Positions 1 through 60,664 of a stretch of DNA of 60,664 bases are shown here, piece by piece. Source of the DNA: Gammaproteobacteria bacterium (GTDB lineage: Bacteria; Pseudomonadota; Gammaproteobacteria; Pseudomonadales; Azotimanducaceae); assembly GCA_026706385.1 (NCBI GenBank), contig JAPOYV010000132.1, forward strand, positions 1 through 60,664, read 5' to 3'. Every line of letters starts with the position of its first letter. Positions within the stretch are counted from its first letter, which is position 1. Both the position numbers and the translations under genes were made by a program. Below the pieces are notes generated by a model. It ran no database searches and was not told the origin of the DNA. It saw only the letters and a program-made list of their open reading frames with translations.

Positions 1-287
1 GCCCGCAAGCCGTCCAGCAGCGAGACCGACGAATGGTAGCGCTCGCCGACACGGTAGCGAAGCACGAACGCGGCGATGCCGCGTCGATTCAGCCAGCGCG
101 CGACCTGCAGTCCCTCGTGGTCCGAGGCGAGGATGCGGTAGCCGCCGCCGGGAGCGACGATCACTCCCGCCCCGGTGGCCGCATCGGGTGCCGGCAAGTG
201 GACGGTGAGCTGCGGGCAGTCGACGTCGAGATCGCCGAGTGCGCCGGGCGCGCCGTTCGGCCAAAGCGGAACCGCTGCGTCACCCAA
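1..287 (-). CDS. alpha/beta hydrolase (esterase/lipase-like), partial, cut by window edge
   Basis: This is the N-terminal part of a hydrolase running off the left edge, with about 95 codons visible. It reads V-P-L-W-P-N-G-A-P-G and then A-P-G-G-G-Y-R near residue 45. That Gly-rich oxyanion-hole strand and the following D-H-E-G-L-Q-V-A-R-W-L region are typical of acetyl-xylan-esterase/lipase-like alpha/beta hydrolases. The catalytic Ser, Asp and His would lie beyond the edge. No ATG is available in frame. The likely start is a TTG (287-285) that overlaps the stop of the upstream SDR gene, which implies translational coupling. The substrate is unknown. It probably forms an operon with the SDR and symporter genes. 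The family call is fairly safe; the start is an inference. Confidence 0.7.
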   Translation of the reverse strand, partial: MGDAAVPLWPNGAPGALGDLDVDCPQLTVHLPAPDAATGAGVIVAPGGGYRILASDHEGLQVARWLNRRGIAAFVLRYRVGERYHSSVSLLDGLR

Positions 288-1068
288 TGGTCGTCGCGCC
301 GCCGTCGCAGGGAATGGTCTGTCCGGTCAGGTACGAGCCCGCACGCGACGACAGGAAGATCGTCAACCCGGCCGCGTCCTCCATCCGTCCCCAGCGTTTC
401 ATGGGGAAACTGGCGGTGATCTGACGGTCCTGCTCCTCCGTGGCGAAGAGCGGCGCCGTCATCTTCGACTTGAAGGGTCCGGGCGCGATGACGTTGACGT
501 TGATGTGCTCCGCCATGAGATCGCGCGCGAGTTGCGCGGACAGTTGGCCGAGGCCCGCCTTCGCGGCGACGTAGGAATAGTTCATGAGGCCGCTGGGCTT
601 CAGGCCGTTGACCGACGTGATGTTGACGATGGACGCCCGCTCGTCGGCGCTCGCCGCCGCGCGAATCTCCGGCAAGAGCTTCTGAATCAGGAAGAACGGA
701 CTCTTGACGTCGAGGTCGACCACACGGTCCCAGGCCTTCTCGGTGAAATCGTCGATCGGCAGGCTCCAGGTGAGTCCGGCGTTGTTGACCAGGATGTGCA
801 GGGCGTCCTCGCGCTCGCGGAAGGCGTCGGCGAGCGCCTCGCAACCCGCGATGTCGCGGATGTCGCCCGGTATGGCCGTGCACTCGCCATACTCGCCCAA
901 GGACCGCTCCGCCGCGGCACAGGCGTCGACCTTGCGCGAGGTGATGTAGACGCGCGCGCCGGCGCGGACCAGCCCCTCGGCGATCATCAGCCCGATGCCG
1001 CGCGAGCCGCCGGTGACCAACGCGACCTTGCCGCGGACGCCAAAGAGATGTTCGTAGAACGCGCTCAT
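280..1068 (-). CDS. SDR-family NAD(P)-dependent oxidoreductase (FabG-like)
   Basis: A classical short-chain dehydrogenase of 262 residues. The cofactor motif T-G-G-S-R-G-I-G lies near residue 19, N-N-A-G near residue 94, and the catalytic Ser plus Y-S-Y-V-A-A-K lie near residue 155. All key catalytic residues are present. The ATG at 1068 is chosen because it lies one base after the symporter stop and starts M-S-A-F-Y-E-H-L-F; the reading frame extends a further 16 codons upstream, into the symporter gene. It is the middle gene of a symporter-SDR-hydrolase set, so it may act on a compound imported by the symporter. The substrate is not inferable. It belongs to the glucose/ribitol-dehydrogenase or 3-ketoacyl-reductase type. 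Confidence 0.85.
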   Translation of the reverse strand: MSAFYEHLFGVRGKVALVTGGSRGIGLMIAEGLVRAGARVYITSRKVDACAAAERSLGEYGECTAIPGDIRDIAGCEALADAFREREDALHILVNNAGLTWSLPIDDFTEKAWDRVVDLDVKSPFFLIQKLLPEIRAAASADERASIVNITSVNGLKPSGLMNYSYVAAKAGLGQLSAQLARDLMAEHINVNVIAPGPFKSKMTAPLFATEEQDRQITASFPMKRWGRMEDAAGLTIFLSSRAGSYLTGQTIPCDGGATTIG

Positions 1069-1069
1069 T

Positions 1070-2650
1070 CTAGCCGCCCGGCGCTTCGGCCGTATCGCCG
1101 AACATCGCTTCGACATGCTCTTCCGGCAACGGTGCGGTCGCCTTGGACACGAAGTACGTCGTCAGGACGCCGACGCCTTCGCCGATGGCCGCGCACGAGG
1201 TCGGGTTCGGGCCCTCGCCGTAGAGCCACGACACCACCACGTGCAGGAGGCCGGTGCCCTCCACCCAGGCCGGGTCGATTTGCTGCGTGTGCAGGATCAC
1301 GAACGTGCCGAACCCCGCGATCAGCCCCGAATACGCGCCCGCCTTGGTGACTCCTTTCCACAGCGCGCCGAGCACCAGGGGTCCGGCAAACGCCGCCATC
1401 ATGCCGCCGATGCCGATCCAGACGATGATGGCGATGTTCATGTCGATCAGCGACCACGCCATCACGGTGCAGATCACCAGCGTCACTACCGTCGCGACCC
1501 GGCCGATCATGAGTTCGATGCGGTCCTGCTCCTCCTCGGTCTTGTTCGGGGTGAGGTGCTTGGCGAGTGTCCGCCGGTAGAGGTCGTTGGCGATGATCTG
1601 CGACGAGGACACGACCAGGCCGTCCGCCGTGGACATGATCGCGGCCAGGATCCCCACGCCGATGAGGGCCGCGAGCCAGGTGGGGAACAACTCGATGAAG
1701 AGCATCGGCAGCGATGCATTCGCCGTCGCGCCTTCCTGGAGCAGCGCGTCGCCCAGCACGCCCCGCGCCAGGAGGCCCGCGAGGCCGAGCATGCCGAGGG
1801 TGATGCCGAAGGTGAACGCGAGCTTGATGAACGACTTCTGCTGATCGGTGCCCTTGAGCGCCCACAGCTTGTTGCCGAGGTGGGGCAGGAGCCCGAGCGG
1901 CAGGTGGGCAAGCACCACGCAGCCGATGGACCACCACGAGTGATAGAGGGGCGTCGTCACGTTGAGCGGCTTCGTGAGGTGCTCGTCCTGCTTGCCGAGA
2001 TTATCGACGAGCCCGGATAGGCCGCCGTCGACACCCACGCCCAGGACGAACAGCGCAATCACAACGATGGCGAGGACGAGCATCATGACGCCCTGCGCGC
2101 CGTCGGTGAGGATGTCGGCGTGGGCGCCGCCGAAGGCCACGTAGATGCCGAGCACGGTCGAGGTCACGATCAGCGCCCAGATCGGGGGCATGCCGAGCAT
2201 GACTTCGAACATCACGAGTCCCGACACGAGCTGCCCGGCCAGGTAGAAGAAGAGCACGAGCGAGAAGATCGACACGATCACCCGGATGCCGTCGGCCTGG
2301 TAGCGGTCGCCGAGGTACTCCGGGATGGACCGGTTTCCGAACCGGTTGCCGGACGTCGCGATCAGCCGCATGGAGATCAGCACGCCGAAGTAGACGCCGA
2401 TCGGGTAGAGGAAGTTGCCCCACACGGTCGCCAAGCCGTACGAGTACGCGAGTCCGGGCCCGCCCAGGAACGTGGCGCCGCTCGCGGTGGTCGCGGCGAA
2501 CGCAAAGGCCAGGAACACCGGGCCGTACGAGCCGCGCGCGGTGGCGAAGTCGTCGGCGTGCTTGACCCGGCGTTGGCCGAGAATGCCGATGGCGAGCATC
2601 GCGCCGATGTAGACGATCAGGAACAGCCACGACCACGTAACCAGCGTCAC
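1070..2650 (-). CDS. sodium:solute symporter family transporter
   Basis: A polytopic inner-membrane protein of about 527 residues with more than ten hydrophobic segments. It has the SSS-family pattern: an N-terminal membrane helix, then a basic G-Q-R-R-V-K-H-A-D-D-F loop, then A-T-T-A-S-G-A-T-F-L-G-G-P-G-L-A-Y in the second helix region. It would import an organic solute with Na+. I chose the GTG at 2650 because GGGAGGGG lies about six bases upstream and the first membrane helix follows directly; longer starts add a non-membrane, Arg-rich stretch. It heads the operon with the SDR and hydrolase. The substrate (pantothenate-, proline- or sugar-acid-like) cannot be told from the sequence. Confidence 0.85.
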   Translation of the reverse strand: MTLVTWSWLFLIVYIGAMLAIGILGQRRVKHADDFATARGSYGPVFLAFAFAATTASGATFLGGPGLAYSYGLATVWGNFLYPIGVYFGVLISMRLIATSGNRFGNRSIPEYLGDRYQADGIRVIVSIFSLVLFFYLAGQLVSGLVMFEVMLGMPPIWALIVTSTVLGIYVAFGGAHADILTDGAQGVMMLVLAIVVIALFVLGVGVDGGLSGLVDNLGKQDEHLTKPLNVTTPLYHSWWSIGCVVLAHLPLGLLPHLGNKLWALKGTDQQKSFIKLAFTFGITLGMLGLAGLLARGVLGDALLQEGATANASLPMLFIELFPTWLAALIGVGILAAIMSTADGLVVSSSQIIANDLYRRTLAKHLTPNKTEEEQDRIELMIGRVATVVTLVICTVMAWSLIDMNIAIIVWIGIGGMMAAFAGPLVLGALWKGVTKAGAYSGLIAGFGTFVILHTQQIDPAWVEGTGLLHVVVSWLYGEGPNPTSCAAIGEGVGVLTTYFVSKATAPLPEEHVEAMFGDTAEAPGG

Positions 2651-2962
2651 GACATTCCCCTCCCGTGGAACAAGCGGCGGAGTGTCCCTTACAACGACGA
2701 GTGGCCGCAAGCTCTCGTTACGGTATTCAGCATGACGAAGCCGCGTCCCCTTCACTCACGTCGAACAGAAGCCGATCTCGCACGAGCTTGTACGAACCCT
2801 TTGTTTTAATTGAAAATAACATGGCAAGGGTGTTTACAGCGCAGCCCTGACACAGCTAATCTGACCCGACTTCATCAACGGTCGCAGGATGGACCATACG
2901 AAGACCACGGTGTCATCATGATTGCAGCGAAAGCGAGACAAGAAACCGGGCGGGGCTTGCCA
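2651..2962. other. divergent intergenic region
   Basis: About 310 bases lie between the minus-strand symporter and the plus-strand coiled-coil gene, so promoters for both are expected. There is an AT-rich patch around 2797-2822, unusual in this GC-rich sequence and a plausible promoter core. I could not place convincing -35/-10 pairs. No RNA gene or repeat is seen. Confidence 0.4.
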
Positions 2963-3313
2963 ATGTGCCTCAACAATGGCCAGACCGTCGCCATCATCGG
3001 CACGACTCTCACGGTCGCCGTCGCCATCGGCGCCATGATCTTCGCGTCCACATCGGCCATCCGCACGGAGTTGCGCGCGGAGATCCAACGGGTCGACGCC
3101 AACATGAAGGACATGCGCGAGGAGCTCAGCGCCGACATCGAAGGTCTCCGTGAGGAACTCCGCGGCGACATCGAGGGCGTCCGCGCGGAGATCAAGGGTC
3201 TCGATGGCCGTCTTCGTGTCGTGGAGCAAACAATGGCGGCGGTCAATGCCCGCGTGACAGCCGTCACCGAAGGACGCGCGCCCACATCCTCAGGAACGCA
3301 GCCTGCCCAGTAG
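2963..3313 (+). CDS. small membrane-anchored coiled-coil protein of unknown function
   Basis: A protein of 116 residues from the ATG at 2963; an in-frame ATG at 2918 is the alternative. Residues about 8-29 form one hydrophobic helix. A charged heptad-like region follows at about residues 35-90, with repeats of the type E-L-R-x-E-I and D-I-E-G-L/V. This gives a predicted coiled coil held at the membrane. Similar short transmembrane/coiled-coil proteins are common in Proteobacteria and have no established role. The gene stands alone, with the carboxylase gene converging on it. The composition suggests a real protein. The function is not known. Confidence 0.55.
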   Translation: MCLNNGQTVAIIGTTLTVAVAIGAMIFASTSAIRTELRAEIQRVDANMKDMREELSADIEGLREELRGDIEGVRAEIKGLDGRLRVVEQTMAAVNARVTAVTEGRAPTSSGTQPAQ

Positions 3314-3384
3314 CGCCACGGCGTACGAAGGAGCCTTCGGGCGTGCCGACGACCAAGCGAGCCCGCCGCCTCCTGACAACCTCG

Positions 3385-6300
3385 TCACCAAGTGTCCACC
3401 CACCCCCTTTTCTTGCCGTCCCGCGGCACGACCGGCGGTAGCGCCTCGAGCCCCATCACCATCCACTTGCGGGTATCCGCCGGGTCGATGACCTCGTCGA
3501 CTTCCGACACGGTCGCGGCGTTCAACGCGCGCGACCACGCATACGCCTCGGCCACGTACTTCTCGTAGCGCGCCTTGCGTTCGGCGATGTCGGTGATCGC
3601 CTCGAGCTCGCGGCGGCGACCGAGCTTGACCGATCCTTCGAGGCCCATCCCGGCGAACTCGCCCGTGGGCCAGGAGATCGAGAAGAAGGTCTCGTCGAAG
3701 CTGCCGGTGGACATCGCGAGCGCACCGAGCCCGTAGGATTTGCGCAGCACGACGACGAAGTACGGCACCGTGATGTTGGCGCCGGCAACGTACATGCGCC
3801 CGCAGTGGCGGATCAGGGCGGTCTTCTCGGCCTCCGGTCCGACCATGTTGCCGGGCGTGTCGACGAGCGACAGGATCGGGATGTCGAACGCATCGCAAAG
3901 CTGCATGAAACGCGCGGCCTTGTCCGCCCCTTCCGAGTCGACGGCGCCGCCGGTCGGCGAGTTGGAGTTGTTGGCGATGACGCCGACGGGACGGCCTTCG
4001 ATGCGGATGAAGGCGGTGACCATGGACAGTCCGAACTTGGGGCGCAGTTCCAGCATCGAGTCGACATCGCCCAGCGTTTCGATCACGGTGCGTATGTTGT
4101 AGACGGCGCGCCGGTTTTCCGGCACGACGCGGCGGAGAACCCGTTGATCGTGCGCGCGCCATTCCCGCACGCGTCCCTGGAAGAACGACAGGTAGTGCTT
4201 TGCCACGGCCGTCGCCTCCGCCTCGTCCTCGACGAGGACGTCGATCACGCCGTTCGGCTGCTGGATCGCAACGGGTCCGACTTCGCTCGGCGCGTAGGCG
4301 CCGAGTCCGCCACCCTCGATCACCGCGGGACCGCCGATGCCGAGACTCGAGTCCTTGGTCGCGATGATGACGTCGCAGGCGCCGAGGAGAACCACGTTTC
4401 CCGCGAAGCAATAGCCCGAGTTGACGCCGATGATCGGCACGAGGCCCGACAGCTTGCCGAGTTCCCGCCAGGTGCGAACGTGCAGGCCACCGACCGACCC
4501 GGCCTGCGGCCCGCCGGCGCTGCGTACGCCCCCGTGCGTGCGCCCGCCGCCGCCTTCCGTGTACAGGACGACCGGCAACCGGTACTTGCGCGCGATGCCG
4601 AACATGCGGTCCTGCTTCTGGTGGTTCTTGCCGCCCTGGGTTCCCGCGAGGACCGTGTAGTCGTAGGACATGGCGACACAGCGGGCGTTTTCGTCGCCGA
4701 CGAGGTCGCCGTTGACCCGCCCGACGCCCATGACCATGGCGTCCGCCGCGGTCTTGATGACGCGTTCCTCGAGTTCTTCGTGCGTATCCGTTCGGTATCG
4801 AGTCGCGGTCACCAGCGGGCTGTACTCGAAGAACGAGCCGTCGTCACAGAGATCCGCGATGTTCTCGCGGGCGGTACGCTTGCCGGCGTCGTGGCGCTTG
4901 GCGGTGGCCTCGACCCTCGCTTCGTCGGTGGTGAGTTGGTGGAAGTGCTGGACCTCGGCGACGTCGGGCCGAATCGCATCGAGATCCACCGCCTCGCCGG
5001 TGTCGTATTCGCCCTCGATGTCCTGCGGCTCGATGAAGAGTATCGGCGTGTCCTCGAAGATCGTGTCCCCGATCTCCAATGCGACCTCCCGGACGATGCC
5101 CGGCTCATCGGCCAATAAGACGTGCTCCATCTTGAGTGCTTCCAGCACAGCGACCGGCTGGCGCACTTGCACGGCGTCGCCGACGTCGACCTTGAGTTCG
5201 ATCACCATGCCTTGCAGCGGCGCGGTCACGGCGGTCGTGCCCGCCGGGCCGACGGCGTGGGGCACTGGCGGGGTCGGCGTCTGCGCGACCGCGGGCCCCT
5301 TCAGCGCCAGCACCGCCAGGGGGTCGTCCGGGTCCACTTGCGTGCCGGCCTTGCGGATATCCGCTTCCGGCGAGAAGTAGCGCGCTCGGCCACCATCGGC
5401 GGCCAGCAGTTCGGCCGCGTGCTCCTCGACGTAGCGCGTGTGGATTCCGGCGTCGGCGAACGGGGCGGTTTCGAGGAGTGCTGCGAGGAAGCTCAAGTTG
5501 CTGCGCGCGCCTTCGATCTTGAATTCGTCCAGGGCGCGGCGGGTTCTCCGGGTCGCCGTCGGCAGGTCGTCCGCGTGGGCGATGACCTTGGCGAGGAGCG
5601 AGTCGTAGTAGGGGCTCGTCGCGTAGCCCGTGTAGCCGAAACCGTCCACCCGGATGCCCGGGCCAGCAGGTGGTTCATAGGCGCTGAGCACACCGCCGCC
5701 CGGCCGCGACATGCCATCGGCGGTCATGGTTTCGAGGTTGACGCGCGCCTGTACCGCCACGCCCTTAGGCGTCGGCACGGACGCTTGTTCGAGGTCGAGG
5801 TCGCCGAGCGTTGCGCCTGCGGCGATATGCAATTGCACGGCCACTAGGTCCAGGCCGGTGACGGCTTCCGTAACCGTGTGTTCCACCTGCAGACGCGCAT
5901 TGGCTTCCATGAACACGAAACGATCATCGGCGCGCTCGTCCACCAGGAACTCGATCGTGCCCACGCCGCGGTAGGCCGTGGCGGCCGCGATTCGCGTGGC
6001 CGCGGCGAGCATCGTTTCCCGCATGGATGGCGAAAGGCCGAACGCGGGCGCAATCTCCACGAGCTTCTGGCGTTGCCTCTGCAGGCTGCACTCGCGGTCC
6101 CAAAGGTGGGCGACGGCCCCTGAGCCGTCGCCGACGATCTGCACCTCGACATGGCGCGCGCGGGGAAGAAGCTCCTCGACGTAGAGTTCTGCCGAGCCGA
6201 AGGCTTGTACAGCCTCCGAGCTTGCGCGGGCAAACGCCTCGTCGAGGTCGCCGGCGTCGACGACGAGACGCATGCCCCGTCCCCCGCCGCCGCCGACCGC

Positions 6301-6774
6301 CTTCAGCATCACCGCACCGTCCGGCCCAAGGGACTCGAAGAAGGCATGCGCGTCATCCAACGTGATCGGGCGGCTGATGCCCGGCAGCACGGGCACACCG
6401 CACTCTCCGGCAAGCGCGCGCGCCTGCGCCTTGTCGCCGAAACGGCGCAGCGTCTGCGGTGTCGGCCCGACGAAGGCGAGGCCCGCTCGTTCGCATAATT
6501 CGGCGAAGACCGCCGCTTCGCTCAAGAATCCGTAGCCGGGATGGATGGCCTCGCAACCGGCTTCCTGCGCGAGCGTGACGAGTCGCTCGCCATCGAGATA
6601 GGCGGCGACCCCACTGGCACCAAGGTCGAGGGCCCGATCCGCATGGCGCGTGTGCAGCGATTGGCTGTCGTCTTCGGCAAAGACGCAGACGGTTTCGACC
6701 CCGAGATCCGTGGCCGAGCGGGCGATGCGGATGGCGATTTCGCCGCGGTTGGCGATCAGCAGACTTGCGAGCAT
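3385..6774 (-). CDS. single-chain biotin-dependent acyl-CoA carboxylase (BC-BCCP-CT fusion)
   Basis: A protein of 1129 residues carrying all three parts of an acyl-CoA carboxylase. Biotin carboxylase spans about 1-450, with A-N-R-G-E-I-A near the N-terminus, the ATP-grasp loop G-G-G-G-G-R-G-M, and E-A-N-A-R-L-Q-V-E-H. The biotinyl domain spans about 515-590, with E-A-L-K-M-E-H and biotin on Lys548. The carboxyltransferase spans about 625-1129, with D-T-P-G-N-M-V-G-P-E and the R-K-S-Y-G-L-G-A region. It carboxylates an acyl-CoA (acetyl, propionyl or a branched/long chain) using ATP and bicarbonate. The ATG at 6774 is chosen because GGAGGG lies five bases upstream. Classical bacterial ACC is split over four proteins, so the one-chain form points to a catabolic or specialised carboxylase. 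Confidence 0.88.
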   Translation of the reverse strand: MLASLLIANRGEIAIRIARSATDLGVETVCVFAEDDSQSLHTRHADRALDLGASGVAAYLDGERLVTLAQEAGCEAIHPGYGFLSEAAVFAELCERAGLAFVGPTPQTLRRFGDKAQARALAGECGVPVLPGISRPITLDDAHAFFESLGPDGAVMLKAVGGGGGRGMRLVVDAGDLDEAFARASSEAVQAFGSAELYVEELLPRARHVEVQIVGDGSGAVAHLWDRECSLQRQRQKLVEIAPAFGLSPSMRETMLAAATRIAAATAYRGVGTIEFLVDERADDRFVFMEANARLQVEHTVTEAVTGLDLVAVQLHIAAGATLGDLDLEQASVPTPKGVAVQARVNLETMTADGMSRPGGGVLSAYEPPAGPGIRVDGFGYTGYATSPYYDSLLAKVIAHADDLPTATRRTRRALDEFKIEGARSNLSFLAALLETAPFADAGIHTRYVEEHAAELLAADGGRARYFSPEADIRKAGTQVDPDDPLAVLALKGPAVAQTPTPPVPHAVGPAGTTAVTAPLQGMVIELKVDVGDAVQVRQPVAVLEALKMEHVLLADEPGIVREVALEIGDTIFEDTPILFIEPQDIEGEYDTGEAVDLDAIRPDVAEVQHFHQLTTDEARVEATAKRHDAGKRTARENIADLCDDGSFFEYSPLVTATRYRTDTHEELEERVIKTAADAMVMGVGRVNGDLVGDENARCVAMSYDYTVLAGTQGGKNHQKQDRMFGIARKYRLPVVLYTEGGGGRTHGGVRSAGGPQAGSVGGLHVRTWRELGKLSGLVPIIGVNSGYCFAGNVVLLGACDVIIATKDSSLGIGGPAVIEGGGLGAYAPSEVGPVAIQQPNGVIDVLVEDEAEATAVAKHYLSFFQGRVREWRAHDQRVLRRVVPENRRAVYNIRTVIETLGDVDSMLELRPKFGLSMVTAFIRIEGRPVGVIANNSNSPTGGAVDSEGADKAARFMQLCDAFDIPILSLVDTPGNMVGPEAEKTALIRHCGRMYVAGANITVPYFVVVLRKSYGLGALAMSTGSFDETFFSISWPTGEFAGMGLEGSVKLGRRRELEAITDIAERKARYEKYVAEAYAWSRALNAATVSEVDEVIDPADTRKWMVMGLEALPPVVPRDGKKRGWVDTW

Positions 6775-6903
6775 TTGTCCCTCCAACGACTGTGCAAGGG
6801 TAGTCGTCGGAATCGGAAGCGCAAGGAGCAGGACCGTGGCAGCGTCATCTCGCCTTTCACCGCCAATAAGGCGCTACGCAAGCCCAATGGTCGGAGCTAA
6901 TCG

Positions 6904-9540
6904 TCAGCCGTCGCCGCCTTCCGGAATGATCCGCACCGTCCCCGCTGTGCCGTCGACCTCGACGGTCTGGCCGTCCTCGATCCGGTTCATGACATCGGCG
7001 ATCCCCGCTACGCAAGGCTTGCCGAACTCGCGCGCCACGAGGGCGCCGTGCTGCAGCTCGCCGCCGATCTCGAGCACCACCGCCGCGGCGTTGACGAACA
7101 GCGGCGTCCAGCCGGGGTCGGTGGTGACCGCGACCAGCACGTCGCCCGGCTCGACGATTTGCTCGAACGGATCGGCCAGCACCCGGGCCGGACCCCGCGC
7201 GACGCCGGGCGACACCGCGCCGCCGTGCAGCGTCGAGGGGTCGTCCTCGCGCCGCTCGGGTCGCGGGATGCGTCCGCGCGAGTCGATCGCGTGGGGGAAG
7301 TGGCGGCCCTGCCGCTTGAGTTCGCGATAGAACTCGCCATTGGTCGCGGCCTGGGTGCGGACGTCGAAATCGGCGTCGTCGACGGCCGCTTGTAGGTCGG
7401 CGAAGGTCAGTTCGAAGACGTCGTCGCGCGAGTCCAGTCTACCCGCGTCAACGAGTTTTTCCGCGATGCGCACCACACGCTCGCGCAGGCGGGCATTGGC
7501 CTGGGTCACGTGGTGCTTGATCATCTCTCGGGCGTCGTAGTGGTTCTCGATGGTGCGATAGGCGCGGTCCAGACGCCGGCGCTTGCGGCGCGGTAGCTTC
7601 GAGCGCAACTCGGCGAACGCCGCCTGCCGTTCCGCCACCAGACGCTCTTGGACGGCGCGCGGGTCGAAGCTGTCCCGGGACGCGGCCATCGGCGCGATCT
7701 GTGCGAGAGCGATGCGCGGGTCGTCGGCGTACTTGGGATTGGCGAACTCCATCTCCAAGGGCCCCCGGCACCCGAAACGCTCGATAAACGCGTCCCAATC
7801 GGCGAGGAACGCCTCCGGTAGACGGCGTTGCGCTAGGCACTCGACGAGTTCGTCGAGGTCCTGCGCCAGCTCGCCCGGCAACTGCCGGGCGAGGTCGAAC
7901 ATCGCGATGCCCATCTCCACGACCAGGTCGTCCGGATAGCCGCGGCGAATCGCGTCGGCCAGTGCGACCTCGGCCGGGTCGTCCAAGTCGATCAGCTTGT
8001 TCACGACGTCCGTGCCGCCGTAGTAGAAGACGGCCACGGACGGCGCCGTCGCCGCCAAGGTCACGCGCCCGACCTCCACGAACAGTTCGAACAGGAAGTC
8101 GTCGAGCGGCTGCCCGTGATCGACGGGCGTAGCAAGCCAACGGTCGTACTCGGCCTGCGCCTTGTCGTAGTCACGCCGAAACCGCTCGTAACGGAAGATC
8201 GGCTTCATGAGCGCGCCGAGCACGGCGCGCAGTCGCCACAAGAGCTTCGGCGCACGCCACAGCAAGCTTGAGATGCGCAGGAAGTCCGGCGGCTCGGCCG
8301 GGCGGTAACGGTCCATGTCCACGGATCCGAGCATGTCCGCAAGCAGCATGTTCATCTGGCTGAGTTGACGCGCCAGCGCTTCGCGGCTCCCCAGCAGGTG
8401 CATATAAGGCGAGATGTTGAAGTAGATGCGCGACCCCTTAAGGCAAATGCCGCCCGCCAAGAGGTCGGCATCCTTCGGGATGTCCACCAGGTAGTCGAGC
8501 ATGAGCGTCACCGCGCGCTCGACGTAGTCGTTGGTGAGCGGCGAGATCGGCCCGCTCATGGTCAGGCCGTCGGTCAGGGCGCGGTCGATGTACAGACAGC
8601 GCTGTTCGCCCGGCGCAGTTTGCAGTTCCGCCGCCAACGGCACGTAGGCAGTGATCGGACGGGCTTGGAGGATGTGCAGACGTTGCCCTTGAGGCGCGTG
8701 CGTGAACGCCCATTCCACGTCCATCGGACGCCCGTAGAGCGACTCGATGCGCCCGACCGCGGTCAATAGCTCGCCGAGTTCCGCACGGTCGAGGCAGGCA
8801 CCGTCCGCGGTAGACGACGGGCGCTCCTCGATTACGGCCCCGGAGACCTTGTCGACCACGAAGGCGTCCGGGGTGATCTCTCCCGCCACCAAGGCTTCCC
8901 CCAAACCGCGGTGCGCGTTCACCAGCATCTCGTCGAAATCGTTGGTGAGCGGGTTGAGGGAGAATGCGACGCCGGACGTCTCGCTCGGCACCATGCGCTG
9001 CACCACGACGGCGACCGACGGCGCCGGATCGGTGAACCCCATGTTGACCTTGTAGGCGAAGACGCGAGGGTCGAGGCAGGACAGGAAGCACCGGCGCACG
9101 GCGTCTTCGAGATCAGACGCGCCGACGTCGAGGACGGTTTCGTACAAGCCGGCGAACGAGGCTCCGGCGAGATCCTCCTCCGGCGAGGACGAGCGCACGG
9201 CCAAGGCCGCGTCGGCGAACTCGTCGCGCAAGGCCGCAAGCGCCCTGCGCTGGTCATCGTTCAACTCGAGCGCGGACGCCTGGGCCTTGAGATCCACGGC
9301 GACTCCGGCAAGGCGATCACGACCCGCCGGGCCGCGCAGCGATGCCGCGTAGCCGCTCGCCACCGCCTGCCACGCGCCACCTGCTTGCACCGCAGAAATC
9401 CAAGGCGCGAAGAATGCCGTGGTGAGAATGGTGCCCGACGGCACGGTGAACCCGGCTCGGGTCAGTTCGATGAGTGCACGGCCCTTGCCGCCGACCACGG
9501 AGGTGTCCGGCGTGGCCGTGCTGGTCAACCCGATGAGCAT
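6904..9540 (-). CDS. PEP-utilising enzyme, PEP synthase / rifampicin-phosphotransferase-like
   Basis: A protein of 878 residues. The N-terminal ATP-grasp domain carries V-G-G-K-G-R-A-L near residue 17 and A-V-R-S-S-S-P-E-E-D near residue 150. The C-terminal swivelling phosphohistidine domain carries G-G-E-L-Q-H-G-A-L-V-A-R-E, with the catalytic His near 831. The middle about 400 residues are variable, and there is no PEP synthase TIM-barrel C-terminal domain. This ATP-grasp/middle/His order matches the rifampicin phosphotransferase class, where the small-molecule acceptor binds the middle domain. The acceptor here is unknown. The ATG at 9540 lies two bases after the acylphosphatase stop. Not an orthodox PpsA. 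Confidence 0.75.
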   Translation of the reverse strand: MLIGLTSTATPDTSVVGGKGRALIELTRAGFTVPSGTILTTAFFAPWISAVQAGGAWQAVASGYAASLRGPAGRDRLAGVAVDLKAQASALELNDDQRRALAALRDEFADAALAVRSSSPEEDLAGASFAGLYETVLDVGASDLEDAVRRCFLSCLDPRVFAYKVNMGFTDPAPSVAVVVQRMVPSETSGVAFSLNPLTNDFDEMLVNAHRGLGEALVAGEITPDAFVVDKVSGAVIEERPSSTADGACLDRAELGELLTAVGRIESLYGRPMDVEWAFTHAPQGQRLHILQARPITAYVPLAAELQTAPGEQRCLYIDRALTDGLTMSGPISPLTNDYVERAVTLMLDYLVDIPKDADLLAGGICLKGSRIYFNISPYMHLLGSREALARQLSQMNMLLADMLGSVDMDRYRPAEPPDFLRISSLLWRAPKLLWRLRAVLGALMKPIFRYERFRRDYDKAQAEYDRWLATPVDHGQPLDDFLFELFVEVGRVTLAATAPSVAVFYYGGTDVVNKLIDLDDPAEVALADAIRRGYPDDLVVEMGIAMFDLARQLPGELAQDLDELVECLAQRRLPEAFLADWDAFIERFGCRGPLEMEFANPKYADDPRIALAQIAPMAASRDSFDPRAVQERLVAERQAAFAELRSKLPRRKRRRLDRAYRTIENHYDAREMIKHHVTQANARLRERVVRIAEKLVDAGRLDSRDDVFELTFADLQAAVDDADFDVRTQAATNGEFYRELKRQGRHFPHAIDSRGRIPRPERREDDPSTLHGGAVSPGVARGPARVLADPFEQIVEPGDVLVAVTTDPGWTPLFVNAAAVVLEIGGELQHGALVAREFGKPCVAGIADVMNRIEDGQTVEVDGTAGTVRIIPEGGDG

Positions 9541-9542
9541 GG

Positions 9543-9830
9543 TCACGCGACTCGGAAGCCGGGGGAGTCGGCGCGCGGTGACTCCCAGGCGACGTCGACG
9601 TCGTAGACGCGGGCGTGCCGTGGCCCGTCGCGACACCAGGCGACCAGGCCCTGAACCGCCGGGGTCGTCCCCTCCGCGACGACCTCCACGCGCCCATCGG
9701 GGAGGTTGCGCACCCAGCCGCTCAAGTTCCGAGATTCGGCCTCAAGCATCGTCGCGTAACGGAAGCCCACACCCTGGACCCGGCCAGCGATTCGCAAGTG
9801 CGCCCGGGACAAGCCCTCGCCTTCGTCCAT
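9543..9830 (-). CDS. acyP: acylphosphatase
   Basis: A protein of 95 residues. G-R-V-Q-G-V-G-F-R near residue 16 supplies the phosphate-binding loop and catalytic Arg, and G-W-V-R-N-L-P-D-G-R-V-E near residue 38 supplies the catalytic Asn. It hydrolyses acyl phosphates such as carbamoyl phosphate and 1,3-bisphosphoglycerate. The family length is normal. It is translationally coupled to the PEP-utilising enzyme just downstream (2-base gap), suggesting a shared transcript. The functional link between the two is unclear. It is divergent from the enoyl-CoA hydratase gene across about 120 bases. Confidence 0.92.
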   Translation of the reverse strand: MDEGEGLSRAHLRIAGRVQGVGFRYATMLEAESRNLSGWVRNLPDGRVEVVAEGTTPAVQGLVAWCRDGPRHARVYDVDVAWESPRADSPGFRVA

Positions 9831-9951
9831 CGCGATAAGCGTCTCACGCGGTTCGCCAAACGCTTGATCTTACGCTTTTGCCAGGGCACGGCGTTGCACT
9901 CCGACGCCGACCATGCGACAACTTCAACGAAGACCATGGCGGCGAACACCG

Positions 9952-10713
9952 ATGAACGACACAGACGTTCTCCTCTTCGACAAGCGCGACGGAATCGCGA
10001 CGCTGACCCTCAACCGTCCCGAGAAGATGAACGCGTTGAACTACGCCCTGCGGCGGCGCTTGAGCGATGCGCTCGACGCCATCGCCGGCGATGAGGAGAT
10101 CCGTGCCGTCGTCCTAACCGGGGCGGGCCGGGCGTTCTGCGCAGGCCTCGACCTCACCGAGATGGCCAATCCGGAGAGCGGCGGCCCATTGCTCGACCCG
10201 CCTCGGCAGATGCGCGCGCTCCCGCAACCGGTGATCGGTGCCGTCAACGGCGTCGCGGTCACCGGCGGATTCGAGCTCGCGACGTCGTGCGATGTGCTGA
10301 TCGGCAGCGACCGGGCCCGTTTCGCCGACACCCACGCCCGCCTTGGCCTGATCGCCGGCTGGGGCCTTTCACAGCGGCTGCCCCGGCTGATCGGCGTCAA
10401 CCGTGCCAAGGAACTGGCGTTCACCGGCAACTACCTGTCCGCCGAGCACGCGTACGAATGGGGTCTCTTGAACCGCGTGGTGCCGGCCGACGACCTGCTG
10501 CCTGCGGCCCAGGCGTTGGCCAGGGACATGGTGGAGTGCGACCAGGACACCGTACGCGCCTGCAAGCGGCTGATCGAGGATGGATTCGCGTTGCCGCTCG
10601 GCCAGGCAATGGCCTTGGAGGCGGAAGTCAATGGCGGACGCCGCTCCAAACCGGGCCAGATCGCCGAACGACGGGCCGCGTTGCAGCGACGAGGGCGGGA
10701 ACAGGTGCGTTAA
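9952..10713 (+). CDS. enoyl-CoA hydratase/isomerase family protein (crotonase fold)
   Basis: A protein of 253 residues. It has L-N-R-P-E-K-M-N-A-L-N near residue 18, the A-F-C-A-G-L-D-L oxyanion-hole strand near 62, and the G-V-A-V-T-G-G-F-E-L-A segment near 105. These support a crotonase-superfamily enzyme acting on an acyl-CoA thioester. The common I-P-G-x-G segment reads I-A-G-W-G, as in the EchA-type subgroup that has F-A-D-T-H-A-R-L-G-L upstream. The start M-N-D-T-D-V at 9952 fits the family N-terminus; an in-frame start at 9913 adds a basic tail. The exact substrate is unknown; fatty-acid or amino-acid catabolism is likely. Confidence 0.85.
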   Translation: MNDTDVLLFDKRDGIATLTLNRPEKMNALNYALRRRLSDALDAIAGDEEIRAVVLTGAGRAFCAGLDLTEMANPESGGPLLDPPRQMRALPQPVIGAVNGVAVTGGFELATSCDVLIGSDRARFADTHARLGLIAGWGLSQRLPRLIGVNRAKELAFTGNYLSAEHAYEWGLLNRVVPADDLLPAAQALARDMVECDQDTVRACKRLIEDGFALPLGQAMALEAEVNGGRRSKPGQIAERRAALQRRGREQVR

Positions 10714-10717
10714 CGGC

Positions 10718-10738
10718 GGCGCGCGTCCCGGCCGCGCC
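10718..10738. terminator. GC hairpin between convergent genes, possible bidirectional terminator
   Basis: GGCGCG (10718-10723) pairs with CGCGCC (10733-10738) in the 27-base gap between the convergent hydratase and trpE stops. There is no T-run on either side, so it is at best a weak or factor-assisted terminator. Confidence 0.25.
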
Positions 10739-10740
10739 AG

Positions 10741-12228
10741 TCATTCGAGTTCCCGAAACCGCATTTCAGCCATGCGCGCGGCACGGAAGATCGCCCGCCC
10801 CTTGTTCATGCTCTCCTTCCACTCCAGGCGCGCAATGGAGTCCGCGACGACGCCGCCGCCAGCTTGGATATAGAGCGTGCCGTCCTTCACCAGCGCCGTG
10901 CGGATCGCGATGGCGGTGTCCATGTTGCCGTTCCACGCGAGGTAGCCGACCGCGCCCCCGTAGACGCCGCGCTTGACTGGTTCGAGTTCGTCGATGATCT
11001 CCATCGCACGGATCTTCGGCGCGCCGGACAGGGTCCCAACCGGGAGCGTCGCACGCAAGACGTCGATTGCCGTCTTCCCTTCGGTGAGCTCGCCGACCAC
11101 GTTGGACGACAGGTGCATGACATGGGAATAGCGCTCGACGACGAACTGCTCGGTGACCTTGACGCTGCCGACCTTGGAGACGCGGCCAACGTCGTTGCGG
11201 CCCAAGTCGATCAGCATGAGGTGCTCGGCGATTTCCTTCGGATCGTTGACGAGTTCCTCCTCCATCGCGCGGTCCTCGGCATCCGTGTGACCACGCCGAC
11301 GGGTGCCGGCGAGCGGACGATTGACAATTGTCCCGTGCTCGACGCGGGCGAGAATCTCCGGCGATGAACTGACGATGTGGAAGTCGTCGAGGTTCATGAA
11401 GACCATGTACGGCGACGGGTTCAGGCCGCGCAGTGCACGGTAGAGGTTGATCGGCGGGCTCGCGAATGGGATGGACATGCGCTGGGACAGCACGACCTGC
11501 ATGACGTCGCCCGCCTTGATGTATTCGCGGATTCGCTCCACCGCGTCCATGAAGCGGTCGCGTCCGTAGGCGGACTCGAAGTCGCTTTCCTCGATCGGCT
11601 GGTTCGCCGTCGACTCGGCGATGCGCGGCACGGCGATGTCGAGTTGCCGAGCCCGGGCCTCCAGCCTCTCGGTGGCGGTCTGCCAGGCGTCCGGACGCGA
11701 CGGCTCGACCAGCGAGATGAGCTTCATGCGCGCGGCCACGTTGTCGAACACGATGACGTCGCTCGAAACCATGAGCAGCATATCGGGCGTGCCGAGGTCG
11801 TCGGGCGGGGCGGAGTGCGCGAGGCGCTTCTCGACGTAGCGGATCGTGTCGTAGCCGAAGTAGCCGACCAGCCCGCCGAAGAAGCGTGGCAGGTCGGCCA
11901 AGTCCGGAACATGGAAGCGGTTGCTGAACGCCTCGATGAAAGCCAGCGGGTCGTCGGTCTCCGTCTTCTCCACGACGGCGCCGTCCTCTTCCACCGTGAC
12001 CGTGCGGCCGCGCACCCGCAGCACGGTTCGCGCAGGCAGCCCGATGATCGAATACCGACCCCACATCTCGCCGCCCTGGCCGGCCGACTCGAACAGGTAG
12101 GAGTAGGGGGCGTCGGCGACCTTCAGGTACGCCGACAGGGGCGTGTCGAGGTCGGCAAGGATTTCGTGGACAACAGGAATGTGCGAATAGCCGCGACTCG
12201 CGAGGGCGTCGAATTCTTGCTGGTTCAT
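10741..12228 (-). CDS. trpE: anthranilate synthase component I
   Basis: A protein of 495 residues. The N-terminal part carries P-Y-S-Y-L-F-E-S-A, which belongs to the tryptophan-sensing region. The C-terminal chorismate-binding domain runs from about 220 to the end, with [16 protein letters not shown], and [14 protein letters not shown]. It forms anthranilate from chorismate, with glutamine supplied by TrpG. It ends the amgK-murU-rpe-gph-trpE run; the rpe-gph-trpE order is the common gammaproteobacterial one. trpG, trpD and trpC are not adjacent. The upstream gap (12229-12392) shows no convincing Trp-rich leader peptide. Confidence 0.95.
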
Positions 12229-12392
12229 GGACAGTCGGCCTTGTTTCGGGAGGGGTGGGACCGCTCGAGCCCCTAACGTTGCTCGCCCGTTGCGGGCTTG
12301 GCACGTTTCATCGCCAGCGCAGGTGCTGCTCCCCCAAAGCCCTTTTCCGAGGGTCTAATGACTGTCGTTTCGCGTCCATCGCCGAGCGCAAC

Positions 12393-13052
12393 TTACAGAA
12401 GCGCCGCCAGTGAATCAACGACCGCATCGGCATCGAGCGTGTCGGGATCCTGACCGTGGTTGTAGCCGTACCGGTACAGCACCACGGCGCAGCCGGCCGC
12501 GCGCGCGCACTTGACGTCGGTCGCGGAGTCGCCGACAAACAGAACTTCGTTCGGCGTTACGCCAAGCTGCTCGCAGGCGTAAAGGGCCGGTTCCGCATCC
12601 GGCTTGTGGTTGCGCGTCGAGCCGCGACCGACCACCGCGGCGAAGAAGCGCTTGAGGTCCAAGGCTTCGAGCAGGCGTTCCGAGAGATCGGCGGGCTTGT
12701 TGGTCACGACGGCGAGTGGTACGCGCCGCGCGAGGTCATCCAGCGTATCGACGACCGCGGGATAAGGGACCGAGTGGTCGGCGATGTGCTCGCCGTAGTA
12801 TGCGAGGCAGGCGTCGAACAGGGCGTCCACACGGGCGTCCGAGACCTCCGCCCCGTGGTGCTCGAACGCCGCGTTCAGCATCGCGCGTACGCCGTGGCCG
12901 ACCCAGTGCCGGGTCATGGCCTCGTCCACGACCGGTAATCCGGCGGCACCGAGGACGTGGTTCAGGGCACGCATGAGGTCGGGGGCGGTATCGACGAGCG
13001 TGCCGTCGAGGTCGAACAGGTAGGCCGCGTAGGCCGTCGCGCGAGCGTCCAC
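12393..13052 (-). CDS. gph: phosphoglycolate phosphatase
   Basis: A HAD-superfamily hydrolase of 219 residues. F-D-L-D-G-T-L-V-D-T lies near residue 13 (nucleophile Asp and general acid Asp), V-V-T-N-K-P motif II near 115, and F-V-G-D-S-A-T-D motif IV near 170. It dephosphorylates 2-phosphoglycolate produced by DNA repair and oxygenation reactions. It begins two bases after the rpe stop and lies upstream of trpE, the usual gammaproteobacterial order. The substrate assignment rests on context plus length and is likely but not unique among HAD phosphatases. Confidence 0.88.
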   Translation of the reverse strand: MDARATAYAAYLFDLDGTLVDTAPDLMRALNHVLGAAGLPVVDEAMTRHWVGHGVRAMLNAAFEHHGAEVSDARVDALFDACLAYYGEHIADHSVPYPAVVDTLDDLARRVPLAVVTNKPADLSERLLEALDLKRFFAAVVGRGSTRNHKPDAEPALYACEQLGVTPNEVLFVGDSATDVKCARAAGCAVVLYRYGYNHGQDPDTLDADAVVDSLAALL

Positions 13053-13054
13053 CC

Positions 13055-13735
13055 TCAGACTTGCTCGCGCATGGCGTCGAGCACAGCGCGGTAGTCGTCG
13101 GCGCGGCTGGCATGGGTCTCGGGCACGCCGAACACGGCGGATCCCGCCACGAAGGTGTCGGCACCTGCGCGCGCCGCGGCGCCGATGTTGTCGACCTTGA
13201 TGCCGCCGTCGATCTCCAAGCGGATGGCGCGACCGCTTGCGTCGATCAAGCGCCGCACGGCGGCCACCTTGTCGAGGCTCGACGGAATGAAGGCCTGGCC
13301 GCCAAAGCCGGGGTTGACGGACATCACGAGCACCAGGTCGACGACGTCGATCAACGGCTCGACCACCGCGACGGCAGTCCCCGGGTTGAGCACCACGCCG
13401 GCCTTCGCGCCGCCCTCGCGGATGAGCGACAGGGAACGATGCGGATGCCCCGTCGCCTCCGGGTGGACGGAGATGTAGTCGGCCCCGGCGGCAAGGAAGT
13501 CGTCGATCAGCCGGTCCACCGGTTCGACCATCAGGTGCACGTCAACCGGCACCGCAACGCCGTGCCGACGCAGGGACTCGAGGACGAGCGGACCGACGCT
13601 CAAGTTCGGCACGTAGTGGTTGTCCATGACGTCGAAGTGCACGAGGTCGGCGCCCGCGGCGACGACGTCGTCGACCTCGGCGCCGAGTCTGGCGAAGTCC
13701 GCCGCGAGAATGGACGGCGCGATCCAGCTATTCAT
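13055..13735 (-). CDS. rpe: ribulose-phosphate 3-epimerase
   Basis: A TIM-barrel protein of 226 residues. The N-terminal [25 protein letters not shown] and [11 protein letters not shown] motifs are all present and supply the metal-binding His/Asp residues. It interconverts ribulose-5-phosphate and xylulose-5-phosphate in the pentose phosphate pathway. It lies between murU (36-base gap) and gph (2-base gap), probably on one transcript. Confidence 0.95.
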
Positions 13736-13771
13736 GGGTTGACGTGGTCGGCGCGCTCAAGGCGGCGCATT

Positions 13772-14428
13772 CTACAGCGTCAAGTGCCGCACGCGTTTCA
13801 ACTGGTCGGGCGTGCCGATGTCGATCCACGCGCCGTCGAAGACCTCCCCCTCGAGGTCGCCGTTGGCCGCCGCTTGGAATAGCGGCTGCGTCAACGAGAA
13901 CGCGCCATCGGGCGAGTCGGCGAACAGCGCCTTGCTGATCACCGCGATGCCGCAGTAGGTCAGGTCGTCGGCGGCCCCGCGGTGCACCCGGCCTCCCGCC
14001 ATGTGGAAGTCGGCGCGGGTTTTCTCCGGTGGTGTCGGCGTCAGCACCAGGTGGGCGAGCCGGGGACGCAACCCGACCAGGTTGGCGAACCGGTAGCTCG
14101 TCCAAATGTCCCCGTTCAGGAGCACAAAGGGTTCGTCGCCGAGAATGGGGAGCGCGTTCTTGATCCCGCCGCCGGTGTCGAGCAGACGTTCCTCGACGCT
14201 GTAGCGGATGCGCACCCCCAGGTCGCTGCCCGCGCCCAGCGCGCGCTCGATCTCGCCGCCCAGGTGATGCAGGTTGATGACCACCTCGCGAATTCCGGCG
14301 CGGTGCAACCAGCGCAGTTGATGCACGATCAGCGGCTCGCTGCCGATCGGGATCAGCGGCTTGGGAATCCGCTCGGTCAGCGGCCGGAGGCGTTCGCCGC
14401 GACCGGCCGCCAGGATCATCGCTTTCAA
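13772..14428 (-). CDS. murU: N-acetylmuramate 1-phosphate uridylyltransferase
   Basis: A nucleotidyltransferase of 218 residues. The signature A-A-G-R-G-E-R-L-R-P-L-T lies at about residues 7-18, followed by P-K-P-L-I-P-I-G and L-L-N-G-D near 100. It converts MurNAc-1-phosphate to UDP-MurNAc in the fosfomycin-bypassing peptidoglycan recycling route known from Pseudomonas. The start is a TTG at 14428 that overlaps the amgK stop (TTGA) and gives M-K-A-M-I-L-A-A-G, as in known MurU proteins. An ATG three codons later is the alternative. Pairing with the AmgK kinase supports the role. Confidence 0.92.
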   Translation of the reverse strand: MKAMILAAGRGERLRPLTERIPKPLIPIGSEPLIVHQLRWLHRAGIREVVINLHHLGGEIERALGAGSDLGVRIRYSVEERLLDTGGGIKNALPILGDEPFVLLNGDIWTSYRFANLVGLRPRLAHLVLTPTPPEKTRADFHMAGGRVHRGAADDLTYCGIAVISKALFADSPDGAFSLTQPLFQAAANGDLEGEVFDGAWIDIGTPDQLKRVRHLTL

Positions 14429-15399
14429 GCCGCCGATCCCAGTCGTCGGATCGCGGCCGGGACGACGTCTGCTTCCAGCCAACCGGCAAGCGCCGCGGTC
14501 TCCGAATAGGTCGCGGCGAGCCCCGCGAGCCGGCGCAGCACGGGCACGATGTCGCCGAGGTGGCTGGCCCGGCCGCGGGAAAGGTAGAGGCGCGCGAAGA
14601 TCCCGACGGCCTTGAGTTGACGCTGCATCGCCGTCAGGTCGAACGCGCGCTCGAAAACCTCCGTCGGGCACTCGAGCCTTGCCACCCGCGAAAACCGGCG
14701 TCGCCAGCGCCGCACATCCTCCTCGGCAAACTCAACGTAGCAGTCGCGCAGGAGCGATGCGATGTCATAGCACGCGGGCCCGACAAGCGCGTCCTGGAAG
14801 TCGACGATGCCGACGGTGCCGTTTTCGCGCCAGATCAGATTGCGGGAGTGGTAGTCGCGATGGACCACGCACGTCGGCACGCTCTGCGTGGCGTCGATCA
14901 ACGCCTGTCGCGTCACGGCGAAGTCGCCGGGGACGGAGAGACCGAGGAAGCGTTCGACCAGCCACTCCGTGAAAATGTCCAGTTCATCTGAGAACCGCTC
15001 GATCTCGTAGGGTGGAATCCCATCCGCGGGCACGTCCCGCAACACCGCCAGCGTGTCGATGGCCGCGTTCACGAGGGCGTCGATGTCATGTGTCTCGTAG
15101 GCCGAAGCGAAGTCCGTCGCGCCGAGATCCTCCATGAGCACGAAGCCGCGGTCGGTATCGAAGGCGTGGATCTCCGGCGTCGCCAAGCCGTGGCAGCGGA
15201 ACTGCCGGGCGAGGCGCAGGAAACGCGGATTGTCCTCGGTGGCGGGCGGCGCATGCATCGCAATGTAGGACGCGGCGCCACCATCGGTCCGAACGCGGAA
15301 GAAGCGCCGTGTGCTGGCCTCGGCGGGCAACGGCAGCAACGGTCCCTCGACCGCCACGGACGCCGCCACCCAGTCAGCCAACGCATCGACTTCCTGCAT
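14425..15399 (-). CDS. amgK: N-acetylmuramate/N-acetylglucosamine anomeric kinase
   Basis: An aminoglycoside-phosphotransferase-fold kinase of 324 residues. The catalytic loop H-R-D-Y-H-S-R-N-L lies near residue 175, and the metal-binding I-V-D-F-Q-D-A near 196. It phosphorylates recycled MurNAc and GlcNAc at the anomeric position, giving MurU its substrate. The overlap with murU and the divergent placement against lptD match the Pseudomonas locus. It is probably transcribed from the 15400-15524 intergenic region, which must also serve lptD. Confidence 0.92.
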   Translation of the reverse strand: MQEVDALADWVAASVAVEGPLLPLPAEASTRRFFRVRTDGGAASYIAMHAPPATEDNPRFLRLARQFRCHGLATPEIHAFDTDRGFVLMEDLGATDFASAYETHDIDALVNAAIDTLAVLRDVPADGIPPYEIERFSDELDIFTEWLVERFLGLSVPGDFAVTRQALIDATQSVPTCVVHRDYHSRNLIWRENGTVGIVDFQDALVGPACYDIASLLRDCYVEFAEEDVRRWRRRFSRVARLECPTEVFERAFDLTAMQRQLKAVGIFARLYLSRGRASHLGDIVPVLRRLAGLAATYSETAALAGWLEADVVPAAIRRLGSAA

Positions 15400-15524
15400 C
15401 GGGCGATTCTCGCGTATCGGAACAGTGCCTGGCTACACATCAACCGCCGCGTCGCCGGGCTTGCATAGCGCGCGGACATGCACCATCTTGGCGGCGGACC
15501 GGTCGACCACAAGGGGCAACGAGC

Positions 15525-17837
15525 GTGCCCTCGACGCGAGCGAGGACAGCTACGGTATGGGCGGCCCTGGCGCTGCTGTCGTGGCGCGTGGACGCTTCCG
15601 ATCTCGCCGAGTCGCTGTGGCAAGCGGGCGGTTCACGCAGCTTGAGTTGCGGCACATACGCCGAGCCGACCTGGCGATTGCCGCGCGGCACCGACAACGC
15701 CAGCCAAGCCGTCGAAGTGAACGCCGCGCGCGTGCTGGCCAACTTAGGCGCAGGCAGCGAAATCGTCGGTGACGTGGCAATCCACCAGGGCAATCGGCTG
15801 CTGAACGCGGATCGCCTGCAGATCGACGAAGCCACGTCACGGGTCGCCGCGCCCGACGGTGTGCGCTTGCGCCAACCGGGCCTGGACGTCGTGGCGACCA
15901 CCGGCACGGTTTCCCTTGCCAACGACGAAGCGGACGTGGTCGATGCGGCGTTCGTGCTCACCGATTTGAGGTTCAGGGGCGAGAGTTCCCAGATGGGCCG
16001 CCAGGGCGGCAAGCTGACGCTCAAGGGCGCGTCGCTCACCCGCTGTCCGCCCCGCAACAGGGCCTGGACGATGCGCGTCGCCGAGGTGGAGATTGTCGAC
16101 GGCGAGCCCTTCGCGCGGGCGCGGCATGCACGGCTCGAACTGGGCAACGTGCCGATCTTCTACGCGCCCTACCTGCGCCTGCCGGTCCGTGGCGACCGTG
16201 CAAGCGGGTTCCTGTTCCCCAACGTCGGCCACAACGACGACGGGATCGACGTCTCCCTGCCCTACTACGTCAACCTGGCACCGAACTACGACGCGACGCT
16301 CACGCCGCGTTGGATTGCCCGGCGCGGCACCGGCATCGAGGGCGAGGCCCGCCACCTCGATCGCCGCTCCCGGAACGAGGTCGGCATGGCCTTCCTAGCC
16401 CGCGACGCCCTCTACGATGGCGAACTGCCGCGCGAGGACTTCCACACCGCACGCCCCGGTGCCGACTTCGAACCCGCCGACCGCTGGTTGCTCGCCACCA
16501 GCCACCAGGGACGCTACGGTCCGTGGCGCACACATCTCGACTATACGGCAGTCAGCGACAACGACTACTTCGTGGACCTCGGCTCCGAGGTCGCCGTTGC
16601 GAGCCGGGTTTCTCTCGAGCGGCGGGCGGAGGTTCAGTATGCGCGCGGCGGCCTGTTCGCGCGGCTGTGGGCGCAGGGCTTCCAACGCCTCGAACCGGGC
16701 CTCGAGCCCTATCGACGACTGCCCGAGGCGAATCTCACCTACGACGGCGGACTGCCGGGGCCGGCCGCTTGGTCGGTCGGCGCCGCCTGGTCGGCATTCC
16801 AGCGCAGCGGCATGGCGCCCGGGATCCTCGGGCTCACCGGCGAGCGGCGGCACGTCGAGCCCCGCATCCGCCTGCCGCTCTCCCGCTCATGGGGCTTCCT
16901 GAACTTGTCCGCGGGCCTGCGTCTGACCGACTACACGCTCGACAACGTCGCTGCTCGCGCAGCGGTCGACGAGTCGCGCACCGTGCATCTCGGCATCGCC
17001 GACGCCGGGCTCTTCCTCGAGCGAGACCTAGCCGGCGGCTGGATCCAGACCTTGGAACCCCGGTTGAACTACCTGGTCCAGTCCTACGCCGATCAAAACC
17101 ACCTGCCCCGATTCGACACCACCGTGCCCGCGACTTCGTACCGGCAACTGTTCCGCGACAACCGCTTCGCCGGGCTCGATCGGATCGGCGACGCCAACCG
17201 CGTCGCCGTCGGCCTGACGTCGCGGCTGCTGTCCACGACCACCGGCGCGGAGCGCCTCACCGCCCGCGTCGGCGTGGCGCGTCACTTCCGGAACCGCCGG
17301 GTGACGTTCGCCGGCAGTCCGGGCCCTGACGAGACCCGGCGCACGTCACCCGTGGCCGGCGAGGTGCAGACGAGATTCGGGCCCGTGTCGCTGATCTCAA
17401 CCATCGCCTGGGACCACCAGGACGGCCAACTCGACGAAACCGGGTTGAGCCTGCTGTTCAAGCGCGACGCCACGCGGATCGTCAATGTCGGCTACCGGCG
17501 TCGCGCGCGCTACGACGTCGAGCAGACGGACGTGTCCTTCTATTGGCCGTTGACCGGCCCGTGGCGCGCATTCGGCCGATGGAACCATGACTGGCATTTT
17601 GGTCAAAACATCGAGCGATTCGCAGGCGTGGAATACGCCGGGTGTTGCCTGGCGGTGAAACTCGCCTGGCACCAGACGATCGACATACCGCGCAACCGGT
17701 TGACGCCCGATGCGGACTTCGATACGGGCGTGCTGCTGCAGATCGCCTTCCGGGGCTTAGGTGGCTTCGGCACGAGGGTTGATTCCAGGCTCGAGCGTGG
17801 CATAAAGGGCTACCCGCAGGAGGGAACGTACCGGTGA
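15525..17837 (+). CDS. lptD: LPS-assembly outer-membrane protein LptD
   Basis: A protein of 770 residues from the GTG at 15525, with AAGGGG eight bases upstream. Residues 1-24 form a signal peptide with the hydrophobic core V-W-A-A-L-A-L-L. The periplasmic beta-jellyroll (LptA-like) domain spans about 50-200, followed by a beta-barrel rich in alternating aromatic strands. Four cysteines (Cys42, Cys174, Cys707, Cys708) match the spacing of the two inter-domain disulfides known from E. coli LptD. With LptE it inserts LPS into the outer leaflet, so the organism makes LPS. The stop overlaps the surA start by four bases. Confidence 0.93.
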   Translation: MPSTRARTATVWAALALLSWRVDASDLAESLWQAGGSRSLSCGTYAEPTWRLPRGTDNASQAVEVNAARVLANLGAGSEIVGDVAIHQGNRLLNADRLQIDEATSRVAAPDGVRLRQPGLDVVATTGTVSLANDEADVVDAAFVLTDLRFRGESSQMGRQGGKLTLKGASLTRCPPRNRAWTMRVAEVEIVDGEPFARARHARLELGNVPIFYAPYLRLPVRGDRASGFLFPNVGHNDDGIDVSLPYYVNLAPNYDATLTPRWIARRGTGIEGEARHLDRRSRNEVGMAFLARDALYDGELPREDFHTARPGADFEPADRWLLATSHQGRYGPWRTHLDYTAVSDNDYFVDLGSEVAVASRVSLERRAEVQYARGGLFARLWAQGFQRLEPGLEPYRRLPEANLTYDGGLPGPAAWSVGAAWSAFQRSGMAPGILGLTGERRHVEPRIRLPLSRSWGFLNLSAGLRLTDYTLDNVAARAAVDESRTVHLGIADAGLFLERDLAGGWIQTLEPRLNYLVQSYADQNHLPRFDTTVPATSYRQLFRDNRFAGLDRIGDANRVAVGLTSRLLSTTTGAERLTARVGVARHFRNRRVTFAGSPGPDETRRTSPVAGEVQTRFGPVSLISTIAWDHQDGQLDETGLSLLFKRDATRIVNVGYRRRARYDVEQTDVSFYWPLTGPWRAFGRWNHDWHFGQNIERFAGVEYAGCCLAVKLAWHQTIDIPRNRLTPDADFDTGVLLQIAFRGLGGFGTRVDSRLERGIKGYPQEGTYR

Positions 17838-19183
17838 CTAATGTTCTTGACCGCGGCTCATCTCTACAGTTGAGCCTAGTTTTCTGGCTGGCGCCGCTTG
17901 CCGCCATGGCGTTCGGCAACGGCGCGCTGGCGAACCCGGAGCCCGTGGATCGCATCGTCGCGATCGTCAACGACGACGTAGTGCTCGCGAGCGAGGTCGT
18001 CGAGCGCTACGAGGGCGCCATGCAACGGCTGCGCGAAGAGGGGCAACCCGACCTCATACCCCAGGAAGCGCTTGTCGAGCAGATCGTCGAACGGCTGATC
18101 CTGGAGAGCATCCAACTGCAGGAGGCCGAAACCCGCGGCGTGGTGGTCGACGACGAGACATTGACCCGCGCCGTCACCGACTACGCACAGCAGGGCGGCA
18201 TGACCATCGACCAGTTCATCGCCGCCCTCGACGGCGAGGGCCTGTCCTACCGGGGTTTCCGCGACACCGTGCGCCGCCAACTGACCCTCGACCGGGTCCA
18301 GCGCGAGGTGGTTAACCGGCGGGTCTACATCACCGAGCAGGATCTCACCGAACTGCTCGCCTCGCCCTTCTTCGCCGAACAGCTCTCCGACGAATACCGT
18401 CTCGGCCACATCCTTCTGCCGGTGGCGAGCGGCGCGAGCCAGAGCCAGATGGACGCCGTTCGCGTCCAAGCCGAGTCCCTGGTACGCGAACTGCGCGACG
18501 GGGCCGACTTCGCTGCCACGGCCGTGGAGCACTCGTCGGCCTCCACCGCCTTGGAAGGCGGCGACCTCGGCTGGCGCCGCGCCAACCGGCTGCCGAGCCT
18601 GTTCGCCGAAGCCGTCCTCGACCTCTCACCGGGCACCGTACTCGAGCCCATGCAGAACGCTTCCGGCTTCCATATCGTGAAGCTCCTGGACCGCCGCGGC
18701 GCGTCGCAGCAGACCGCCAACGAGACGTTGCTGCGCCACATTCTCGTCGAGCCGTCGGCGATCCTCTCCGATGCCGAGGCCAAGGCGCTGGTGACGGACC
18801 TGCGCGGCCGCGTCGAGGCCGGCGAGGACTTCGGCGACTTGGCGATGGAATACTCCGACGATCCGGGTTCGGCGCTGGCTGGGGGCGACCTCGGCTGGAC
18901 AACCGGGGACGAGTTCGTCCCCGAGTTCCGCCAGGCGATGGCCGCCACGGCGGCCGGTGAGCTGTCCGAACCTTTCCAGTCCGAATTCGGCTGGCACGTG
19001 CTCGAGGTCCTCGACCGGCGCGAGCAGGACGCCAGCGAGGAGGCGCGACGCGACTACGCTACGCGCGTCCTCCACGCGCAACGCTTCGACGAACGCTTAG
19101 AGGAGTGGCTGACCGAGATCCGCGACGAAGCCTTCGTCGACCAACGGCTCACCGTCACCCCGGAGGACGAGTCCGACAACTGA
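17834..19183 (+). CDS. surA: periplasmic chaperone / peptidyl-prolyl isomerase SurA
   Basis: A protein of 449 residues starting at a GTG inside the lptD stop (GTGA). The signal peptide covers about residues 1-34, ending A-L-A-N. The SurA N-terminal chaperone domain begins V-D-R-I-V-A-I-V-N-D-D-V-V-L-A-S-E. Two parvulin domains lie at about 190-290 and 300-400, with E-Y-R-L-G-H-I-L-L and L-L-R-H-I-L-V-E strands and two G-G-D-L-G-W motifs. It escorts outer-membrane proteins such as LptD to BAM, consistent with its place in the operon. In E. coli pdxA follows; here rsmA follows directly after 19 bases. Confidence 0.95.
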   Translation: MTNVLDRGSSLQLSLVFWLAPLAAMAFGNGALANPEPVDRIVAIVNDDVVLASEVVERYEGAMQRLREEGQPDLIPQEALVEQIVERLILESIQLQEAETRGVVVDDETLTRAVTDYAQQGGMTIDQFIAALDGEGLSYRGFRDTVRRQLTLDRVQREVVNRRVYITEQDLTELLASPFFAEQLSDEYRLGHILLPVASGASQSQMDAVRVQAESLVRELRDGADFAATAVEHSSASTALEGGDLGWRRANRLPSLFAEAVLDLSPGTVLEPMQNASGFHIVKLLDRRGASQQTANETLLRHILVEPSAILSDAEAKALVTDLRGRVEAGEDFGDLAMEYSDDPGSALAGGDLGWTTGDEFVPEFRQAMAATAAGELSEPFQSEFGWHVLEVLDRREQDASEEARRDYATRVLHAQRFDERLEEWLTEIRDEAFVDQRLTVTPEDESDN

Positions 19184-19202
19184 TTCGCTGCGGTCCTGCT
19201 CG

Positions 19203-20024
19203 ATGCCGAGTTCGCACGCTCCCGTCCAGTCCGGACCCGTTCTGCCGCGCCGTCCGCGCAAGCGTTTCGGCCAGCATTTCCTGACCGACCCCGCCGTCGT
19301 TGAGCGGATCTTCGGCGCGCTGCGCTGCCAGGCGACGGACCGGATCCTCGAGATCGGGCCCGGGACGGGGCTGCTCACCGAGCGGCTTTGCCGCGAGGCG
19401 GGAACGGTGACGGCCATCGAAGTCGACCGCGACCTGGCAGCGAGTCTGCGCGCTCGGTTGCCGGCTCTGCGCGTCGTCTGTGACGATGTCCTCGCCACGG
19501 AACTCGAGGCGTACCTCGACTCGGACGGCGCGCTGCGCGTCGTCGGCAACCTCCCCTACAACGTCGCCACGCCACTGCTCGGTCGCCTCTTCGATGTGAT
19601 CGACCGCTTAGCGGACCTCCACGTCATGCTGCAGGCGGAAGTGGCGGACCGGTTGACCGCCAACCCCGGCACCAAGAGCTATGGCCGCCTCTCCGTGACC
19701 GCCCAGTACCACTGCCGAATCGAGCGGCTGTTCGACGTCGAAGCCACAAGCTTCACGCCCGTGCCCAAGGTGCGCTCGGCCTTCGTCCGATTTCTCTCCC
19801 GCGAGTGCGAACCGTGCGACGTTGCCACCCTCGCCGCCGTATTGCGCGCGGCCTTCGGTCAGCGCCGAAAAACGCTGGGCAATGCCCTAAAATCGTTCGC
19901 GCCGGACTGGCAGGCGCTCGGACTCGATGCTGGCGCCCGAGCAGAGACGTTGCGGGTCGAGGACTTCGTTGCCATCGCGAACGAGGTCGCGGCCAAACGG
20001 TCCGGACATAGGGAGCGGCCATGA
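19203..20024 (+). CDS. rsmA: 16S rRNA (adenine1518/1519-N6)-dimethyltransferase
   Basis: A protein of 273 residues. K-R-F-G-Q-H-F-L-T-D lies near residue 20, the SAM-binding I-G-P-G-T-G-L-L near 55, and the catalytic N-L-P-Y-N motif near 117. It dimethylates two adjacent adenines in helix 45 of 16S rRNA late in 30S assembly. The C-terminal helical domain is intact. It overlaps apaG by four bases (ATGA). It is also called KsgA. Confidence 0.96.
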   Translation: MPSSHAPVQSGPVLPRRPRKRFGQHFLTDPAVVERIFGALRCQATDRILEIGPGTGLLTERLCREAGTVTAIEVDRDLAASLRARLPALRVVCDDVLATELEAYLDSDGALRVVGNLPYNVATPLLGRLFDVIDRLADLHVMLQAEVADRLTANPGTKSYGRLSVTAQYHCRIERLFDVEATSFTPVPKVRSAFVRFLSRECEPCDVATLAAVLRAAFGQRRKTLGNALKSFAPDWQALGLDAGARAETLRVEDFVAIANEVAAKRSGHRERP

Positions 20025-20392
20025 GAGAGTTCCAAGTCAGCGTGGAGACAAGGTTCGTGGCCAACGAGTCCGACCCGGCCGAGCCGCGCTACGTCTTCGC
20101 CTACACGATCACCATCGCCAATCACGGCAGCGAGGCGGCGCAGCTTAAGAACCGCTACTGGCTGATCACCGACGGCGACGGCAACCAGAAGGAAGTCCGC
20201 GGCCCCGGCGTGGTCGGCAACCAGCCGCGGATCGCGCCCGGGGAGGCGTTTCGCTACACGAGCGCATGTGTCCTCGAGACCGAAGTCGGTGTCATGCAGG
20301 GCCACTACGAATTCCAGGGCGCCGACGGCGATGCCTTCGACGTACCCATCGACGCCTTCACGCTGACCGCCCCGAACGTCATCGTGCACTGA
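20021..20392 (+). CDS. apaG: Co2+/Mg2+ efflux-associated protein ApaG
   Basis: A protein of 123 residues, the family's usual length, with an all-beta fold. Y-V-F-A-Y-T-I-T-I-A-N lies near 28 and G-P-G-V-V-G-N-Q-P near 65. It is translationally coupled to rsmA and followed after eight bases by apaH, the standard order. Its biochemical role is unsettled; mutants of the Salmonella homologue (CorD) affect divalent-cation handling. Confidence 0.95.
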   Translation: MREFQVSVETRFVANESDPAEPRYVFAYTITIANHGSEAAQLKNRYWLITDGDGNQKEVRGPGVVGNQPRIAPGEAFRYTSACVLETEVGVMQGHYEFQGADGDAFDVPIDAFTLTAPNVIVH

Positions 20393-20400
20393 GCACGCCC

Positions 20401-21210
20401 ATGGCCACCTACATCGTTGGCGACATCCAAGGGTGCTTCCGCAGCCTCGAGAAGCTGCTCGAACACATCGACTTTTCCGCCGAGGACAACCTGTGGTGCG
20501 TCGGCGACCTCGTCAACCGCGGACCCGGATCCCTGGAAACGCTGCGCTTCACGCGCGCACTCGGCCCGCGCTTCCGCACGGTTCTCGGCAACCACGACCT
20601 GCACTTCATGGCCATGGTCTACGGCGGCCATCCACATCGTGGCAGTGACACCATGGAGGCGCTGCTCGACGCGCCCGACTGCCTCGATCTTGCCAATTGG
20701 CTGCGCCGGCAGCCGCTCTTGATCGACGGCGACGGTTTCGTGGTCGTCCACGCCGGAATCCCGCACATCTGGGAGAAGAGCACCGCGATCGACAACGCCC
20801 GTGAGGTCGAGGCCGTCATTCGCGGTCCCGAACACCGTGCGTTCTTCGAGGCCATGTACGGCAACGAACCGCCGCTGTGGGATCCGGACCTGACCGGCAT
20901 GGCCCGGCATCGGGCGATCACCAATTACCTCACGCGCATGCGCCTGGTGGACGCGCACGGGCGCATGGACTTTGCGCACAAGGGCGATCTCACGGACCTG
21001 CCGCGTGGCTATCGGCCGTGGTTCGCCTACCCGCCCCGCATCGACGACGCGCTGTACTTCGGCCACTGGGCGGCGCTCGACGGCCAAACCGGCCATGGGC
21101 GCTTGGTCGGGCTCGACACCGGCTGTGTCTGGGGACGCCAACTGACCGCAGTACGCCTCGACGATGGGGCGCTGTTGGCCGTTGACGCCGTGCCGGCCGA
21201 CGTCGCGTGA
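20401..21210 (+). CDS. apaH: symmetrical bis(5'-nucleosyl)-tetraphosphatase
   Basis: A protein of 269 residues. The metallophosphatase motifs are in order: G-D-I-Q-G-C near residue 8, G-D-L-V-N-R-G-P near 35, G-N-H-D near 63, and a later H-A-G-I-P-H near 117. It hydrolyses Ap4A symmetrically to two ADP. The stop overlaps the cca GTG start (GTGA), so the run from lptD to cca is likely one operon. Confidence 0.95.
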
Positions 21211-22256
21211 AGACGTACCTGGTCGGTGGCGCCGTGCGCGACCGGCTGCTCGGCCGCGAGCCCACCGAGATGGACTGGGTGGTCGTCGGTGCAACACCTG
21301 CCGATCTCCTGAAACGCGGCTACCGCCAGGTCGGCCGGGACTTTCCCGTCTTCCTGCATCCGGACACCGGCGAGGAGTACGCGCTGGCGCGCACTGAGCG
21401 CCGGACCGGGCCAAGACATACGGATTTCGTCTGCCGCACCGACCCGGGCGTCACGCTTGCAGAGGATCTCAAGCGTCGCGACCTCACCATCAACGCCATC
21501 GCCAGCGACGGGACCGACCATGTCGATCCCTACGGCGGCCGGCGCGACATCGAGGCGCGGCTACTGCGTCATGTCTCGCCAGCGTTCCAAGAGGACCCGC
21601 TGCGGGTGTTCCGCGTCGCCCGTTTCGCGGCCCAACTGCCCGGATTCACCGTCTGCGAGGAGACCACGGCGCTCATGGCCGACATGGTCCCGGAACTAAG
21701 CGCCCTCCCGGGCGAACGGGTTTGGCGGGAGTTGACGAAGGCCTTGGCAGGAACTGCGCCCGCGCGGTTCTTCGAAGTCCTGCGCACCCTCGAGGGTGCC
21801 GACTGGTTCGCCAGCTTGGACCTCGACAAGACGGTGTCGCTCTACCGGGAACGCCGTTTCCCTAGCGGCGAAGTCGCCCTCGTCGGCCTCGGCTGGGTCA
21901 CCCCGCCGGACGTGGTGGAGGCCACCTATACGCGGTTGCGCGCGCCCCGCCTGGTCCAACGCGCGAGCACGCTCCTAGCCAGGCACGGCCGCACGCTCAC
22001 CAATGCCAGCGCATCCGCGGCGGCTGTCGTCGACGGTTTCGGCGCCATCGAGGCCTTCCGCATCGGTCGGATCGCCGGATTGGTGCTGGATGCGGCCGCG
22101 ACGTGCGCCGGCAAGCCCCGCGAACCGCTGAACGCGCTGATGGGCGAACTGCGGCGCATACGCGTGAAGACGGACCCGGGACCCGAACACGGTGTCGCCC
22201 TGCGTGGCGCACGGATCCGACACGTCCAGCATCGGCGCGGCGGGCCGCTCGCCTAA
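21207..22256 (+). CDS. cca: CCA-adding enzyme (tRNA nucleotidyltransferase)
   Basis: A class II enzyme of 349 residues. It has [13 protein letters not shown] at the N-terminus, the catalytic carboxylates in [11 protein letters not shown] (E-x-D where many homologues have D-x-D), and [10 protein letters not shown] near 90. It builds or repairs the 3' CCA of tRNAs. It is shorter than E. coli Cca (about 412), so it appears to lack the C-terminal HD phosphohydrolase domain. The GTG start is inside the apaH stop, and its stop overlaps the convergent tsaD stop. Confidence 0.93.
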
Positions 22257-23266
22257 CCGGCCGCCAAGCCCTTCAATTCGTCCATAGGCCAGCGCGCCCG
22301 TGTGGCGATGGCGAGATCGTCGTGCTCGCCCGTCGCGAGCCGCAACGCGCCCGCGTAGGCGATCATCGCCCCGTTGTCGGTGCAAAGCGCGGGTGGCGCG
22401 TAGATGGTGCGCGGCAATTCCTCGGCGAGACGCGCACGCAGGCGTCGATTCGCGGCGACCCCGCCAGCGATCACGAAGTCCTCCAAACCGGTGGCCGCGA
22501 CCGCCCGTTTGCACTTGATGACCAGGGTCTCGACGACGGCGTCCTCGAAGGCGCGGGCGATGTCGGCGGTGTCCTGTTCATCAAGGGGACTGTGTTCGCG
22601 CACGGTGTTGAGGGTGAACGTCTTGAGCCCGGAGAAGCTCATGTCCAACCCGGGGCGGTCGGTCATCGGGCGGGGAAAACGGAACCGCTTCGGGTTGCCG
22701 GACTCGGCGGCGCGAGCGATGGCTGGCCCACCCGGGTAGCTTAAGCCCAGCATCTTCGCCGTCTTGTCGAACGCCTCTCCGGCGGCGTCGTCGAGGCTTT
22801 CGCCCAGCATCGTGTAGCGCCCGACGCCGTCCACGCGGACGATCTGGCTGTGCCCACCGGACACCAGCAGTGCCGCGAACGGCGGTTCGAGGTCGTCCAC
22901 CCCGATCAGCGGTGCCAGCAGGTGGGCCTCCATGTGGTGCACGCCGATGGCGGGGACCCCGAGCCCGTAGGCAAGAGAACGGCCCACCGTCGCCCCGACC
23001 AGCAAGGCGCCGACAAGACCGGGGCCCGCAGTGAACGCCACGCCGTCCAAGTCCGCGAAGCGACGCTCGGCGCGGTCGAGGAGTTCCGTCAAGAGGGGGG
23101 CGATCTTCTGGATGTGGTCGCGCGAGGCGAGCTCCGGGACGACGCCGCCGTACCGGGCATGCAGGTCCACCTGGCTGTAGAGGGACTCGGCCACGAGGCC
23201 GGCGTCCGTGTCGTACAAGGCGACGCCGGTTTCATCGCAGGACGTTTCGATGCCGAGTACCAACAT
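22253..23266 (-). CDS. tsaD: tRNA N6-adenosine threonylcarbamoyltransferase
   Basis: A protein of 337 residues. [11 protein letters not shown] lies at the N-terminus, the metal-binding H-H-M-E-A-H near 112, and [10 protein letters not shown] near 280. It transfers the threonylcarbamoyl group to A37 of ANN-decoding tRNAs, with TsaB and TsaE. The ATG at 23266 is chosen because it starts the conserved strand directly; upstream in-frame sequence is unlike the family. It is divergent from xseA across 113 bases. Confidence 0.95.
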
Positions 23267-23379
23267 GCCGTCCGCCAAACCCCTCCGAAGCCCAAGACGG
23301 GTGGCGCGGGATTCTACGGGATTGGGAGCGTAGAGCGCCGACACTCCACGATCCCACCTTGAGCGGCTAAACTCCCAAG

Positions 23380-24744
23380 ATGCCCTCGAGAATGCCGCTC
23401 GTGAACGCCGACCGCGTACGCACGGTCAGCGAAGTCAACCATGAAGCCAGGATGCTCGTCGAGGAGCGTTTCCGGCTAGTGTGGATCGAGGGTGAGGTCT
23501 CGAACTTCCGGCGCTACGCCTCGGGTCACTGGTACTTCAGCCTGAAGGACGACCGCGCGCAACTCAGTTGCGTGATGTTCGCGAGCCGCAACCGGTTCGT
23601 CCGCACGCGCGTTCGGGACGGGCTGGCGGTGGTGGTGCGCGGGCGGTTGTCGATCTACACCGAGCGTGGCGCCTTCCAGGCGGTTGTCGACCACCTCGAA
23701 CCGGCCGGCGAAGGCGCGTTGCAGGCCGCTTACGAAGAGCTCAAGGGACGGCTCGGCAGGGAGGGGCTGTTCGACCCGGCAAGGAAGCTGCCGATCCCGG
23801 CGTATCCGCGCCATGTGGCGGTCATCAGTTCCGAGAGCGCCGCGGCCCTCAAGGACGTCCTCGCCGTGCTCGGCCGGCGGTTTCCCTGCGTCCGTGTGAC
23901 GTGCTTCTTCGTCGCCGTGCAGGGCTATGAGGCCGAAGGCCAAATCCTAGGAGCGTTCAACCGCGCCGAGCGTATGCGGTCGCGACCGGACGTCATCATC
24001 GTCACCCGCGGCGGCGGCTCGCTCGAGGATCTGGCTGCCTTCAACCGCGAGTCGGTGGCCCGGCGCATCGCCGCGGCGCGGATTCCGGTTATCGCGGCGA
24101 TCGGCCACGAGACCGACGTCACGATCGCGGACTTCGCCGCCGACCGTCGCGCGCCGACGCCGTCCGCCGCCGCGGAACTGGCGACGCCCGATGGCGCCGA
24201 GCTTTTGCAGCGCGTGGGACGTTATGCCGCGGCGATCACCAATCTTGGCAATACGCGCTTACGCACCGAGCACAGGCTCCTCGACGCCATGCGCAACCGG
24301 CTTGTCCACCCGGGTCGGGCGCTCGAGCAGCGCATGCAACGTGCCGACGAATTGGCCGAACGGCTCAACCGCGCCGTGCGCGCCCTGCTCGACCGCGCGC
24401 AAACGACTGTTGGCCACCGACGCGCCCTGCTCGTCGCCTCGAGTCCCCAGCAACGCATCGATGGCGCCCGCGAGCAGGTCGAACGCACCGGTGCCCGTTT
24501 GCGCGCGGCCGACCAGTCGAGTCGAGCGACCGCCGAGTCGCGTCTCGGCGGACTTGCGCGGGCCTTGCAGGCGGTGAGTCCGTCGGCCACGCTGGACCGT
24601 GGCTACGCCATCGTCGCCAAACCCGACGGCAGCCGTTGGGGCACGCCGGTGGTCTCGGCGCAGCAGGCCGTTGCCGGCGAAGAACTGCTCACCCACCTCA
24701 AGGACGGCCGATTGCGCGTCCAAGTCACGGAGGCCAACCCATGA
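23380..24744 (+). CDS. xseA: exodeoxyribonuclease VII large subunit
   Basis: A protein of 454 residues. The N-terminal OB-fold contains [11 protein letters not shown] near 35. The catalytic domain has I-T-R-G-G-G-S-x-E-D-L near 210 and [12 protein letters not shown] near 245. A long coiled-coil follows, and then the conserved C-terminal L-D-R-G-Y-A-I-V. It degrades single-stranded DNA with XseB, which is not encoded here. An ATG four codons in is an equally possible start. The stop overlaps the M23 gene by four bases. Confidence 0.94.
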
Positions 24745-25523
24745 GTGCAGCCATTCTGCTCGCCACCGCGGCGACGGTCACGGTGGGCGGCATCGCCGCC
24801 CTGCCCTTGCCGGCGGATTCGGTCAGCGTCGAATACCAGGGCGACGACGCCCTGGTCCTTGCCGGCCACGCCCTCATCGGCATCGATGCCGATGCCGAGC
24901 CGGGCAAACGGGAGGTCCGGGTCCGGACCGGCTCCGGCGCCGAGCACATGATCGCCTTCGTCGTGGTCGGTCACGAGTTTCCCGAGGAACGGCTGACGAT
25001 CGCCAACCGTCGGCATGTGAATCCGGAACCCGCAGACCTCGAACGCTATGCGCGCGAGCGCAAGATCCAATTGGACGCCTACGCGCTGCGCACGGCACTA
25101 AGGGACGACCTGCTGCCGTTCGCCATGCCCCTCGAGGGGCGCATTTCGAGCGCATTCGGCTATCGCCGGATCCTCAACGGCCAGCCACGCGCCCGCCACT
25201 CCGGCCTCGACATCGCCGCCAACACCGGCACGCCGGTCGTGGTGCCAGCACCGGGCACGGTGGCCGTCACCGGCGATTTCTTCTTCAACGGCAAGACCGT
25301 GCAGATCGACCATGGCGGCGGCCTAGTGACGATGTACTGCCACCTGAGCCGCATCGACGTGGGTGAGGGCGACCAAGTCCGTCGGGGTCAGTTACTCGGT
25401 GCCGTCGGCGCGACGGGTCGCGTCACGGGCGCGCACCTGCACTGGACCGTCAGCCTGCGCGGCGTGCGCGTCGATCCACAGGCCGCGATGGCGACGCTCA
25501 ACGCCCTCGCCGGTGGCGAATGA
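24741..25523 (+). CDS. M23-family metallopeptidase (LytM/peptidoglycan endopeptidase-like)
   Basis: A protein of 260 residues starting at an ATG that overlaps the xseA stop. A short hydrophobic N-terminus (residues 2-25) suggests export. The C-terminal LytM domain (about 130-255) has R-H-S-G-L-D-I-A, the H...D zinc pair, and the H-L-H-W zinc/catalytic His motif. G-R-I-S-S-A-F-G-Y-R-R precedes the domain. It probably cleaves peptide crosslinks in the murein or activates amidases. The last 26 bases overlap the 3' end of der on the other strand, so the two transcripts are convergent and antisense at their ends. Confidence 0.88.
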   Translation: MSAAILLATAATVTVGGIAALPLPADSVSVEYQGDDALVLAGHALIGIDADAEPGKREVRVRTGSGAEHMIAFVVVGHEFPEERLTIANRRHVNPEPADLERYARERKIQLDAYALRTALRDDLLPFAMPLEGRISSAFGYRRILNGQPRARHSGLDIAANTGTPVVVPAPGTVAVTGDFFFNGKTVQIDHGGGLVTMYCHLSRIDVGEGDQVRRGQLLGAVGATGRVTGAHLHWTVSLRGVRVDPQAAMATLNALAGGE

Positions 25524-26916
25524 GCCGCGCGCGCCGTTTCAGTTGCCGGCGGTTCAGTGGATTCGGCTTGCCGGCGTAGGGGTTGTCGGCCGTCTTCGTC
25601 TCGATCACCACGGGCACGCCGACCAGCCCGAGTTCCGCACGAAATCGGCTGGCCAGGTAGCGCCGGTAACTCGCGGGCAGCGCCTCTGTCTGGTTGCCAT
25701 GGATCACGACTCGTGGCGGATACGCGCCGGCCTTGTGCGCATAGCGCAGTTTCACGGGGCGCGAGCGCACCGCAGGCGGTGCGTGTTCGCGGACCGCTTC
25801 GGCGAGCACGCGGTTCAGTTCCGGCGTCGTCACCTCGAAAGCGCCGGCCCGGTGGATGGCGTCGATGTCGTCGGTCAGCGCCCGAACGCCACGACCGCGG
25901 AGGGCCGATATGTAACGCACGGCAATCCACGGAGCGAATGTCAGCCGCCGGTCCACCGACGCCATCACGCGTTGACGGTCGGCCGGTGAGAGGCCGTCGC
26001 ACTTGTTGACCGCCACGACGACTCCGGCGCCCGCCTGCACCGCATAGTCGAGCACGTGGAGGTCCTGATCGACGATGCCCTCATGGGCATCGGCGACGAG
26101 GATCACGACGTGTGCGCGCTCGAGCGCCTCGAGCGTCTTGACGATCGAGAACTTCTCCACCATCGCCGTGCCGCTTGCCGACGCGGTTCGGCCCTTGCGC
26201 CGCACGCCGGCGGTGTCGATCAACAGGTAGCGCCCGAATGGGATGTCGATGGCGTCGCGCGTTGTTCCGGGCGTGTCGTGGACGACCTGCCGGTCTTCGC
26301 CGAGCAAGCGGTTGATCAATGTGGACTTGCCGACGTTCGGACGGCCAGCCACCGCCACGCGCACACCGTCGCCGGTAACGGCTTGGTCTGGCTCCGCGGC
26401 CCTGTCGGGAGCCGGCAGATGCGATGCGACGGTTTCGATGAGCGCCGGACAGCCGCGGCCGCTCAAGGCAGCCACCGGCACCACCGCCTCGAAGCCGAGG
26501 CTCGCGAACTCGTGCACGGCGTCGGCCCCGGCGCGGTCGACCTTGTTTACCGCCACCACAACGTCGGCGCCGCGCCGACGCAGTCGCCGCGCGATGTCCT
26601 CGTCGGCGGTCGCCACGCCGTCGCACGCATCGACGACGAAGACCACCACGTCGGTTTCGTCGAGGGCGGACTCCACCTGCGCGTCCACCGCCTCGAACAC
26701 CGCCGCGTTGTCGGGGTGCACGTCGGGGTCTGCGAGCCCGCCGGTGTCGATCAACGTCACGCGTATACCTGCCAGCATCGCCGTTCCGTAGTGACGGTCG
26801 CGGGTGAGTCCCGCGTAGTCCGCCACCAGCGCGTCGCGCGTGCGGCACAGCCGGTTGAACAGGGTGGATTTGCCGACGTTCGGCCGGCCGATCAGCGTAA
26901 CGACGCGCGGCAGCAT
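25498..26916 (-). CDS. der: ribosome biogenesis GTPase Der
   Basis: A protein of 472 residues with the diagnostic tandem GTPase domains. The first P-loop G-R-P-N-V-G-K-S-T is at residue 10, with N-K-V-D near 120. The second identical P-loop is near 205, with N-K-C-D near 320. The KH-like C-terminal domain ends in a basic tail, R-R-Q-L-K-R-R-A-R-L. It acts in 50S subunit maturation. It is the last gene of the hisS-yfgM-bamB-der run (1 base after bamB). Confidence 0.96.
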   Translation of the reverse strand: MLPRVVTLIGRPNVGKSTLFNRLCRTRDALVADYAGLTRDRHYGTAMLAGIRVTLIDTGGLADPDVHPDNAAVFEAVDAQVESALDETDVVVFVVDACDGVATADEDIARRLRRRGADVVVAVNKVDRAGADAVHEFASLGFEAVVPVAALSGRGCPALIETVASHLPAPDRAAEPDQAVTGDGVRVAVAGRPNVGKSTLINRLLGEDRQVVHDTPGTTRDAIDIPFGRYLLIDTAGVRRKGRTASASGTAMVEKFSIVKTLEALERAHVVILVADAHEGIVDQDLHVLDYAVQAGAGVVVAVNKCDGLSPADRQRVMASVDRRLTFAPWIAVRYISALRGRGVRALTDDIDAIHRAGAFEVTTPELNRVLAEAVREHAPPAVRSRPVKLRYAHKAGAYPPRVVIHGNQTEALPASYRRYLASRFRAELGLVGVPVVIETKTADNPYAGKPNPLNRRQLKRRARLIRHRRGR

Positions 26917-26917
26917 G

Positions 26918-28180
26918 TCAGCCGCGCCGGTTGATCCTCAGCGCCTCCAGGCGACCGCTGTTGGTCAGGACGAACACGGAGCCTTCCATCTCGACCATCG
27001 GCGAGCGCAGGCCGCCGGCGAGTTTGCGTCGCGCGACGAAACGCCCGTCGCTCTGCGCCAGCACGTGCAGGTAGCCGTCCGCGTCGCCAACGAGCAGGTA
27101 GTTGCCGAAGGCGATGGGGCTCGTCAGGCCGCGGTTGCGCAGTGCGTCCTGCTCCCAGACCACGGCGGCCGAGGTCTGGCCGACCGCGGTCACGACATCG
27201 TCGCTGCCGATGACGTAGATCTGGCCGTAGCCCTCGGCGAGATCGAGGTGGCTCGACGCTTCCATCTCCCACACCAAGCTGCCGTCCTGGGCGCCGAGGG
27301 CCTTCAACCGACCCTGGAAGCTCACCGCGTAAAGCCGCCCGTTCGCGAACAGCGGAGTGGCGTCGACGTCGACGAGACGGTCCATTTCCGTGCGTCCCTG
27401 CGGCAGCATGACCCGGTGCTTCCAGATAGGAGCGCCGTTGGCCTGCGCGACCGCACTGACGCTGCCGTCGCCGAAACCTGCGAACACGAAGCCGCCGATC
27501 GGTACCGGCGCGCTGGTGCCCCGGAGGGTGAGCAACGGGACTTGGCTGTCGTAGGCCCAACGCTGGCGGCCGTCTTCCGCCTCCAGCGCGAACAGGCGTC
27601 CATCGGCGGTCTGTGCGAGCACCACGTCCTCGGAGCTGGCCGGGCGGGCCAGCACTTCGCTCGATACGGTTGCGCGCCACAGTTCGGCCCCGTCGCCGGC
27701 ATCAAGGGCAACCACCTCGCCACGCGTCGTGCCGAGGAGAATGCGGCCTTCGCCCGCGCCGAGGCCGCCGGACACGAAGGACGGATCGCGACGGTCCCAG
27801 AACTCGTAGAACGGGCCCTCGTCCGGTTCGCCGACCGTGGTTGACCAGACCGGCCTACCGTCAAATCGGTTGACCGCGACGACGCGCCCGTACCCGTCAG
27901 CGGCGTAGACCCGGTCTGCGACGACCACCGGCGCCAAGCGCACGTACTTGCGCCCCAGCCCGCGACCGACCTTGGCGCGCCACAGCCGATCGATGTCGGC
28001 TTCCGGTTGGAAGTCGACCAGCTTCGCGGGCTCGCCTTCCTTGAGTTCCTCCGGCTCGGCTTCGATCCAAGGCAGGAAGGAAAAGAAGCTGCAGCCGCCG
28101 AGCAACGCGGCGACACCGACAACTGCGGCGGCACGAACGCCGGCATGACTGCGACACATTGCGCTTTTCGCTCGACTCAT
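26918..28180 (-). CDS. bamB: outer-membrane assembly lipoprotein BamB
   Basis: A protein of 420 residues. The lipoprotein signal peptide ends A-L-L-G-G-C, with the lipidated Cys near 30. An eight-bladed PQQ/WD-like propeller follows, with repeating A-L-D-A-G-D-G-A-E-L-W-R-type strands. It is a BAM-complex component that helps BamA insert beta-barrels. The start overlaps the yfgM stop (ATGA). It is somewhat longer than E. coli BamB (392). Confidence 0.93.
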   Translation of the reverse strand: MSRAKSAMCRSHAGVRAAAVVGVAALLGGCSFFSFLPWIEAEPEELKEGEPAKLVDFQPEADIDRLWRAKVGRGLGRKYVRLAPVVVADRVYAADGYGRVVAVNRFDGRPVWSTTVGEPDEGPFYEFWDRRDPSFVSGGLGAGEGRILLGTTRGEVVALDAGDGAELWRATVSSEVLARPASSEDVVLAQTADGRLFALEAEDGRQRWAYDSQVPLLTLRGTSAPVPIGGFVFAGFGDGSVSAVAQANGAPIWKHRVMLPQGRTEMDRLVDVDATPLFANGRLYAVSFQGRLKALGAQDGSLVWEMEASSHLDLAEGYGQIYVIGSDDVVTAVGQTSAAVVWEQDALRNRGLTSPIAFGNYLLVGDADGYLHVLAQSDGRFVARRKLAGGLRSPMVEMEGSVFVLTNSGRLEALRINRRG

Positions 28181-28920
28181 GGCTCGACTTCGGTGTCTTC
28201 GGCGGACGCCGGCGGCGCCTCGCTCGAGGCCGCGTCTTCCGCCGGGACCGGCGCATCGGCCTCCACAGGTTCGTCAATCCCTTCGGCTTTGACTAGGCTC
28301 GCGAGCTTGAGTTCCGTCAATCCGGTTCCGGGAAACACCCGGCCCGGCTCTTGGCGAGCGGCTTCCACCGCCCTTTGGTACGCCTCGCGGGCCGCTTCGA
28401 CGTCGCCGCGGGCGAAGGCCACGTCTCCCGAGAGTTCCGCGACCTGGGCGGCCAGCCCGGGACTCCTGATCGCGGCCAACTGCTCGGCGCAGGCGTCGAG
28501 CCGGTCGAGTTGGTAGAGCAGCTTCGCGGCCCGGAAGCGGGCGTTGTCGCGCACGTTGCGTTCATCGGCCAGTTCCACGGCGCGTTCGAGCAGGGCGAGC
28601 GCCTCCTCCCAGTCTTCTTCCTGGACCTGATCGGCCGCCCGGTAGAACAACGTGAAGACGTGGTAGGTCGAGCCTTCGTGGTCACCGTCGATCACCGCCA
28701 GGTATTCGTCGACGGGTTCGGCGGCGGCGCGCGCTTCGAGATAGCCGCGAAAGGCCTCGGAGGCCGAGTTGGCCTGATCCGTGCTATAGGCTTGGTAGTA
28801 CCGCCAGCCCACGACTGCCGCGACCGCAACGACCAGCGACACGACCAGCGACGTGCCGTTCTTGTCCCACCAAGCCTTCAGCCGCTCGGCCTGCTCCTCG
28901 TCTGTGAGGTAGTCCGCCAT
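28177..28920 (-). CDS. yfgM: YfgM-family membrane-anchored TPR protein
   Basis: A protein of 247 residues. The cytoplasmic N-terminus reads Y-L-T-D-E-E-Q-A-E-R-L-K-A-W-W near residue 4, one transmembrane helix spans about 24-42, and a periplasmic TPR-like region spans about 50-215. The C-terminal tail is acidic and Ala/Glu-rich. YfgM homologues join the Sec translocon and periplasmic chaperones. It sits between hisS and bamB as in E. coli and Pseudomonas. The tail after about 215 is low-complexity. Confidence 0.88.
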   Translation of the reverse strand: MADYLTDEEQAERLKAWWDKNGTSLVVSLVVAVAAVVGWRYYQAYSTDQANSASEAFRGYLEARAAAEPVDEYLAVIDGDHEGSTYHVFTLFYRAADQVQEEDWEEALALLERAVELADERNVRDNARFRAAKLLYQLDRLDACAEQLAAIRSPGLAAQVAELSGDVAFARGDVEAAREAYQRAVEAARQEPGRVFPGTGLTELKLASLVKAEGIDEPVEADAPVPAEDAASSEAPPASAEDTEVEP

Positions 28921-28929
28921 CGGCGCCTC

Positions 28930-30231
28930 CTATGTCGGCCCTTGAGGGTGGCCGTCTTGCTTAAGCTCCGTGACGAGCGTGTCCAGGTCCAGCGTCGACT
29001 GTGGGCGGTCCGCGCGCAGCCACTTGAGCGAGACGCGATTCTCCGCCACTTCGTCGTCGCCGACAATCACGGCCCAGCGCGCGCCGCTGCGGTCGGCTTC
29101 TCGAATCTGGCTGCGCAAGCCGCCCACGGCGTGCTGCAGGACACGCAGGGTCGTGTGATCGCGAACGTGCTCGGCCACGCCGGCGCCGTACTGGGCATGC
29201 TCGGGCCCCGCCACCGCCACGAAAACGTCCGCCCGCGCATGCCTGTGTTGCTCGTTGTCGGTGCGCACGCTGGCCTTTTCCGCGTGCAGTAAGACGACCC
29301 GGTCGAGTCCCATCCCGAAGCCGAGGCCCGGCGTCGGCCGACCGCCGAGTCGCTCCACCAAGCCGTCGTAGCGACCGCCTGACGAGACCGCGTTCTGCGC
29401 GCCCAGGGCTTCGGTGACCCATTCGAAGACGGTGTGCGTGTAGTAGTCCAGGCCGCGCACGAGGAAGGGATTGACCACATAGCCGACGTCGGCGGCATCC
29501 AAGGCCCGCCGCAGTCCCTCGAAGTGCTCGCGGCTCGCCCGGTCGAGGTAGGCGTCCATGGGCGGTGCGCCGGCGACGATGGCGCGCGTCGTCGCCACCT
29601 TGCTGTCGAGGATCCGCAAGGGATTGGTGTCGAGGCGGCGGCGGCTGTCCGCGTCGAGATCGGCGGCGTACGGCGCCAGGTACTCGACGAGGGCCTTCCG
29701 GTAGAGGAGCCGGGAATCCTGCGAGCCGATGGTGTTGAGCTCGAGCGTCACGAGGTCGGCGATGCCGAGTTCCCGGAAGATGCGCCCGAGCATGGTGAGC
29801 ATCTCCGCATCGACGTCCGGGCCCGGCAAGCCGAACACCTCCGCGCCGATCTGCGTATGCTCCCGGCTGCGGCCTTTCTGCGGGCGTTCATAGCGGAACA
29901 TGGAGCCCCGGTACCACAGCTTCGGCGCCTGGTTGTGCAGCAGGCCGTTCTCGATACAGGCCCGGGCGCAGCCCGCCGTGCCCTCCGGTCGCAGGGACAG
30001 GGACTTACCCCTGCGGTCCGCGAACGTGAACATCTCCTTCTCGACGAGGTCGGTGGCCTCGCCAACCCCGCGGCTGAACAGTTCCGTCGCTTCGATGAGC
30101 GGCAGCCGGATCTCCGTATAGCCATAGCGGTCGAGCACGTCGACGACCACCTCCTCGACCTCGCGCCAGCGCCCGGTGACGTCTGGAAGGATGTCGCGCA
30201 TACCGCGCACCAGTCGATAGGCTCCGGCCAT
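28930..30231 (-). CDS. hisS: histidyl-tRNA synthetase
   Basis: A class II synthetase of 433 residues. It has R-G-M-R-D-I-L-P-D near residue 8, motif 2 as F-R-Y-E-R-P-Q-K-G-R near 115, and motif 3 as G-L-G-F-G-M-G-L-D-R near 315. A C-terminal anticodon-binding domain follows. The ATG at 30231 is five bases after the rodZ stop. In most gammaproteobacteria ispG separates rodZ from hisS; it is absent here. Confidence 0.96.
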   Translation of the reverse strand: MAGAYRLVRGMRDILPDVTGRWREVEEVVVDVLDRYGYTEIRLPLIEATELFSRGVGEATDLVEKEMFTFADRRGKSLSLRPEGTAGCARACIENGLLHNQAPKLWYRGSMFRYERPQKGRSREHTQIGAEVFGLPGPDVDAEMLTMLGRIFRELGIADLVTLELNTIGSQDSRLLYRKALVEYLAPYAADLDADSRRRLDTNPLRILDSKVATTRAIVAGAPPMDAYLDRASREHFEGLRRALDAADVGYVVNPFLVRGLDYYTHTVFEWVTEALGAQNAVSSGGRYDGLVERLGGRPTPGLGFGMGLDRVVLLHAEKASVRTDNEQHRHARADVFVAVAGPEHAQYGAGVAEHVRDHTTLRVLQHAVGGLRSQIREADRSGARWAVIVGDDEVAENRVSLKWLRADRPQSTLDLDTLVTELKQDGHPQGPT

Positions 30232-30235
30232 CGTC

Positions 30236-31243
30236 TCAACCGCCGCCGAGTTCGAAACGTGCCACGTTGTTTTCGCGCGTAAACGGCCCGAGATCGACGG
30301 ATTCGCCGTCGAACTCCACGCGCACGGCCAGCGCGTTGCCCACCAGTATGCTGAGGGGGACCTGACCTGCCACCGTGATCGTGCGGCCGTTTCGGCCCAG
30401 ATCGCCGAACAGTTGCCTGCCTGTTGCGTCGTCAACGCTGACCCAGGACTCGTCGTCGAAGACCACCGTCAATTCACCGACCACGCCGCTCACGGCGGTC
30501 GTGCCGTCGGCAGACGCAGGTACCCCATCGGCAACCCCGTCAGACGCGAACGACCGGGCCTCGTCGTGCTCCCCGGTCTGGGCTTGGGGCTCCGCAGGTA
30601 GCGCCGCGGATGCGACCGGCTCGTCGGCGACCGCCAGCGCCGGGGTGATGGGCTCCTGATCGGCGGTTGCCACCTCGGAACCTCCATCAGCCGCCCCGTC
30701 TTCGGCGGCGCCATCCGTAACTATCGGCCACGGCGACACGTTCGGCCGGCCCGCCGGGGATTCCGTCGCAGGCTCCGCTGCCGGCGGCTCGACCACGTCG
30801 TCGGCGAGGAACGGGAACTGCCAGTCCTGCACGCGCCACGCCGTCCACAACACCGCGCCCAGCGCAATGAGCAGAACCGCCACGATGGCGGCGTAACCGA
30901 GAGCCAGCGGCCGCAACGCCAGTTCCGACTTGGGCGTCACACGATGCCGCGGCACGACGACGCTCGGTTCCGGGCGGCCCGCGTCGGCAGCGTCGAAGCG
31001 CCGCGCCAGTTCATCGGCATCGAGGCCGAGAACTCGGGCGTAGTTGCGCACGTAACCCCGCGCATAGGGCCGCATCGGCAGATCCGCGAAGCGGCCTTCC
31101 TCGATGGCGAAGACGACAGCGACATCCAGATGCAGCGCGTCGGCCACCTCGTCCGGGGTCATCCCGGTGGCCTCGCGGGCCGTACGGAACAGTAGGCCGA
31201 ACTCCGCGCTCGGCGATTCACCGCTCGCGGCTGGCTCCGTCAT
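30236..31243 (-). CDS. rodZ: cytoskeletal protein RodZ
   Basis: A protein of 335 residues. The N-terminal Cro/C1-type HTH (about 14-85) contains G-L-L-F-R-T-A-R-E-A and Y-A-R-G-Y-V-R-N-Y-A-R. One transmembrane helix spans about 112-135, followed by an Ala/Glu/Pro-rich linker. The periplasmic DUF4115-type beta domain runs from about 255 to the end. It links MreB to the membrane and controls rod shape. The ATG overlaps the rlmN stop (ATGA). This start removes an in-frame upstream extension that lies inside rlmN. Confidence 0.9.
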   Translation of the reverse strand: MTEPAASGESPSAEFGLLFRTAREATGMTPDEVADALHLDVAVVFAIEEGRFADLPMRPYARGYVRNYARVLGLDADELARRFDAADAGRPEPSVVVPRHRVTPKSELALRPLALGYAAIVAVLLIALGAVLWTAWRVQDWQFPFLADDVVEPPAAEPATESPAGRPNVSPWPIVTDGAAEDGAADGGSEVATADQEPITPALAVADEPVASAALPAEPQAQTGEHDEARSFASDGVADGVPASADGTTAVSGVVGELTVVFDDESWVSVDDATGRQLFGDLGRNGRTITVAGQVPLSILVGNALAVRVEFDGESVDLGPFTRENNVARFELGGG

Positions 31244-32481
31244 GCCACGGCACCTCTGTCCACCAACCGCACCGGCTCGGGCAAACCGTAGCGGGCCCGT
31301 CGCTGCGTCCGGTCGTGGAATTCGCCGGTCAATTGGCCACAGGCCGCAGCGATGTCGTCGCCCCGCGTCGTGCGCAACATGGCCACGAGGCCGCCGTCGA
31401 GGAGCGTCCGCTGGAAGGCAACAACGCGGGTCGCACTTGGGCGCTTGTACGTCGGCAGCCCGCCGGCCACGGGGAACGGGTTGAAGGGAATCAGATTGAC
31501 CATGCAGCGCCAGTCCCGCAGCAAGGCGACGAGGTCGCGGGCGTCCGCCAAGGAGTCGTTGACACCGTCGATCAACGTGTACTCGAAGGTAATCGGGCGC
31601 CGGTCGCCGACCTTTGCAAGGTAGTACCGGCACGCGGCGAGCAACTCGGCGATCGGGTACTTGCGGTTGATCGGGACCAGCCGGTCGCGCAAATCGTCGC
31701 GGGCCGCGTGCAACGACACCGCCAACGAGACGCCGCTGCGATCCGCGAGGTCGTAGATGCGCGGTACGACCCCGGCGGTGCTGATGGTGACCCGACGCTT
31801 CGAAATGCCGAAACCCAGGTCGTCCATGAACACGTCCGCAGCATCCATCGTCGCGTCGAAGTTGAGCAACGGTTCGCCCATGCCCATGAAGACGACGTTG
31901 GTGATCCGGCGCCCCTCCGTGCACGACTCGGCCGCAGCCCGCCAGGCCTGGCCGACGATCTCGGCGCGGCTGAGGTTGCCGCTGAAGCCTTGCTTGCCCG
32001 TCGCGCAGAAGGAGCAGTCGAGGGAACAGCCCACCTGCACCGAGATACACAAGGTATTGCGCTTGGCCTGACTCGATTCCTGCGAGGGGTTCCCCCTCGC
32101 GCTCCCCGGCTGAGGGCTCTTTTCTTGCGAGGGGTTCCCCCTCGCGCTCCCCGGCTGAGGGCTCTCACGACCGTCCGGGATCAGCACGGTCTCGACGGCG
32201 CGCGATGGGCCAACGGAGGCGAGCCATTTGACGACGCCATCGCCGGCACGGTCCGCCACCTTGAGTTCCGGCGCACGTATCTCGGCGACCTCCTTGAGCC
32301 GGGCCCGCAGCGCCTTCCCGAGGTCGGTCATGACGTCGAAGTCGGCCGTACCCGCGCGATACAGCCACTTCATGACCTGGTTCGCCCGGTAGGGCTTTTC
32401 GCCGAGGTCTTGGAAGAAGCCGGCCAGTTCGCGACGCGGCATGCCGAGTAGGTTGGCCCTGTCGGGGCGTACATCCGCCAT
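31240..32481 (-). CDS. rlmN: dual-specificity 23S rRNA/tRNA adenine-C2 methyltransferase RlmN, with inserted repeat
   Basis: A radical-SAM enzyme of 413 residues. The 4Fe-4S cluster motif C-S-L-D-C-S-F-C has cysteines at 152, 156 and 159, and the C-terminal G-D-D-I-A-A-A-C-G-Q-L supplies the second catalytic cysteine. It methylates A2503 of 23S rRNA and A37 of some tRNAs. Residues about 106-136 are an insertion of two tandem S-P-Q-P-G-S-A-R-G-N-P-S-Q-E units. They lie between the N-terminal domain and the strand that starts the radical-SAM core, where E. coli RlmN has only a short loop. The reading frame is unbroken, so the enzyme is probably active with an extra disordered loop. pilF, often next to it, is absent. 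Confidence 0.93.
   Translation of the reverse strand: MADVRPDRANLLGMPRRELAGFFQDLGEKPYRANQVMKWLYRAGTADFDVMTDLGKALRARLKEVAEIRAPELKVADRAGDGVVKWLASVGPSRAVETVLIPDGRESPQPGSARGNPSQEKSPQPGSARGNPSQESSQAKRNTLCISVQVGCSLDCSFCATGKQGFSGNLSRAEIVGQAWRAAAESCTEGRRITNVVFMGMGEPLLNFDATMDAADVFMDDLGFGISKRRVTISTAGVVPRIYDLADRSGVSLAVSLHAARDDLRDRLVPINRKYPIAELLAACRYYLAKVGDRRPITFEYTLIDGVNDSLADARDLVALLRDWRCMVNLIPFNPFPVAGGLPTYKRPSATRVVAFQRTLLDGGLVAMLRTTRGDDIAAACGQLTGEFHDRTQRRARYGLPEPVRLVDRGAVA
32078..32166 (-). repeat. two tandem copies of a 45-bp palindromic repeat inside rlmN
   Basis: Two units of 45 bp lie inside the rlmN coding region. Each contains an 8-bp inverted repeat, GCGAGGGG and CCCCTCGC, around the loop GAA (coding strand). 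Neighbouring units differ by only a few bases. The same element occurs seven times in suhB in the same orientation relative to coding, but there it is read in another frame. The 45-bp period keeps frame. Confidence 0.9.
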
Positions 32482-32507
32482 GGGCTTTACGGTTCGCCTA
32501 AGCGTCC

Positions 32508-32933
32508 TTAACGAGAGCAGATTTCATCCGCCGAAAAGAAGTAGTCGATCTCCCTTCTCGCCGACTCGGGACTGTCGGATCCGTGTACCGCATTGGCATC
32601 GATCGACTCAGCGAAGTCGGCTCGAATGGTTCCGGGAGCCGCCGCCTTGGGGTCGGTTGCTCCCATGAGTTGGCGATTGACGTGGATGGCGTTCACACCC
32701 TCAAGCACTTGCACGACGATCGGCCCCGAGCACATGTAGCCGATCAGCGGCGCATAGAACGGCTTGCCTTCATGCTCGGCGTAGAAGCCGCCGGCCACTT
32801 CCGGCGAGAGCCGCATCATCTTGGTCGCGACGATGCGCAAGCCGCCCTTCTCGAACCGCGCGTAGATCTCGCCGATGAGGTTCTTGGCCACGGCGTCGGG
32901 TTTGACAATCGACAGCGTCCTTTCGAGAGCCAT
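32508..32933 (-). CDS. ndk: nucleoside diphosphate kinase
   Basis: A protein of 141 residues. [10 protein letters not shown] lies at the N-terminus, and the phosphohistidine motif N-A-V-H-G-S-D-S at His117. It balances NTP pools by ping-pong phosphate transfer. The ATG at 32933 is preferred over an upstream in-frame start because a GGAGGTG-like ribosome site lies just before it. It is the first gene of the ndk-rlmN-rodZ-hisS block. Confidence 0.96.
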
Positions 32934-32995
32934 TTTCCGCACCTCCACGAACTCACCGGCAGCGCCCCTTGAGCCGGTGGCGCGTAGCGGCGCGC

Positions 32996-33001
32996 ATTAT
33001 A
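32996..33001 (-). promoter_or_regulatory. probable -10 box (TATAAT) upstream of ndk
   Basis: A perfect TATAAT reading on the minus strand lies about 63 bases before the ndk start, in the 128-base ndk-iscS gap. The -35 region is poor. It suggests ndk has its own promoter separate from iscRS. Confidence 0.5.
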
Positions 33002-33061
33002 CGCCGCCGAGGTTCGCTTGGTTGTGACCGCGGTTGAGCTCCGCAGTCGGGTTGCATCCTC

Positions 33062-34246
33062 TTACCCGGCCGGGTGTGGGTGCTTCTCGCCGGGTTGCAG
33101 TCCCGCTAGCGAGGAAACGACCTCGGCGACCCGGCGGCCTGCGAAGTCCACGTCCTCGACGGTGGTGAACCGACCCACCGTGAAGCGCAGCGAACTCCCC
33201 GCCAGGTCGTCCGGCACGCCCATGGCCCGCAGGACGTGCGACGGCTCGACCGTCGCCGAGGTGCACGCCGAACCGGAAGACACGGCCACATCGTCGAGCG
33301 CCATCAGCAGGGTCTCGCCGTCGACGCCCACAAAGCCGACATTGAGGTTGCCCGGCAGCCGGGCGTCGAGCGTTCCATTCAGCCGAGAACCGGGAATCTG
33401 CCCGAGGTGCGACCAGAGCCGGTCCCGCAGACGCGAAATACGCGCGTTTTCCTCGACCAGGGTGTCGGCGCAAAGCCGGCACGCTTCCCCCAAGCCGACG
33501 ATCTGGTGCGTCGCGAGCGTCCCCGAGCGCATCCCGCGCTCGTGACCGCCGCCGTGGATCTGGGCGACAAGCTTGACCGGGGGTTCGCGGCGCACGTACA
33601 GCGCACCTATGCCTTTCGGCGCGTAGATCTTGTGCCCGGAGATGCTCAACAGGTCGATGCAGTCCCGTTCCACGTCGATGTCGATTTTGCCCGTGCTCTG
33701 GGCGGCGTCGGTATGGAAGACGACATCCCGCGCGCGGCAGGCCGCGCCGATGGCCGCGACGTCGTTCACCGTGCCGACTTCGTTGTTGACGTGCATGACC
33801 GAGACGAGAACCGTGTCCGGTCGCATGGCGGCCGCGACGCGCCCGGGACTGACGATGCCGTCGGCATCCGGGTCGACGAAGGTAACCTCGGCCCCCTGCT
33901 CCGCCAGGTACTCCGCGGTGTCGAGCACGGCCTTGTGCTCATAGGAGGTGGTGACCAAATGGCCGCCGGCGCGCGCCTCGAGGACGCCCTTGAGCGCGAG
34001 GTTGTCGGACTCCGTCGCACCCGACGTCCACACGATCTCGCGCGGGTCGGCATGGATCAGCGCGGCGACGTGGGCCCGCGCCTCTTCCACCAGTTCGGCG
34101 GCATCCCAGCCGAAGGCGTGCGACGTCGACGCCGGATTGCCGAACGTGCCGTCCACCAAGAGGCATTCGCCCATCTTCTCGGCCACGCCGGGATCCACGG
34201 GCGTGGTCGCCGAGTAGTCCAGGTAAACAGCCCGACCGGGTTGCAT
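33062..34246 (-). CDS. iscS: cysteine desulfurase IscS
   Basis: A PLP enzyme of 394 residues. The Schiff-base Lys206 sits in [10 protein letters not shown] and the sulfur-carrying Cys328 in S-S-G-S-A-C-T-S, at the same numbers as in E. coli IscS. It removes sulfur from cysteine for Fe-S clusters, thiouridine and other thio-cofactors. It follows iscR by 13 bases. The iscU, iscA, hscB, hscA and fdx genes that normally follow are absent: the next gene on this strand is ndk. Confidence 0.96.
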
Positions 34247-34259
34247 TCTCCAGATGCGC

Positions 34260-34721
34260 TTAGACGTGACGCGCCGCGATCAAGTCCGCGCTGTCCTGTC
34301 GGCGCGCAACCGACAGCACGTCGCCGCGGCGCACGAGGCTTGCGAGCGTCACGCGCGTGAGGAACAAATGAATCTGCATGCTGAGATCAGCCCACAGCTC
34401 GTGGGTAAGACAGGTATCCCCGTCCTGGCAGTCGCCGGTGCCGCCGCAGCGGGTCGCGTCAACACCCTCGCCGACCGCGCTCACCACATCCGCGACACTC
34501 ACCGCCGCCGGATCGCCACGCAGCAGGTAGCCGCCCCCGGGACCGCGCACGCTGTCCACGAGACCCGCTCGCTTCAGGCGCACGAACAACTGCTCCAGGT
34601 AGGCTTGCGAGATTCCCTGGCGTGCCGCGATCTCCGCCAGCGTCGTCGGCTCCGTGTCGGCATGGAGCGCGACGTCGAGCATCGCGGTAACGGCGTAGCG
34701 GCCTTTGGTCGTCAGGCGCAT
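34260..34721 (-). CDS. iscR: Rrf2-family Fe-S cluster-sensing regulator IscR
   Basis: A protein of 153 residues. The Rrf2 winged-helix N-terminus is [14 protein letters not shown]. The cluster ligands Cys92, Cys98, Cys104 and His107 lie in [17 protein letters not shown] and match E. coli IscR numbering exactly. It would sense 2Fe-2S status and repress its own operon. The 94-base gap upstream to trmJ presumably carries its promoter and operator; I could not identify an IscR site with confidence. Confidence 0.95.
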
Positions 34722-34815
34722 GGCGTGTGTCGGGCGAAATCAAGCATCCCTGGGGCGTCGCGTTGACGGTCGGCGCTCTCGCTGGCCGGCGCGACTAAGC
34801 GTTCACCGCCGTAGT

Positions 34816-35601
34816 TTAGCGCCTTTTGCGCATCGCGCGTTGGACGTGGGTCAGGACTCCGCGCAGGATCGCCACCTCGGTCTCGTCGAGTTCCACGCGC
34901 CCGAACAGGCGCTTGAGGCGCGTCATCGTCCGCCGCGGCGCCTTCGGATCTTCGAATTCAATGGCTACCAGGACTTCCTCGAGGTGCGCATGGAAACCCG
35001 CCAACTCGGCGGCGCTGGCCAAGGGGCGGTCCCACCTCTGCTCGTGTGCCTCGGACGCCACGCTCTGGACCTTGAAGAGTTCGTAGCACACCACTTGGAC
35101 GGCCATCGCGAGGTTCAACGACGCGTAGCCCGGATGCGCGGGGATGACGACGTGCCGGGTGCACCGCTCCAACTCGTCGTTCGTGAGCCCACTATCTTCG
35201 CGTCCGAAAAGCACCGCGAGCGGCGACCCGGCCGCACCGGTCGAAGTCACCCGCGCGGCGAAGTCGGCGGCACTGTCGACCGGTAGCGGGATGCGACGCC
35301 GCCGTGCGCTGGTGCCTGCTACAAGCGCGCAATCCGCGACGGCCTCGTCCACGCTGTCGAATACGCGGGCCGCCCGCAACACGTCGGTCGCGCCGGCAGC
35401 ACGCCACTCGGCTTGCGGATCCGGGAACCGCTTGGGACGCACCAAGGCGAGGTCGCCGAAGCCCATGGTCTTCATGGCGCGCGCGGCACCCCCGATGTTC
35501 CCGGGATGGCTGGGCTCGACGAGCACGATACGCACGTGGAACGAGCTCGGCGTAGCCCGATCGCTGCCCGATCCCGGGCCCGCTGCGGTTTGAGTGGGCA
35601 T
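34816..35601 (-). CDS. trmJ: tRNA (cytidine/uridine-2'-O-)-methyltransferase TrmJ
   Basis: A SPOUT methyltransferase of 261 residues. I-V-L-V-E-P-S-H-P-G-N-I-G-G-A-A-R-A-M-K lies near residue 24, and the knot-forming L-F-G-R-E-D-S-G-L-T-N-D-E-L near 120. It methylates ribose 32 in tRNAs. It sits upstream of iscR as in E. coli and Pseudomonas. The start at 35601 is the first reasonable ATG, and the roughly 20 residues before the conserved strand are low-complexity. suhB, usually divergent next to it, is displaced by two SDR genes. Confidence 0.92.
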   Translation of the reverse strand: MPTQTAAGPGSGSDRATPSSFHVRIVLVEPSHPGNIGGAARAMKTMGFGDLALVRPKRFPDPQAEWRAAGATDVLRAARVFDSVDEAVADCALVAGTSARRRRIPLPVDSAADFAARVTSTGAAGSPLAVLFGREDSGLTNDELERCTRHVVIPAHPGYASLNLAMAVQVVCYELFKVQSVASEAHEQRWDRPLASAAELAGFHAHLEEVLVAIEFEDPKAPRRTMTRLKRLFGRVELDETEVAILRGVLTHVQRAMRKRR

Positions 35602-35701
35602 CGATGAAACGTAACACAGGGATCGAAGCTCCTTGCCGTACGACCGATCATCGAATGCCGTCGCTACGACCACGCGCGTTTCGCGTTACGATGGCAAAGC
35701 G

Positions 35702-36514
35702 ATGCTTGAAGATCTGACGCTCACAGGCCGCAGTGCCGTGGTGACCGGTGGCGGGCGCGGCCTTGGCCGAGCCATGGCGAAGGCGCTGGCCAAGGCCGGG
35801 GCCAATGTGCTGGTGGCCGCGCGGACGCGCGCCCAGGTCGACGACGCGGTTGCGGAGATCCAGGCCGACGGTGGCCGTGCGGTGGCCTGGGTCGCCGACG
35901 TGACCGACTCCGGGCAGGTCGATGACATGGTGGACGCATGCCTAGATGCCTTCGGCGCCATCGACGTGATGATCGCGAACGCGGGCGGCGGCGGTGTGCA
36001 AGGCAACTGGGAGTTCTGGGAGTATCCCGACGACGCGTTCGAGGCGGTCCTCGCGACCAACCTCAAGAGCAACTTCTATTGCGGACGGGCGGCCGCCCGG
36101 CACATGGTCGACCGCGGGCAGGGCGGCGTCATCATCAACACGTCCTCGGGCACCGCGTTGCGCGGCAACCGGTCGTTCGCCTACCCGACCGCGAAAGGCG
36201 GCCAGATCAGCCTGACCAAGAGCATGGCGACCATGCTGGGTCCCCACGACATCCGGGTGAACGTGATCGTGCCCGGCTTCGTCGCGCAACGGCCAGCCAA
36301 CGACGAGCGCGAGGCGGAAATCCGACGGCAGCGCGGCGAACGCATCCCCGTTCGGCGAATCGGCGAATGGTGGGAACTCGGCCCGTTGGCCGTGTACCTG
36401 GCGTCGGACGCATCGCGGTACGTGACAGGACAACTGTTCATCATCGACGGCGGCGGGCTCGCCGGCGGCATCGGGCCCACGGGCTTCGTTCCACGGCATT
36501 CGGCAAGCGACTGA
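35702..36514 (+). CDS. SDR-family oxidoreductase (catalytically complete)
   Basis: A short-chain dehydrogenase of 270 residues. The cofactor motif T-G-G-G-R-G-L-G-R lies near 15, N-A-G-G-G near 92, and the catalytic S-S-G...Y-P-T-A-K near 160. The substrate is unknown. It overlaps the next SDR gene by one base (TGATG) and is likely co-translated with it. This gene pair lies between trmJ and suhB, which are neighbours in most relatives, so it looks like an insertion into a conserved junction. The ATG at 35702 gives the family-standard N-terminus. Confidence 0.85.
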   Translation: MLEDLTLTGRSAVVTGGGRGLGRAMAKALAKAGANVLVAARTRAQVDDAVAEIQADGGRAVAWVADVTDSGQVDDMVDACLDAFGAIDVMIANAGGGGVQGNWEFWEYPDDAFEAVLATNLKSNFYCGRAAARHMVDRGQGGVIINTSSGTALRGNRSFAYPTAKGGQISLTKSMATMLGPHDIRVNVIVPGFVAQRPANDEREAEIRRQRGERIPVRRIGEWWELGPLAVYLASDASRYVTGQLFIIDGGGLAGGIGPTGFVPRHSASD

Positions 36515-37152
36515 TGGAACACTTCGAACTGGCCGGAAAGACGGCAGCCCTGGTGGGGACGGGCAACCCCGCGGCGGATGCCATTGCCGCCGCCTATCGG
36601 GAAGCTGGCGCCGAGGTCGTGCCGGCGTCGCGCATCGAGGAACTCGAGACGCCGTTCGACATCGTCGCGATCGCCCAGGACGCGTTTCTCGCCAAGCCCA
36701 TTGCCGAGATCGGCGATGACGAACTCGAGCGCGTTCTCGGTGCCAACCTGGGCGGTGTCTTCGCCGCCCTGCGGGCCGCCCAACGTGCCATCCGCCGCCC
36801 GGGGCGGATCGTCGTCGTCACCAGCGTGCTCGGCGAGCGCGGGTTGCCGAACTGCTCCGCGTACGCGGCCGCCCACGGCGCCGTGCACAATCTCATCCGT
36901 GCGGTTGCGCAGGAATTCGCCCCGGCGGACATCTCCGTCAACGGCATCGCAATCGGCTGGATGGACTGGATGCACGACCGCCTCGATCCCGCGGACCCGG
37001 AAGCGGCGCGCGCCGTTCGCTTCACGATCCTCAAACGCCCCGGCACGGCGGATGACATAGGCGCGCTCGCCGTTTGGCTCTCCGGCAGCGGCGCGGGCTT
37101 CGTCACGGGCCAGATCTTCACCGCCGATGGCGGCCTAACGACGCATCTCTAA
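36514..37152 (+). CDS. degenerate SDR-family protein, catalytic Lys replaced
   Basis: A protein of 212 residues, recognisable as an SDR by the V-V-V-T-S-V-L-G strand, S...Y-A-A-A-H, the N-G-I-A-I-G-W segment and F-T-A-D-G-G-L at the end. The cofactor-binding Gly-rich loop is altered (G-T-G-N-P-A-A-D where T-G-x-x-x-G-x-G is expected). The catalytic Y-x-x-x-K reads Y-x-x-x-H. It is also about 40-50 residues shorter than its neighbour. It may be a non-catalytic partner of the complete SDR with which it is translationally coupled, or an enzyme with altered chemistry. The frame is intact, so it is not an obvious pseudogene. Confidence 0.8.
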   Translation: MEHFELAGKTAALVGTGNPAADAIAAAYREAGAEVVPASRIEELETPFDIVAIAQDAFLAKPIAEIGDDELERVLGANLGGVFAALRAAQRAIRRPGRIVVVTSVLGERGLPNCSAYAAAHGAVHNLIRAVAQEFAPADISVNGIAIGWMDWMHDRLDPADPEAARAVRFTILKRPGTADDIGALAVWLSGSGAGFVTGQIFTADGGLTTHL

Positions 37153-37174
37153 GCGAAAGGCGAGCCAGGTCCTC

Positions 37175-38305
37175 GTGGAACCGATGGTGAACATCGCCCT
37201 GCGCGCCGCGCGCAACGCCGGGCGCATCATCCTGCGCGCGATGGACCGGGTCGATACGCTCACAATCGAAGAGAAGGGGCGCAACGACCTGGTCTCGGAG
37301 ATCGACCGCCAAGCGGAGGACGTGATCGTCGAGACCATCCTGCGCACCTTCCCGGACCACCGCATACTCGGCGAGGAGTACGGCGAGCGAGAGCCCTCAG
37401 CCGGGGAGCGCGAGGGGGCACCCCTCGCAAGAGAGCCCTCAGCCGGGGAGCGCGAGGGGGCACCCCTCGCAAGAAGAGAGCCCTCAGCCGGGGAGCGCGA
37501 GGGGGCACCCCTCGCAAGAAGAGAGCCCTCAGCCGGGGAGCGCGAGGGGGCACCCCTCGCAAGAAGAGAGCCCTCAGCCGGGGAGCGCGAGGGGGCACCC
37601 CTCGCAAGAAGAGAGCCCTCAGCCGGGGAGCGCGAGGGGGCACCCCTCGCAAGAAGAGAGCCCTCAGCCGGGGAGCGCGAGGGGGCACCCCTCGCAAGAA
37701 GAGCAACCGATACCGAATTCACCTGGGTGATCGATCCCCTGGACGGTACCACCAACTTCCTGCACGGCATTCCCCATTTCTGCACGTCCATCGCCGTCAC
37801 GCGTGGCGCCGCCCTGCTGCACGGCGTGGTAGTCGACCACGTCCGCAACGAGGAGTTCAGCGCCAGTCGCGGCGCCGGGGCGCTGCTCAACGGACGCCGC
37901 ATTCGCGTCGCGCGCCGGGACCGCCTCGACGACGCCATCGTTGCCGGCGGCCTGCCGTTCGCCAGCGTCGCGGCGCATCTCGACGCCTACAGCGACATCC
38001 TCCGAGACTTCATGGGGCGATGCCGGACCTTGCGCCGGCAAGGCGCCGCCGCGCTCGACCTGGCCTACGTCGCAGCCGGCCGCGTCGATGGCTTCTTCGA
38101 GATCGGGCTGAAGCCTTGGGACATGGCGGCCGGGGCCGTCATCGTGCGGGAGGCCGGCGGCTTCGTGGGCGATGCCGCGGGCGGCGACCGGTTCATGACC
38201 ACCGGCAACGTCGTCGCCGCCAATCCCAAGGTTTTCCGGGACATGCTGCGGGTCATCCGCAAGAGTGCCGCCGAACATGCCGATGTGAACCTCGCCGAAG
38301 GCTGA
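37175..38305 (+). CDS. suhB: inositol-1-monophosphatase SuhB, with large in-frame repeat insertion
   Basis: A protein of 376 residues, about 105 longer than the family. The N-terminus M-E-P-M-V-N-I-A-L-R-A-A-R matches E. coli SuhB and supports the GTG at 37175. Metal-site residues are present: G-E-E near 67, then W-V-I-D-P-L-D-G-T-T-N-F, then K-P-W-D-M-A-A-G near the C-terminus. Between the first two lies an insertion (residues about 73-176) of seven E-P-S-A-G-E-R-E-G-A-P-L-A-R-R units. Without it the protein would be normal length. SuhB is a phosphatase that also binds RNA polymerase/NusA and affects rRNA transcription. The insert lies in a surface loop close to the active site. Activity is plausible but untested. 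Confidence 0.9.
   Translation: MEPMVNIALRAARNAGRIILRAMDRVDTLTIEEKGRNDLVSEIDRQAEDVIVETILRTFPDHRILGEEYGEREPSAGEREGAPLAREPSAGEREGAPLARREPSAGEREGAPLARREPSAGEREGAPLARREPSAGEREGAPLARREPSAGEREGAPLARREPSAGEREGAPLARRATDTEFTWVIDPLDGTTNFLHGIPHFCTSIAVTRGAALLHGVVVDHVRNEEFSASRGAGALLNGRRIRVARRDRLDDAIVAGGLPFASVAAHLDAYSDILRDFMGRCRTLRRQGAAALDLAYVAAGRVDGFFEIGLKPWDMAAGAVIVREAGGFVGDAAGGDRFMTTGNVVAANPKVFRDMLRVIRKSAAEHADVNLAEG
37391..37704 (+). repeat. seven tandem copies of the 45-bp palindromic repeat inside suhB
   Basis: The units start at 37391, 37433, 37478, 37523, 37568, 37613 and 37658. The first interval is 42 bp and the others 45 bp, all multiples of three. Units are essentially identical. Each has GCGAGGGG, loop GCA, CCCCTCGC. 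The related pair in rlmN has loop GAA with the same stem. There are no spacers, so it is not a CRISPR array. Confidence 0.95.
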
Positions 38306-38382
38306 AGGTCCAACCGCAGACGTTTGACAGGGCTTCGCAGCGGGCATTCAATCCCGACGAATCCTACATCGAGAATCGCGAC

Positions 38383-40914
38383 ATGCAGCGTTCCCGCTTC
38401 TCCTTCAAGCGCATCGGCCACGCGTCGGCGGCTTTGGGATTGACCGCCGCTCTGGCGACGCCGGCGGCGTGGTCCGCCAGCATCGGCGACCTCAACGGCG
38501 ATGGCAAAGACGACATCCTGTTGCGCAGCGTCGACGGACGCTGGCTCTACAACGCCATGGACGGGCGCCGACGGATCGCCAACCTGAGCGGCTCGGTCGA
38601 TCTGCCAAGCGACTGGTCCTGGCGGTACGCGGGCATGGGAGATTTCGACGGCGACGGCGACGATGACGTCCTGCTGCGTCATGACAACGGCCGCTGGTAC
38701 TTCTACGCGCTTGACGGCCGCGACGCGCCGGACGAAGGCATCCGGCTCGCGATGACCGTGAACCCCGACTGGCAACCGGGGGCCATCGGCGACTTCAACG
38801 GCGACGCCACGGACGATGTGCTCCTGCGAAACCGCGAGAACGGGCGCTGGTTCTACTACCCGATCGAGGATGGCGCGGTGGCGACGGGACGCGGGACGGC
38901 CGTCATGACCAGGAACCGGAACTGGCGCCTGGCCGGCATCGGTGATCTCAACGACGACGGCAACGACGATGTGCTATTGCGGCACGCGAACGGTCGGTGG
39001 TGGTACTACCCGATGGACGGTAGGCGTCACATCGTCGCAGGCCGCGGACTCGTCAATATCGAGACGAGCGAGGATTGGCAGATCGCCGGCATCGGCGATT
39101 TCGACGGCGTCGGCGGAGAGGAGATCCTGCTGCGTCATGCCGACGGCCGGTGGCAACACTATGCGATGGACGGTCGAACGCCCGTTGCGGACGACTCCGG
39201 CCCGGCGCGGATCACGCGCAACGACGACTTCGCCTTCGCCGGCATCGGCGACCTGAACGGGGACGGCAACGACGACGTGCTCCTGCGCCGCGGCAGCGGC
39301 CACTGGTACTACTACCCGATGGCCGGCCGCGACTTCATCGCCGGGCGCGGCACAACCAACGTGACCGCCCAGCGCCGTTGGAACATGGCCGACCTCGCCA
39401 CCGGCTGGGATCCGACCGAGTTCTATGTCGGCGACACCTACCTCCCCTTCCGGCAGCGCGAATACAACGTGCGCTTCAAGGACTACTGCGCGGTACCGCG
39501 AACCGGCGTCGACGCGGACGGCAACCCGTTCCCGGACAAGCAAGGCAGCACCTGGGACGAGAACAACTGGCTACGGTCATGGAGCCACGACACCTACCTC
39601 TGGTACGACGAGATCGAGGACGCCGATCCCGCTTGCTGCGACACGCCAGACTACTTCGGTCTATTGAAGACTTTCGAGCGGGCACCGTCGGGGGCGCCCA
39701 AGGATCGGTTCCACTTCAGCCAGAACACGGCCGAGTACCGGGCCCGGGTATCCACGGGAGCGGTCGGCGCGGGCTATGGCGCGAGTTTCGCCGTGCTTGC
39801 CGCGCGCCCGCCGCGAGAAATCCGCGTCCGCTACACGGAGCCGAACTCGCCCGCAACGCAACCCGGCGTGGACTTGGCCCGCGGTGCCGAGATGCTCGAA
39901 GTCGACGGCGTGGACATCGTCAACGGCCCAACCCAGGCCGACGTCGACGTCATCAACGCCGCGTTGTGGCCGCGCAATCTGAACGAGACCCACCAGTTCC
40001 GGGTTCGCGACCTCGACGGCACCGAACGCTCGATCACCATGACATCGGCGAACATCACGACTACGCCCGTACAGCACGACCAGGTCCTGGAAACCGATTC
40101 GGGGCCGGTCGGGTATGTTCTGTTCAGGACGTTCGGGGTGCAGTCCGCCGAGAAGCAGTTGGTCGACGCCTTTACGACCTTCGAGAACGCGGGCGTGACC
40201 GACCTGATCCTCGACCTGCGCTACAACGGCGGCGGGTTCATCATCATTGCAAACCAACTGTCCTACATGATCGCAGGCGACAACGCGCGCGGCCGGGTGT
40301 TCAACGCCTCACAGTTCAACGACAAGTACAGGATCTTCAACCCCATCACCGGCGCACGCCTCGAGCCCGACCGCTTCCGCACGACGACGATTGGCTGGAC
40401 CACGCCCCAGGCGGGCATACCGCTACCCGAGCTGGACCTCGAGCGCGTATTCGTGCTGAGTAGTGATTGGACCTGCTCGGCGAGCGAACTGGTGGTGAAC
40501 GCCTTGCGCGGCATCGACGTCGAGGTGATCCTCGTCGGCGAGACGACCTGCGGAAAGCCCTACGGGTTCTACTCCACGGACAATTGCGGGACGACCTATT
40601 CCACGGTGCAGATCCGCGCCGTCAACGCCAAGAACTTCGGCGACTATCCGGACGGTTTCTCGCCCGAGAACACGCGAACCGTGGAGGGCATCCCCGTCCC
40701 CGGCTGCGTCGTTCCCGACGATTTCGAGCACGCATTCGGCGACCCGGACGAGGCCCGGGTGGCAGCCGCCCTGCAGTATCGGCGCGACGGCACCTGTCCG
40801 ACGCCGAGCAGCGTGGCCGCCCTGCCTGTCGCCAGCCAGCAGGACGCCGGTCCGGCCCTGGTCGAGCCCGAACCCGACATCGGCTACATGATCGCGACCG
40901 AAGTGCCCGACTGA
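38383..40914 (+). CDS. secreted FG-GAP/VCBS-repeat and S41-family peptidase fusion
   Basis: A protein of 843 residues. A basic, hydrophobic signal peptide (1-32, ending A-W-S-A) opens it. Six repeats of about 50 residues (33-340) follow, each with I-G-D-x-N/D-G-D-G-x-D-D-V-L-L-R and then G-R-W-x-Y-Y-P-M-D-G, an FG-GAP-like calcium-binding propeller pattern. A C-terminal-processing-protease (S41) domain spans about 395-800. It contains a PDZ-like segment near 480-560, D-L-R-Y-N-G-G-G-F, the nucleophile Ser699 in T-C-S-A-S-E, and Lys725 in T-T-C-G-K-P-Y-G. A lone secreted protease is likely. It follows suhB by 77 bases with the same orientation. The substrate is unknown. Repeat five has lost some Asp ligands. 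Confidence 0.85.
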   Translation: MQRSRFSFKRIGHASAALGLTAALATPAAWSASIGDLNGDGKDDILLRSVDGRWLYNAMDGRRRIANLSGSVDLPSDWSWRYAGMGDFDGDGDDDVLLRHDNGRWYFYALDGRDAPDEGIRLAMTVNPDWQPGAIGDFNGDATDDVLLRNRENGRWFYYPIEDGAVATGRGTAVMTRNRNWRLAGIGDLNDDGNDDVLLRHANGRWWYYPMDGRRHIVAGRGLVNIETSEDWQIAGIGDFDGVGGEEILLRHADGRWQHYAMDGRTPVADDSGPARITRNDDFAFAGIGDLNGDGNDDVLLRRGSGHWYYYPMAGRDFIAGRGTTNVTAQRRWNMADLATGWDPTEFYVGDTYLPFRQREYNVRFKDYCAVPRTGVDADGNPFPDKQGSTWDENNWLRSWSHDTYLWYDEIEDADPACCDTPDYFGLLKTFERAPSGAPKDRFHFSQNTAEYRARVSTGAVGAGYGASFAVLAARPPREIRVRYTEPNSPATQPGVDLARGAEMLEVDGVDIVNGPTQADVDVINAALWPRNLNETHQFRVRDLDGTERSITMTSANITTTPVQHDQVLETDSGPVGYVLFRTFGVQSAEKQLVDAFTTFENAGVTDLILDLRYNGGGFIIIANQLSYMIAGDNARGRVFNASQFNDKYRIFNPITGARLEPDRFRTTTIGWTTPQAGIPLPELDLERVFVLSSDWTCSASELVVNALRGIDVEVILVGETTCGKPYGFYSTDNCGTTYSTVQIRAVNAKNFGDYPDGFSPENTRTVEGIPVPGCVVPDDFEHAFGDPDEARVAAALQYRRDGTCPTPSSVAALPVASQQDAGPALVEPEPDIGYMIATEVPD

Positions 40915-40938
40915 GCGCCGGGTACGGCTTCACATCCG

Positions 40939-42870
40939 CTAGACGCGACGGCCTGCGTAGATGAGATCCACCGCCACGCGGGAGCCGAAGATCGCGGTGA
41001 ACATGGACGTCACGATGCCGATCGACAGGGTGATGGCGAAGCCCTTGACCGCTCCGCTGCCGATCGTCAAAAGGACGAGCGCCACGAAGAGCGTCGTCAC
41101 GTTCGCATCCATGATGGTGAGGAAGGCGCGGTCGTAGCCGGCATGGATCGCCCGGACCAGCGACCGCTTCTTCAGTTCCTCGCGAATCCGCGAGAAGATG
41201 AGCACGTTGGCGTCCACGGCCATGCCCACCGTGAGCACGATGCCCGCGATGCCGGGCAGCGTCAGCGTGGCGCCGAGCAGCGACATCACCGCGATCAGGA
41301 TCACCAGGTTCAGCGTCAGGGCAACATTGGCCACGAGGCCGAACACCCTGTAGTAGAAAGCCATGAAGATGAGCACGAGGACCAGACCAGCACCCACGGC
41401 CAGCATGCCGCGCTCGATGTTCTCCTCGCCGAGCGTGGCGCCCACCGTGCGTTCCTCGACGATGTACATGGGCGCGGCGAGCGCACCCGCGCGAAGCAGG
41501 AAGGCCAGTTCCTGTGCCTCGCCGACCCCCGCGAGGCCAGTGATTCGGAAGGAGTAGGGCAACGCGGACTGGATCGTCGCCAGGCTGATGACGCGCTTGT
41601 CGGCCCGGCTGGAGTGTCGCTCGACGCGCTCGCCGTCCACCTCCTCCACAGTCACGATCGGCTTGTGCTCGATGAAGATCACCGCCATCCGGCGGCCGAT
41701 GTTGGGCGCGGTCGCATCGTGGATCATGTCGCCGCCCTGGCTGTCGAGCTTGATGACCACCTCCGGTAGGCCGGTTTCCGGATCCCGGCTCTGGGCGGCG
41801 TGCACCACCCGGTCGCCGGTGAGGATCACGCGACGGTTGAGTTGCACCGGGCGGCCTTGGTAAGGCCATTCCTCGATCTCCGACGGGCGGTCGTCCGCCG
41901 CGGCCTCGAGACGGAACTCGAGATTCGCGAACTTGTCGAGTTTGCGCTTCGCCTCCGCAGCGTCCTGGACCCCGGGCAGGTCGATCACTATCCGCGACCC
42001 GCCGAGCTTCTGCACCAAAGGCTCCGCGACGCCCAACTGGTTGATCCGGTTGCGGAGTCCCGTGAGGTTGCTCGATGGCGTTGCTCTCGATCTCGTCGAT
42101 CTTGGCCGCCTGCACGGTGATCTCGAAGCCAGGGCGACCGTCCACGTCCGCCGCGGCCAGCAGGTAGTCGGGCTCGCGGAACTCGTCCTCGATGACGGCA
42201 TAGGCGCGGTCCCGAAGCTGCCCCGTGACGAACCCCATCCGGATCGTCTCCCCTTGCACCGCGTTGGCGGCGCTTCGGTAGCGCACGCGCTCCTCGCGCA
42301 GCATGTCCTTGATCTTCTCGACCTCGTCGGTCAGGCGCTTGGCAAGCGCCTCCTCCATGTCCACCTGCAGCACGAATTGCGCGCCCCCCTTGAGGTCTAA
42401 CCCTAAGGCCATCGGCTCGCCGCCGATGCCTCTGAGCCACTCGGGCGTCGTCGAGGCGAGGTTGAGCGCCACCACGAACTGGCGTTCCTCGCCGGGCGGA
42501 TTGAGGTGGTCGCGAAGCAGGGCGCTGCCGCGCAACTGCGCCTCGGCGTCGCCGACGCGCAGCAGGCCGCCGTCCGGGATCCGCTCCTTGGCGATCACGG
42601 GCACGCCGCCCGCCTCCATGACTTCGGCGAGTTCCTCGAGCAGGCGGTCGTCGAGGTACGTGGCGAGTTGTCGACCGTGACCTGCAGGGCGAAGTCGGGT
42701 GGAAACAGGTTGGGGGCCGCGTAGATTCCGCCGATCACGATCACCGTGGCGAGCACGATGGCTCGCCAAGGGGAAAGCCGGGCTCGCGGACCCGGCGGCT
42801 CGCGCGAACCCCCGAGGCCGAAGCCGGCGAGGCCCCGGCCGGTGTCGCCGCTACGGCGGTTGCTCGGCAT
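40939..42870 (-). pseudogene. frameshifted second copy of secD
   Basis: This stretch is closely similar along its whole length to the intact secD at 43844-45796, from the N-terminal S-N-R-R-S-G-D-T-G-R to the C-terminal G-S-R-V-A-V-D-L-I-Y-A-G-R-R-V. Aligning the two copies shows a 1-base deletion near 42657 and a 2-base deletion near 42069. The net change is three bases, but about 590 bases between them are out of frame, and the first frame stops at 42595 after about 91 codons. One extra codon lies near 41525. It lies just downstream of secF. If the deletions were assembly errors this would be an intact SecD paralogue. Confidence 0.85.
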
Positions 42871-42881
42871 CCGGTTTCTTA

Positions 42882-42914
42882 CCCTACGGGTTCGCCGAAC
42901 CCCTACGGGTTCGC
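42882..42914. repeat. 14-bp direct repeat at the secF 3' end
   Basis: Two identical 14-base copies (42882-42895 and 42901-42914) of CCCTACGGGTTCGC lie at the junction between secF and the second secD copy. One spans the secF stop codon. It is a candidate scar of the event that duplicated secD. Confidence 0.7.
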
Positions 42915-43847
42915 AGCGTCTTCCTTGTCCGGCAACGCCAGGTCCTGCTTGCTGATCCCCATCGCGAGCAAGACGTTCGCCGCGACGTAGATAGACGAGT
43001 AGGTTCCCACCACGACGCCGATGGCAAGCGCGGTGGCGAATCCGGACACCTGCTCGCCGCCCGCGAACAGGAGCGCGCCGAGGACCAGCAACGTGGTCAA
43101 CGACGTCACCAACGTCCGACCGAGGGTCTGGTTCAGCGAATAGTTGATGATCTCCACGGGCGTACCGCGGCGCATGCCGCGGAAGTTCTCGCGGATGCGG
43201 TCGGAGACCACGATGGTGTCGTTCAGCGAGTAGCCGATCACCGCCAGGAGCGCCGCCAGTTCCGGCAGGTTGAAGGTCCAACGGAAGATCGCAAAGGCGC
43301 CTACCACCAGCAGCACGTCGTGGATCAGGGCGGTCACCGCACCGACGCCGAACTTGCCGGTGAACCGCCACATGATGTAGAGCATCACCGCGCCGAGCGC
43401 GACGAGCAGCGCGAGGCCGCCCTTCTCGGTCAATTCCTCGCCGACCGTGGGGCCGACGAACTCCGATCGCCGCAGATCGACGTCGTCGAAGCTGCCCTGC
43501 AGAACGGCCGCGATCTCTGCGCCCAAGTCGGACTGGTCGACGCCTTCCACGGGCGGCATGCGCACCAGGAGGTCGGTCTCGGAACCGTAGTTCTGGACCA
43601 CGCCGTTCTCGAAGCCCTCCGCAACCAGGACCTCGCGGACCACTTCCGGATCCACCGCTTGCGCGAAGCCGAACTCCACGAGCGCGCCGCCGGTGAAGTC
43701 GAGACCGCGGTTGATGCCGACGAAGACGACCGCTACGACGGAAGCGACCACGAGCACGATCGAAACCGCAGCCGCGATCAGCCGCTTGCCCATGAAATCG
43801 AACGTCGTCACAGCACGCCCGGTGGTCACGGCACCGCGCGTGGTCAT
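42903..43847 (-). CDS. secF: protein translocase subunit SecF
   Basis: A protein of 314 residues with six transmembrane segments. It has G-L-D-F-T-G-G near residue 49 (the periplasmic P1 entry), and then A-L-I-H-D-V-L-L and S-L-N-D-T-I-V-V-S-D-R-I-R-E-N in the conserved membrane core. With SecD and YajC it uses proton motive force to help pull proteins across the inner membrane. The start overlaps the secD stop by four bases. Confidence 0.95.
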   Translation of the reverse strand: MTTRGAVTTGRAVTTFDFMGKRLIAAAVSIVLVVASVVAVVFVGINRGLDFTGGALVEFGFAQAVDPEVVREVLVAEGFENGVVQNYGSETDLLVRMPPVEGVDQSDLGAEIAAVLQGSFDDVDLRRSEFVGPTVGEELTEKGGLALLVALGAVMLYIMWRFTGKFGVGAVTALIHDVLLVVGAFAIFRWTFNLPELAALLAVIGYSLNDTIVVSDRIRENFRGMRRGTPVEIINYSLNQTLGRTLVTSLTTLLVLGALLFAGGEQVSGFATALAIGVVVGTYSSIYVAANVLLAMGISKQDLALPDKEDAANP

Positions 43848-45785
43848 ATCAGGACCCGTTCGACGCGACGGCCGCCGTAGATGAGATCCACCGCCACGCG
43901 GGAGCCGAAGATCGCGGTGAACATGGACGTCACGATGCCGATCGACAGGGTGATCGCGAAGCCCGCGACCGGGCCGCTGCCGATGGTCAGGAGGATGAGC
44001 GCCACGAACAGCGTCGTCACGTTCGCATCCATGATGGTGAGGAACGCCCGGTCGTAGCCGGCCTGGATCGCCTGCGCCGGCGGGCGCGTCTTCAACTCCT
44101 CGCGGATCCGCGAAAATATGAGCACGTTGGCATCCACGGCCATGCCCACCGTGAGCACGATGCCGGCGATGCCGGGTAGCGTGAGCGTCGCGCCGAGAAG
44201 CGACATCACTGCGACCAGGATCACCAGGTTCAGCGTCAGCGCAACGTCCGCTACGAGGCCGAACACCTTGTAGTAGAAGGCCATGAAGATGAGCACGAGG
44301 ACGAGACCCGCCCCCACGGCCAGCATGCCACGCTCGATGTTCTCCTCGCCGAGCGTGGCGCCCACGGTGCGCTCCTCGACGATGTACATGGGGGCTGCCA
44401 AGGCGCCGGCTCGCAGCAGGAAGGCGAGTTCCTGCGCCTCGCGGACGGTGAGCCCGGTGATGCGGAACGTGTAGCCCAAGGCCGCGCGGATCGTCGCCAG
44501 GCTGATGACGCGCTTGTCCGCGCGGCTGGAGTGTCGCTCTACGCGCTCGCCGTCCACCTCCTCGACGGTCACGATCGGCTTGTGCTCGATGAAGATCACC
44601 GCCATGCGCCGGCCGATGTTCGGCGACGTGGCGTCGTGGAACATGTCGCCACCCTGGCTGTCGAGCTTGATGTCGACCTGGGGCAGGCCGTTCTCAGGAT
44701 CACGCCCTTGGGCGGCATGCACGACCCGGTCTCCGGTCAGGATCACGCGACGGTTGAGTTGCACCGGGCGACCCTCGTAGACCCAGTCGTCGATCTCCGA
44801 GGGCCGGTCGTCCGCCGCGGCCTCCAAGCGAAACTCGAGATTGGCGAACTTGTTGATCTTGCGCTTTGCGTCCGCTGCGTCCTGGACCCCCGGCAGGTCG
44901 ATCACGATCCGCGACCCGCCGAGCTTTTGCACCAGCGGCTCGGCCACGCCCAACTGGTTGATCCGGTTGCGCAATCCGGTGAGGTTCTGCTCGATGGCAT
45001 TGCTCTCAATCTCGTCGATCTTGGCCTCCTGCACGGTGATCTCAAAGCCGGGGCGGCCGTCCACGTCCGCCTCCGCCAGGAGGTAGTCGGGCTCGCGGAA
45101 CTCGTCCTCGATGATCGCGACTGCGCGGTCGCGAAGCTGTCCCGTGACGAATCCCATGCGGATTGTCTCGCCCTGCACCGCGTTGGCCGTACTCCGGTAG
45201 CGCACGCGCTCCTCGCGCAGCATGTCCTTGATTTTCTCCACCTCGTCGGTCAGGCGCTTGGCCAGCGCCTCCTCCATGTCCACCTGCAGGACGAAATGCG
45301 CGCCTCCCTTGAGGTCGAGCCCCAAGGCCATGGGCTCGCCGCCGATGCCTTTGAGCCACTCGGGCGTGGTCGAGGCCAGGTTGAGCGCCACGACGAACTG
45401 GCGTTCCTCGCCAGGCGGGTTCAGGTAGTCGCGGAGCAACGCGCTGCCGCGCAACTGCGCCTCGGCGTCGCCGACGCGTAGCAGGCCACCCTCCGGGATC
45501 CGCTCCTTGGCGATGACGGGCACGCCGCCTTCATCCAGGACTTCCGCGAGTTCCTCGAGCAGGTAGTCGTCGAACGTGCGCGGCGAGTTGTCCACCGTGA
45601 CCTGTAAGGCGAAGTCGGGGGGAAACAGGTTGGGGGCCGCGTAGGTCCCGCCAATCACGACCACCATGGCGAGCACGATGATCCGCCATGGCGAGACGCG
45701 GGGCCGCGGGCCCGCGCGCGATCCGCCGAAACCGAAGCCGGCCAGGCCGGCGCCGGTGGCCCGGCCGGTGTCGCCGCTACGGCGG

Positions 45786-45796
<11 letters not shown>
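43844..45796 (-). CDS. secD: protein translocase subunit SecD
   Basis: A protein of 650 residues. The first membrane helix spans about 40-58, followed by L-G-L-D-L-K-G-G-A-H-F near 160, the large periplasmic P1 domain, and the L-L-G-A-T-L-T-L-P-G-I-A-G-I-V-L and G-M-A-V-D-A-N-V-L-I-F-x-R-I-R-E-E core helices. It has a longer Gly/Arg-rich N-terminal tail than E. coli SecD (615). It overlaps yajC by 11 bases and secF by four. A decayed second copy lies downstream. Confidence 0.95.
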
Positions 45797-47645
<1,849 letters not shown>

Positions 47646-47649
<4 letters not shown>

Positions 47650-47692
47650 CGACCAGCAAGCGAGTCACTAGAGTGACTCGTATTGAGTCAAT
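47646..47692 (+). promoter_or_regulatory. toxin-antitoxin promoter with overlapping palindromic operator
   Basis: A -35-like TTGACG (47646-47651) and a -10-like TAGAGT (47669-47674) are spaced 17 bases apart. A perfect inverted repeat, CGAGTCACT-AG-AGTGACTCG (47661-47680), covers the -10. A second small palindrome, ATTGAGTCAAT, lies at 47682-47692. This is the layout expected for autorepression by an antitoxin-toxin complex. It sits about 25-55 bases before the antitoxin start. Confidence 0.7.
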
Positions 47693-47716
47693 AGTCCGGC
47701 TCGACCAGGGACCACC

Positions 47717-47977
47717 ATGAATCAGCTAACCATCAGGGGATTCGACGCCGAGTTGGCGGCTTACATTCAGGATCTCGCTCGCCGGGAAGGCATTTCGCTG
47801 AATCGCGCCGTTATGCGGTTGCTTCGTCGAGGTGCGGAACTCGACGCAGGCAAAGCGGACGACGTGGTGGGGTCGTCGCTGGACCATTTGATGGGCACCT
47901 GGTCGACCGAAGAGGCTGATCGAATCGATCAGGCGTTGGAGGACTTCTCGCGCATCGACGAAGCGATGTGGAAGTGA
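47717..47977 (+). CDS. FitA/VapB-type ribbon-helix-helix antitoxin
   Basis: A protein of 86 residues. The N-terminal strand L-T-I-R-G-F-D and the helices that follow (E-L-A-A-Y-I-Q-D-L-A-R-R-E-G-I-S-L-N-R-A) fit an RHH DNA-binding domain. The C-terminal half (about 50-86) is acidic and would wrap the toxin. It overlaps the toxin gene by 10 bases. It is predicted to repress its own promoter through the palindrome upstream and to neutralise the PIN toxin. Confidence 0.82.
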   Translation: MNQLTIRGFDAELAAYIQDLARREGISLNRAVMRLLRRGAELDAGKADDVVGSSLDHLMGTWSTEEADRIDQALEDFSRIDEAMWK

Positions 47978-48369
47978 GAGTTCTTCTTGACTCGAACGCG
48001 TATTCCCAATGGAAACGCGGGCACCCGCAGGTGGCGGAGCTTGTCCGCTCGTCCTCGGAAATCCTCGTGCCACTCGTGGTAGTTGGCGAGCTACTTTATG
48101 GCTTCCAACATGGCCAGCGCGCCGACGAGAACACCAGAGACCTCCGGACGTTCCTAGATAACCGGCGGGTCAGCGTCGTCACGATGAGCATGACGACCGC
48201 GAACCGGTATGCGCGGATCGCGGCCAACCTTCGCCGCAAAGGACGACCGATTCCAACCAACGACATCTGGATCGCGGCCCACGCGATGGAAACCGGCGCG
48301 GATCTGGTCTCGTTGGACGGGCATTTCGCCGAGGTGGACGGACTTGCTTGGATCCCGGTAGCCCAATGA
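47968..48369 (+). CDS. VapC/FitB-type PIN-domain ribonuclease toxin
   Basis: A protein of 133 residues. It has the PIN acidic residues: Asp8 in L-L-D-S-N-A-Y, Glu in V-V-G-E-L-L-Y-G-F near 41, and the N-D-I-W-I-A-A-H-A and L-V-S-L-D-G-H-F aspartates near 100-117. It is an Mg2+-dependent RNase. The start is a GTG inside the antitoxin gene; another GTG two codons later overlaps the antitoxin stop. It is likely active as all key residues are kept. Together with the truncated HigA gene it forms an island between tgt and queA. Confidence 0.88.
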   Translation: MEVRVLLDSNAYSQWKRGHPQVAELVRSSSEILVPLVVVGELLYGFQHGQRADENTRDLRTFLDNRRVSVVTMSMTTANRYARIAANLRRKGRPIPTNDIWIAAHAMETGADLVSLDGHFAEVDGLAWIPVAQ

Positions 48370-48499
48370 GCCGACCAGGAGATGCTCTTACCGTCCTCGC
48401 CCGCATCGGCACCGGGGTTGATGCCAGTGCGGGCCTAGGGACTCGCGCACCCAGCATCCAACGTGGTTGTCCGCACCAAGGATTTGTCGTACACGCCCC

Positions 48500-49495
48500 T
48501 CACGTGCCCCGCTGGCAGAACATCGCGTCGCCGTAGCTGAAGAACCGGTACCGCTCCGCCACCGCGACCGCGTAGGCCCGGCGAATGCGCTCGACCCCGG
48601 CAAACGCGGACACGAGCATGAGCAAGGTCGACTCCGGCAAGTGGAAGTTCGTGATCAGCGCATCGACCGCGGAGAAGCGGTAGCCCGGCGTGATGAACAG
48701 GCGCGTCTCGCCGCAATCGTCGCCGGTCGCGGCGGCGGCCTCCAAGGTGCGCACCACGGTCGTGCCGACCGCCACGATGCGACCCTGGCAGCCCGCGAGC
48801 GCGCGCCGCGTCGACGGCGGGACGACGTAGCGTTCCGCGTGCATGCGGTGGCGGCTCAAGTCCGCCACCCGCACCGGCTGGAACGTCCCGGCGCCCACGT
48901 GCAGCGTGACGCGGGCAACGCCCACACCTTTCGCCTGCAGACCGTCGAGGATCGCCTCGTCGAAATGCAGCCCGGCGGTGGGCGCCGCGACGGCGCCCGG
49001 GACGCTGGCGTAGATCGTCTGGTAGCGATCCTCGTCGGTCGCGTCGGCCTCGCGGTCGATGTACGGCGGCAGCGGCACGCGGCCGAAACGCTCGAGAAAC
49101 GGCGCCACGGGCTCGCCGAAGTCGAGCCGGTAGAACTCGCCCTCGCGCCGAACCACCGTGATCGTGCTCTCGCCGACGAATACCCGCCGCCCCGGTTTCA
49201 GCGGCTTGCTGGCGCGCACCTGGCAGAGCGCGCGGCACGCCCCGTCGAGGCGTTCGACGACGATCTCCGCTTGGCCGCCGGAGTCCTTGCGGCCGATCAG
49301 CCGGGCCTTGATGACCCGCGTGTCGTTGACCACGAGAAGATCTTCCGCATCGAGCAGATCCACGACCGCCTCGAAACGGCGGTGGCGGACCGCGTCGCCG
49401 CGCAGTTCGAGCAGACGGCTGCCGGCACGGTTCGCCGCTGGCCGCTGGGCGATCAACTCGCCGGGCAACTCGAAGCGGAAGTCCGCGCGCTGCAT
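48500..49495 (-). CDS. queA: S-adenosylmethionine:tRNA ribosyltransferase-isomerase
   Basis: A protein of 331 residues. F-E-L-P-G-E-L-I-A-Q-R-P lies at the N-terminus, V-V-N-D-T-R-V-I-K-A-R-L near 55, and G-L-H-F near 165. The C-terminal R-F-F-S-Y-G-D-A-M is present. It makes epoxyqueuosine from preQ1-tRNA. The ATG at 49495 lies four bases after the stop of a GIN-domain lipoprotein gene, so queA may be transcribed with it. Confidence 0.94.
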   Translation of the reverse strand: MQRADFRFELPGELIAQRPAANRAGSRLLELRGDAVRHRRFEAVVDLLDAEDLLVVNDTRVIKARLIGRKDSGGQAEIVVERLDGACRALCQVRASKPLKPGRRVFVGESTITVVRREGEFYRLDFGEPVAPFLERFGRVPLPPYIDREADATDEDRYQTIYASVPGAVAAPTAGLHFDEAILDGLQAKGVGVARVTLHVGAGTFQPVRVADLSRHRMHAERYVVPPSTRRALAGCQGRIVAVGTTVVRTLEAAAATGDDCGETRLFITPGYRFSAVDALITNFHLPESTLLMLVSAFAGVERIRRAYAVAVAERYRFFSYGDAMFCQRGT

Positions 49496-49499
49496 GGCG

Positions 49500-50288
49500 T
49501 CAGTCCGCGGCGACCGGGGACAGCGGTACGCCGACGTCGAACAGCCGCCCATCGCGCTGGATCGCCACTTCGAGCGCGGGATTGCCCCGAAACCCAAGCC
49601 GCGCGATGCCGCCGACACGTCCCTTGAGCGCTTCGTCCGCCCAAACGAACGCCTGCGCCGCGCCATCGACTTCGGCGACAACCTGACGGGCTCGAAGGTC
49701 GGCACCGCGGTAGAGCACCGATCCGGACACGTTCACCGTCGCCACGTCCGCAGTGCCGGCGACGACGGCGCTGGCCGCGCCGCGTAGTTCGGCCGCGAAT
49801 TCCGTGGCATGGATACCGGACGCCGAAACGGTTCCGGAACCAGCGACGTCGATGCCCACGCGCGTTGCCGGGACGTCGACCAGGTCCAAGGCGCCCGCGC
49901 CCGACACGGAATAGCCGACCACCGGCGCGCCCACGCCCCGAATCACCACGCGACCGCTCCCGGACACGGCCACGGTGGCGAGTTGCGGGACCGTCACGGT
50001 GACCCGGATCGGCACGGTGGGCCGAATGCCGTCGATCCAGTCGACGTCTCGCCATACGACGAGCGTGTCGTCTCGCGTCTGCACGCGAAGCGTCGGCAGG
50101 ACGTTGTCCTCGGCGGACGCGGTGACGGCGAAGTCGCCTGGCAGCACGGTCACCGTGCCGTCGCTGCTCAGCGCAATGCCGGAGAACGCCGCGACGTCGT
50201 AGCTCTCGAACACCACCTCGCCGGAGCCCTCGCCGGTGTAGCACCCTGCGGCGAGCGCGAGCATGGGGATCGTCAGCAGCCGGCGCAT
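49500..50288 (-). CDS. GIN-domain (DUF2807) lipoprotein
   Basis: A protein of 262 residues. The lipobox A-L-A-A-G-C puts the lipidated cysteine at 16. The rest is a right-handed beta-helix-like repeat pattern (V-S-G-S-G-R-V, V-S-G-A-G-A-L, V-A-G-S-G-T-V), typical of the DUF2807 'putative auto-transporter adhesin head GIN' family. It is probably held in the outer or inner membrane facing the periplasm. The function is unknown. It lies 25 bases after the DUF5916 gene and just before queA. Confidence 0.75.
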   Translation of the reverse strand: MRRLLTIPMLALAAGCYTGEGSGEVVFESYDVAAFSGIALSSDGTVTVLPGDFAVTASAEDNVLPTLRVQTRDDTLVVWRDVDWIDGIRPTVPIRVTVTVPQLATVAVSGSGRVVIRGVGAPVVGYSVSGAGALDLVDVPATRVGIDVAGSGTVSASGIHATEFAAELRGAASAVVAGTADVATVNVSGSVLYRGADLRARQVVAEVDGAAQAFVWADEALKGRVGGIARLGFRGNPALEVAIQRDGRLFDVGVPLSPVAAD

Positions 50289-50313
50289 CGCGATTCCCTG
50301 CGAGCGCTCGGGC

Positions 50314-53169
50314 TCAGGAACCGAACCGGTAGCGGAGCTTGACGATGAAGTAGTCGACGATGGGCTCGCGCAGCGCATCGAGGAACAGTTCGTCGTATTC
50401 GTAGCCCGAACCCCGGACCAGGTTGGATCCCCGGGTGTAGACGACGAACAGGTCGGACAGCGGGCCGATCTCCCAGCGGTAGCGGAACTGGCCGGTCAGA
50501 CGCGAGATGGTGAAATCCTCGTCCCCGTCCACCGGCACCTCGTCGCGCGGCGTGAGCCACCCTTCGCTCAGCGGAACCTGAAGGTAGGTCAAGTCCGCGG
50601 CATCGATGCCGGCCCACTGCAACGTCAGTCGCATCTGGTGCCGCGCGTTGAAGAAGAAATCCGCCTTCAGGACCGGCTGCAGGTCGGTGGCGGAGAAGGT
50701 CGCGAAGTTGCGGTCCCCCGTGTGCAGCAGCCAACCATCGCGGCGCATGTAGCGCAGGTCGACATCGAGCGACAGGCGGTCGGTCGGCTTGTAGGTGATG
50801 CCGAAGTCGGCGCCGAACGACTCGCCGCCGAGTTCCTCCCCGTCACGAGTGATGGTGCCGCTCCAGGAGAACGGCTTGGCGGTGTCGGTGCCGAAACCGA
50901 TCTGCGTGAACAGGCGGCCCTTGATTCTGAACATGCCGTTGCCGCGGCTCGACAGGTCGTCCCAACGCGACGGGAAGTAGTTGAGATACGCCTTCACCTC
51001 GGAGCTGTTGTTGAACATCAGCGTGTGGCTCGAAAAGATGCCGACGCGGTTGGCAAAGCCCTCGGTGCTGGCCTGGAAGTTCAGGAACAGCGAATTGCGC
51101 AGTTGCCGAAAGCGCTCGAGGTTCTGGAAGCGAACGATGCCGTAGCGGGCGACGGCCACGTCGTTGCGACCGATGAAGCCGAGGGCCGACATCGACAGGT
51201 TGCTGTCGATGTAGTCGAGCCCGCCCTGGTGGATTAGTCCGCGGCGCTGGAAGAAGCTGAAATCGTTGTAGATGCCGTGACCCGTGACGGCCTCCGGATC
51301 CTCATCGTTGGGCGGCGCATCGCTGTACACGTACTGGCCGTCCCACTGAAAGGCGCCGCCCGCCGCCAAGGCGTGGGCATCGATGCCGTGCACCGTGGCG
51401 GAATCCCGCTCGCCGGGCAGGTCCACGAAAGTACCCATGTAGCCGAGCGAACGGCGACCCTTCCCGGTCTGCTCGTAGAGCAGGCGCACGACGCCGAAGT
51501 CGCGGCCTTCGCCCGTCCACTCGACGTCGTCGCCGGCAGCGTCGGTCCCGCGCAGCACGACATCGTCCTCCATGGCGCCGAGCACGCCGAAGCGCAGACC
51601 CCCCGCTTGGCCGACCAGCTTGGCTGCCCCGAGCAGATCGGTCGGCTTGCTCTTCTCGACGGCGGCAATCTCGACATCGTCCGGCACGTCGTTGACCAAT
51701 TGCCGTGCTGCGCCGCCGATGCGCCGCGTGTTGATGAGCGTGGTCGGTTCCGGGGTGTAGGTCCGGGGCGTCGCCCGGGCGCCCGTTCCCTGGGGGCCGC
51801 GGTAACGGTTCACGTCCGCGCGCGGCGACGTGAAGAAGACCTCGTTGCCCTCGAGGAAGAACTGGCGCTTTTCGGGGAAGAAGGTCTCGACCGCCGTCAG
51901 GTTCACCACGACGTCGTCCGACTCGACCGCGCCGAAGTCCGGGTTCAGCGTCGCGGTGAGTTGGAGATTGGGCGACGGACGGTACGAGAAGTCCACGCCA
52001 GCGCGTCCGCGCTCGTCGTCGGCCATGTTGTCGACCGTCCCCGAGACGTAGGGAAACACGCCGTAGTGTTGCTTGGGCTCGACCCCCGGCACGTTGACCG
52101 ACTGCAACGCCGAGATGAACCGCCCGCCGGTGCGCGGAAGCGCCGGCCAACTCCAAGTCTCGTCCAGGTGCGCGACCTGCCGCTTGACCCAAACGCCCAT
52201 CGAGCGGTCGCCGTTGCCCGGCGGCATCGCCATCATCGACCAGGGCAGGAACATCTCCGCGCTCCAGCCCGCCTCCGTTTTCGCAGTCGCCGCCTCCCAC
52301 GGCCCGTCCCACTGCTCGGTGAGCGTGTATTCCGGCAGCACCTTGCCGTCCTGCACGGAACCGCCGAGATTGACGGAGAACCAATACCCGTAGAGGCCGT
52401 TGCCGCTCGAGTCCAAGGCGACGCCGAACTGGTCGCGGTTGATGTACTGGTCGCGGGCGGAGAGGCGCGAGACCAGGCTATCGGGCGGCTGTTCCATGAC
52501 GGCACCGACATAGAGGCCGCGGTCGGTGTAGAAGAACCGCGTGACCGTGGCATAGGCGGTATCGGCGAGCGTGTCCGGTTCCGTCACGCGCAAGTTGTCG
52601 AAGCCGGCCACATCGCGCCATACGGCCTCGTCGACTTGACCGTCGAGCCGGATCGCCGCAGCGGCGACGTAGGGCACATCGATCGCCCCGCCGTCGTCGC
52701 CACCGGCGCGCAGACGCAAGCGCCAATCCCCCGGATCCTCCGCGGACACGGCGACGGGCGCGGAGTCCGAGGCGGCGTGCGGTGGCGTGGGGTCGGGCTC
52801 GGCGATCACAGCCGTGCGCACCGGCTGCACGCCGCGGCCAGCAGGCATCACCGCTCGTCCGGGTTGCGAAGCCAGGTACCAGGCCGAGAACCCACTCGCC
52901 CGAGCGCGAGCGCCAAGCGCACGCGCTGCCGCCTCGTCCATGTCAGCGGAGACGGCCCGGTGGTAGCGGCTGCCGTCGATGGTCACCGCACGGACCGAGC
53001 AGGCGATCTCGAGCCGGGCGCTGACCTCCTCGCAAGCCGCATCAGCGTAGTGCGGCGTGATCCAACTGCCGAAGACCACCGCGCCGGACGAACCGGAAGC
53101 CCCGGCGGACACGGACAAAGCGACCATCAGTACGCCGCACGCGGCGCGATGGGGGGAGTGGGGGGACAT
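50314..53169 (-). CDS. CBM9-like/DUF5916 outer-membrane protein with N-terminal SPOR-like region
   Basis: A protein of 951 residues. The signal peptide spans 1-29. Residues about 30-100 look like a SPOR domain (V-F-G-S-W... and a late G-F-S-A-W-Y-L). Residues about 165-360 resemble a CBM9 carbohydrate-binding domain, with L-D-G-Q-V-D-E-A-V-W. The rest matches DUF5916: D-F-S-Y-R-P-S-P-N-L-Q-L-T-A-T-L-N-P-D-F-G-A-V-E and many amphipathic strands ending in a C-terminal R-F-G-S, as in outer-membrane beta-barrels. The function is unknown; surface glycan binding or envelope remodelling is possible. The mttB stop lies 83 bases upstream of its start. Confidence 0.75.
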   Translation of the reverse strand: MSPHSPHRAACGVLMVALSVSAGASGSSGAVVFGSWITPHYADAACEEVSARLEIACSVRAVTIDGSRYHRAVSADMDEAAARALGARARASGFSAWYLASQPGRAVMPAGRGVQPVRTAVIAEPDPTPPHAASDSAPVAVSAEDPGDWRLRLRAGGDDGGAIDVPYVAAAAIRLDGQVDEAVWRDVAGFDNLRVTEPDTLADTAYATVTRFFYTDRGLYVGAVMEQPPDSLVSRLSARDQYINRDQFGVALDSSGNGLYGYWFSVNLGGSVQDGKVLPEYTLTEQWDGPWEAATAKTEAGWSAEMFLPWSMMAMPPGNGDRSMGVWVKRQVAHLDETWSWPALPRTGGRFISALQSVNVPGVEPKQHYGVFPYVSGTVDNMADDERGRAGVDFSYRPSPNLQLTATLNPDFGAVESDDVVVNLTAVETFFPEKRQFFLEGNEVFFTSPRADVNRYRGPQGTGARATPRTYTPEPTTLINTRRIGGAARQLVNDVPDDVEIAAVEKSKPTDLLGAAKLVGQAGGLRFGVLGAMEDDVVLRGTDAAGDDVEWTGEGRDFGVVRLLYEQTGKGRRSLGYMGTFVDLPGERDSATVHGIDAHALAAGGAFQWDGQYVYSDAPPNDEDPEAVTGHGIYNDFSFFQRRGLIHQGGLDYIDSNLSMSALGFIGRNDVAVARYGIVRFQNLERFRQLRNSLFLNFQASTEGFANRVGIFSSHTLMFNNSSEVKAYLNYFPSRWDDLSSRGNGMFRIKGRLFTQIGFGTDTAKPFSWSGTITRDGEELGGESFGADFGITYKPTDRLSLDVDLRYMRRDGWLLHTGDRNFATFSATDLQPVLKADFFFNARHQMRLTLQWAGIDAADLTYLQVPLSEGWLTPRDEVPVDGDEDFTISRLTGQFRYRWEIGPLSDLFVVYTRGSNLVRGSGYEYDELFLDALREPIVDYFIVKLRYRFGS

Positions 53170-53252
53170 GAGCCGCTAGAGTAGTCGAAATCGCCCGACA
53201 GAGCTACGACGGACCACCCTTAGGTCAGGTCATCGGCGATCGCCTCGTTCGG

Positions 53253-54794
53253 TCATCTCCCCATCGCTTCCCGGGAGAGAGCGATCGGAAACTCGGCCCT
53301 GATCCTTGCGTCGATTTCGTCGCTGACGTGGCGGGGCACGTGGCGGCCGAGAAGCTCCCGGGTCCTCTCGATGGCCAGATCCAGCAGAACCGGCTTGCCG
53401 AGTTCCTCCCAGACCGTCGGGCTGGTGCGGTCGCTGTAGTCCGGGTAGATGTACTCGCTTTGCATGACCTGCAGGGTGTTCCCGGAGCCCAGGTAGTGGC
53501 CTTCCCCGCCTAAGCAGATCCGTTCGATCTCCTCGAAACTCAAGGTGTCGGTGTTGACTTCGATGCCACGGACAGCGCGGCCGACGGATCCCAGGATGTC
53601 GTTGTCCAGCAACAGGCTCTCCGGGCACGTGCCCAGAAGGCTCGCGTACATGCCGGCGGATTCATAGACGATGTTCGCGCCGGACAAGGCCGCCGCGAGC
53701 ACCGTGGCCGCGCGTTCGGCGCCCGCCTGAAAGTCGGGGAACTTGGCGTCGCTCATGCCGCAAGCCGTGCCGAAGGGCAGGTCGAAGTGGTTGCCGACCT
53801 GGGCGCAGGCGGCGGACAGCAGGCCCTGCTCCGGGGAGCCGCCGCTCATCGCTCCGGTACGCAGGTCCGAGACGAACGGCCAGGCGCCGAGAATCGCCGG
53901 TGCGCCAGGCTCGATCGCGTTCACGTAGACCAGGCCGCCGAGGCACTCCGCCCACGCTTGGGAGACCGTCCCGGCCAAGTAGGCCGGCGCGGTCGCACCC
54001 GCCTGTGCTGCCGACAACAGTAAGACCGGCATGCCGCCCTGTACGGCGACCCGGAGGCATTCCATCGCATCGGTGGCGAACTTGAGCGGCGGCACAACGA
54101 AGCAGTTGGACTGGCTGACGAAAGGCCGGGCACGCCACTGCGCCTCGCCGCCGGCGATCAGGTGCAGCATCTCGAAGCTCTTCTCGAGGTGTTCGTACAC
54201 CGTCCAACTCGAACCGACGTGCTTGCTCGTGCCCATCACCGAGCAGTAGAGGGTGTTGATGTCCAGCGCGTAGTTGTCGGGAGTGTCCCGCGGCACGCAG
54301 GTGCGCTGGAACATGTGAATGTGCTCGCAGGTGTCGGTGATCCGCGCCATGTCGTAGAGGTCCTGCGCCATGGAGTCCCGGTAGAGGCCGTTCTCCGAGT
54401 CGGCGAGCATGACCGCCGCGCCGGCGGTTGAGAAATGCACCCGCGAGCCGCTCAAGTCCAGGTCCCAGCGCGGATCCTGACCGTGCAGCACCAGATTCCG
54501 GCGCGCCTTAAGCAACGTGCGTTCGACCAGACTCCGCGGCATGCGCAGACGTCCGTCGTCGCCGAGCACGGCGCCGGCGGCCGTACAGGTCTCGATGCAG
54601 TGTGGCGTGGCGTCGGCGAAACCCACCCTCTCGAGAATATCGAAGGCGTTGTCCGCGATGGCAAGAACGCCGTCAGCGGAGAGGGGTTGGAATTGTCCGC
54701 CGGTCTGCCCCGGCCGAACCGGCTTGACCGCTTCGGCCAAGGGTGCGGCGCGCTCGGCCTTGCGCGCCCGTCTACCGCCTGAACGTCGAGCCAT
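53253..54794 (-). CDS. trimethylamine methyltransferase (MttB) family protein, non-pyrrolysine
   Basis: A TIM-barrel protein of 513 residues with a basic N-terminus. Recognisable MttB-family segments include R-V-H-F-S-T-A-G-A-A-V, G-L-Y-R-D-S, G-A-M-S-G-G-S-P-E-Q, and C-G-M-S-D-A-K-F-P-D. There is no in-frame TAG, so it lacks pyrrolysine. Non-pyrrolysine members demethylate substrates such as glycine betaine or other quaternary amines onto a corrinoid protein. A strong ribosome site (GGGAGGA) lies before the ATG at 54794. It is the last gene of the corrinoid operon. The substrate is not known from sequence. Confidence 0.88.
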   Translation of the reverse strand: MARRSGGRRARKAERAAPLAEAVKPVRPGQTGGQFQPLSADGVLAIADNAFDILERVGFADATPHCIETCTAAGAVLGDDGRLRMPRSLVERTLLKARRNLVLHGQDPRWDLDLSGSRVHFSTAGAAVMLADSENGLYRDSMAQDLYDMARITDTCEHIHMFQRTCVPRDTPDNYALDINTLYCSVMGTSKHVGSSWTVYEHLEKSFEMLHLIAGGEAQWRARPFVSQSNCFVVPPLKFATDAMECLRVAVQGGMPVLLLSAAQAGATAPAYLAGTVSQAWAECLGGLVYVNAIEPGAPAILGAWPFVSDLRTGAMSGGSPEQGLLSAACAQVGNHFDLPFGTACGMSDAKFPDFQAGAERAATVLAAALSGANIVYESAGMYASLLGTCPESLLLDNDILGSVGRAVRGIEVNTDTLSFEEIERICLGGEGHYLGSGNTLQVMQSEYIYPDYSDRTSPTVWEELGKPVLLDLAIERTRELLGRHVPRHVSDEIDARIRAEFPIALSREAMGR

Positions 54795-54828
54795 GGCAGT
54801 TCCTCCCTTGAGCGTGCGCTCCGCCAGC

Positions 54829-56877
54829 TTAGCTTGATTTCGCCTGCCCTGGGGGCGAAATCGTTCGCCTCGGGCGTCTGCCCTGCCCCCGCGTTGCCCG
54901 CCCGGCGACGGCCGCCGCGGGTCGCGTAGCGCGGCCGGGAAAGAGGTCGCCCAGGCGGGCCAATTCGGCAGGTCCGTGCGGTATCGCCATGGCATCGACG
55001 AAGTACGCCTGGAACTTCGGCTCGATGGCCGTCTCCACCTTCTCCACGCCCTTGACCACGGACTCGATCTCGCTGCGCGAGGCCTGGTTCAAGAGGGCGA
55101 TCCTGGCACCGTGGCCAGCGGCGTTGCCGATCGCCGCGACCGCATCCAGGGAACAGTCCGGAATCATGCCCAAGGCCATGGCGTAGCGCACATCGATGTG
55201 GCTGCCGAATGCCCCGGCCAGACGTATCCGGTCCACGGAGGTCACTTCGAGGCGGTCCATCAGCAGCCGGATGCCGGCATACAGTGCCGCCTTGGCGAGT
55301 TGGATCTGACGCACGTCGTTTTGCGTGACGGTGACCTGGTCGCCATGAATGGCAAAGGAGAAGGTGCGGCCGTCCGGAACCAGGCGCACCGTGCGGCTCG
55401 CCTGGCCGCCGTCGATCACCCCATCGCTGGTGAGGATCCCCGCCAGCCACATCTCGACCACCGCCTCGATGATCCCGGAGCCGCAAACGCCGGTGACGCC
55501 CTGCGCCGGCAGGGCGTTGCTGAATCCAGGTTCGTCGGACCAGAGATCCGAGCCGATCACCCGAACCCGGGTGTCCAGGGTGACCGGGTCGATCCGTACT
55601 CGTTCAATGGCGCCCGGCGCGGCACGCTGCCCGGCGCTGACCTGCGCACCTTCAAAGGCCGGGCCGGTCGGACTGGAGCAGGCCAGCAACCGCGCGTCGT
55701 TGCCGAGCACGATTTCCGCGTTGGTGCCGATGTCCACCAGCAAGCTCACCGCATCGCTCCGGTGGGGTTGCTCGCAAAGCACGACCCCCGCGGTGTCGGC
55801 ACCCACATGACCGGCGATACAGGGCAGCGCATAGGCGACAGCACCCGGATTGACCTCGACGCCCAAGTCCCGCGCCGGCAGGTGGACGGACTGCTCTGCC
55901 GCCAGCGCGAAGGGCGCGCCGCCGAGTTCCACCGGGCTGATGCCGAGCAGCAGGTGATGCATGATCGGGTTGCACACGAACGTCAGGCTGACGATGTCCT
56001 GCGCCTCGATGCCCGCGTCTGCCGCAGTACCGGCAACGAGTTCGTTGACGGCCCGACGCACCTCCCGGGTCAGTTCCGCACTGCCTTCCGGGTGCATCAT
56101 GACGTAGGAAACCCGGCTCATCAGATCCTCGCCGAAGCGGATCTGGGGGTTCATCATGCCGTTCGAGGCGAGCACGTCGCCGCTGCCGAGGTCGCACAGA
56201 TGTGCGGCTATGGTGGTTGAACCGACGTCGACCGCCACGCCGTAGACGGCCTCCTTGAAGCCTGGCCAGACGGCGAGGATTTCCGCATCCTGATGCACCG
56301 CGACCGTCACCGACCACTCGCCGACGCGCAACAGGCCTTGCAGGTTCGGCAGCAAGGCCGCCGGAAACGTCGGCCGCAGATCCCACTGCGACGCCAACGC
56401 ATCGAGCAGACGGGTCAGGTCGCTGCCGGCGCCGAGATCCGCGGCCGGCACGTCCACCAGGTAGAGCCGAACCACCGGATCGAGGCGGATCGGTCGTGAG
56501 TCGGCGTCCTTGCGCACGACCTGGCGGTGCACCTGGCTCTCCGGCGGCACGTCGATCACCAGATCGCCGCGTATCTCCGCTTGGCAGCTCAGGCGGTGGC
56601 CCGCGCTGAGCGGCTGGCCGCGCTCGCCATAGCGGGTCTCGACGACGCCGGCGGGCGACAGGTGCTCCGGGCTGGAGACGATGCCGTGCTTGGGAAAGTC
56701 GCCGGCGCTGCAAACGACCCGGCAACGCCCGCAGAGCCCTCGGCCCCCGCAGATGGAGGCGACGTCCACGCCGAGTTCCCAAGCTGCCTGCAGTACAGGC
56801 GTGCCGTGCGGGAACACGCCGCGCCGACCGGACGGGGTGAAAACCACCCGCGCCTGGCGTTCGGGCTTAGGTTCCAT
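54829..56877 (-). CDS. corrinoid reductive activator: 2Fe-2S ferredoxin + ASKHA (DUF4445) domain
   Basis: A protein of 682 residues. The N-terminal plant-type ferredoxin has cluster ligands Cys43, Cys49, Cys52 and Cys98 (I-C-G-G-R-G-L-C-G-R-C...L-S-C). A linker follows, and then an ATPase-like ASKHA domain from about 210, with V-D-V-G-S-T-T-I-A, L-L-V-D-I-G-T-N-A-E-I and G-V-C-G-S-G-I-I-E. Homologues reduce inactive Co(II) corrinoid back to Co(I) using ATP. It would service the B12 protein of this operon. The family is RACE-type rather than the 4Fe-4S RamA type. The C-terminus is Arg-rich. Confidence 0.9.
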   Translation of the reverse strand: MEPKPERQARVVFTPSGRRGVFPHGTPVLQAAWELGVDVASICGGRGLCGRCRVVCSAGDFPKHGIVSSPEHLSPAGVVETRYGERGQPLSAGHRLSCQAEIRGDLVIDVPPESQVHRQVVRKDADSRPIRLDPVVRLYLVDVPAADLGAGSDLTRLLDALASQWDLRPTFPAALLPNLQGLLRVGEWSVTVAVHQDAEILAVWPGFKEAVYGVAVDVGSTTIAAHLCDLGSGDVLASNGMMNPQIRFGEDLMSRVSYVMMHPEGSAELTREVRRAVNELVAGTAADAGIEAQDIVSLTFVCNPIMHHLLLGISPVELGGAPFALAAEQSVHLPARDLGVEVNPGAVAYALPCIAGHVGADTAGVVLCEQPHRSDAVSLLVDIGTNAEIVLGNDARLLACSSPTGPAFEGAQVSAGQRAAPGAIERVRIDPVTLDTRVRVIGSDLWSDEPGFSNALPAQGVTGVCGSGIIEAVVEMWLAGILTSDGVIDGGQASRTVRLVPDGRTFSFAIHGDQVTVTQNDVRQIQLAKAALYAGIRLLMDRLEVTSVDRIRLAGAFGSHIDVRYAMALGMIPDCSLDAVAAIGNAAGHGARIALLNQASRSEIESVVKGVEKVETAIEPKFQAYFVDAMAIPHGPAELARLGDLFPGRATRPAAAVAGRATRGQGRRPRRTISPPGQAKSS

Positions 56878-56895
56878 GCCGGCGCGAGCGGCTGA

Positions 56896-57801
56896 TCAAC
56901 CGCGGCGGCGACGCCGCGGGCGATCCCGCCGGCTCCCCTGCGCCGCCGCGGTCGCGTCGGCTTGCCGGTACTTGCCGATCCAGCGCACGCAGTCGGGATC
57001 ATGGCCCATCATGACGTCGGCCCCAGCGACCGCCTGCATGACCGTGTCGTGCAACGGGTTGGTGATCGCGGACGTCAAGCCGGCGCCGATGGCCATGGTG
57101 AGAAAGGCGCTGTTGATCCCACCGCGATTGGGCAGCCCGAAACTCACGTTGGACGCGCCGCAGGTGGTGTTGACCTTCAGTTCGGCGCGCAAGCGGCCGA
57201 CCAGGCGCATGACCTGCTTGCCCGCGGAGTTGATCGCGCCGATTGGCATCACCAGCGGATCGACGACCACGTCGCTCGCGGGGATGCCGTGGTCCTGCGC
57301 CCGTTCGACGATCTTCCGGGCCACCGCGAAGCGCACGTCCGGATCCTCGGAGATGCCGGTTTCGTCGTTGGAGATGGCCACCACCGCGGCACCGTGGCGG
57401 GCGACCAGCGGCAGCACCGACTCCAGCCTTTCCTCTTCGCCGGTGACGGAGTTGACGAGCGCCTTGCCCTGGTAGACCGCGAGGCCTGCTTCCAGCGCGG
57501 CGACGATGGACGAGTCGATGGATAGCGGCACGTCGGTCACCGACTGCACCAGCTTGACGGCTTCGGCGAGGATGCCGGGTTCGTCCGCCAGCGGGATGCC
57601 GGCGTTGACGTCCAGCATGTGGGCACCGGCCGCAACCTGGGCGACGGCGTCGTCGATCACGCGGTGGTAGTCGCCGGCCTTCATTTCCGCGGCCAGGACC
57701 TTGCGTCCCGTGGGGTTGATGCGCTCGCCAATGACCACGAAAGGCCGGTCGAAGCCGATGACCACCTCTCGGCTTGGGGACGTGACAACCGTGTCCGTCA
57801 C
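56896..57801 (-). CDS. methyltetrahydrofolate:corrinoid methyltransferase (pterin-binding family)
   Basis: A DHPS-fold protein of 301 residues. The pterin-site motifs G-E-R-I-N-P-T-G-R-K near 26, L-D-V-N-A-G near 62 and G-A-S-N-V-S-F-G-L-P-N-R near 215 are all present. It moves a methyl group between methyl-corrinoid protein and tetrahydrofolate. In this operon it would pass methyls from the MttB substrate to folate (or the reverse). It starts four bases before the stop of the Virulence_fact gene. The Arg-rich C-terminal tail is unusual. Confidence 0.9.
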   Translation of the reverse strand: MTDTVVTSPSREVVIGFDRPFVVIGERINPTGRKVLAAEMKAGDYHRVIDDAVAQVAAGAHMLDVNAGIPLADEPGILAEAVKLVQSVTDVPLSIDSSIVAALEAGLAVYQGKALVNSVTGEEERLESVLPLVARHGAAVVAISNDETGISEDPDVRFAVARKIVERAQDHGIPASDVVVDPLVMPIGAINSAGKQVMRLVGRLRAELKVNTTCGASNVSFGLPNRGGINSAFLTMAIGAGLTSAITNPLHDTVMQAVAGADVMMGHDPDCVRWIGKYRQADATAAAQGSRRDRPRRRRRG

Positions 57802-58106
57802 GACTTGAAACCGTGGTTGCGGATGAGCGCCAGCAGCCGAGCGTCGGGAAAGCCCGTCTCGACCCCGTCAGCCAACTTGTCGGCGACGGCCTGCAGGTCC
57901 GTCGCCCCATCGACCGGCTCCAGGGCGATCGGGTCGCGCTCCCATTCGCTGATGTAGGCATCGGCCGTGCGCTTCTTCGCGCGCATGGCGGCGCGGTCGA
58001 TGGCGTTCTGAAAACGTGCGCTCAGCAACACCTTGGCCCGCTTCCGGCCCTGTTTGACGATGATCTGCGACGGAATGTCGCGCCATCGAACCAATAGGGC
58101 GTCCAC
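57798..58106 (-). CDS. Virulence_fact-family small protein of unknown function
   Basis: A protein of 102 residues. W-R-D-I-P-S-Q-I-I-V-K lies near the N-terminus, and then A-I-D-R-A-A-M-R-A and Y-I-S-E-W-E-R. It resembles the 'virulence factor' Pfam family, which occurs in methylamine and B12 gene neighbourhoods. The name is historical and implies nothing here. It is basic and soluble. It sits tightly between the DUF1638 and methyltransferase genes (3-base gap and 4-base overlap), so it is probably part of the corrinoid machinery. Confidence 0.7.
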   Translation of the reverse strand: MDALLVRWRDIPSQIIVKQGRKRAKVLLSARFQNAIDRAAMRAKKRTADAYISEWERDPIALEPVDGATDLQAVADKLADGVETGFPDARLLALIRNHGFKS

Positions 58107-58109
58107 CCG

Positions 58110-58739
58110 TCAGCCCGCGGCGATCCGGGCGACCTGGGCGTCCAAGGCGCCGTAACCGGTATGGACGTGGGTGAACTCAAGTCCCAGCCGAGTCGCGGCC
58201 GTCCTGGCCTCGGTGAGCAGTTCCTCATCCCGGGTCTGCGACAGGTAGACCACGCGCCGGTAGTTGCCGAAGAACGCCTCCGCGAGCTCCGGATGACCGT
58301 CGAGGTCAAGCGTCTCCACGACGAGACGCTCGAAGAACCGCACTAGGAAATCCGTCAGGTAGAACGTGCCCGGCTCCTCCTCGGCCAAGTGTTCGATGCG
58401 CTCGGCACCGGCGAAGACGTCGTAGCAATGCAGCCCCGGCAGCCGCTCCACGCCGGGAAAGTCCGCGAGCACGCGGTCGATCCCGCCGTAGCTGCCGCAG
58501 TCGGCGTAGCCGACGAAAACGCGGGCGTACTGCCCCTGCGCGCGTTCGAGTTCGACGCGCAGGCGGGGCGCGATCCCTTGCGGCCGCAGGTGCAGGGCCG
58601 CGTCCAGGCAACGGATGCGCAGGTGGTCCCAGCCGTTCGCCTGCCGAAGCGCGTGCAGCTCGCGGCCAAGCGCGCCGCAAGCGATCACCAGGACGGGCGC
58701 GGGGCGCGGCTGCGGCTTGCTGTCCCCGGACTTGCTCAT
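58110..58739 (-). CDS. DUF1638-family protein
   Basis: A protein of 209 residues. V-I-A-C-G-A-L-G-R-E lies near residue 18 and Y-A-D-C-G-S-Y-G-G-I near 75, the conserved cysteines of the DUF1638 family. The role is unknown. Members cluster with MttB-type methyltransferases and corrinoid proteins, so a part in corrinoid or methyl-group handling is likely. The start overlaps the corrinoid-protein stop (ATGA), which argues for matched expression. Confidence 0.8.
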   Translation of the reverse strand: MSKSGDSKPQPRPAPVLVIACGALGRELHALRQANGWDHLRIRCLDAALHLRPQGIAPRLRVELERAQGQYARVFVGYADCGSYGGIDRVLADFPGVERLPGLHCYDVFAGAERIEHLAEEEPGTFYLTDFLVRFFERLVVETLDLDGHPELAEAFFGNYRRVVYLSQTRDEELLTEARTAATRLGLEFTHVHTGYGALDAQVARIAAG

Positions 58740-59452
58740 GGGTAGTTGTGCCTCTTGCGCATGAGGTCGGTGGCCGTCTCCACCGCGGTGGCCGCATCCC
58801 GGCAATAGGCGTCCGCGCCCACCGCCTCGCCGAACTCCTCGTTCAGGGGCGCACCGCCGACCAGGACAATGTAGTCGTCGCGGATGGATTGGGCTACAAG
58901 CTCGTCGATGACCACTTTCATGTAAGGCATCGTCGTGGTCAGCAGGGCCGACATGCCGAGAATGTCAGGCTCGTGCTCGTCGAGCGCCGCCATGAACTCC
59001 TCGACGCTGTTGTTGACGCCGATGTCGACGACTTCGAAGCCAGCGCCTTCCATCATCATGCCGACCAGGTTCTTGCCGATGTCGTGAATGTCGCCCTTGA
59101 CGGTGCCGATCACCATCTTGCCCACAGGCTTGGCGCCCGTCTCCGCAAGCAGCGGTCGGAGCACGGCCATGCCGGCTTTCATGGCGTTGGCGGCCAGCAG
59201 CACCTCGGGGACGAACAGGATGCCGTCGCGGAAGTCGATGCCGACGATCGTCATGCCGCCCACCAAGGCGTCGTTCAGGACCTTGTCCGCTGACCAGCCC
59301 CGGTCCAGGAGGATCTCGGTGCCTTCGACGATTTCATCCTTCAGGCCGTCGTAGAGATCGTCATGCATCTGCTCGACCAGTTCCTGATCGTCGAGTTCGG
59401 AGAGGACGAGATCGTCTTCCTGCTCTCCGGCCACGCCTTTGCCATCACTCAT
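58736..59452 (-). CDS. dimethylamine/trimethylamine-type corrinoid protein (MtbC-like)
   Basis: A protein of 238 residues. The methionine-synthase-like cap helical domain spans about 25-105. The B12-binding Rossmann domain follows, with the D-x-H-x-x-G motif (Asp121, His123, Gly126 in G-D-I-H-D-I-G-K-N), where His123 would be the lower cobalt ligand. V-N-N-S-V-E and G-G-A-P-L-N motifs come after. It carries the methyl group between MttB and the folate methyltransferase. GGAGG lies seven bases before the ATG at 59452, directly after a 7-bp hairpin. It is the first gene of the operon. Confidence 0.92.
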   Translation of the reverse strand: MSDGKGVAGEQEDDLVLSELDDQELVEQMHDDLYDGLKDEIVEGTEILLDRGWSADKVLNDALVGGMTIVGIDFRDGILFVPEVLLAANAMKAGMAVLRPLLAETGAKPVGKMVIGTVKGDIHDIGKNLVGMMMEGAGFEVVDIGVNNSVEEFMAALDEHEPDILGMSALLTTTMPYMKVVIDELVAQSIRDDYIVLVGGAPLNEEFGEAVGADAYCRDAATAVETATDLMRKRHNYP

Positions 59453-59713
59453 GCAACTGCCTCCAATCACCAAGTGTTTTTCTTGGTGCGAAAGCTTGTC
59501 GTTGGCCGGAAGCCCGGTCGTCCGGCGGCGAGTATAGGTTGAGGGGCCTACCCGTGGCGAGCGGTTTTGCGACACGCAACACCCCCAGGTGCGACCTCGA
59601 TGGACAGCATGTATCGCGCCAAATCGGTCGGCCCTTAAGGACCGTGATCCGTATTGCCAGTCACCCCCGAATGCCGTGAGAATCGCGGTGGCCATCCGCA
59701 GTTGGATTACGGC
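59453..59713. promoter_or_regulatory. divergent control region between the corrinoid operon and the flavoprotein gene
   Basis: A gap of 261 bases must hold promoters for both transcripts. Minus strand: TATACT (59531-59536, reading leftward) is a plausible -10 about 80 bases before the corrinoid-protein start; its -35 is weak. A 6-bp hairpin, GCCGGA/TCCGGC, lies at 59505-59526. I see no cobalamin or glycine riboswitch core. Plus-strand elements could not be placed. Confidence 0.4.
59468..59488 (-). promoter_or_regulatory. 5'-UTR hairpin next to the corrinoid-gene ribosome site
   Basis: A perfect 7-bp inverted repeat, CACCAAG (59468-59474) and CTTGGTG (59482-59488), closes a 7-base loop. In the transcript the loop is A-rich, and the 3' arm ends about three bases before the GGAGG of the corrinoid-protein gene. 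It could control ribosome access or transcript stability. Confidence 0.55.
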
Positions 59714-60664
59714 ATGGACAACCAGGCGCGCATCGTCATCGTCGGCGGCGGCATCATGGGCGTTGGCCTGCTCTACCACCTGGCCGCGGAGGGCTGCGAC
59801 GACGTCCTCTTGATCGAGAAGGGCGAGCTGACGTCGGGCTCGACCTGGCACGCGGCCGGTCAATGCCCGAATCTGGTCGGCAACTACAACCTCGCCAAGA
59901 TCCACGAATACAGCGTCTCCCTGTACCAAAAGTTGGAGCAACTAACCGGTCAGGCCGTTGGCTGGCATGGCTGCGGCAGCGTCCGCTTCGCCTCAACCGA
60001 GCAAGATCTGGACTGGTTCCGCTACTTGCGGGGCATCGCCGCCAACGTCGGCTACCACATGGAGATCGTCGACGTCGAGACGATCGCCAAGCTCAATCCG
60101 TTCGTCTCCACCGAAGGCGTGCTGGCCGGTGCCTGGACCCGCGACGACGGCCACGCCGACCCGTCCGGGCTCTGCAACGCGATGGCCCGGGGCGCGCGCG
60201 ACCTAGGCGCGAGGATCGTGCGCCACAACCGGGTGACCGACATCAGAGCGCTGCCGAGCGGCGAATGGGAACTGATCACGGAACAGGGCCAGGTCGTTGC
60301 CGAGACGGTGGTCAACGCGGCGGGCTGCTACGCCCGGCAGGTGGCGCAGATGGTCGGCACCGACCTCCCCATCTGCAACATCCAGCACCATTACCTTGTC
60401 TCCGGGCCCGTGCCGGAACTGGCCGAGCGAAGCACCGAACTCCCGATCACCCGCGACCCCTACGCGTCCGCCTACCTGCGCCAGGAGCAGCAGTCGGGCC
60501 TGATCGGCATCTACGAGGGCGAAAGGCTCGCCGAAGCCTGGCCGCCGAGCGGACTGCCGCCGTGGGAGTCCGACAGCGAACTCTTTTCCGACGACCTGGA
60601 ACGCCTGATGCCCTGGCTCGGCCGCGCCATGGCGCGCATGCCGATCTTCGAACCGGCCGGCATC
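59714..60664 (+). CDS. FAD-dependent amine oxidoreductase (dimethylglycine/sarcosine dehydrogenase-like), partial
   Basis: The first 317 residues of a DAO-family flavoprotein; it runs off the right edge. The FAD-binding V-I-V-G-G-G-I-M-G-V-G lies at about 8-18. G-S-T-W-H-A-A-G follows at about 42-49, where His46 matches the covalent-FAD histidine of dimethylglycine dehydrogenase. G-W-H-G-C-G-S-V-R-F-A and V-V-N-A-A-G-C-Y-A-R follow. Such enzymes oxidise N-methyl groups of dimethylglycine or sarcosine and pass formaldehyde to folate through a C-terminal GcvT-like domain (outside the window). Divergence from the corrinoid operon suggests it handles the demethylated product. The exact substrate is not known. 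Confidence 0.85.
   Translation, partial: MDNQARIVIVGGGIMGVGLLYHLAAEGCDDVLLIEKGELTSGSTWHAAGQCPNLVGNYNLAKIHEYSVSLYQKLEQLTGQAVGWHGCGSVRFASTEQDLDWFRYLRGIAANVGYHMEIVDVETIAKLNPFVSTEGVLAGAWTRDDGHADPSGLCNAMARGARDLGARIVRHNRVTDIRALPSGEWELITEQGQVVAETVVNAAGCYARQVAQMVGTDLPICNIQHHYLVSGPVPELAERSTELPITRDPYASAYLRQEQQSGLIGIYEGERLAEAWPPSGLPPWESDSELFSDDLERLMPWLGRAMARMPIFEPAGI

Follow-up and report, generated by a model that had tools for sequence, protein, structure and literature searches.

Members of the IS200/IS605 family and their non-autonomous derivatives carry a subterminal hairpin and have an end that resembles the target; they insert on the 3' side of a fixed, short sequence and make no long target duplication. 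The REP/REPIN sequences of the GTAG family, associated with RAYT/TnpA_REP in E. coli, Pseudomonas and Stenotrophomonas, are short palindromes found mostly between genes. According to two studies, REPs usually exceed 100 copies (PMC2817692), and the S. maltophilia REP is an 8-bp perfect palindrome with a 3-nt loop, cut by TnpA_REP at CT (PMC8266576). CGTC REPs, which include Rickettsia RPE-4 and RPE-6, occur as in-frame insertions in conserved genes, with no known dedicated transposase. This class is described as having mostly a CCA-like tail end, AT pairs at the first two stem positions and head-to-head dimers, head-to-tail pairs being negligible (Di Nocera 2013, PMC3733652). Other Rickettsia palindromic elements, such as RPE-1, place palindromic DNA in the ORFs of unrelated proteins. 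PARCEL is described as an amphipathic palindromic coding repeat, tandem in genes and spread among diverse microbes (PMC2996958).

Here, we describe a 45-nt palindromic repeat found in two genes of the window, meaning the whole stretch of 60,664 nucleotides that was analyzed. The literature search covered mostly papers readable without subscription, and no description of this repeat was found among the results listed.

Repeat units in rlmN and suhB, and their family

Five features of the window are referred to below:

31240-32481, minus strand: rlmN, the 23S rRNA/tRNA methyltransferase gene, an ORF matching Pfam RlmN_N and Radical_SAM and NCBIfam TIGR00048 RlmN (E 1.2e-122)
32075-32119, plus strand: rlmN repeat unit 1, in orientation S, with a pyrimidine tract, a GCGAGGGG-TTC-CCCCTCGC hairpin and a GCTCCCCGGCTGAGGGCTC tail
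32120-32164, plus strand: rlmN repeat unit 2, structured as unit 1, with an 8-bp hairpin in the ssDNA fold
37184-38305, plus strand: suhB, an inositol-1-monophosphatase gene with seven units inside, matching PF00459 above the cut-off and NCBIfam PRK10757 (inositol-1-monophosphatase) below it
37391-37702, minus strand: suhB array of seven tandem units, with a GCA loop on the coding strand

The start codon of suhB was picked by reading the frame, which is open over 37139-38302. Tandem Repeats Finder reported 2.0 copies of a 45-nt unit in rlmN (32077-32165) and 7.1 copies in suhB (37389-37703). The six spacings in suhB were 45 nt in five cases and 42 nt in one. As judged from 16 orthologues, own included, the rlmN units occupy a variable loop between VLIP and TLCIS, where they are translated as ESPQPGSARGNPSQEK and SPQPGSARGNPSQE. 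The suhB array is translated as EPSAGEREGAPLARR.

A preliminary description had placed two copies of the suhB repeat in rlmN, at 32078-32166, on the same strand relative to coding and shifted by one base of frame. Both 45-nt units are present, the coordinates were right within 2-3 bases, and the orientation and the offset were correct. It had also stated that the stem is kept and only the loop differs. This holds on the coding strand, where the GCGAGGGG/CCCCTCGC stem is identical and the loop reads GAA in rlmN and GCA in suhB. With up to 3 mismatches, GCGAGGGGTTCCCCCTCGC had 18 matches in the window (9 sites, both strands) compared with a mean of 0.06 in shuffles, so the repeat is not a chance similarity. 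Elsewhere in the window, on the minus strand at 53657-53756, there was a match to Rfam PYLIS_3 (pyrrolysine insertion sequence of mttB), with 41.6 bits just over the gathering score of 38.

In orientation S, a TTTCTT-like pyrimidine tract of 6-7 nt comes first in the unit of ~45 nt, followed in order by GCGAGGGG, a loop, CCCCTCGC and GCTCCCCGGCTGAGGGCTC. The hairpin has 8 bp and a loop of mostly 3-4 nt, and the 19-nt tail has a constant GCTC end. Genes read the opposite strand, R, as GAGCCCTCAGCCGGGGAGCGCGAGGGG..CCCCTCGCAAGAAA. Seventy-one distinct units were collected with a pattern tolerating 2 mismatches in each arm of the stem and 3 in the tail. Their alignment showed a variable pyrimidine tract before the stem (consensus TTTCTT) and GCTCCCC after it. 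There was no GTAG beside the stem, a difference from GTAG REPs, and no CGTC tag in the 45-nt consensus, a difference from CGTC REPs.

A covariance model was built from the 71 units. In the own genome (G000), it gave 151 matches at E <= 0.1, with 150 of the 7224 first-look candidates scored. Among 58 genomes searched at E <= 0.001, the repeat was carried by 16 of 16 from the same genus, counting the own genome, with between 3 and 135 matches each, by 2 of 21 others from the same family (G021 and G028), and by none of 21 from other families of the order. The fetched loci held 84 arrays, 36 of them multi-unit, and 34 of these 36 were uniform in orientation, head to tail. GTAG REPs, in contrast, form head-to-head pairs, and the head-to-tail order and GCTC end also set the present unit apart from CGTC REPs. 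In G000, contigs at L015, L018, L022, L028 and L030 terminate in repeat arrays or within 15 bases of them. Since several contigs end at arrays, copy numbers in these assemblies are probably underestimates.

Among the matches listed for the core pattern, those in Rhodobacteraceae, Salinicola and viruses share GCGAGGGG..CCCCTCGCGCTCCCC and continue differently (e.g. AGTATTT), and they were excluded from the family. Many Rhodobacteraceae records (L060-L177, e.g. L084, L091, L104) have GCGAGGGG-loop-CCCCTCGCGCTCCCCGG followed by AGTATTT. Their core equals the hairpin module of the present family and the remainder differs; it may be a common module or a convergence.

Empty sites, insertion junctions and candidate enzymes

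The preliminary description had called the repeat a mobile element, and the dispersed family, together with orthologous sites that are empty in one genome and filled in another, establishes it as a mobile palindromic element. For 37 arrays, orthologous DNA was available on both sides in the relative G007. When these were read by eye, at least 11 proved to be clean empty sites in G007. At the single-unit sites among these 11 or more, the net gain was 45 nt (five sites), 47 nt and 48 nt. In the rlmN of G005, there are three units of another subfamily. The rlmN genes most similar to it by eye, in G009 and G014, are empty and read VLIPEAGRATLC, with a TTC junction (by eye). Thirteen of the 16 rlmN orthologues had no recognisable unit, and several of these had a loop of variable length.

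An ordinary intragenic VNTR, with copy number changing by slippage or recombination and spread by occasional recombination rather than transposition, would account for some of the differences between relatives. The same rlmN loop has two units in G000 and three in G007, the suhB site has seven units in G000 and one diverged unit in G007, and most modules in G021 are flanked by short GCTC direct repeats. However, single units lie at sites that are empty in G007 and have unique flanks on both sides, and there are 84 dispersed arrays. We regard a VNTR as a very unlikely origin of the family; slippage may build arrays after a unit has landed.

Junctions were read automatically in 16 pairs lacking a copy in G007 by motif, with anchoring on the right flank only. 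Two pairs without a clear right end and three with a poor flank match (junctions GC, CA and TC) were set aside. TC was found at the junction of the empty allele in 6 of the 11 scored sites, compared with 0-3 of 11 at positions slid by one to six bases. Once one degenerate copy (a TC site) and one unclear site are dropped, the count becomes 5 of 9. At the other 4 of 9 clean sites, TC was not exactly at the junction, which for L029, one of the four, may be due to a small indel. Reading by eye gave TC at nearly every junction; the lower automatic count is the one reported here. No long target duplication was seen, and at most 2 bp were shared at junctions, where a cut beside TC looks the same as a 2-bp TC duplication.

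For this reason, the TC on both sides of the insert equally suits a MITE of the classical kind, for which a DDE transposase would duplicate 2 bp of target (TC) and the hairpin would be incidental; a MITE would also leave empty sites. On the other hand, MITEs are defined by terminal inverted repeats and a target duplication, and inspection showed no inverted repeats at the unit ends. The hairpin is internal, the ends (pyrimidine tract and GGGCTC) are unrelated to each other, and no more than 2 bp are shared at the junctions. To our knowledge, no family has a 2-bp TC duplication. A MITE is an unlikely reading of these data.

The repeat is instead probably a small, non-autonomous mobile palindromic element with a REP/RPE-like way of life, moved by trans-acting single-strand transposition at TC/GCTC. 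REP/IS200-like single-strand transposition is the most likely mechanism. An enzyme acting in trans would move the unit, probably as single-stranded DNA, cutting at (Y)TC / GCTC, and would paste it 3' of a target TC, with no long duplication of the target. As each unit itself ends in GCTC, a further one can be placed behind it. Head-to-tail arrays would then arise by pasting a unit behind the GCTC end of the previous one, or by slippage duplicating a unit. Frame-keeping insertions in tolerant loops would survive and be translated in the resulting frame, and most others would survive only between genes. The repeat resembles the IS200/IS605 family in its hairpin, the lack of a long target duplication and its target-like end, and it may likewise insert beside a fixed short sequence. 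S. maltophilia TnpA_REP, which cuts at CT next to a hairpin with 8 bp and a 3-nt loop (PMC8266576), is the closest biochemical parallel.

Enzymes of this kind were searched for among the carriers. Y1_Tnp (PF01797) genes occurred in 10 of the 16 same-genus genomes, and the repeat copy number was higher in these (Mann-Whitney P 0.0055, kinship ignored). GTAG systems have a tyrosine transposase gene flanked by the repeat; here, the fetched flanks of all 19 Y1_Tnp matches in the genus were free of it. Eleven of the 19 lay less than 500 bases from a contig end, and since arrays often end contigs, a repeat-flanked copy could be hidden there. PF01797 had no match in G021, which has 85 repeat matches, or in G028. 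For a Y1 mover, the link to the repeat is a correlation with copy number, which fails in these two genomes. No TnpA was identified for the repeat in these assemblies, a difference from IS200/IS605. An IS91-type rolling-circle (Y2) mover was ruled against by the absence of Y2_Tnp (PF04986) from all 18 carrier genomes at E <= 0.001.

Two observations were made around the Y1 genes. Those at L218, L219 and L220 (G009, G014 and G005), which we take to be RAYT-like, adjoin a biotin-carboxylase-like gene. Close to the Y1 genes of L213 and L216, there are repeats of another kind (translated as VGATLVVA and GDHEGRPYG), which suggest that a second repeat family exists.

Stem conservation, reading frames and unit length

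The preliminary description had read the conserved stem as selection on DNA or RNA structure. The stem was indeed found to be invariant. Non-consensus letters made up 2.0% of the stem, 2.9% of the unpaired tail, 41% of the loop and 26% of the lead, in an alignment whose conservation is biased upward by the pattern-based picking of the 71 units. Of the stem cells, 96.7% were paired, and no pair had changed on both sides. Shuffles attained the values observed in 500 of 500 cases. With the stem slid by 2 columns, 85.4% of cells still paired, owing to the runs of G and C. The 7-bp core was exact in 30 of 30 copies from 16 genomes, which had been selected as good model matches, a choice that favors invariance; there was no compensatory substitution among these either. 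Folding the units as ssDNA gave -11.0 to -11.3 kcal/mol, a modest gain over shuffles (z -1.48 to -2.15).

With a stem that is invariant rather than compensated, a tail about as conserved and a modest fold, selection on structure is not demonstrated. Recent copying from a master explains the invariance equally well. The data fit the copying of a sequence recognized by an enzyme, and they do not isolate structure. Units of 66 nt at L018, L026 and L030 in G000 retain the lead and tail and have a longer, GC-rich hairpin in place of the usual stem. These units, with their different hairpin, are the sole hint that the hairpin matters per se.

Arrays were classed as genic or not by a codon-usage classifier, with an identical rule for arrays and for random sites, the latter drawn from the window and the fetched loci. 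Of the 84 arrays, the 73 scoring 25 or more were classed, and 150 bases of flank on either side were available for 66 of them. Fourteen of the 66 arrays lay in genes, compared with 659 of 1054 random sites (Fisher P 5e-11), a roughly three-fold avoidance measured with a classifier that misses genes, since it called only 62.5% of the random sites genic. Such avoidance is expected if most genic insertions were lost, and it does not support the earlier proposal that the element is adapted to land inside genes. In the same proposal, the element was said to stay open in several frames. A mean of 4.82 of 6 frames was open in the 71 units, compared with 5.31 in dinucleotide and 5.00 in mononucleotide shuffles, so that no excess of open frames was found.

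Translation in several frames, which had also been claimed, is established. In the 14 in-gene arrays, the sense codon positions were used 8, 3 and 2 times, which means that all three R frames are in use, and one array was antisense. This S-sense array falls within the gene of an ABC-transporter ATPase, in its C-terminal part. On this evidence, multi-frame translation is a by-product. A family-model match was obtained for 13 of the 14 in-gene hosts and not for one. The matched hosts are RsmH, ParC, EgtB, an alpha/beta hydrolase, a DUF4892 protein, CcmI, ZipA, DsbD, an OppD-like ATPase (below the NCBIfam cut-offs), type III pantothenate kinase, HrpA, SuhB and RlmN. In rsmH (L007:1321-2487, minus strand), three units lie mid-gene and a separate fourth near the C-terminus, all read as EPSAGEREG.

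The R strand (GAGCCC...) was the sense strand in 13 of the 14 in-gene arrays, with P 0.0018 against one half and 0.012 against 0.6, the share expected with one S frame closed by TGA. This stricter 13:1 count supersedes an early by-eye count of 18:2. Among 23 other arrays with co-directional flanks, the R strand matched the mRNA sense in 17 and was opposite in 6. This orientation bias (13/14 and 17/23) would suit an element that selection keeps close to gene ends for its benefit to the host, such as an mRNA stabiliser, a processing site or a protein-binding site. So would the location of most arrays, which were not classed as in-gene, many lying between co-directional genes, and that of one hairpin-module array in G021, ~40 bases upstream of a 6S RNA match (L325:2168-2383). 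Against this, sites differ between close relatives, none of the five sources scanned had an Rfam family at gathering score at the repeat, and the invariant, uncompensated stem gives no sign of structure selection. We consider such a host function improbable.

In 24 of 24 in-gene cases, the end-to-end spacing was divisible by 3, as would be seen if a protein-level repeat had been duplicated in cis and the 15-residue peptide were the selected thing. Frame keeping, however, is expected from purifying selection on the host gene. The peptides are also three in the sense frames and one antisense, their hosts are unrelated proteins, and 52 of the 66 arrays were not classed as in-gene, which makes peptide selection highly implausible. 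In the arrays not classed as in-gene, some of which lacked the flank for classing, spacing was a multiple of 3 in 32 of 35 cases, which is outside the predictions of the transposition model favored above. Units with 3-nt and 4-nt loops have compensating leads, both being 45 nt long, and arrays with periods of 43 nt (G021) and 46 nt (G010) exist. As tandem copies are non-independent and these other periods occur, the 45-nt period is taken as the inherited length of a subfamily rather than as a coding rule. It lets in-gene arrays lengthen without a frameshift.

Modules in a sister genus and the place among REP-like families

In G021, a genome from a sister genus (g7), the unit is found among smaller modules. 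Hairpin modules are 27-31 nt long with a GCGCTC end, tail modules (CCCGGCTGARGGCTC) are 15-16 nt long, and further short pieces have 13 and 12 nt. Nearly all modules end in GCTC, some exceptions having CGCAC, GGCTG or CGCTT instead. Modules are found singly, in the combinations AAA-B and AB-AB, and inserted after the internal GCTC of a longer palindrome. This palindrome has 80-odd nt, contains CGTCAGC and the tail of the 45-nt unit, and ends in GGCTC. Joined to the palindrome's end piece, one hairpin module equals the 45-nt unit. The pattern CGTCAGC..GCTGANGGCTC was found 29 times in G021; within the own genus, it was found once, in G002, and not in the 15 remaining genomes, and G019 and G027 had one match each; the reversed control was found once each in G001, G005 and G014. 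As the pattern itself required CGTC, it says nothing on the conservation of CGTC.

A tentative and rather doubtful proposal concerns these composites: GCTC would be a recombination site, any GCTC-to-GCTC segment could turn mobile, and a g7 module in the palindrome could have yielded the unit type of the own genus (g1). In genus g7, a hairpin module with a GCGCTC end would have jumped into the internal GCTC of the palindrome of 80-odd nt. What lies between that point and the palindrome's GCTC end would be the kind of 45-nt unit that spread independently through genus g1.

The repeat lies within the broad REP-like definition, being a palindromic sequence of 20-45 nt with tens to hundreds of copies, mostly extragenic and without coding capacity. 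It shares with CGTC REPs the in-frame position in conserved genes, and the CGTCAGC-containing palindrome of G021 includes the tail of the present unit. It likewise resembles RPE-1 and its kind, compared by description, in placing palindromic DNA in ORFs of unrelated proteins; RPE-1 is described as longer (PMC3733652). With PARCEL, as described, it has in common that it is palindromic and tandem in genes, but the present repeat is mostly between genes and is read in several frames. Its novelty is the untagged, head-to-tail, GCTC-ended modular design; otherwise, it is a REP/RPE-like element.

Most REP-like families are known in their finished state, and no mover is known for the CGTC class (PMC3733652). 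In the present family, related genomes have a given site empty or filled, contain intermediate composites and range in copy number from 3 to 135, which makes junction rules and candidate enzymes testable. If true, the assembly of units between GCTC sites would be a route for the birth of new REP-like families from parts, without a transposase of their own. For the hosts, a selfish hairpin adds 15-residue blocks to housekeeping proteins (RlmN, SuhB, RsmH, ParC, HrpA, EgtB, ZipA, DsbD and others), and such additions are a possible source of variable loops.
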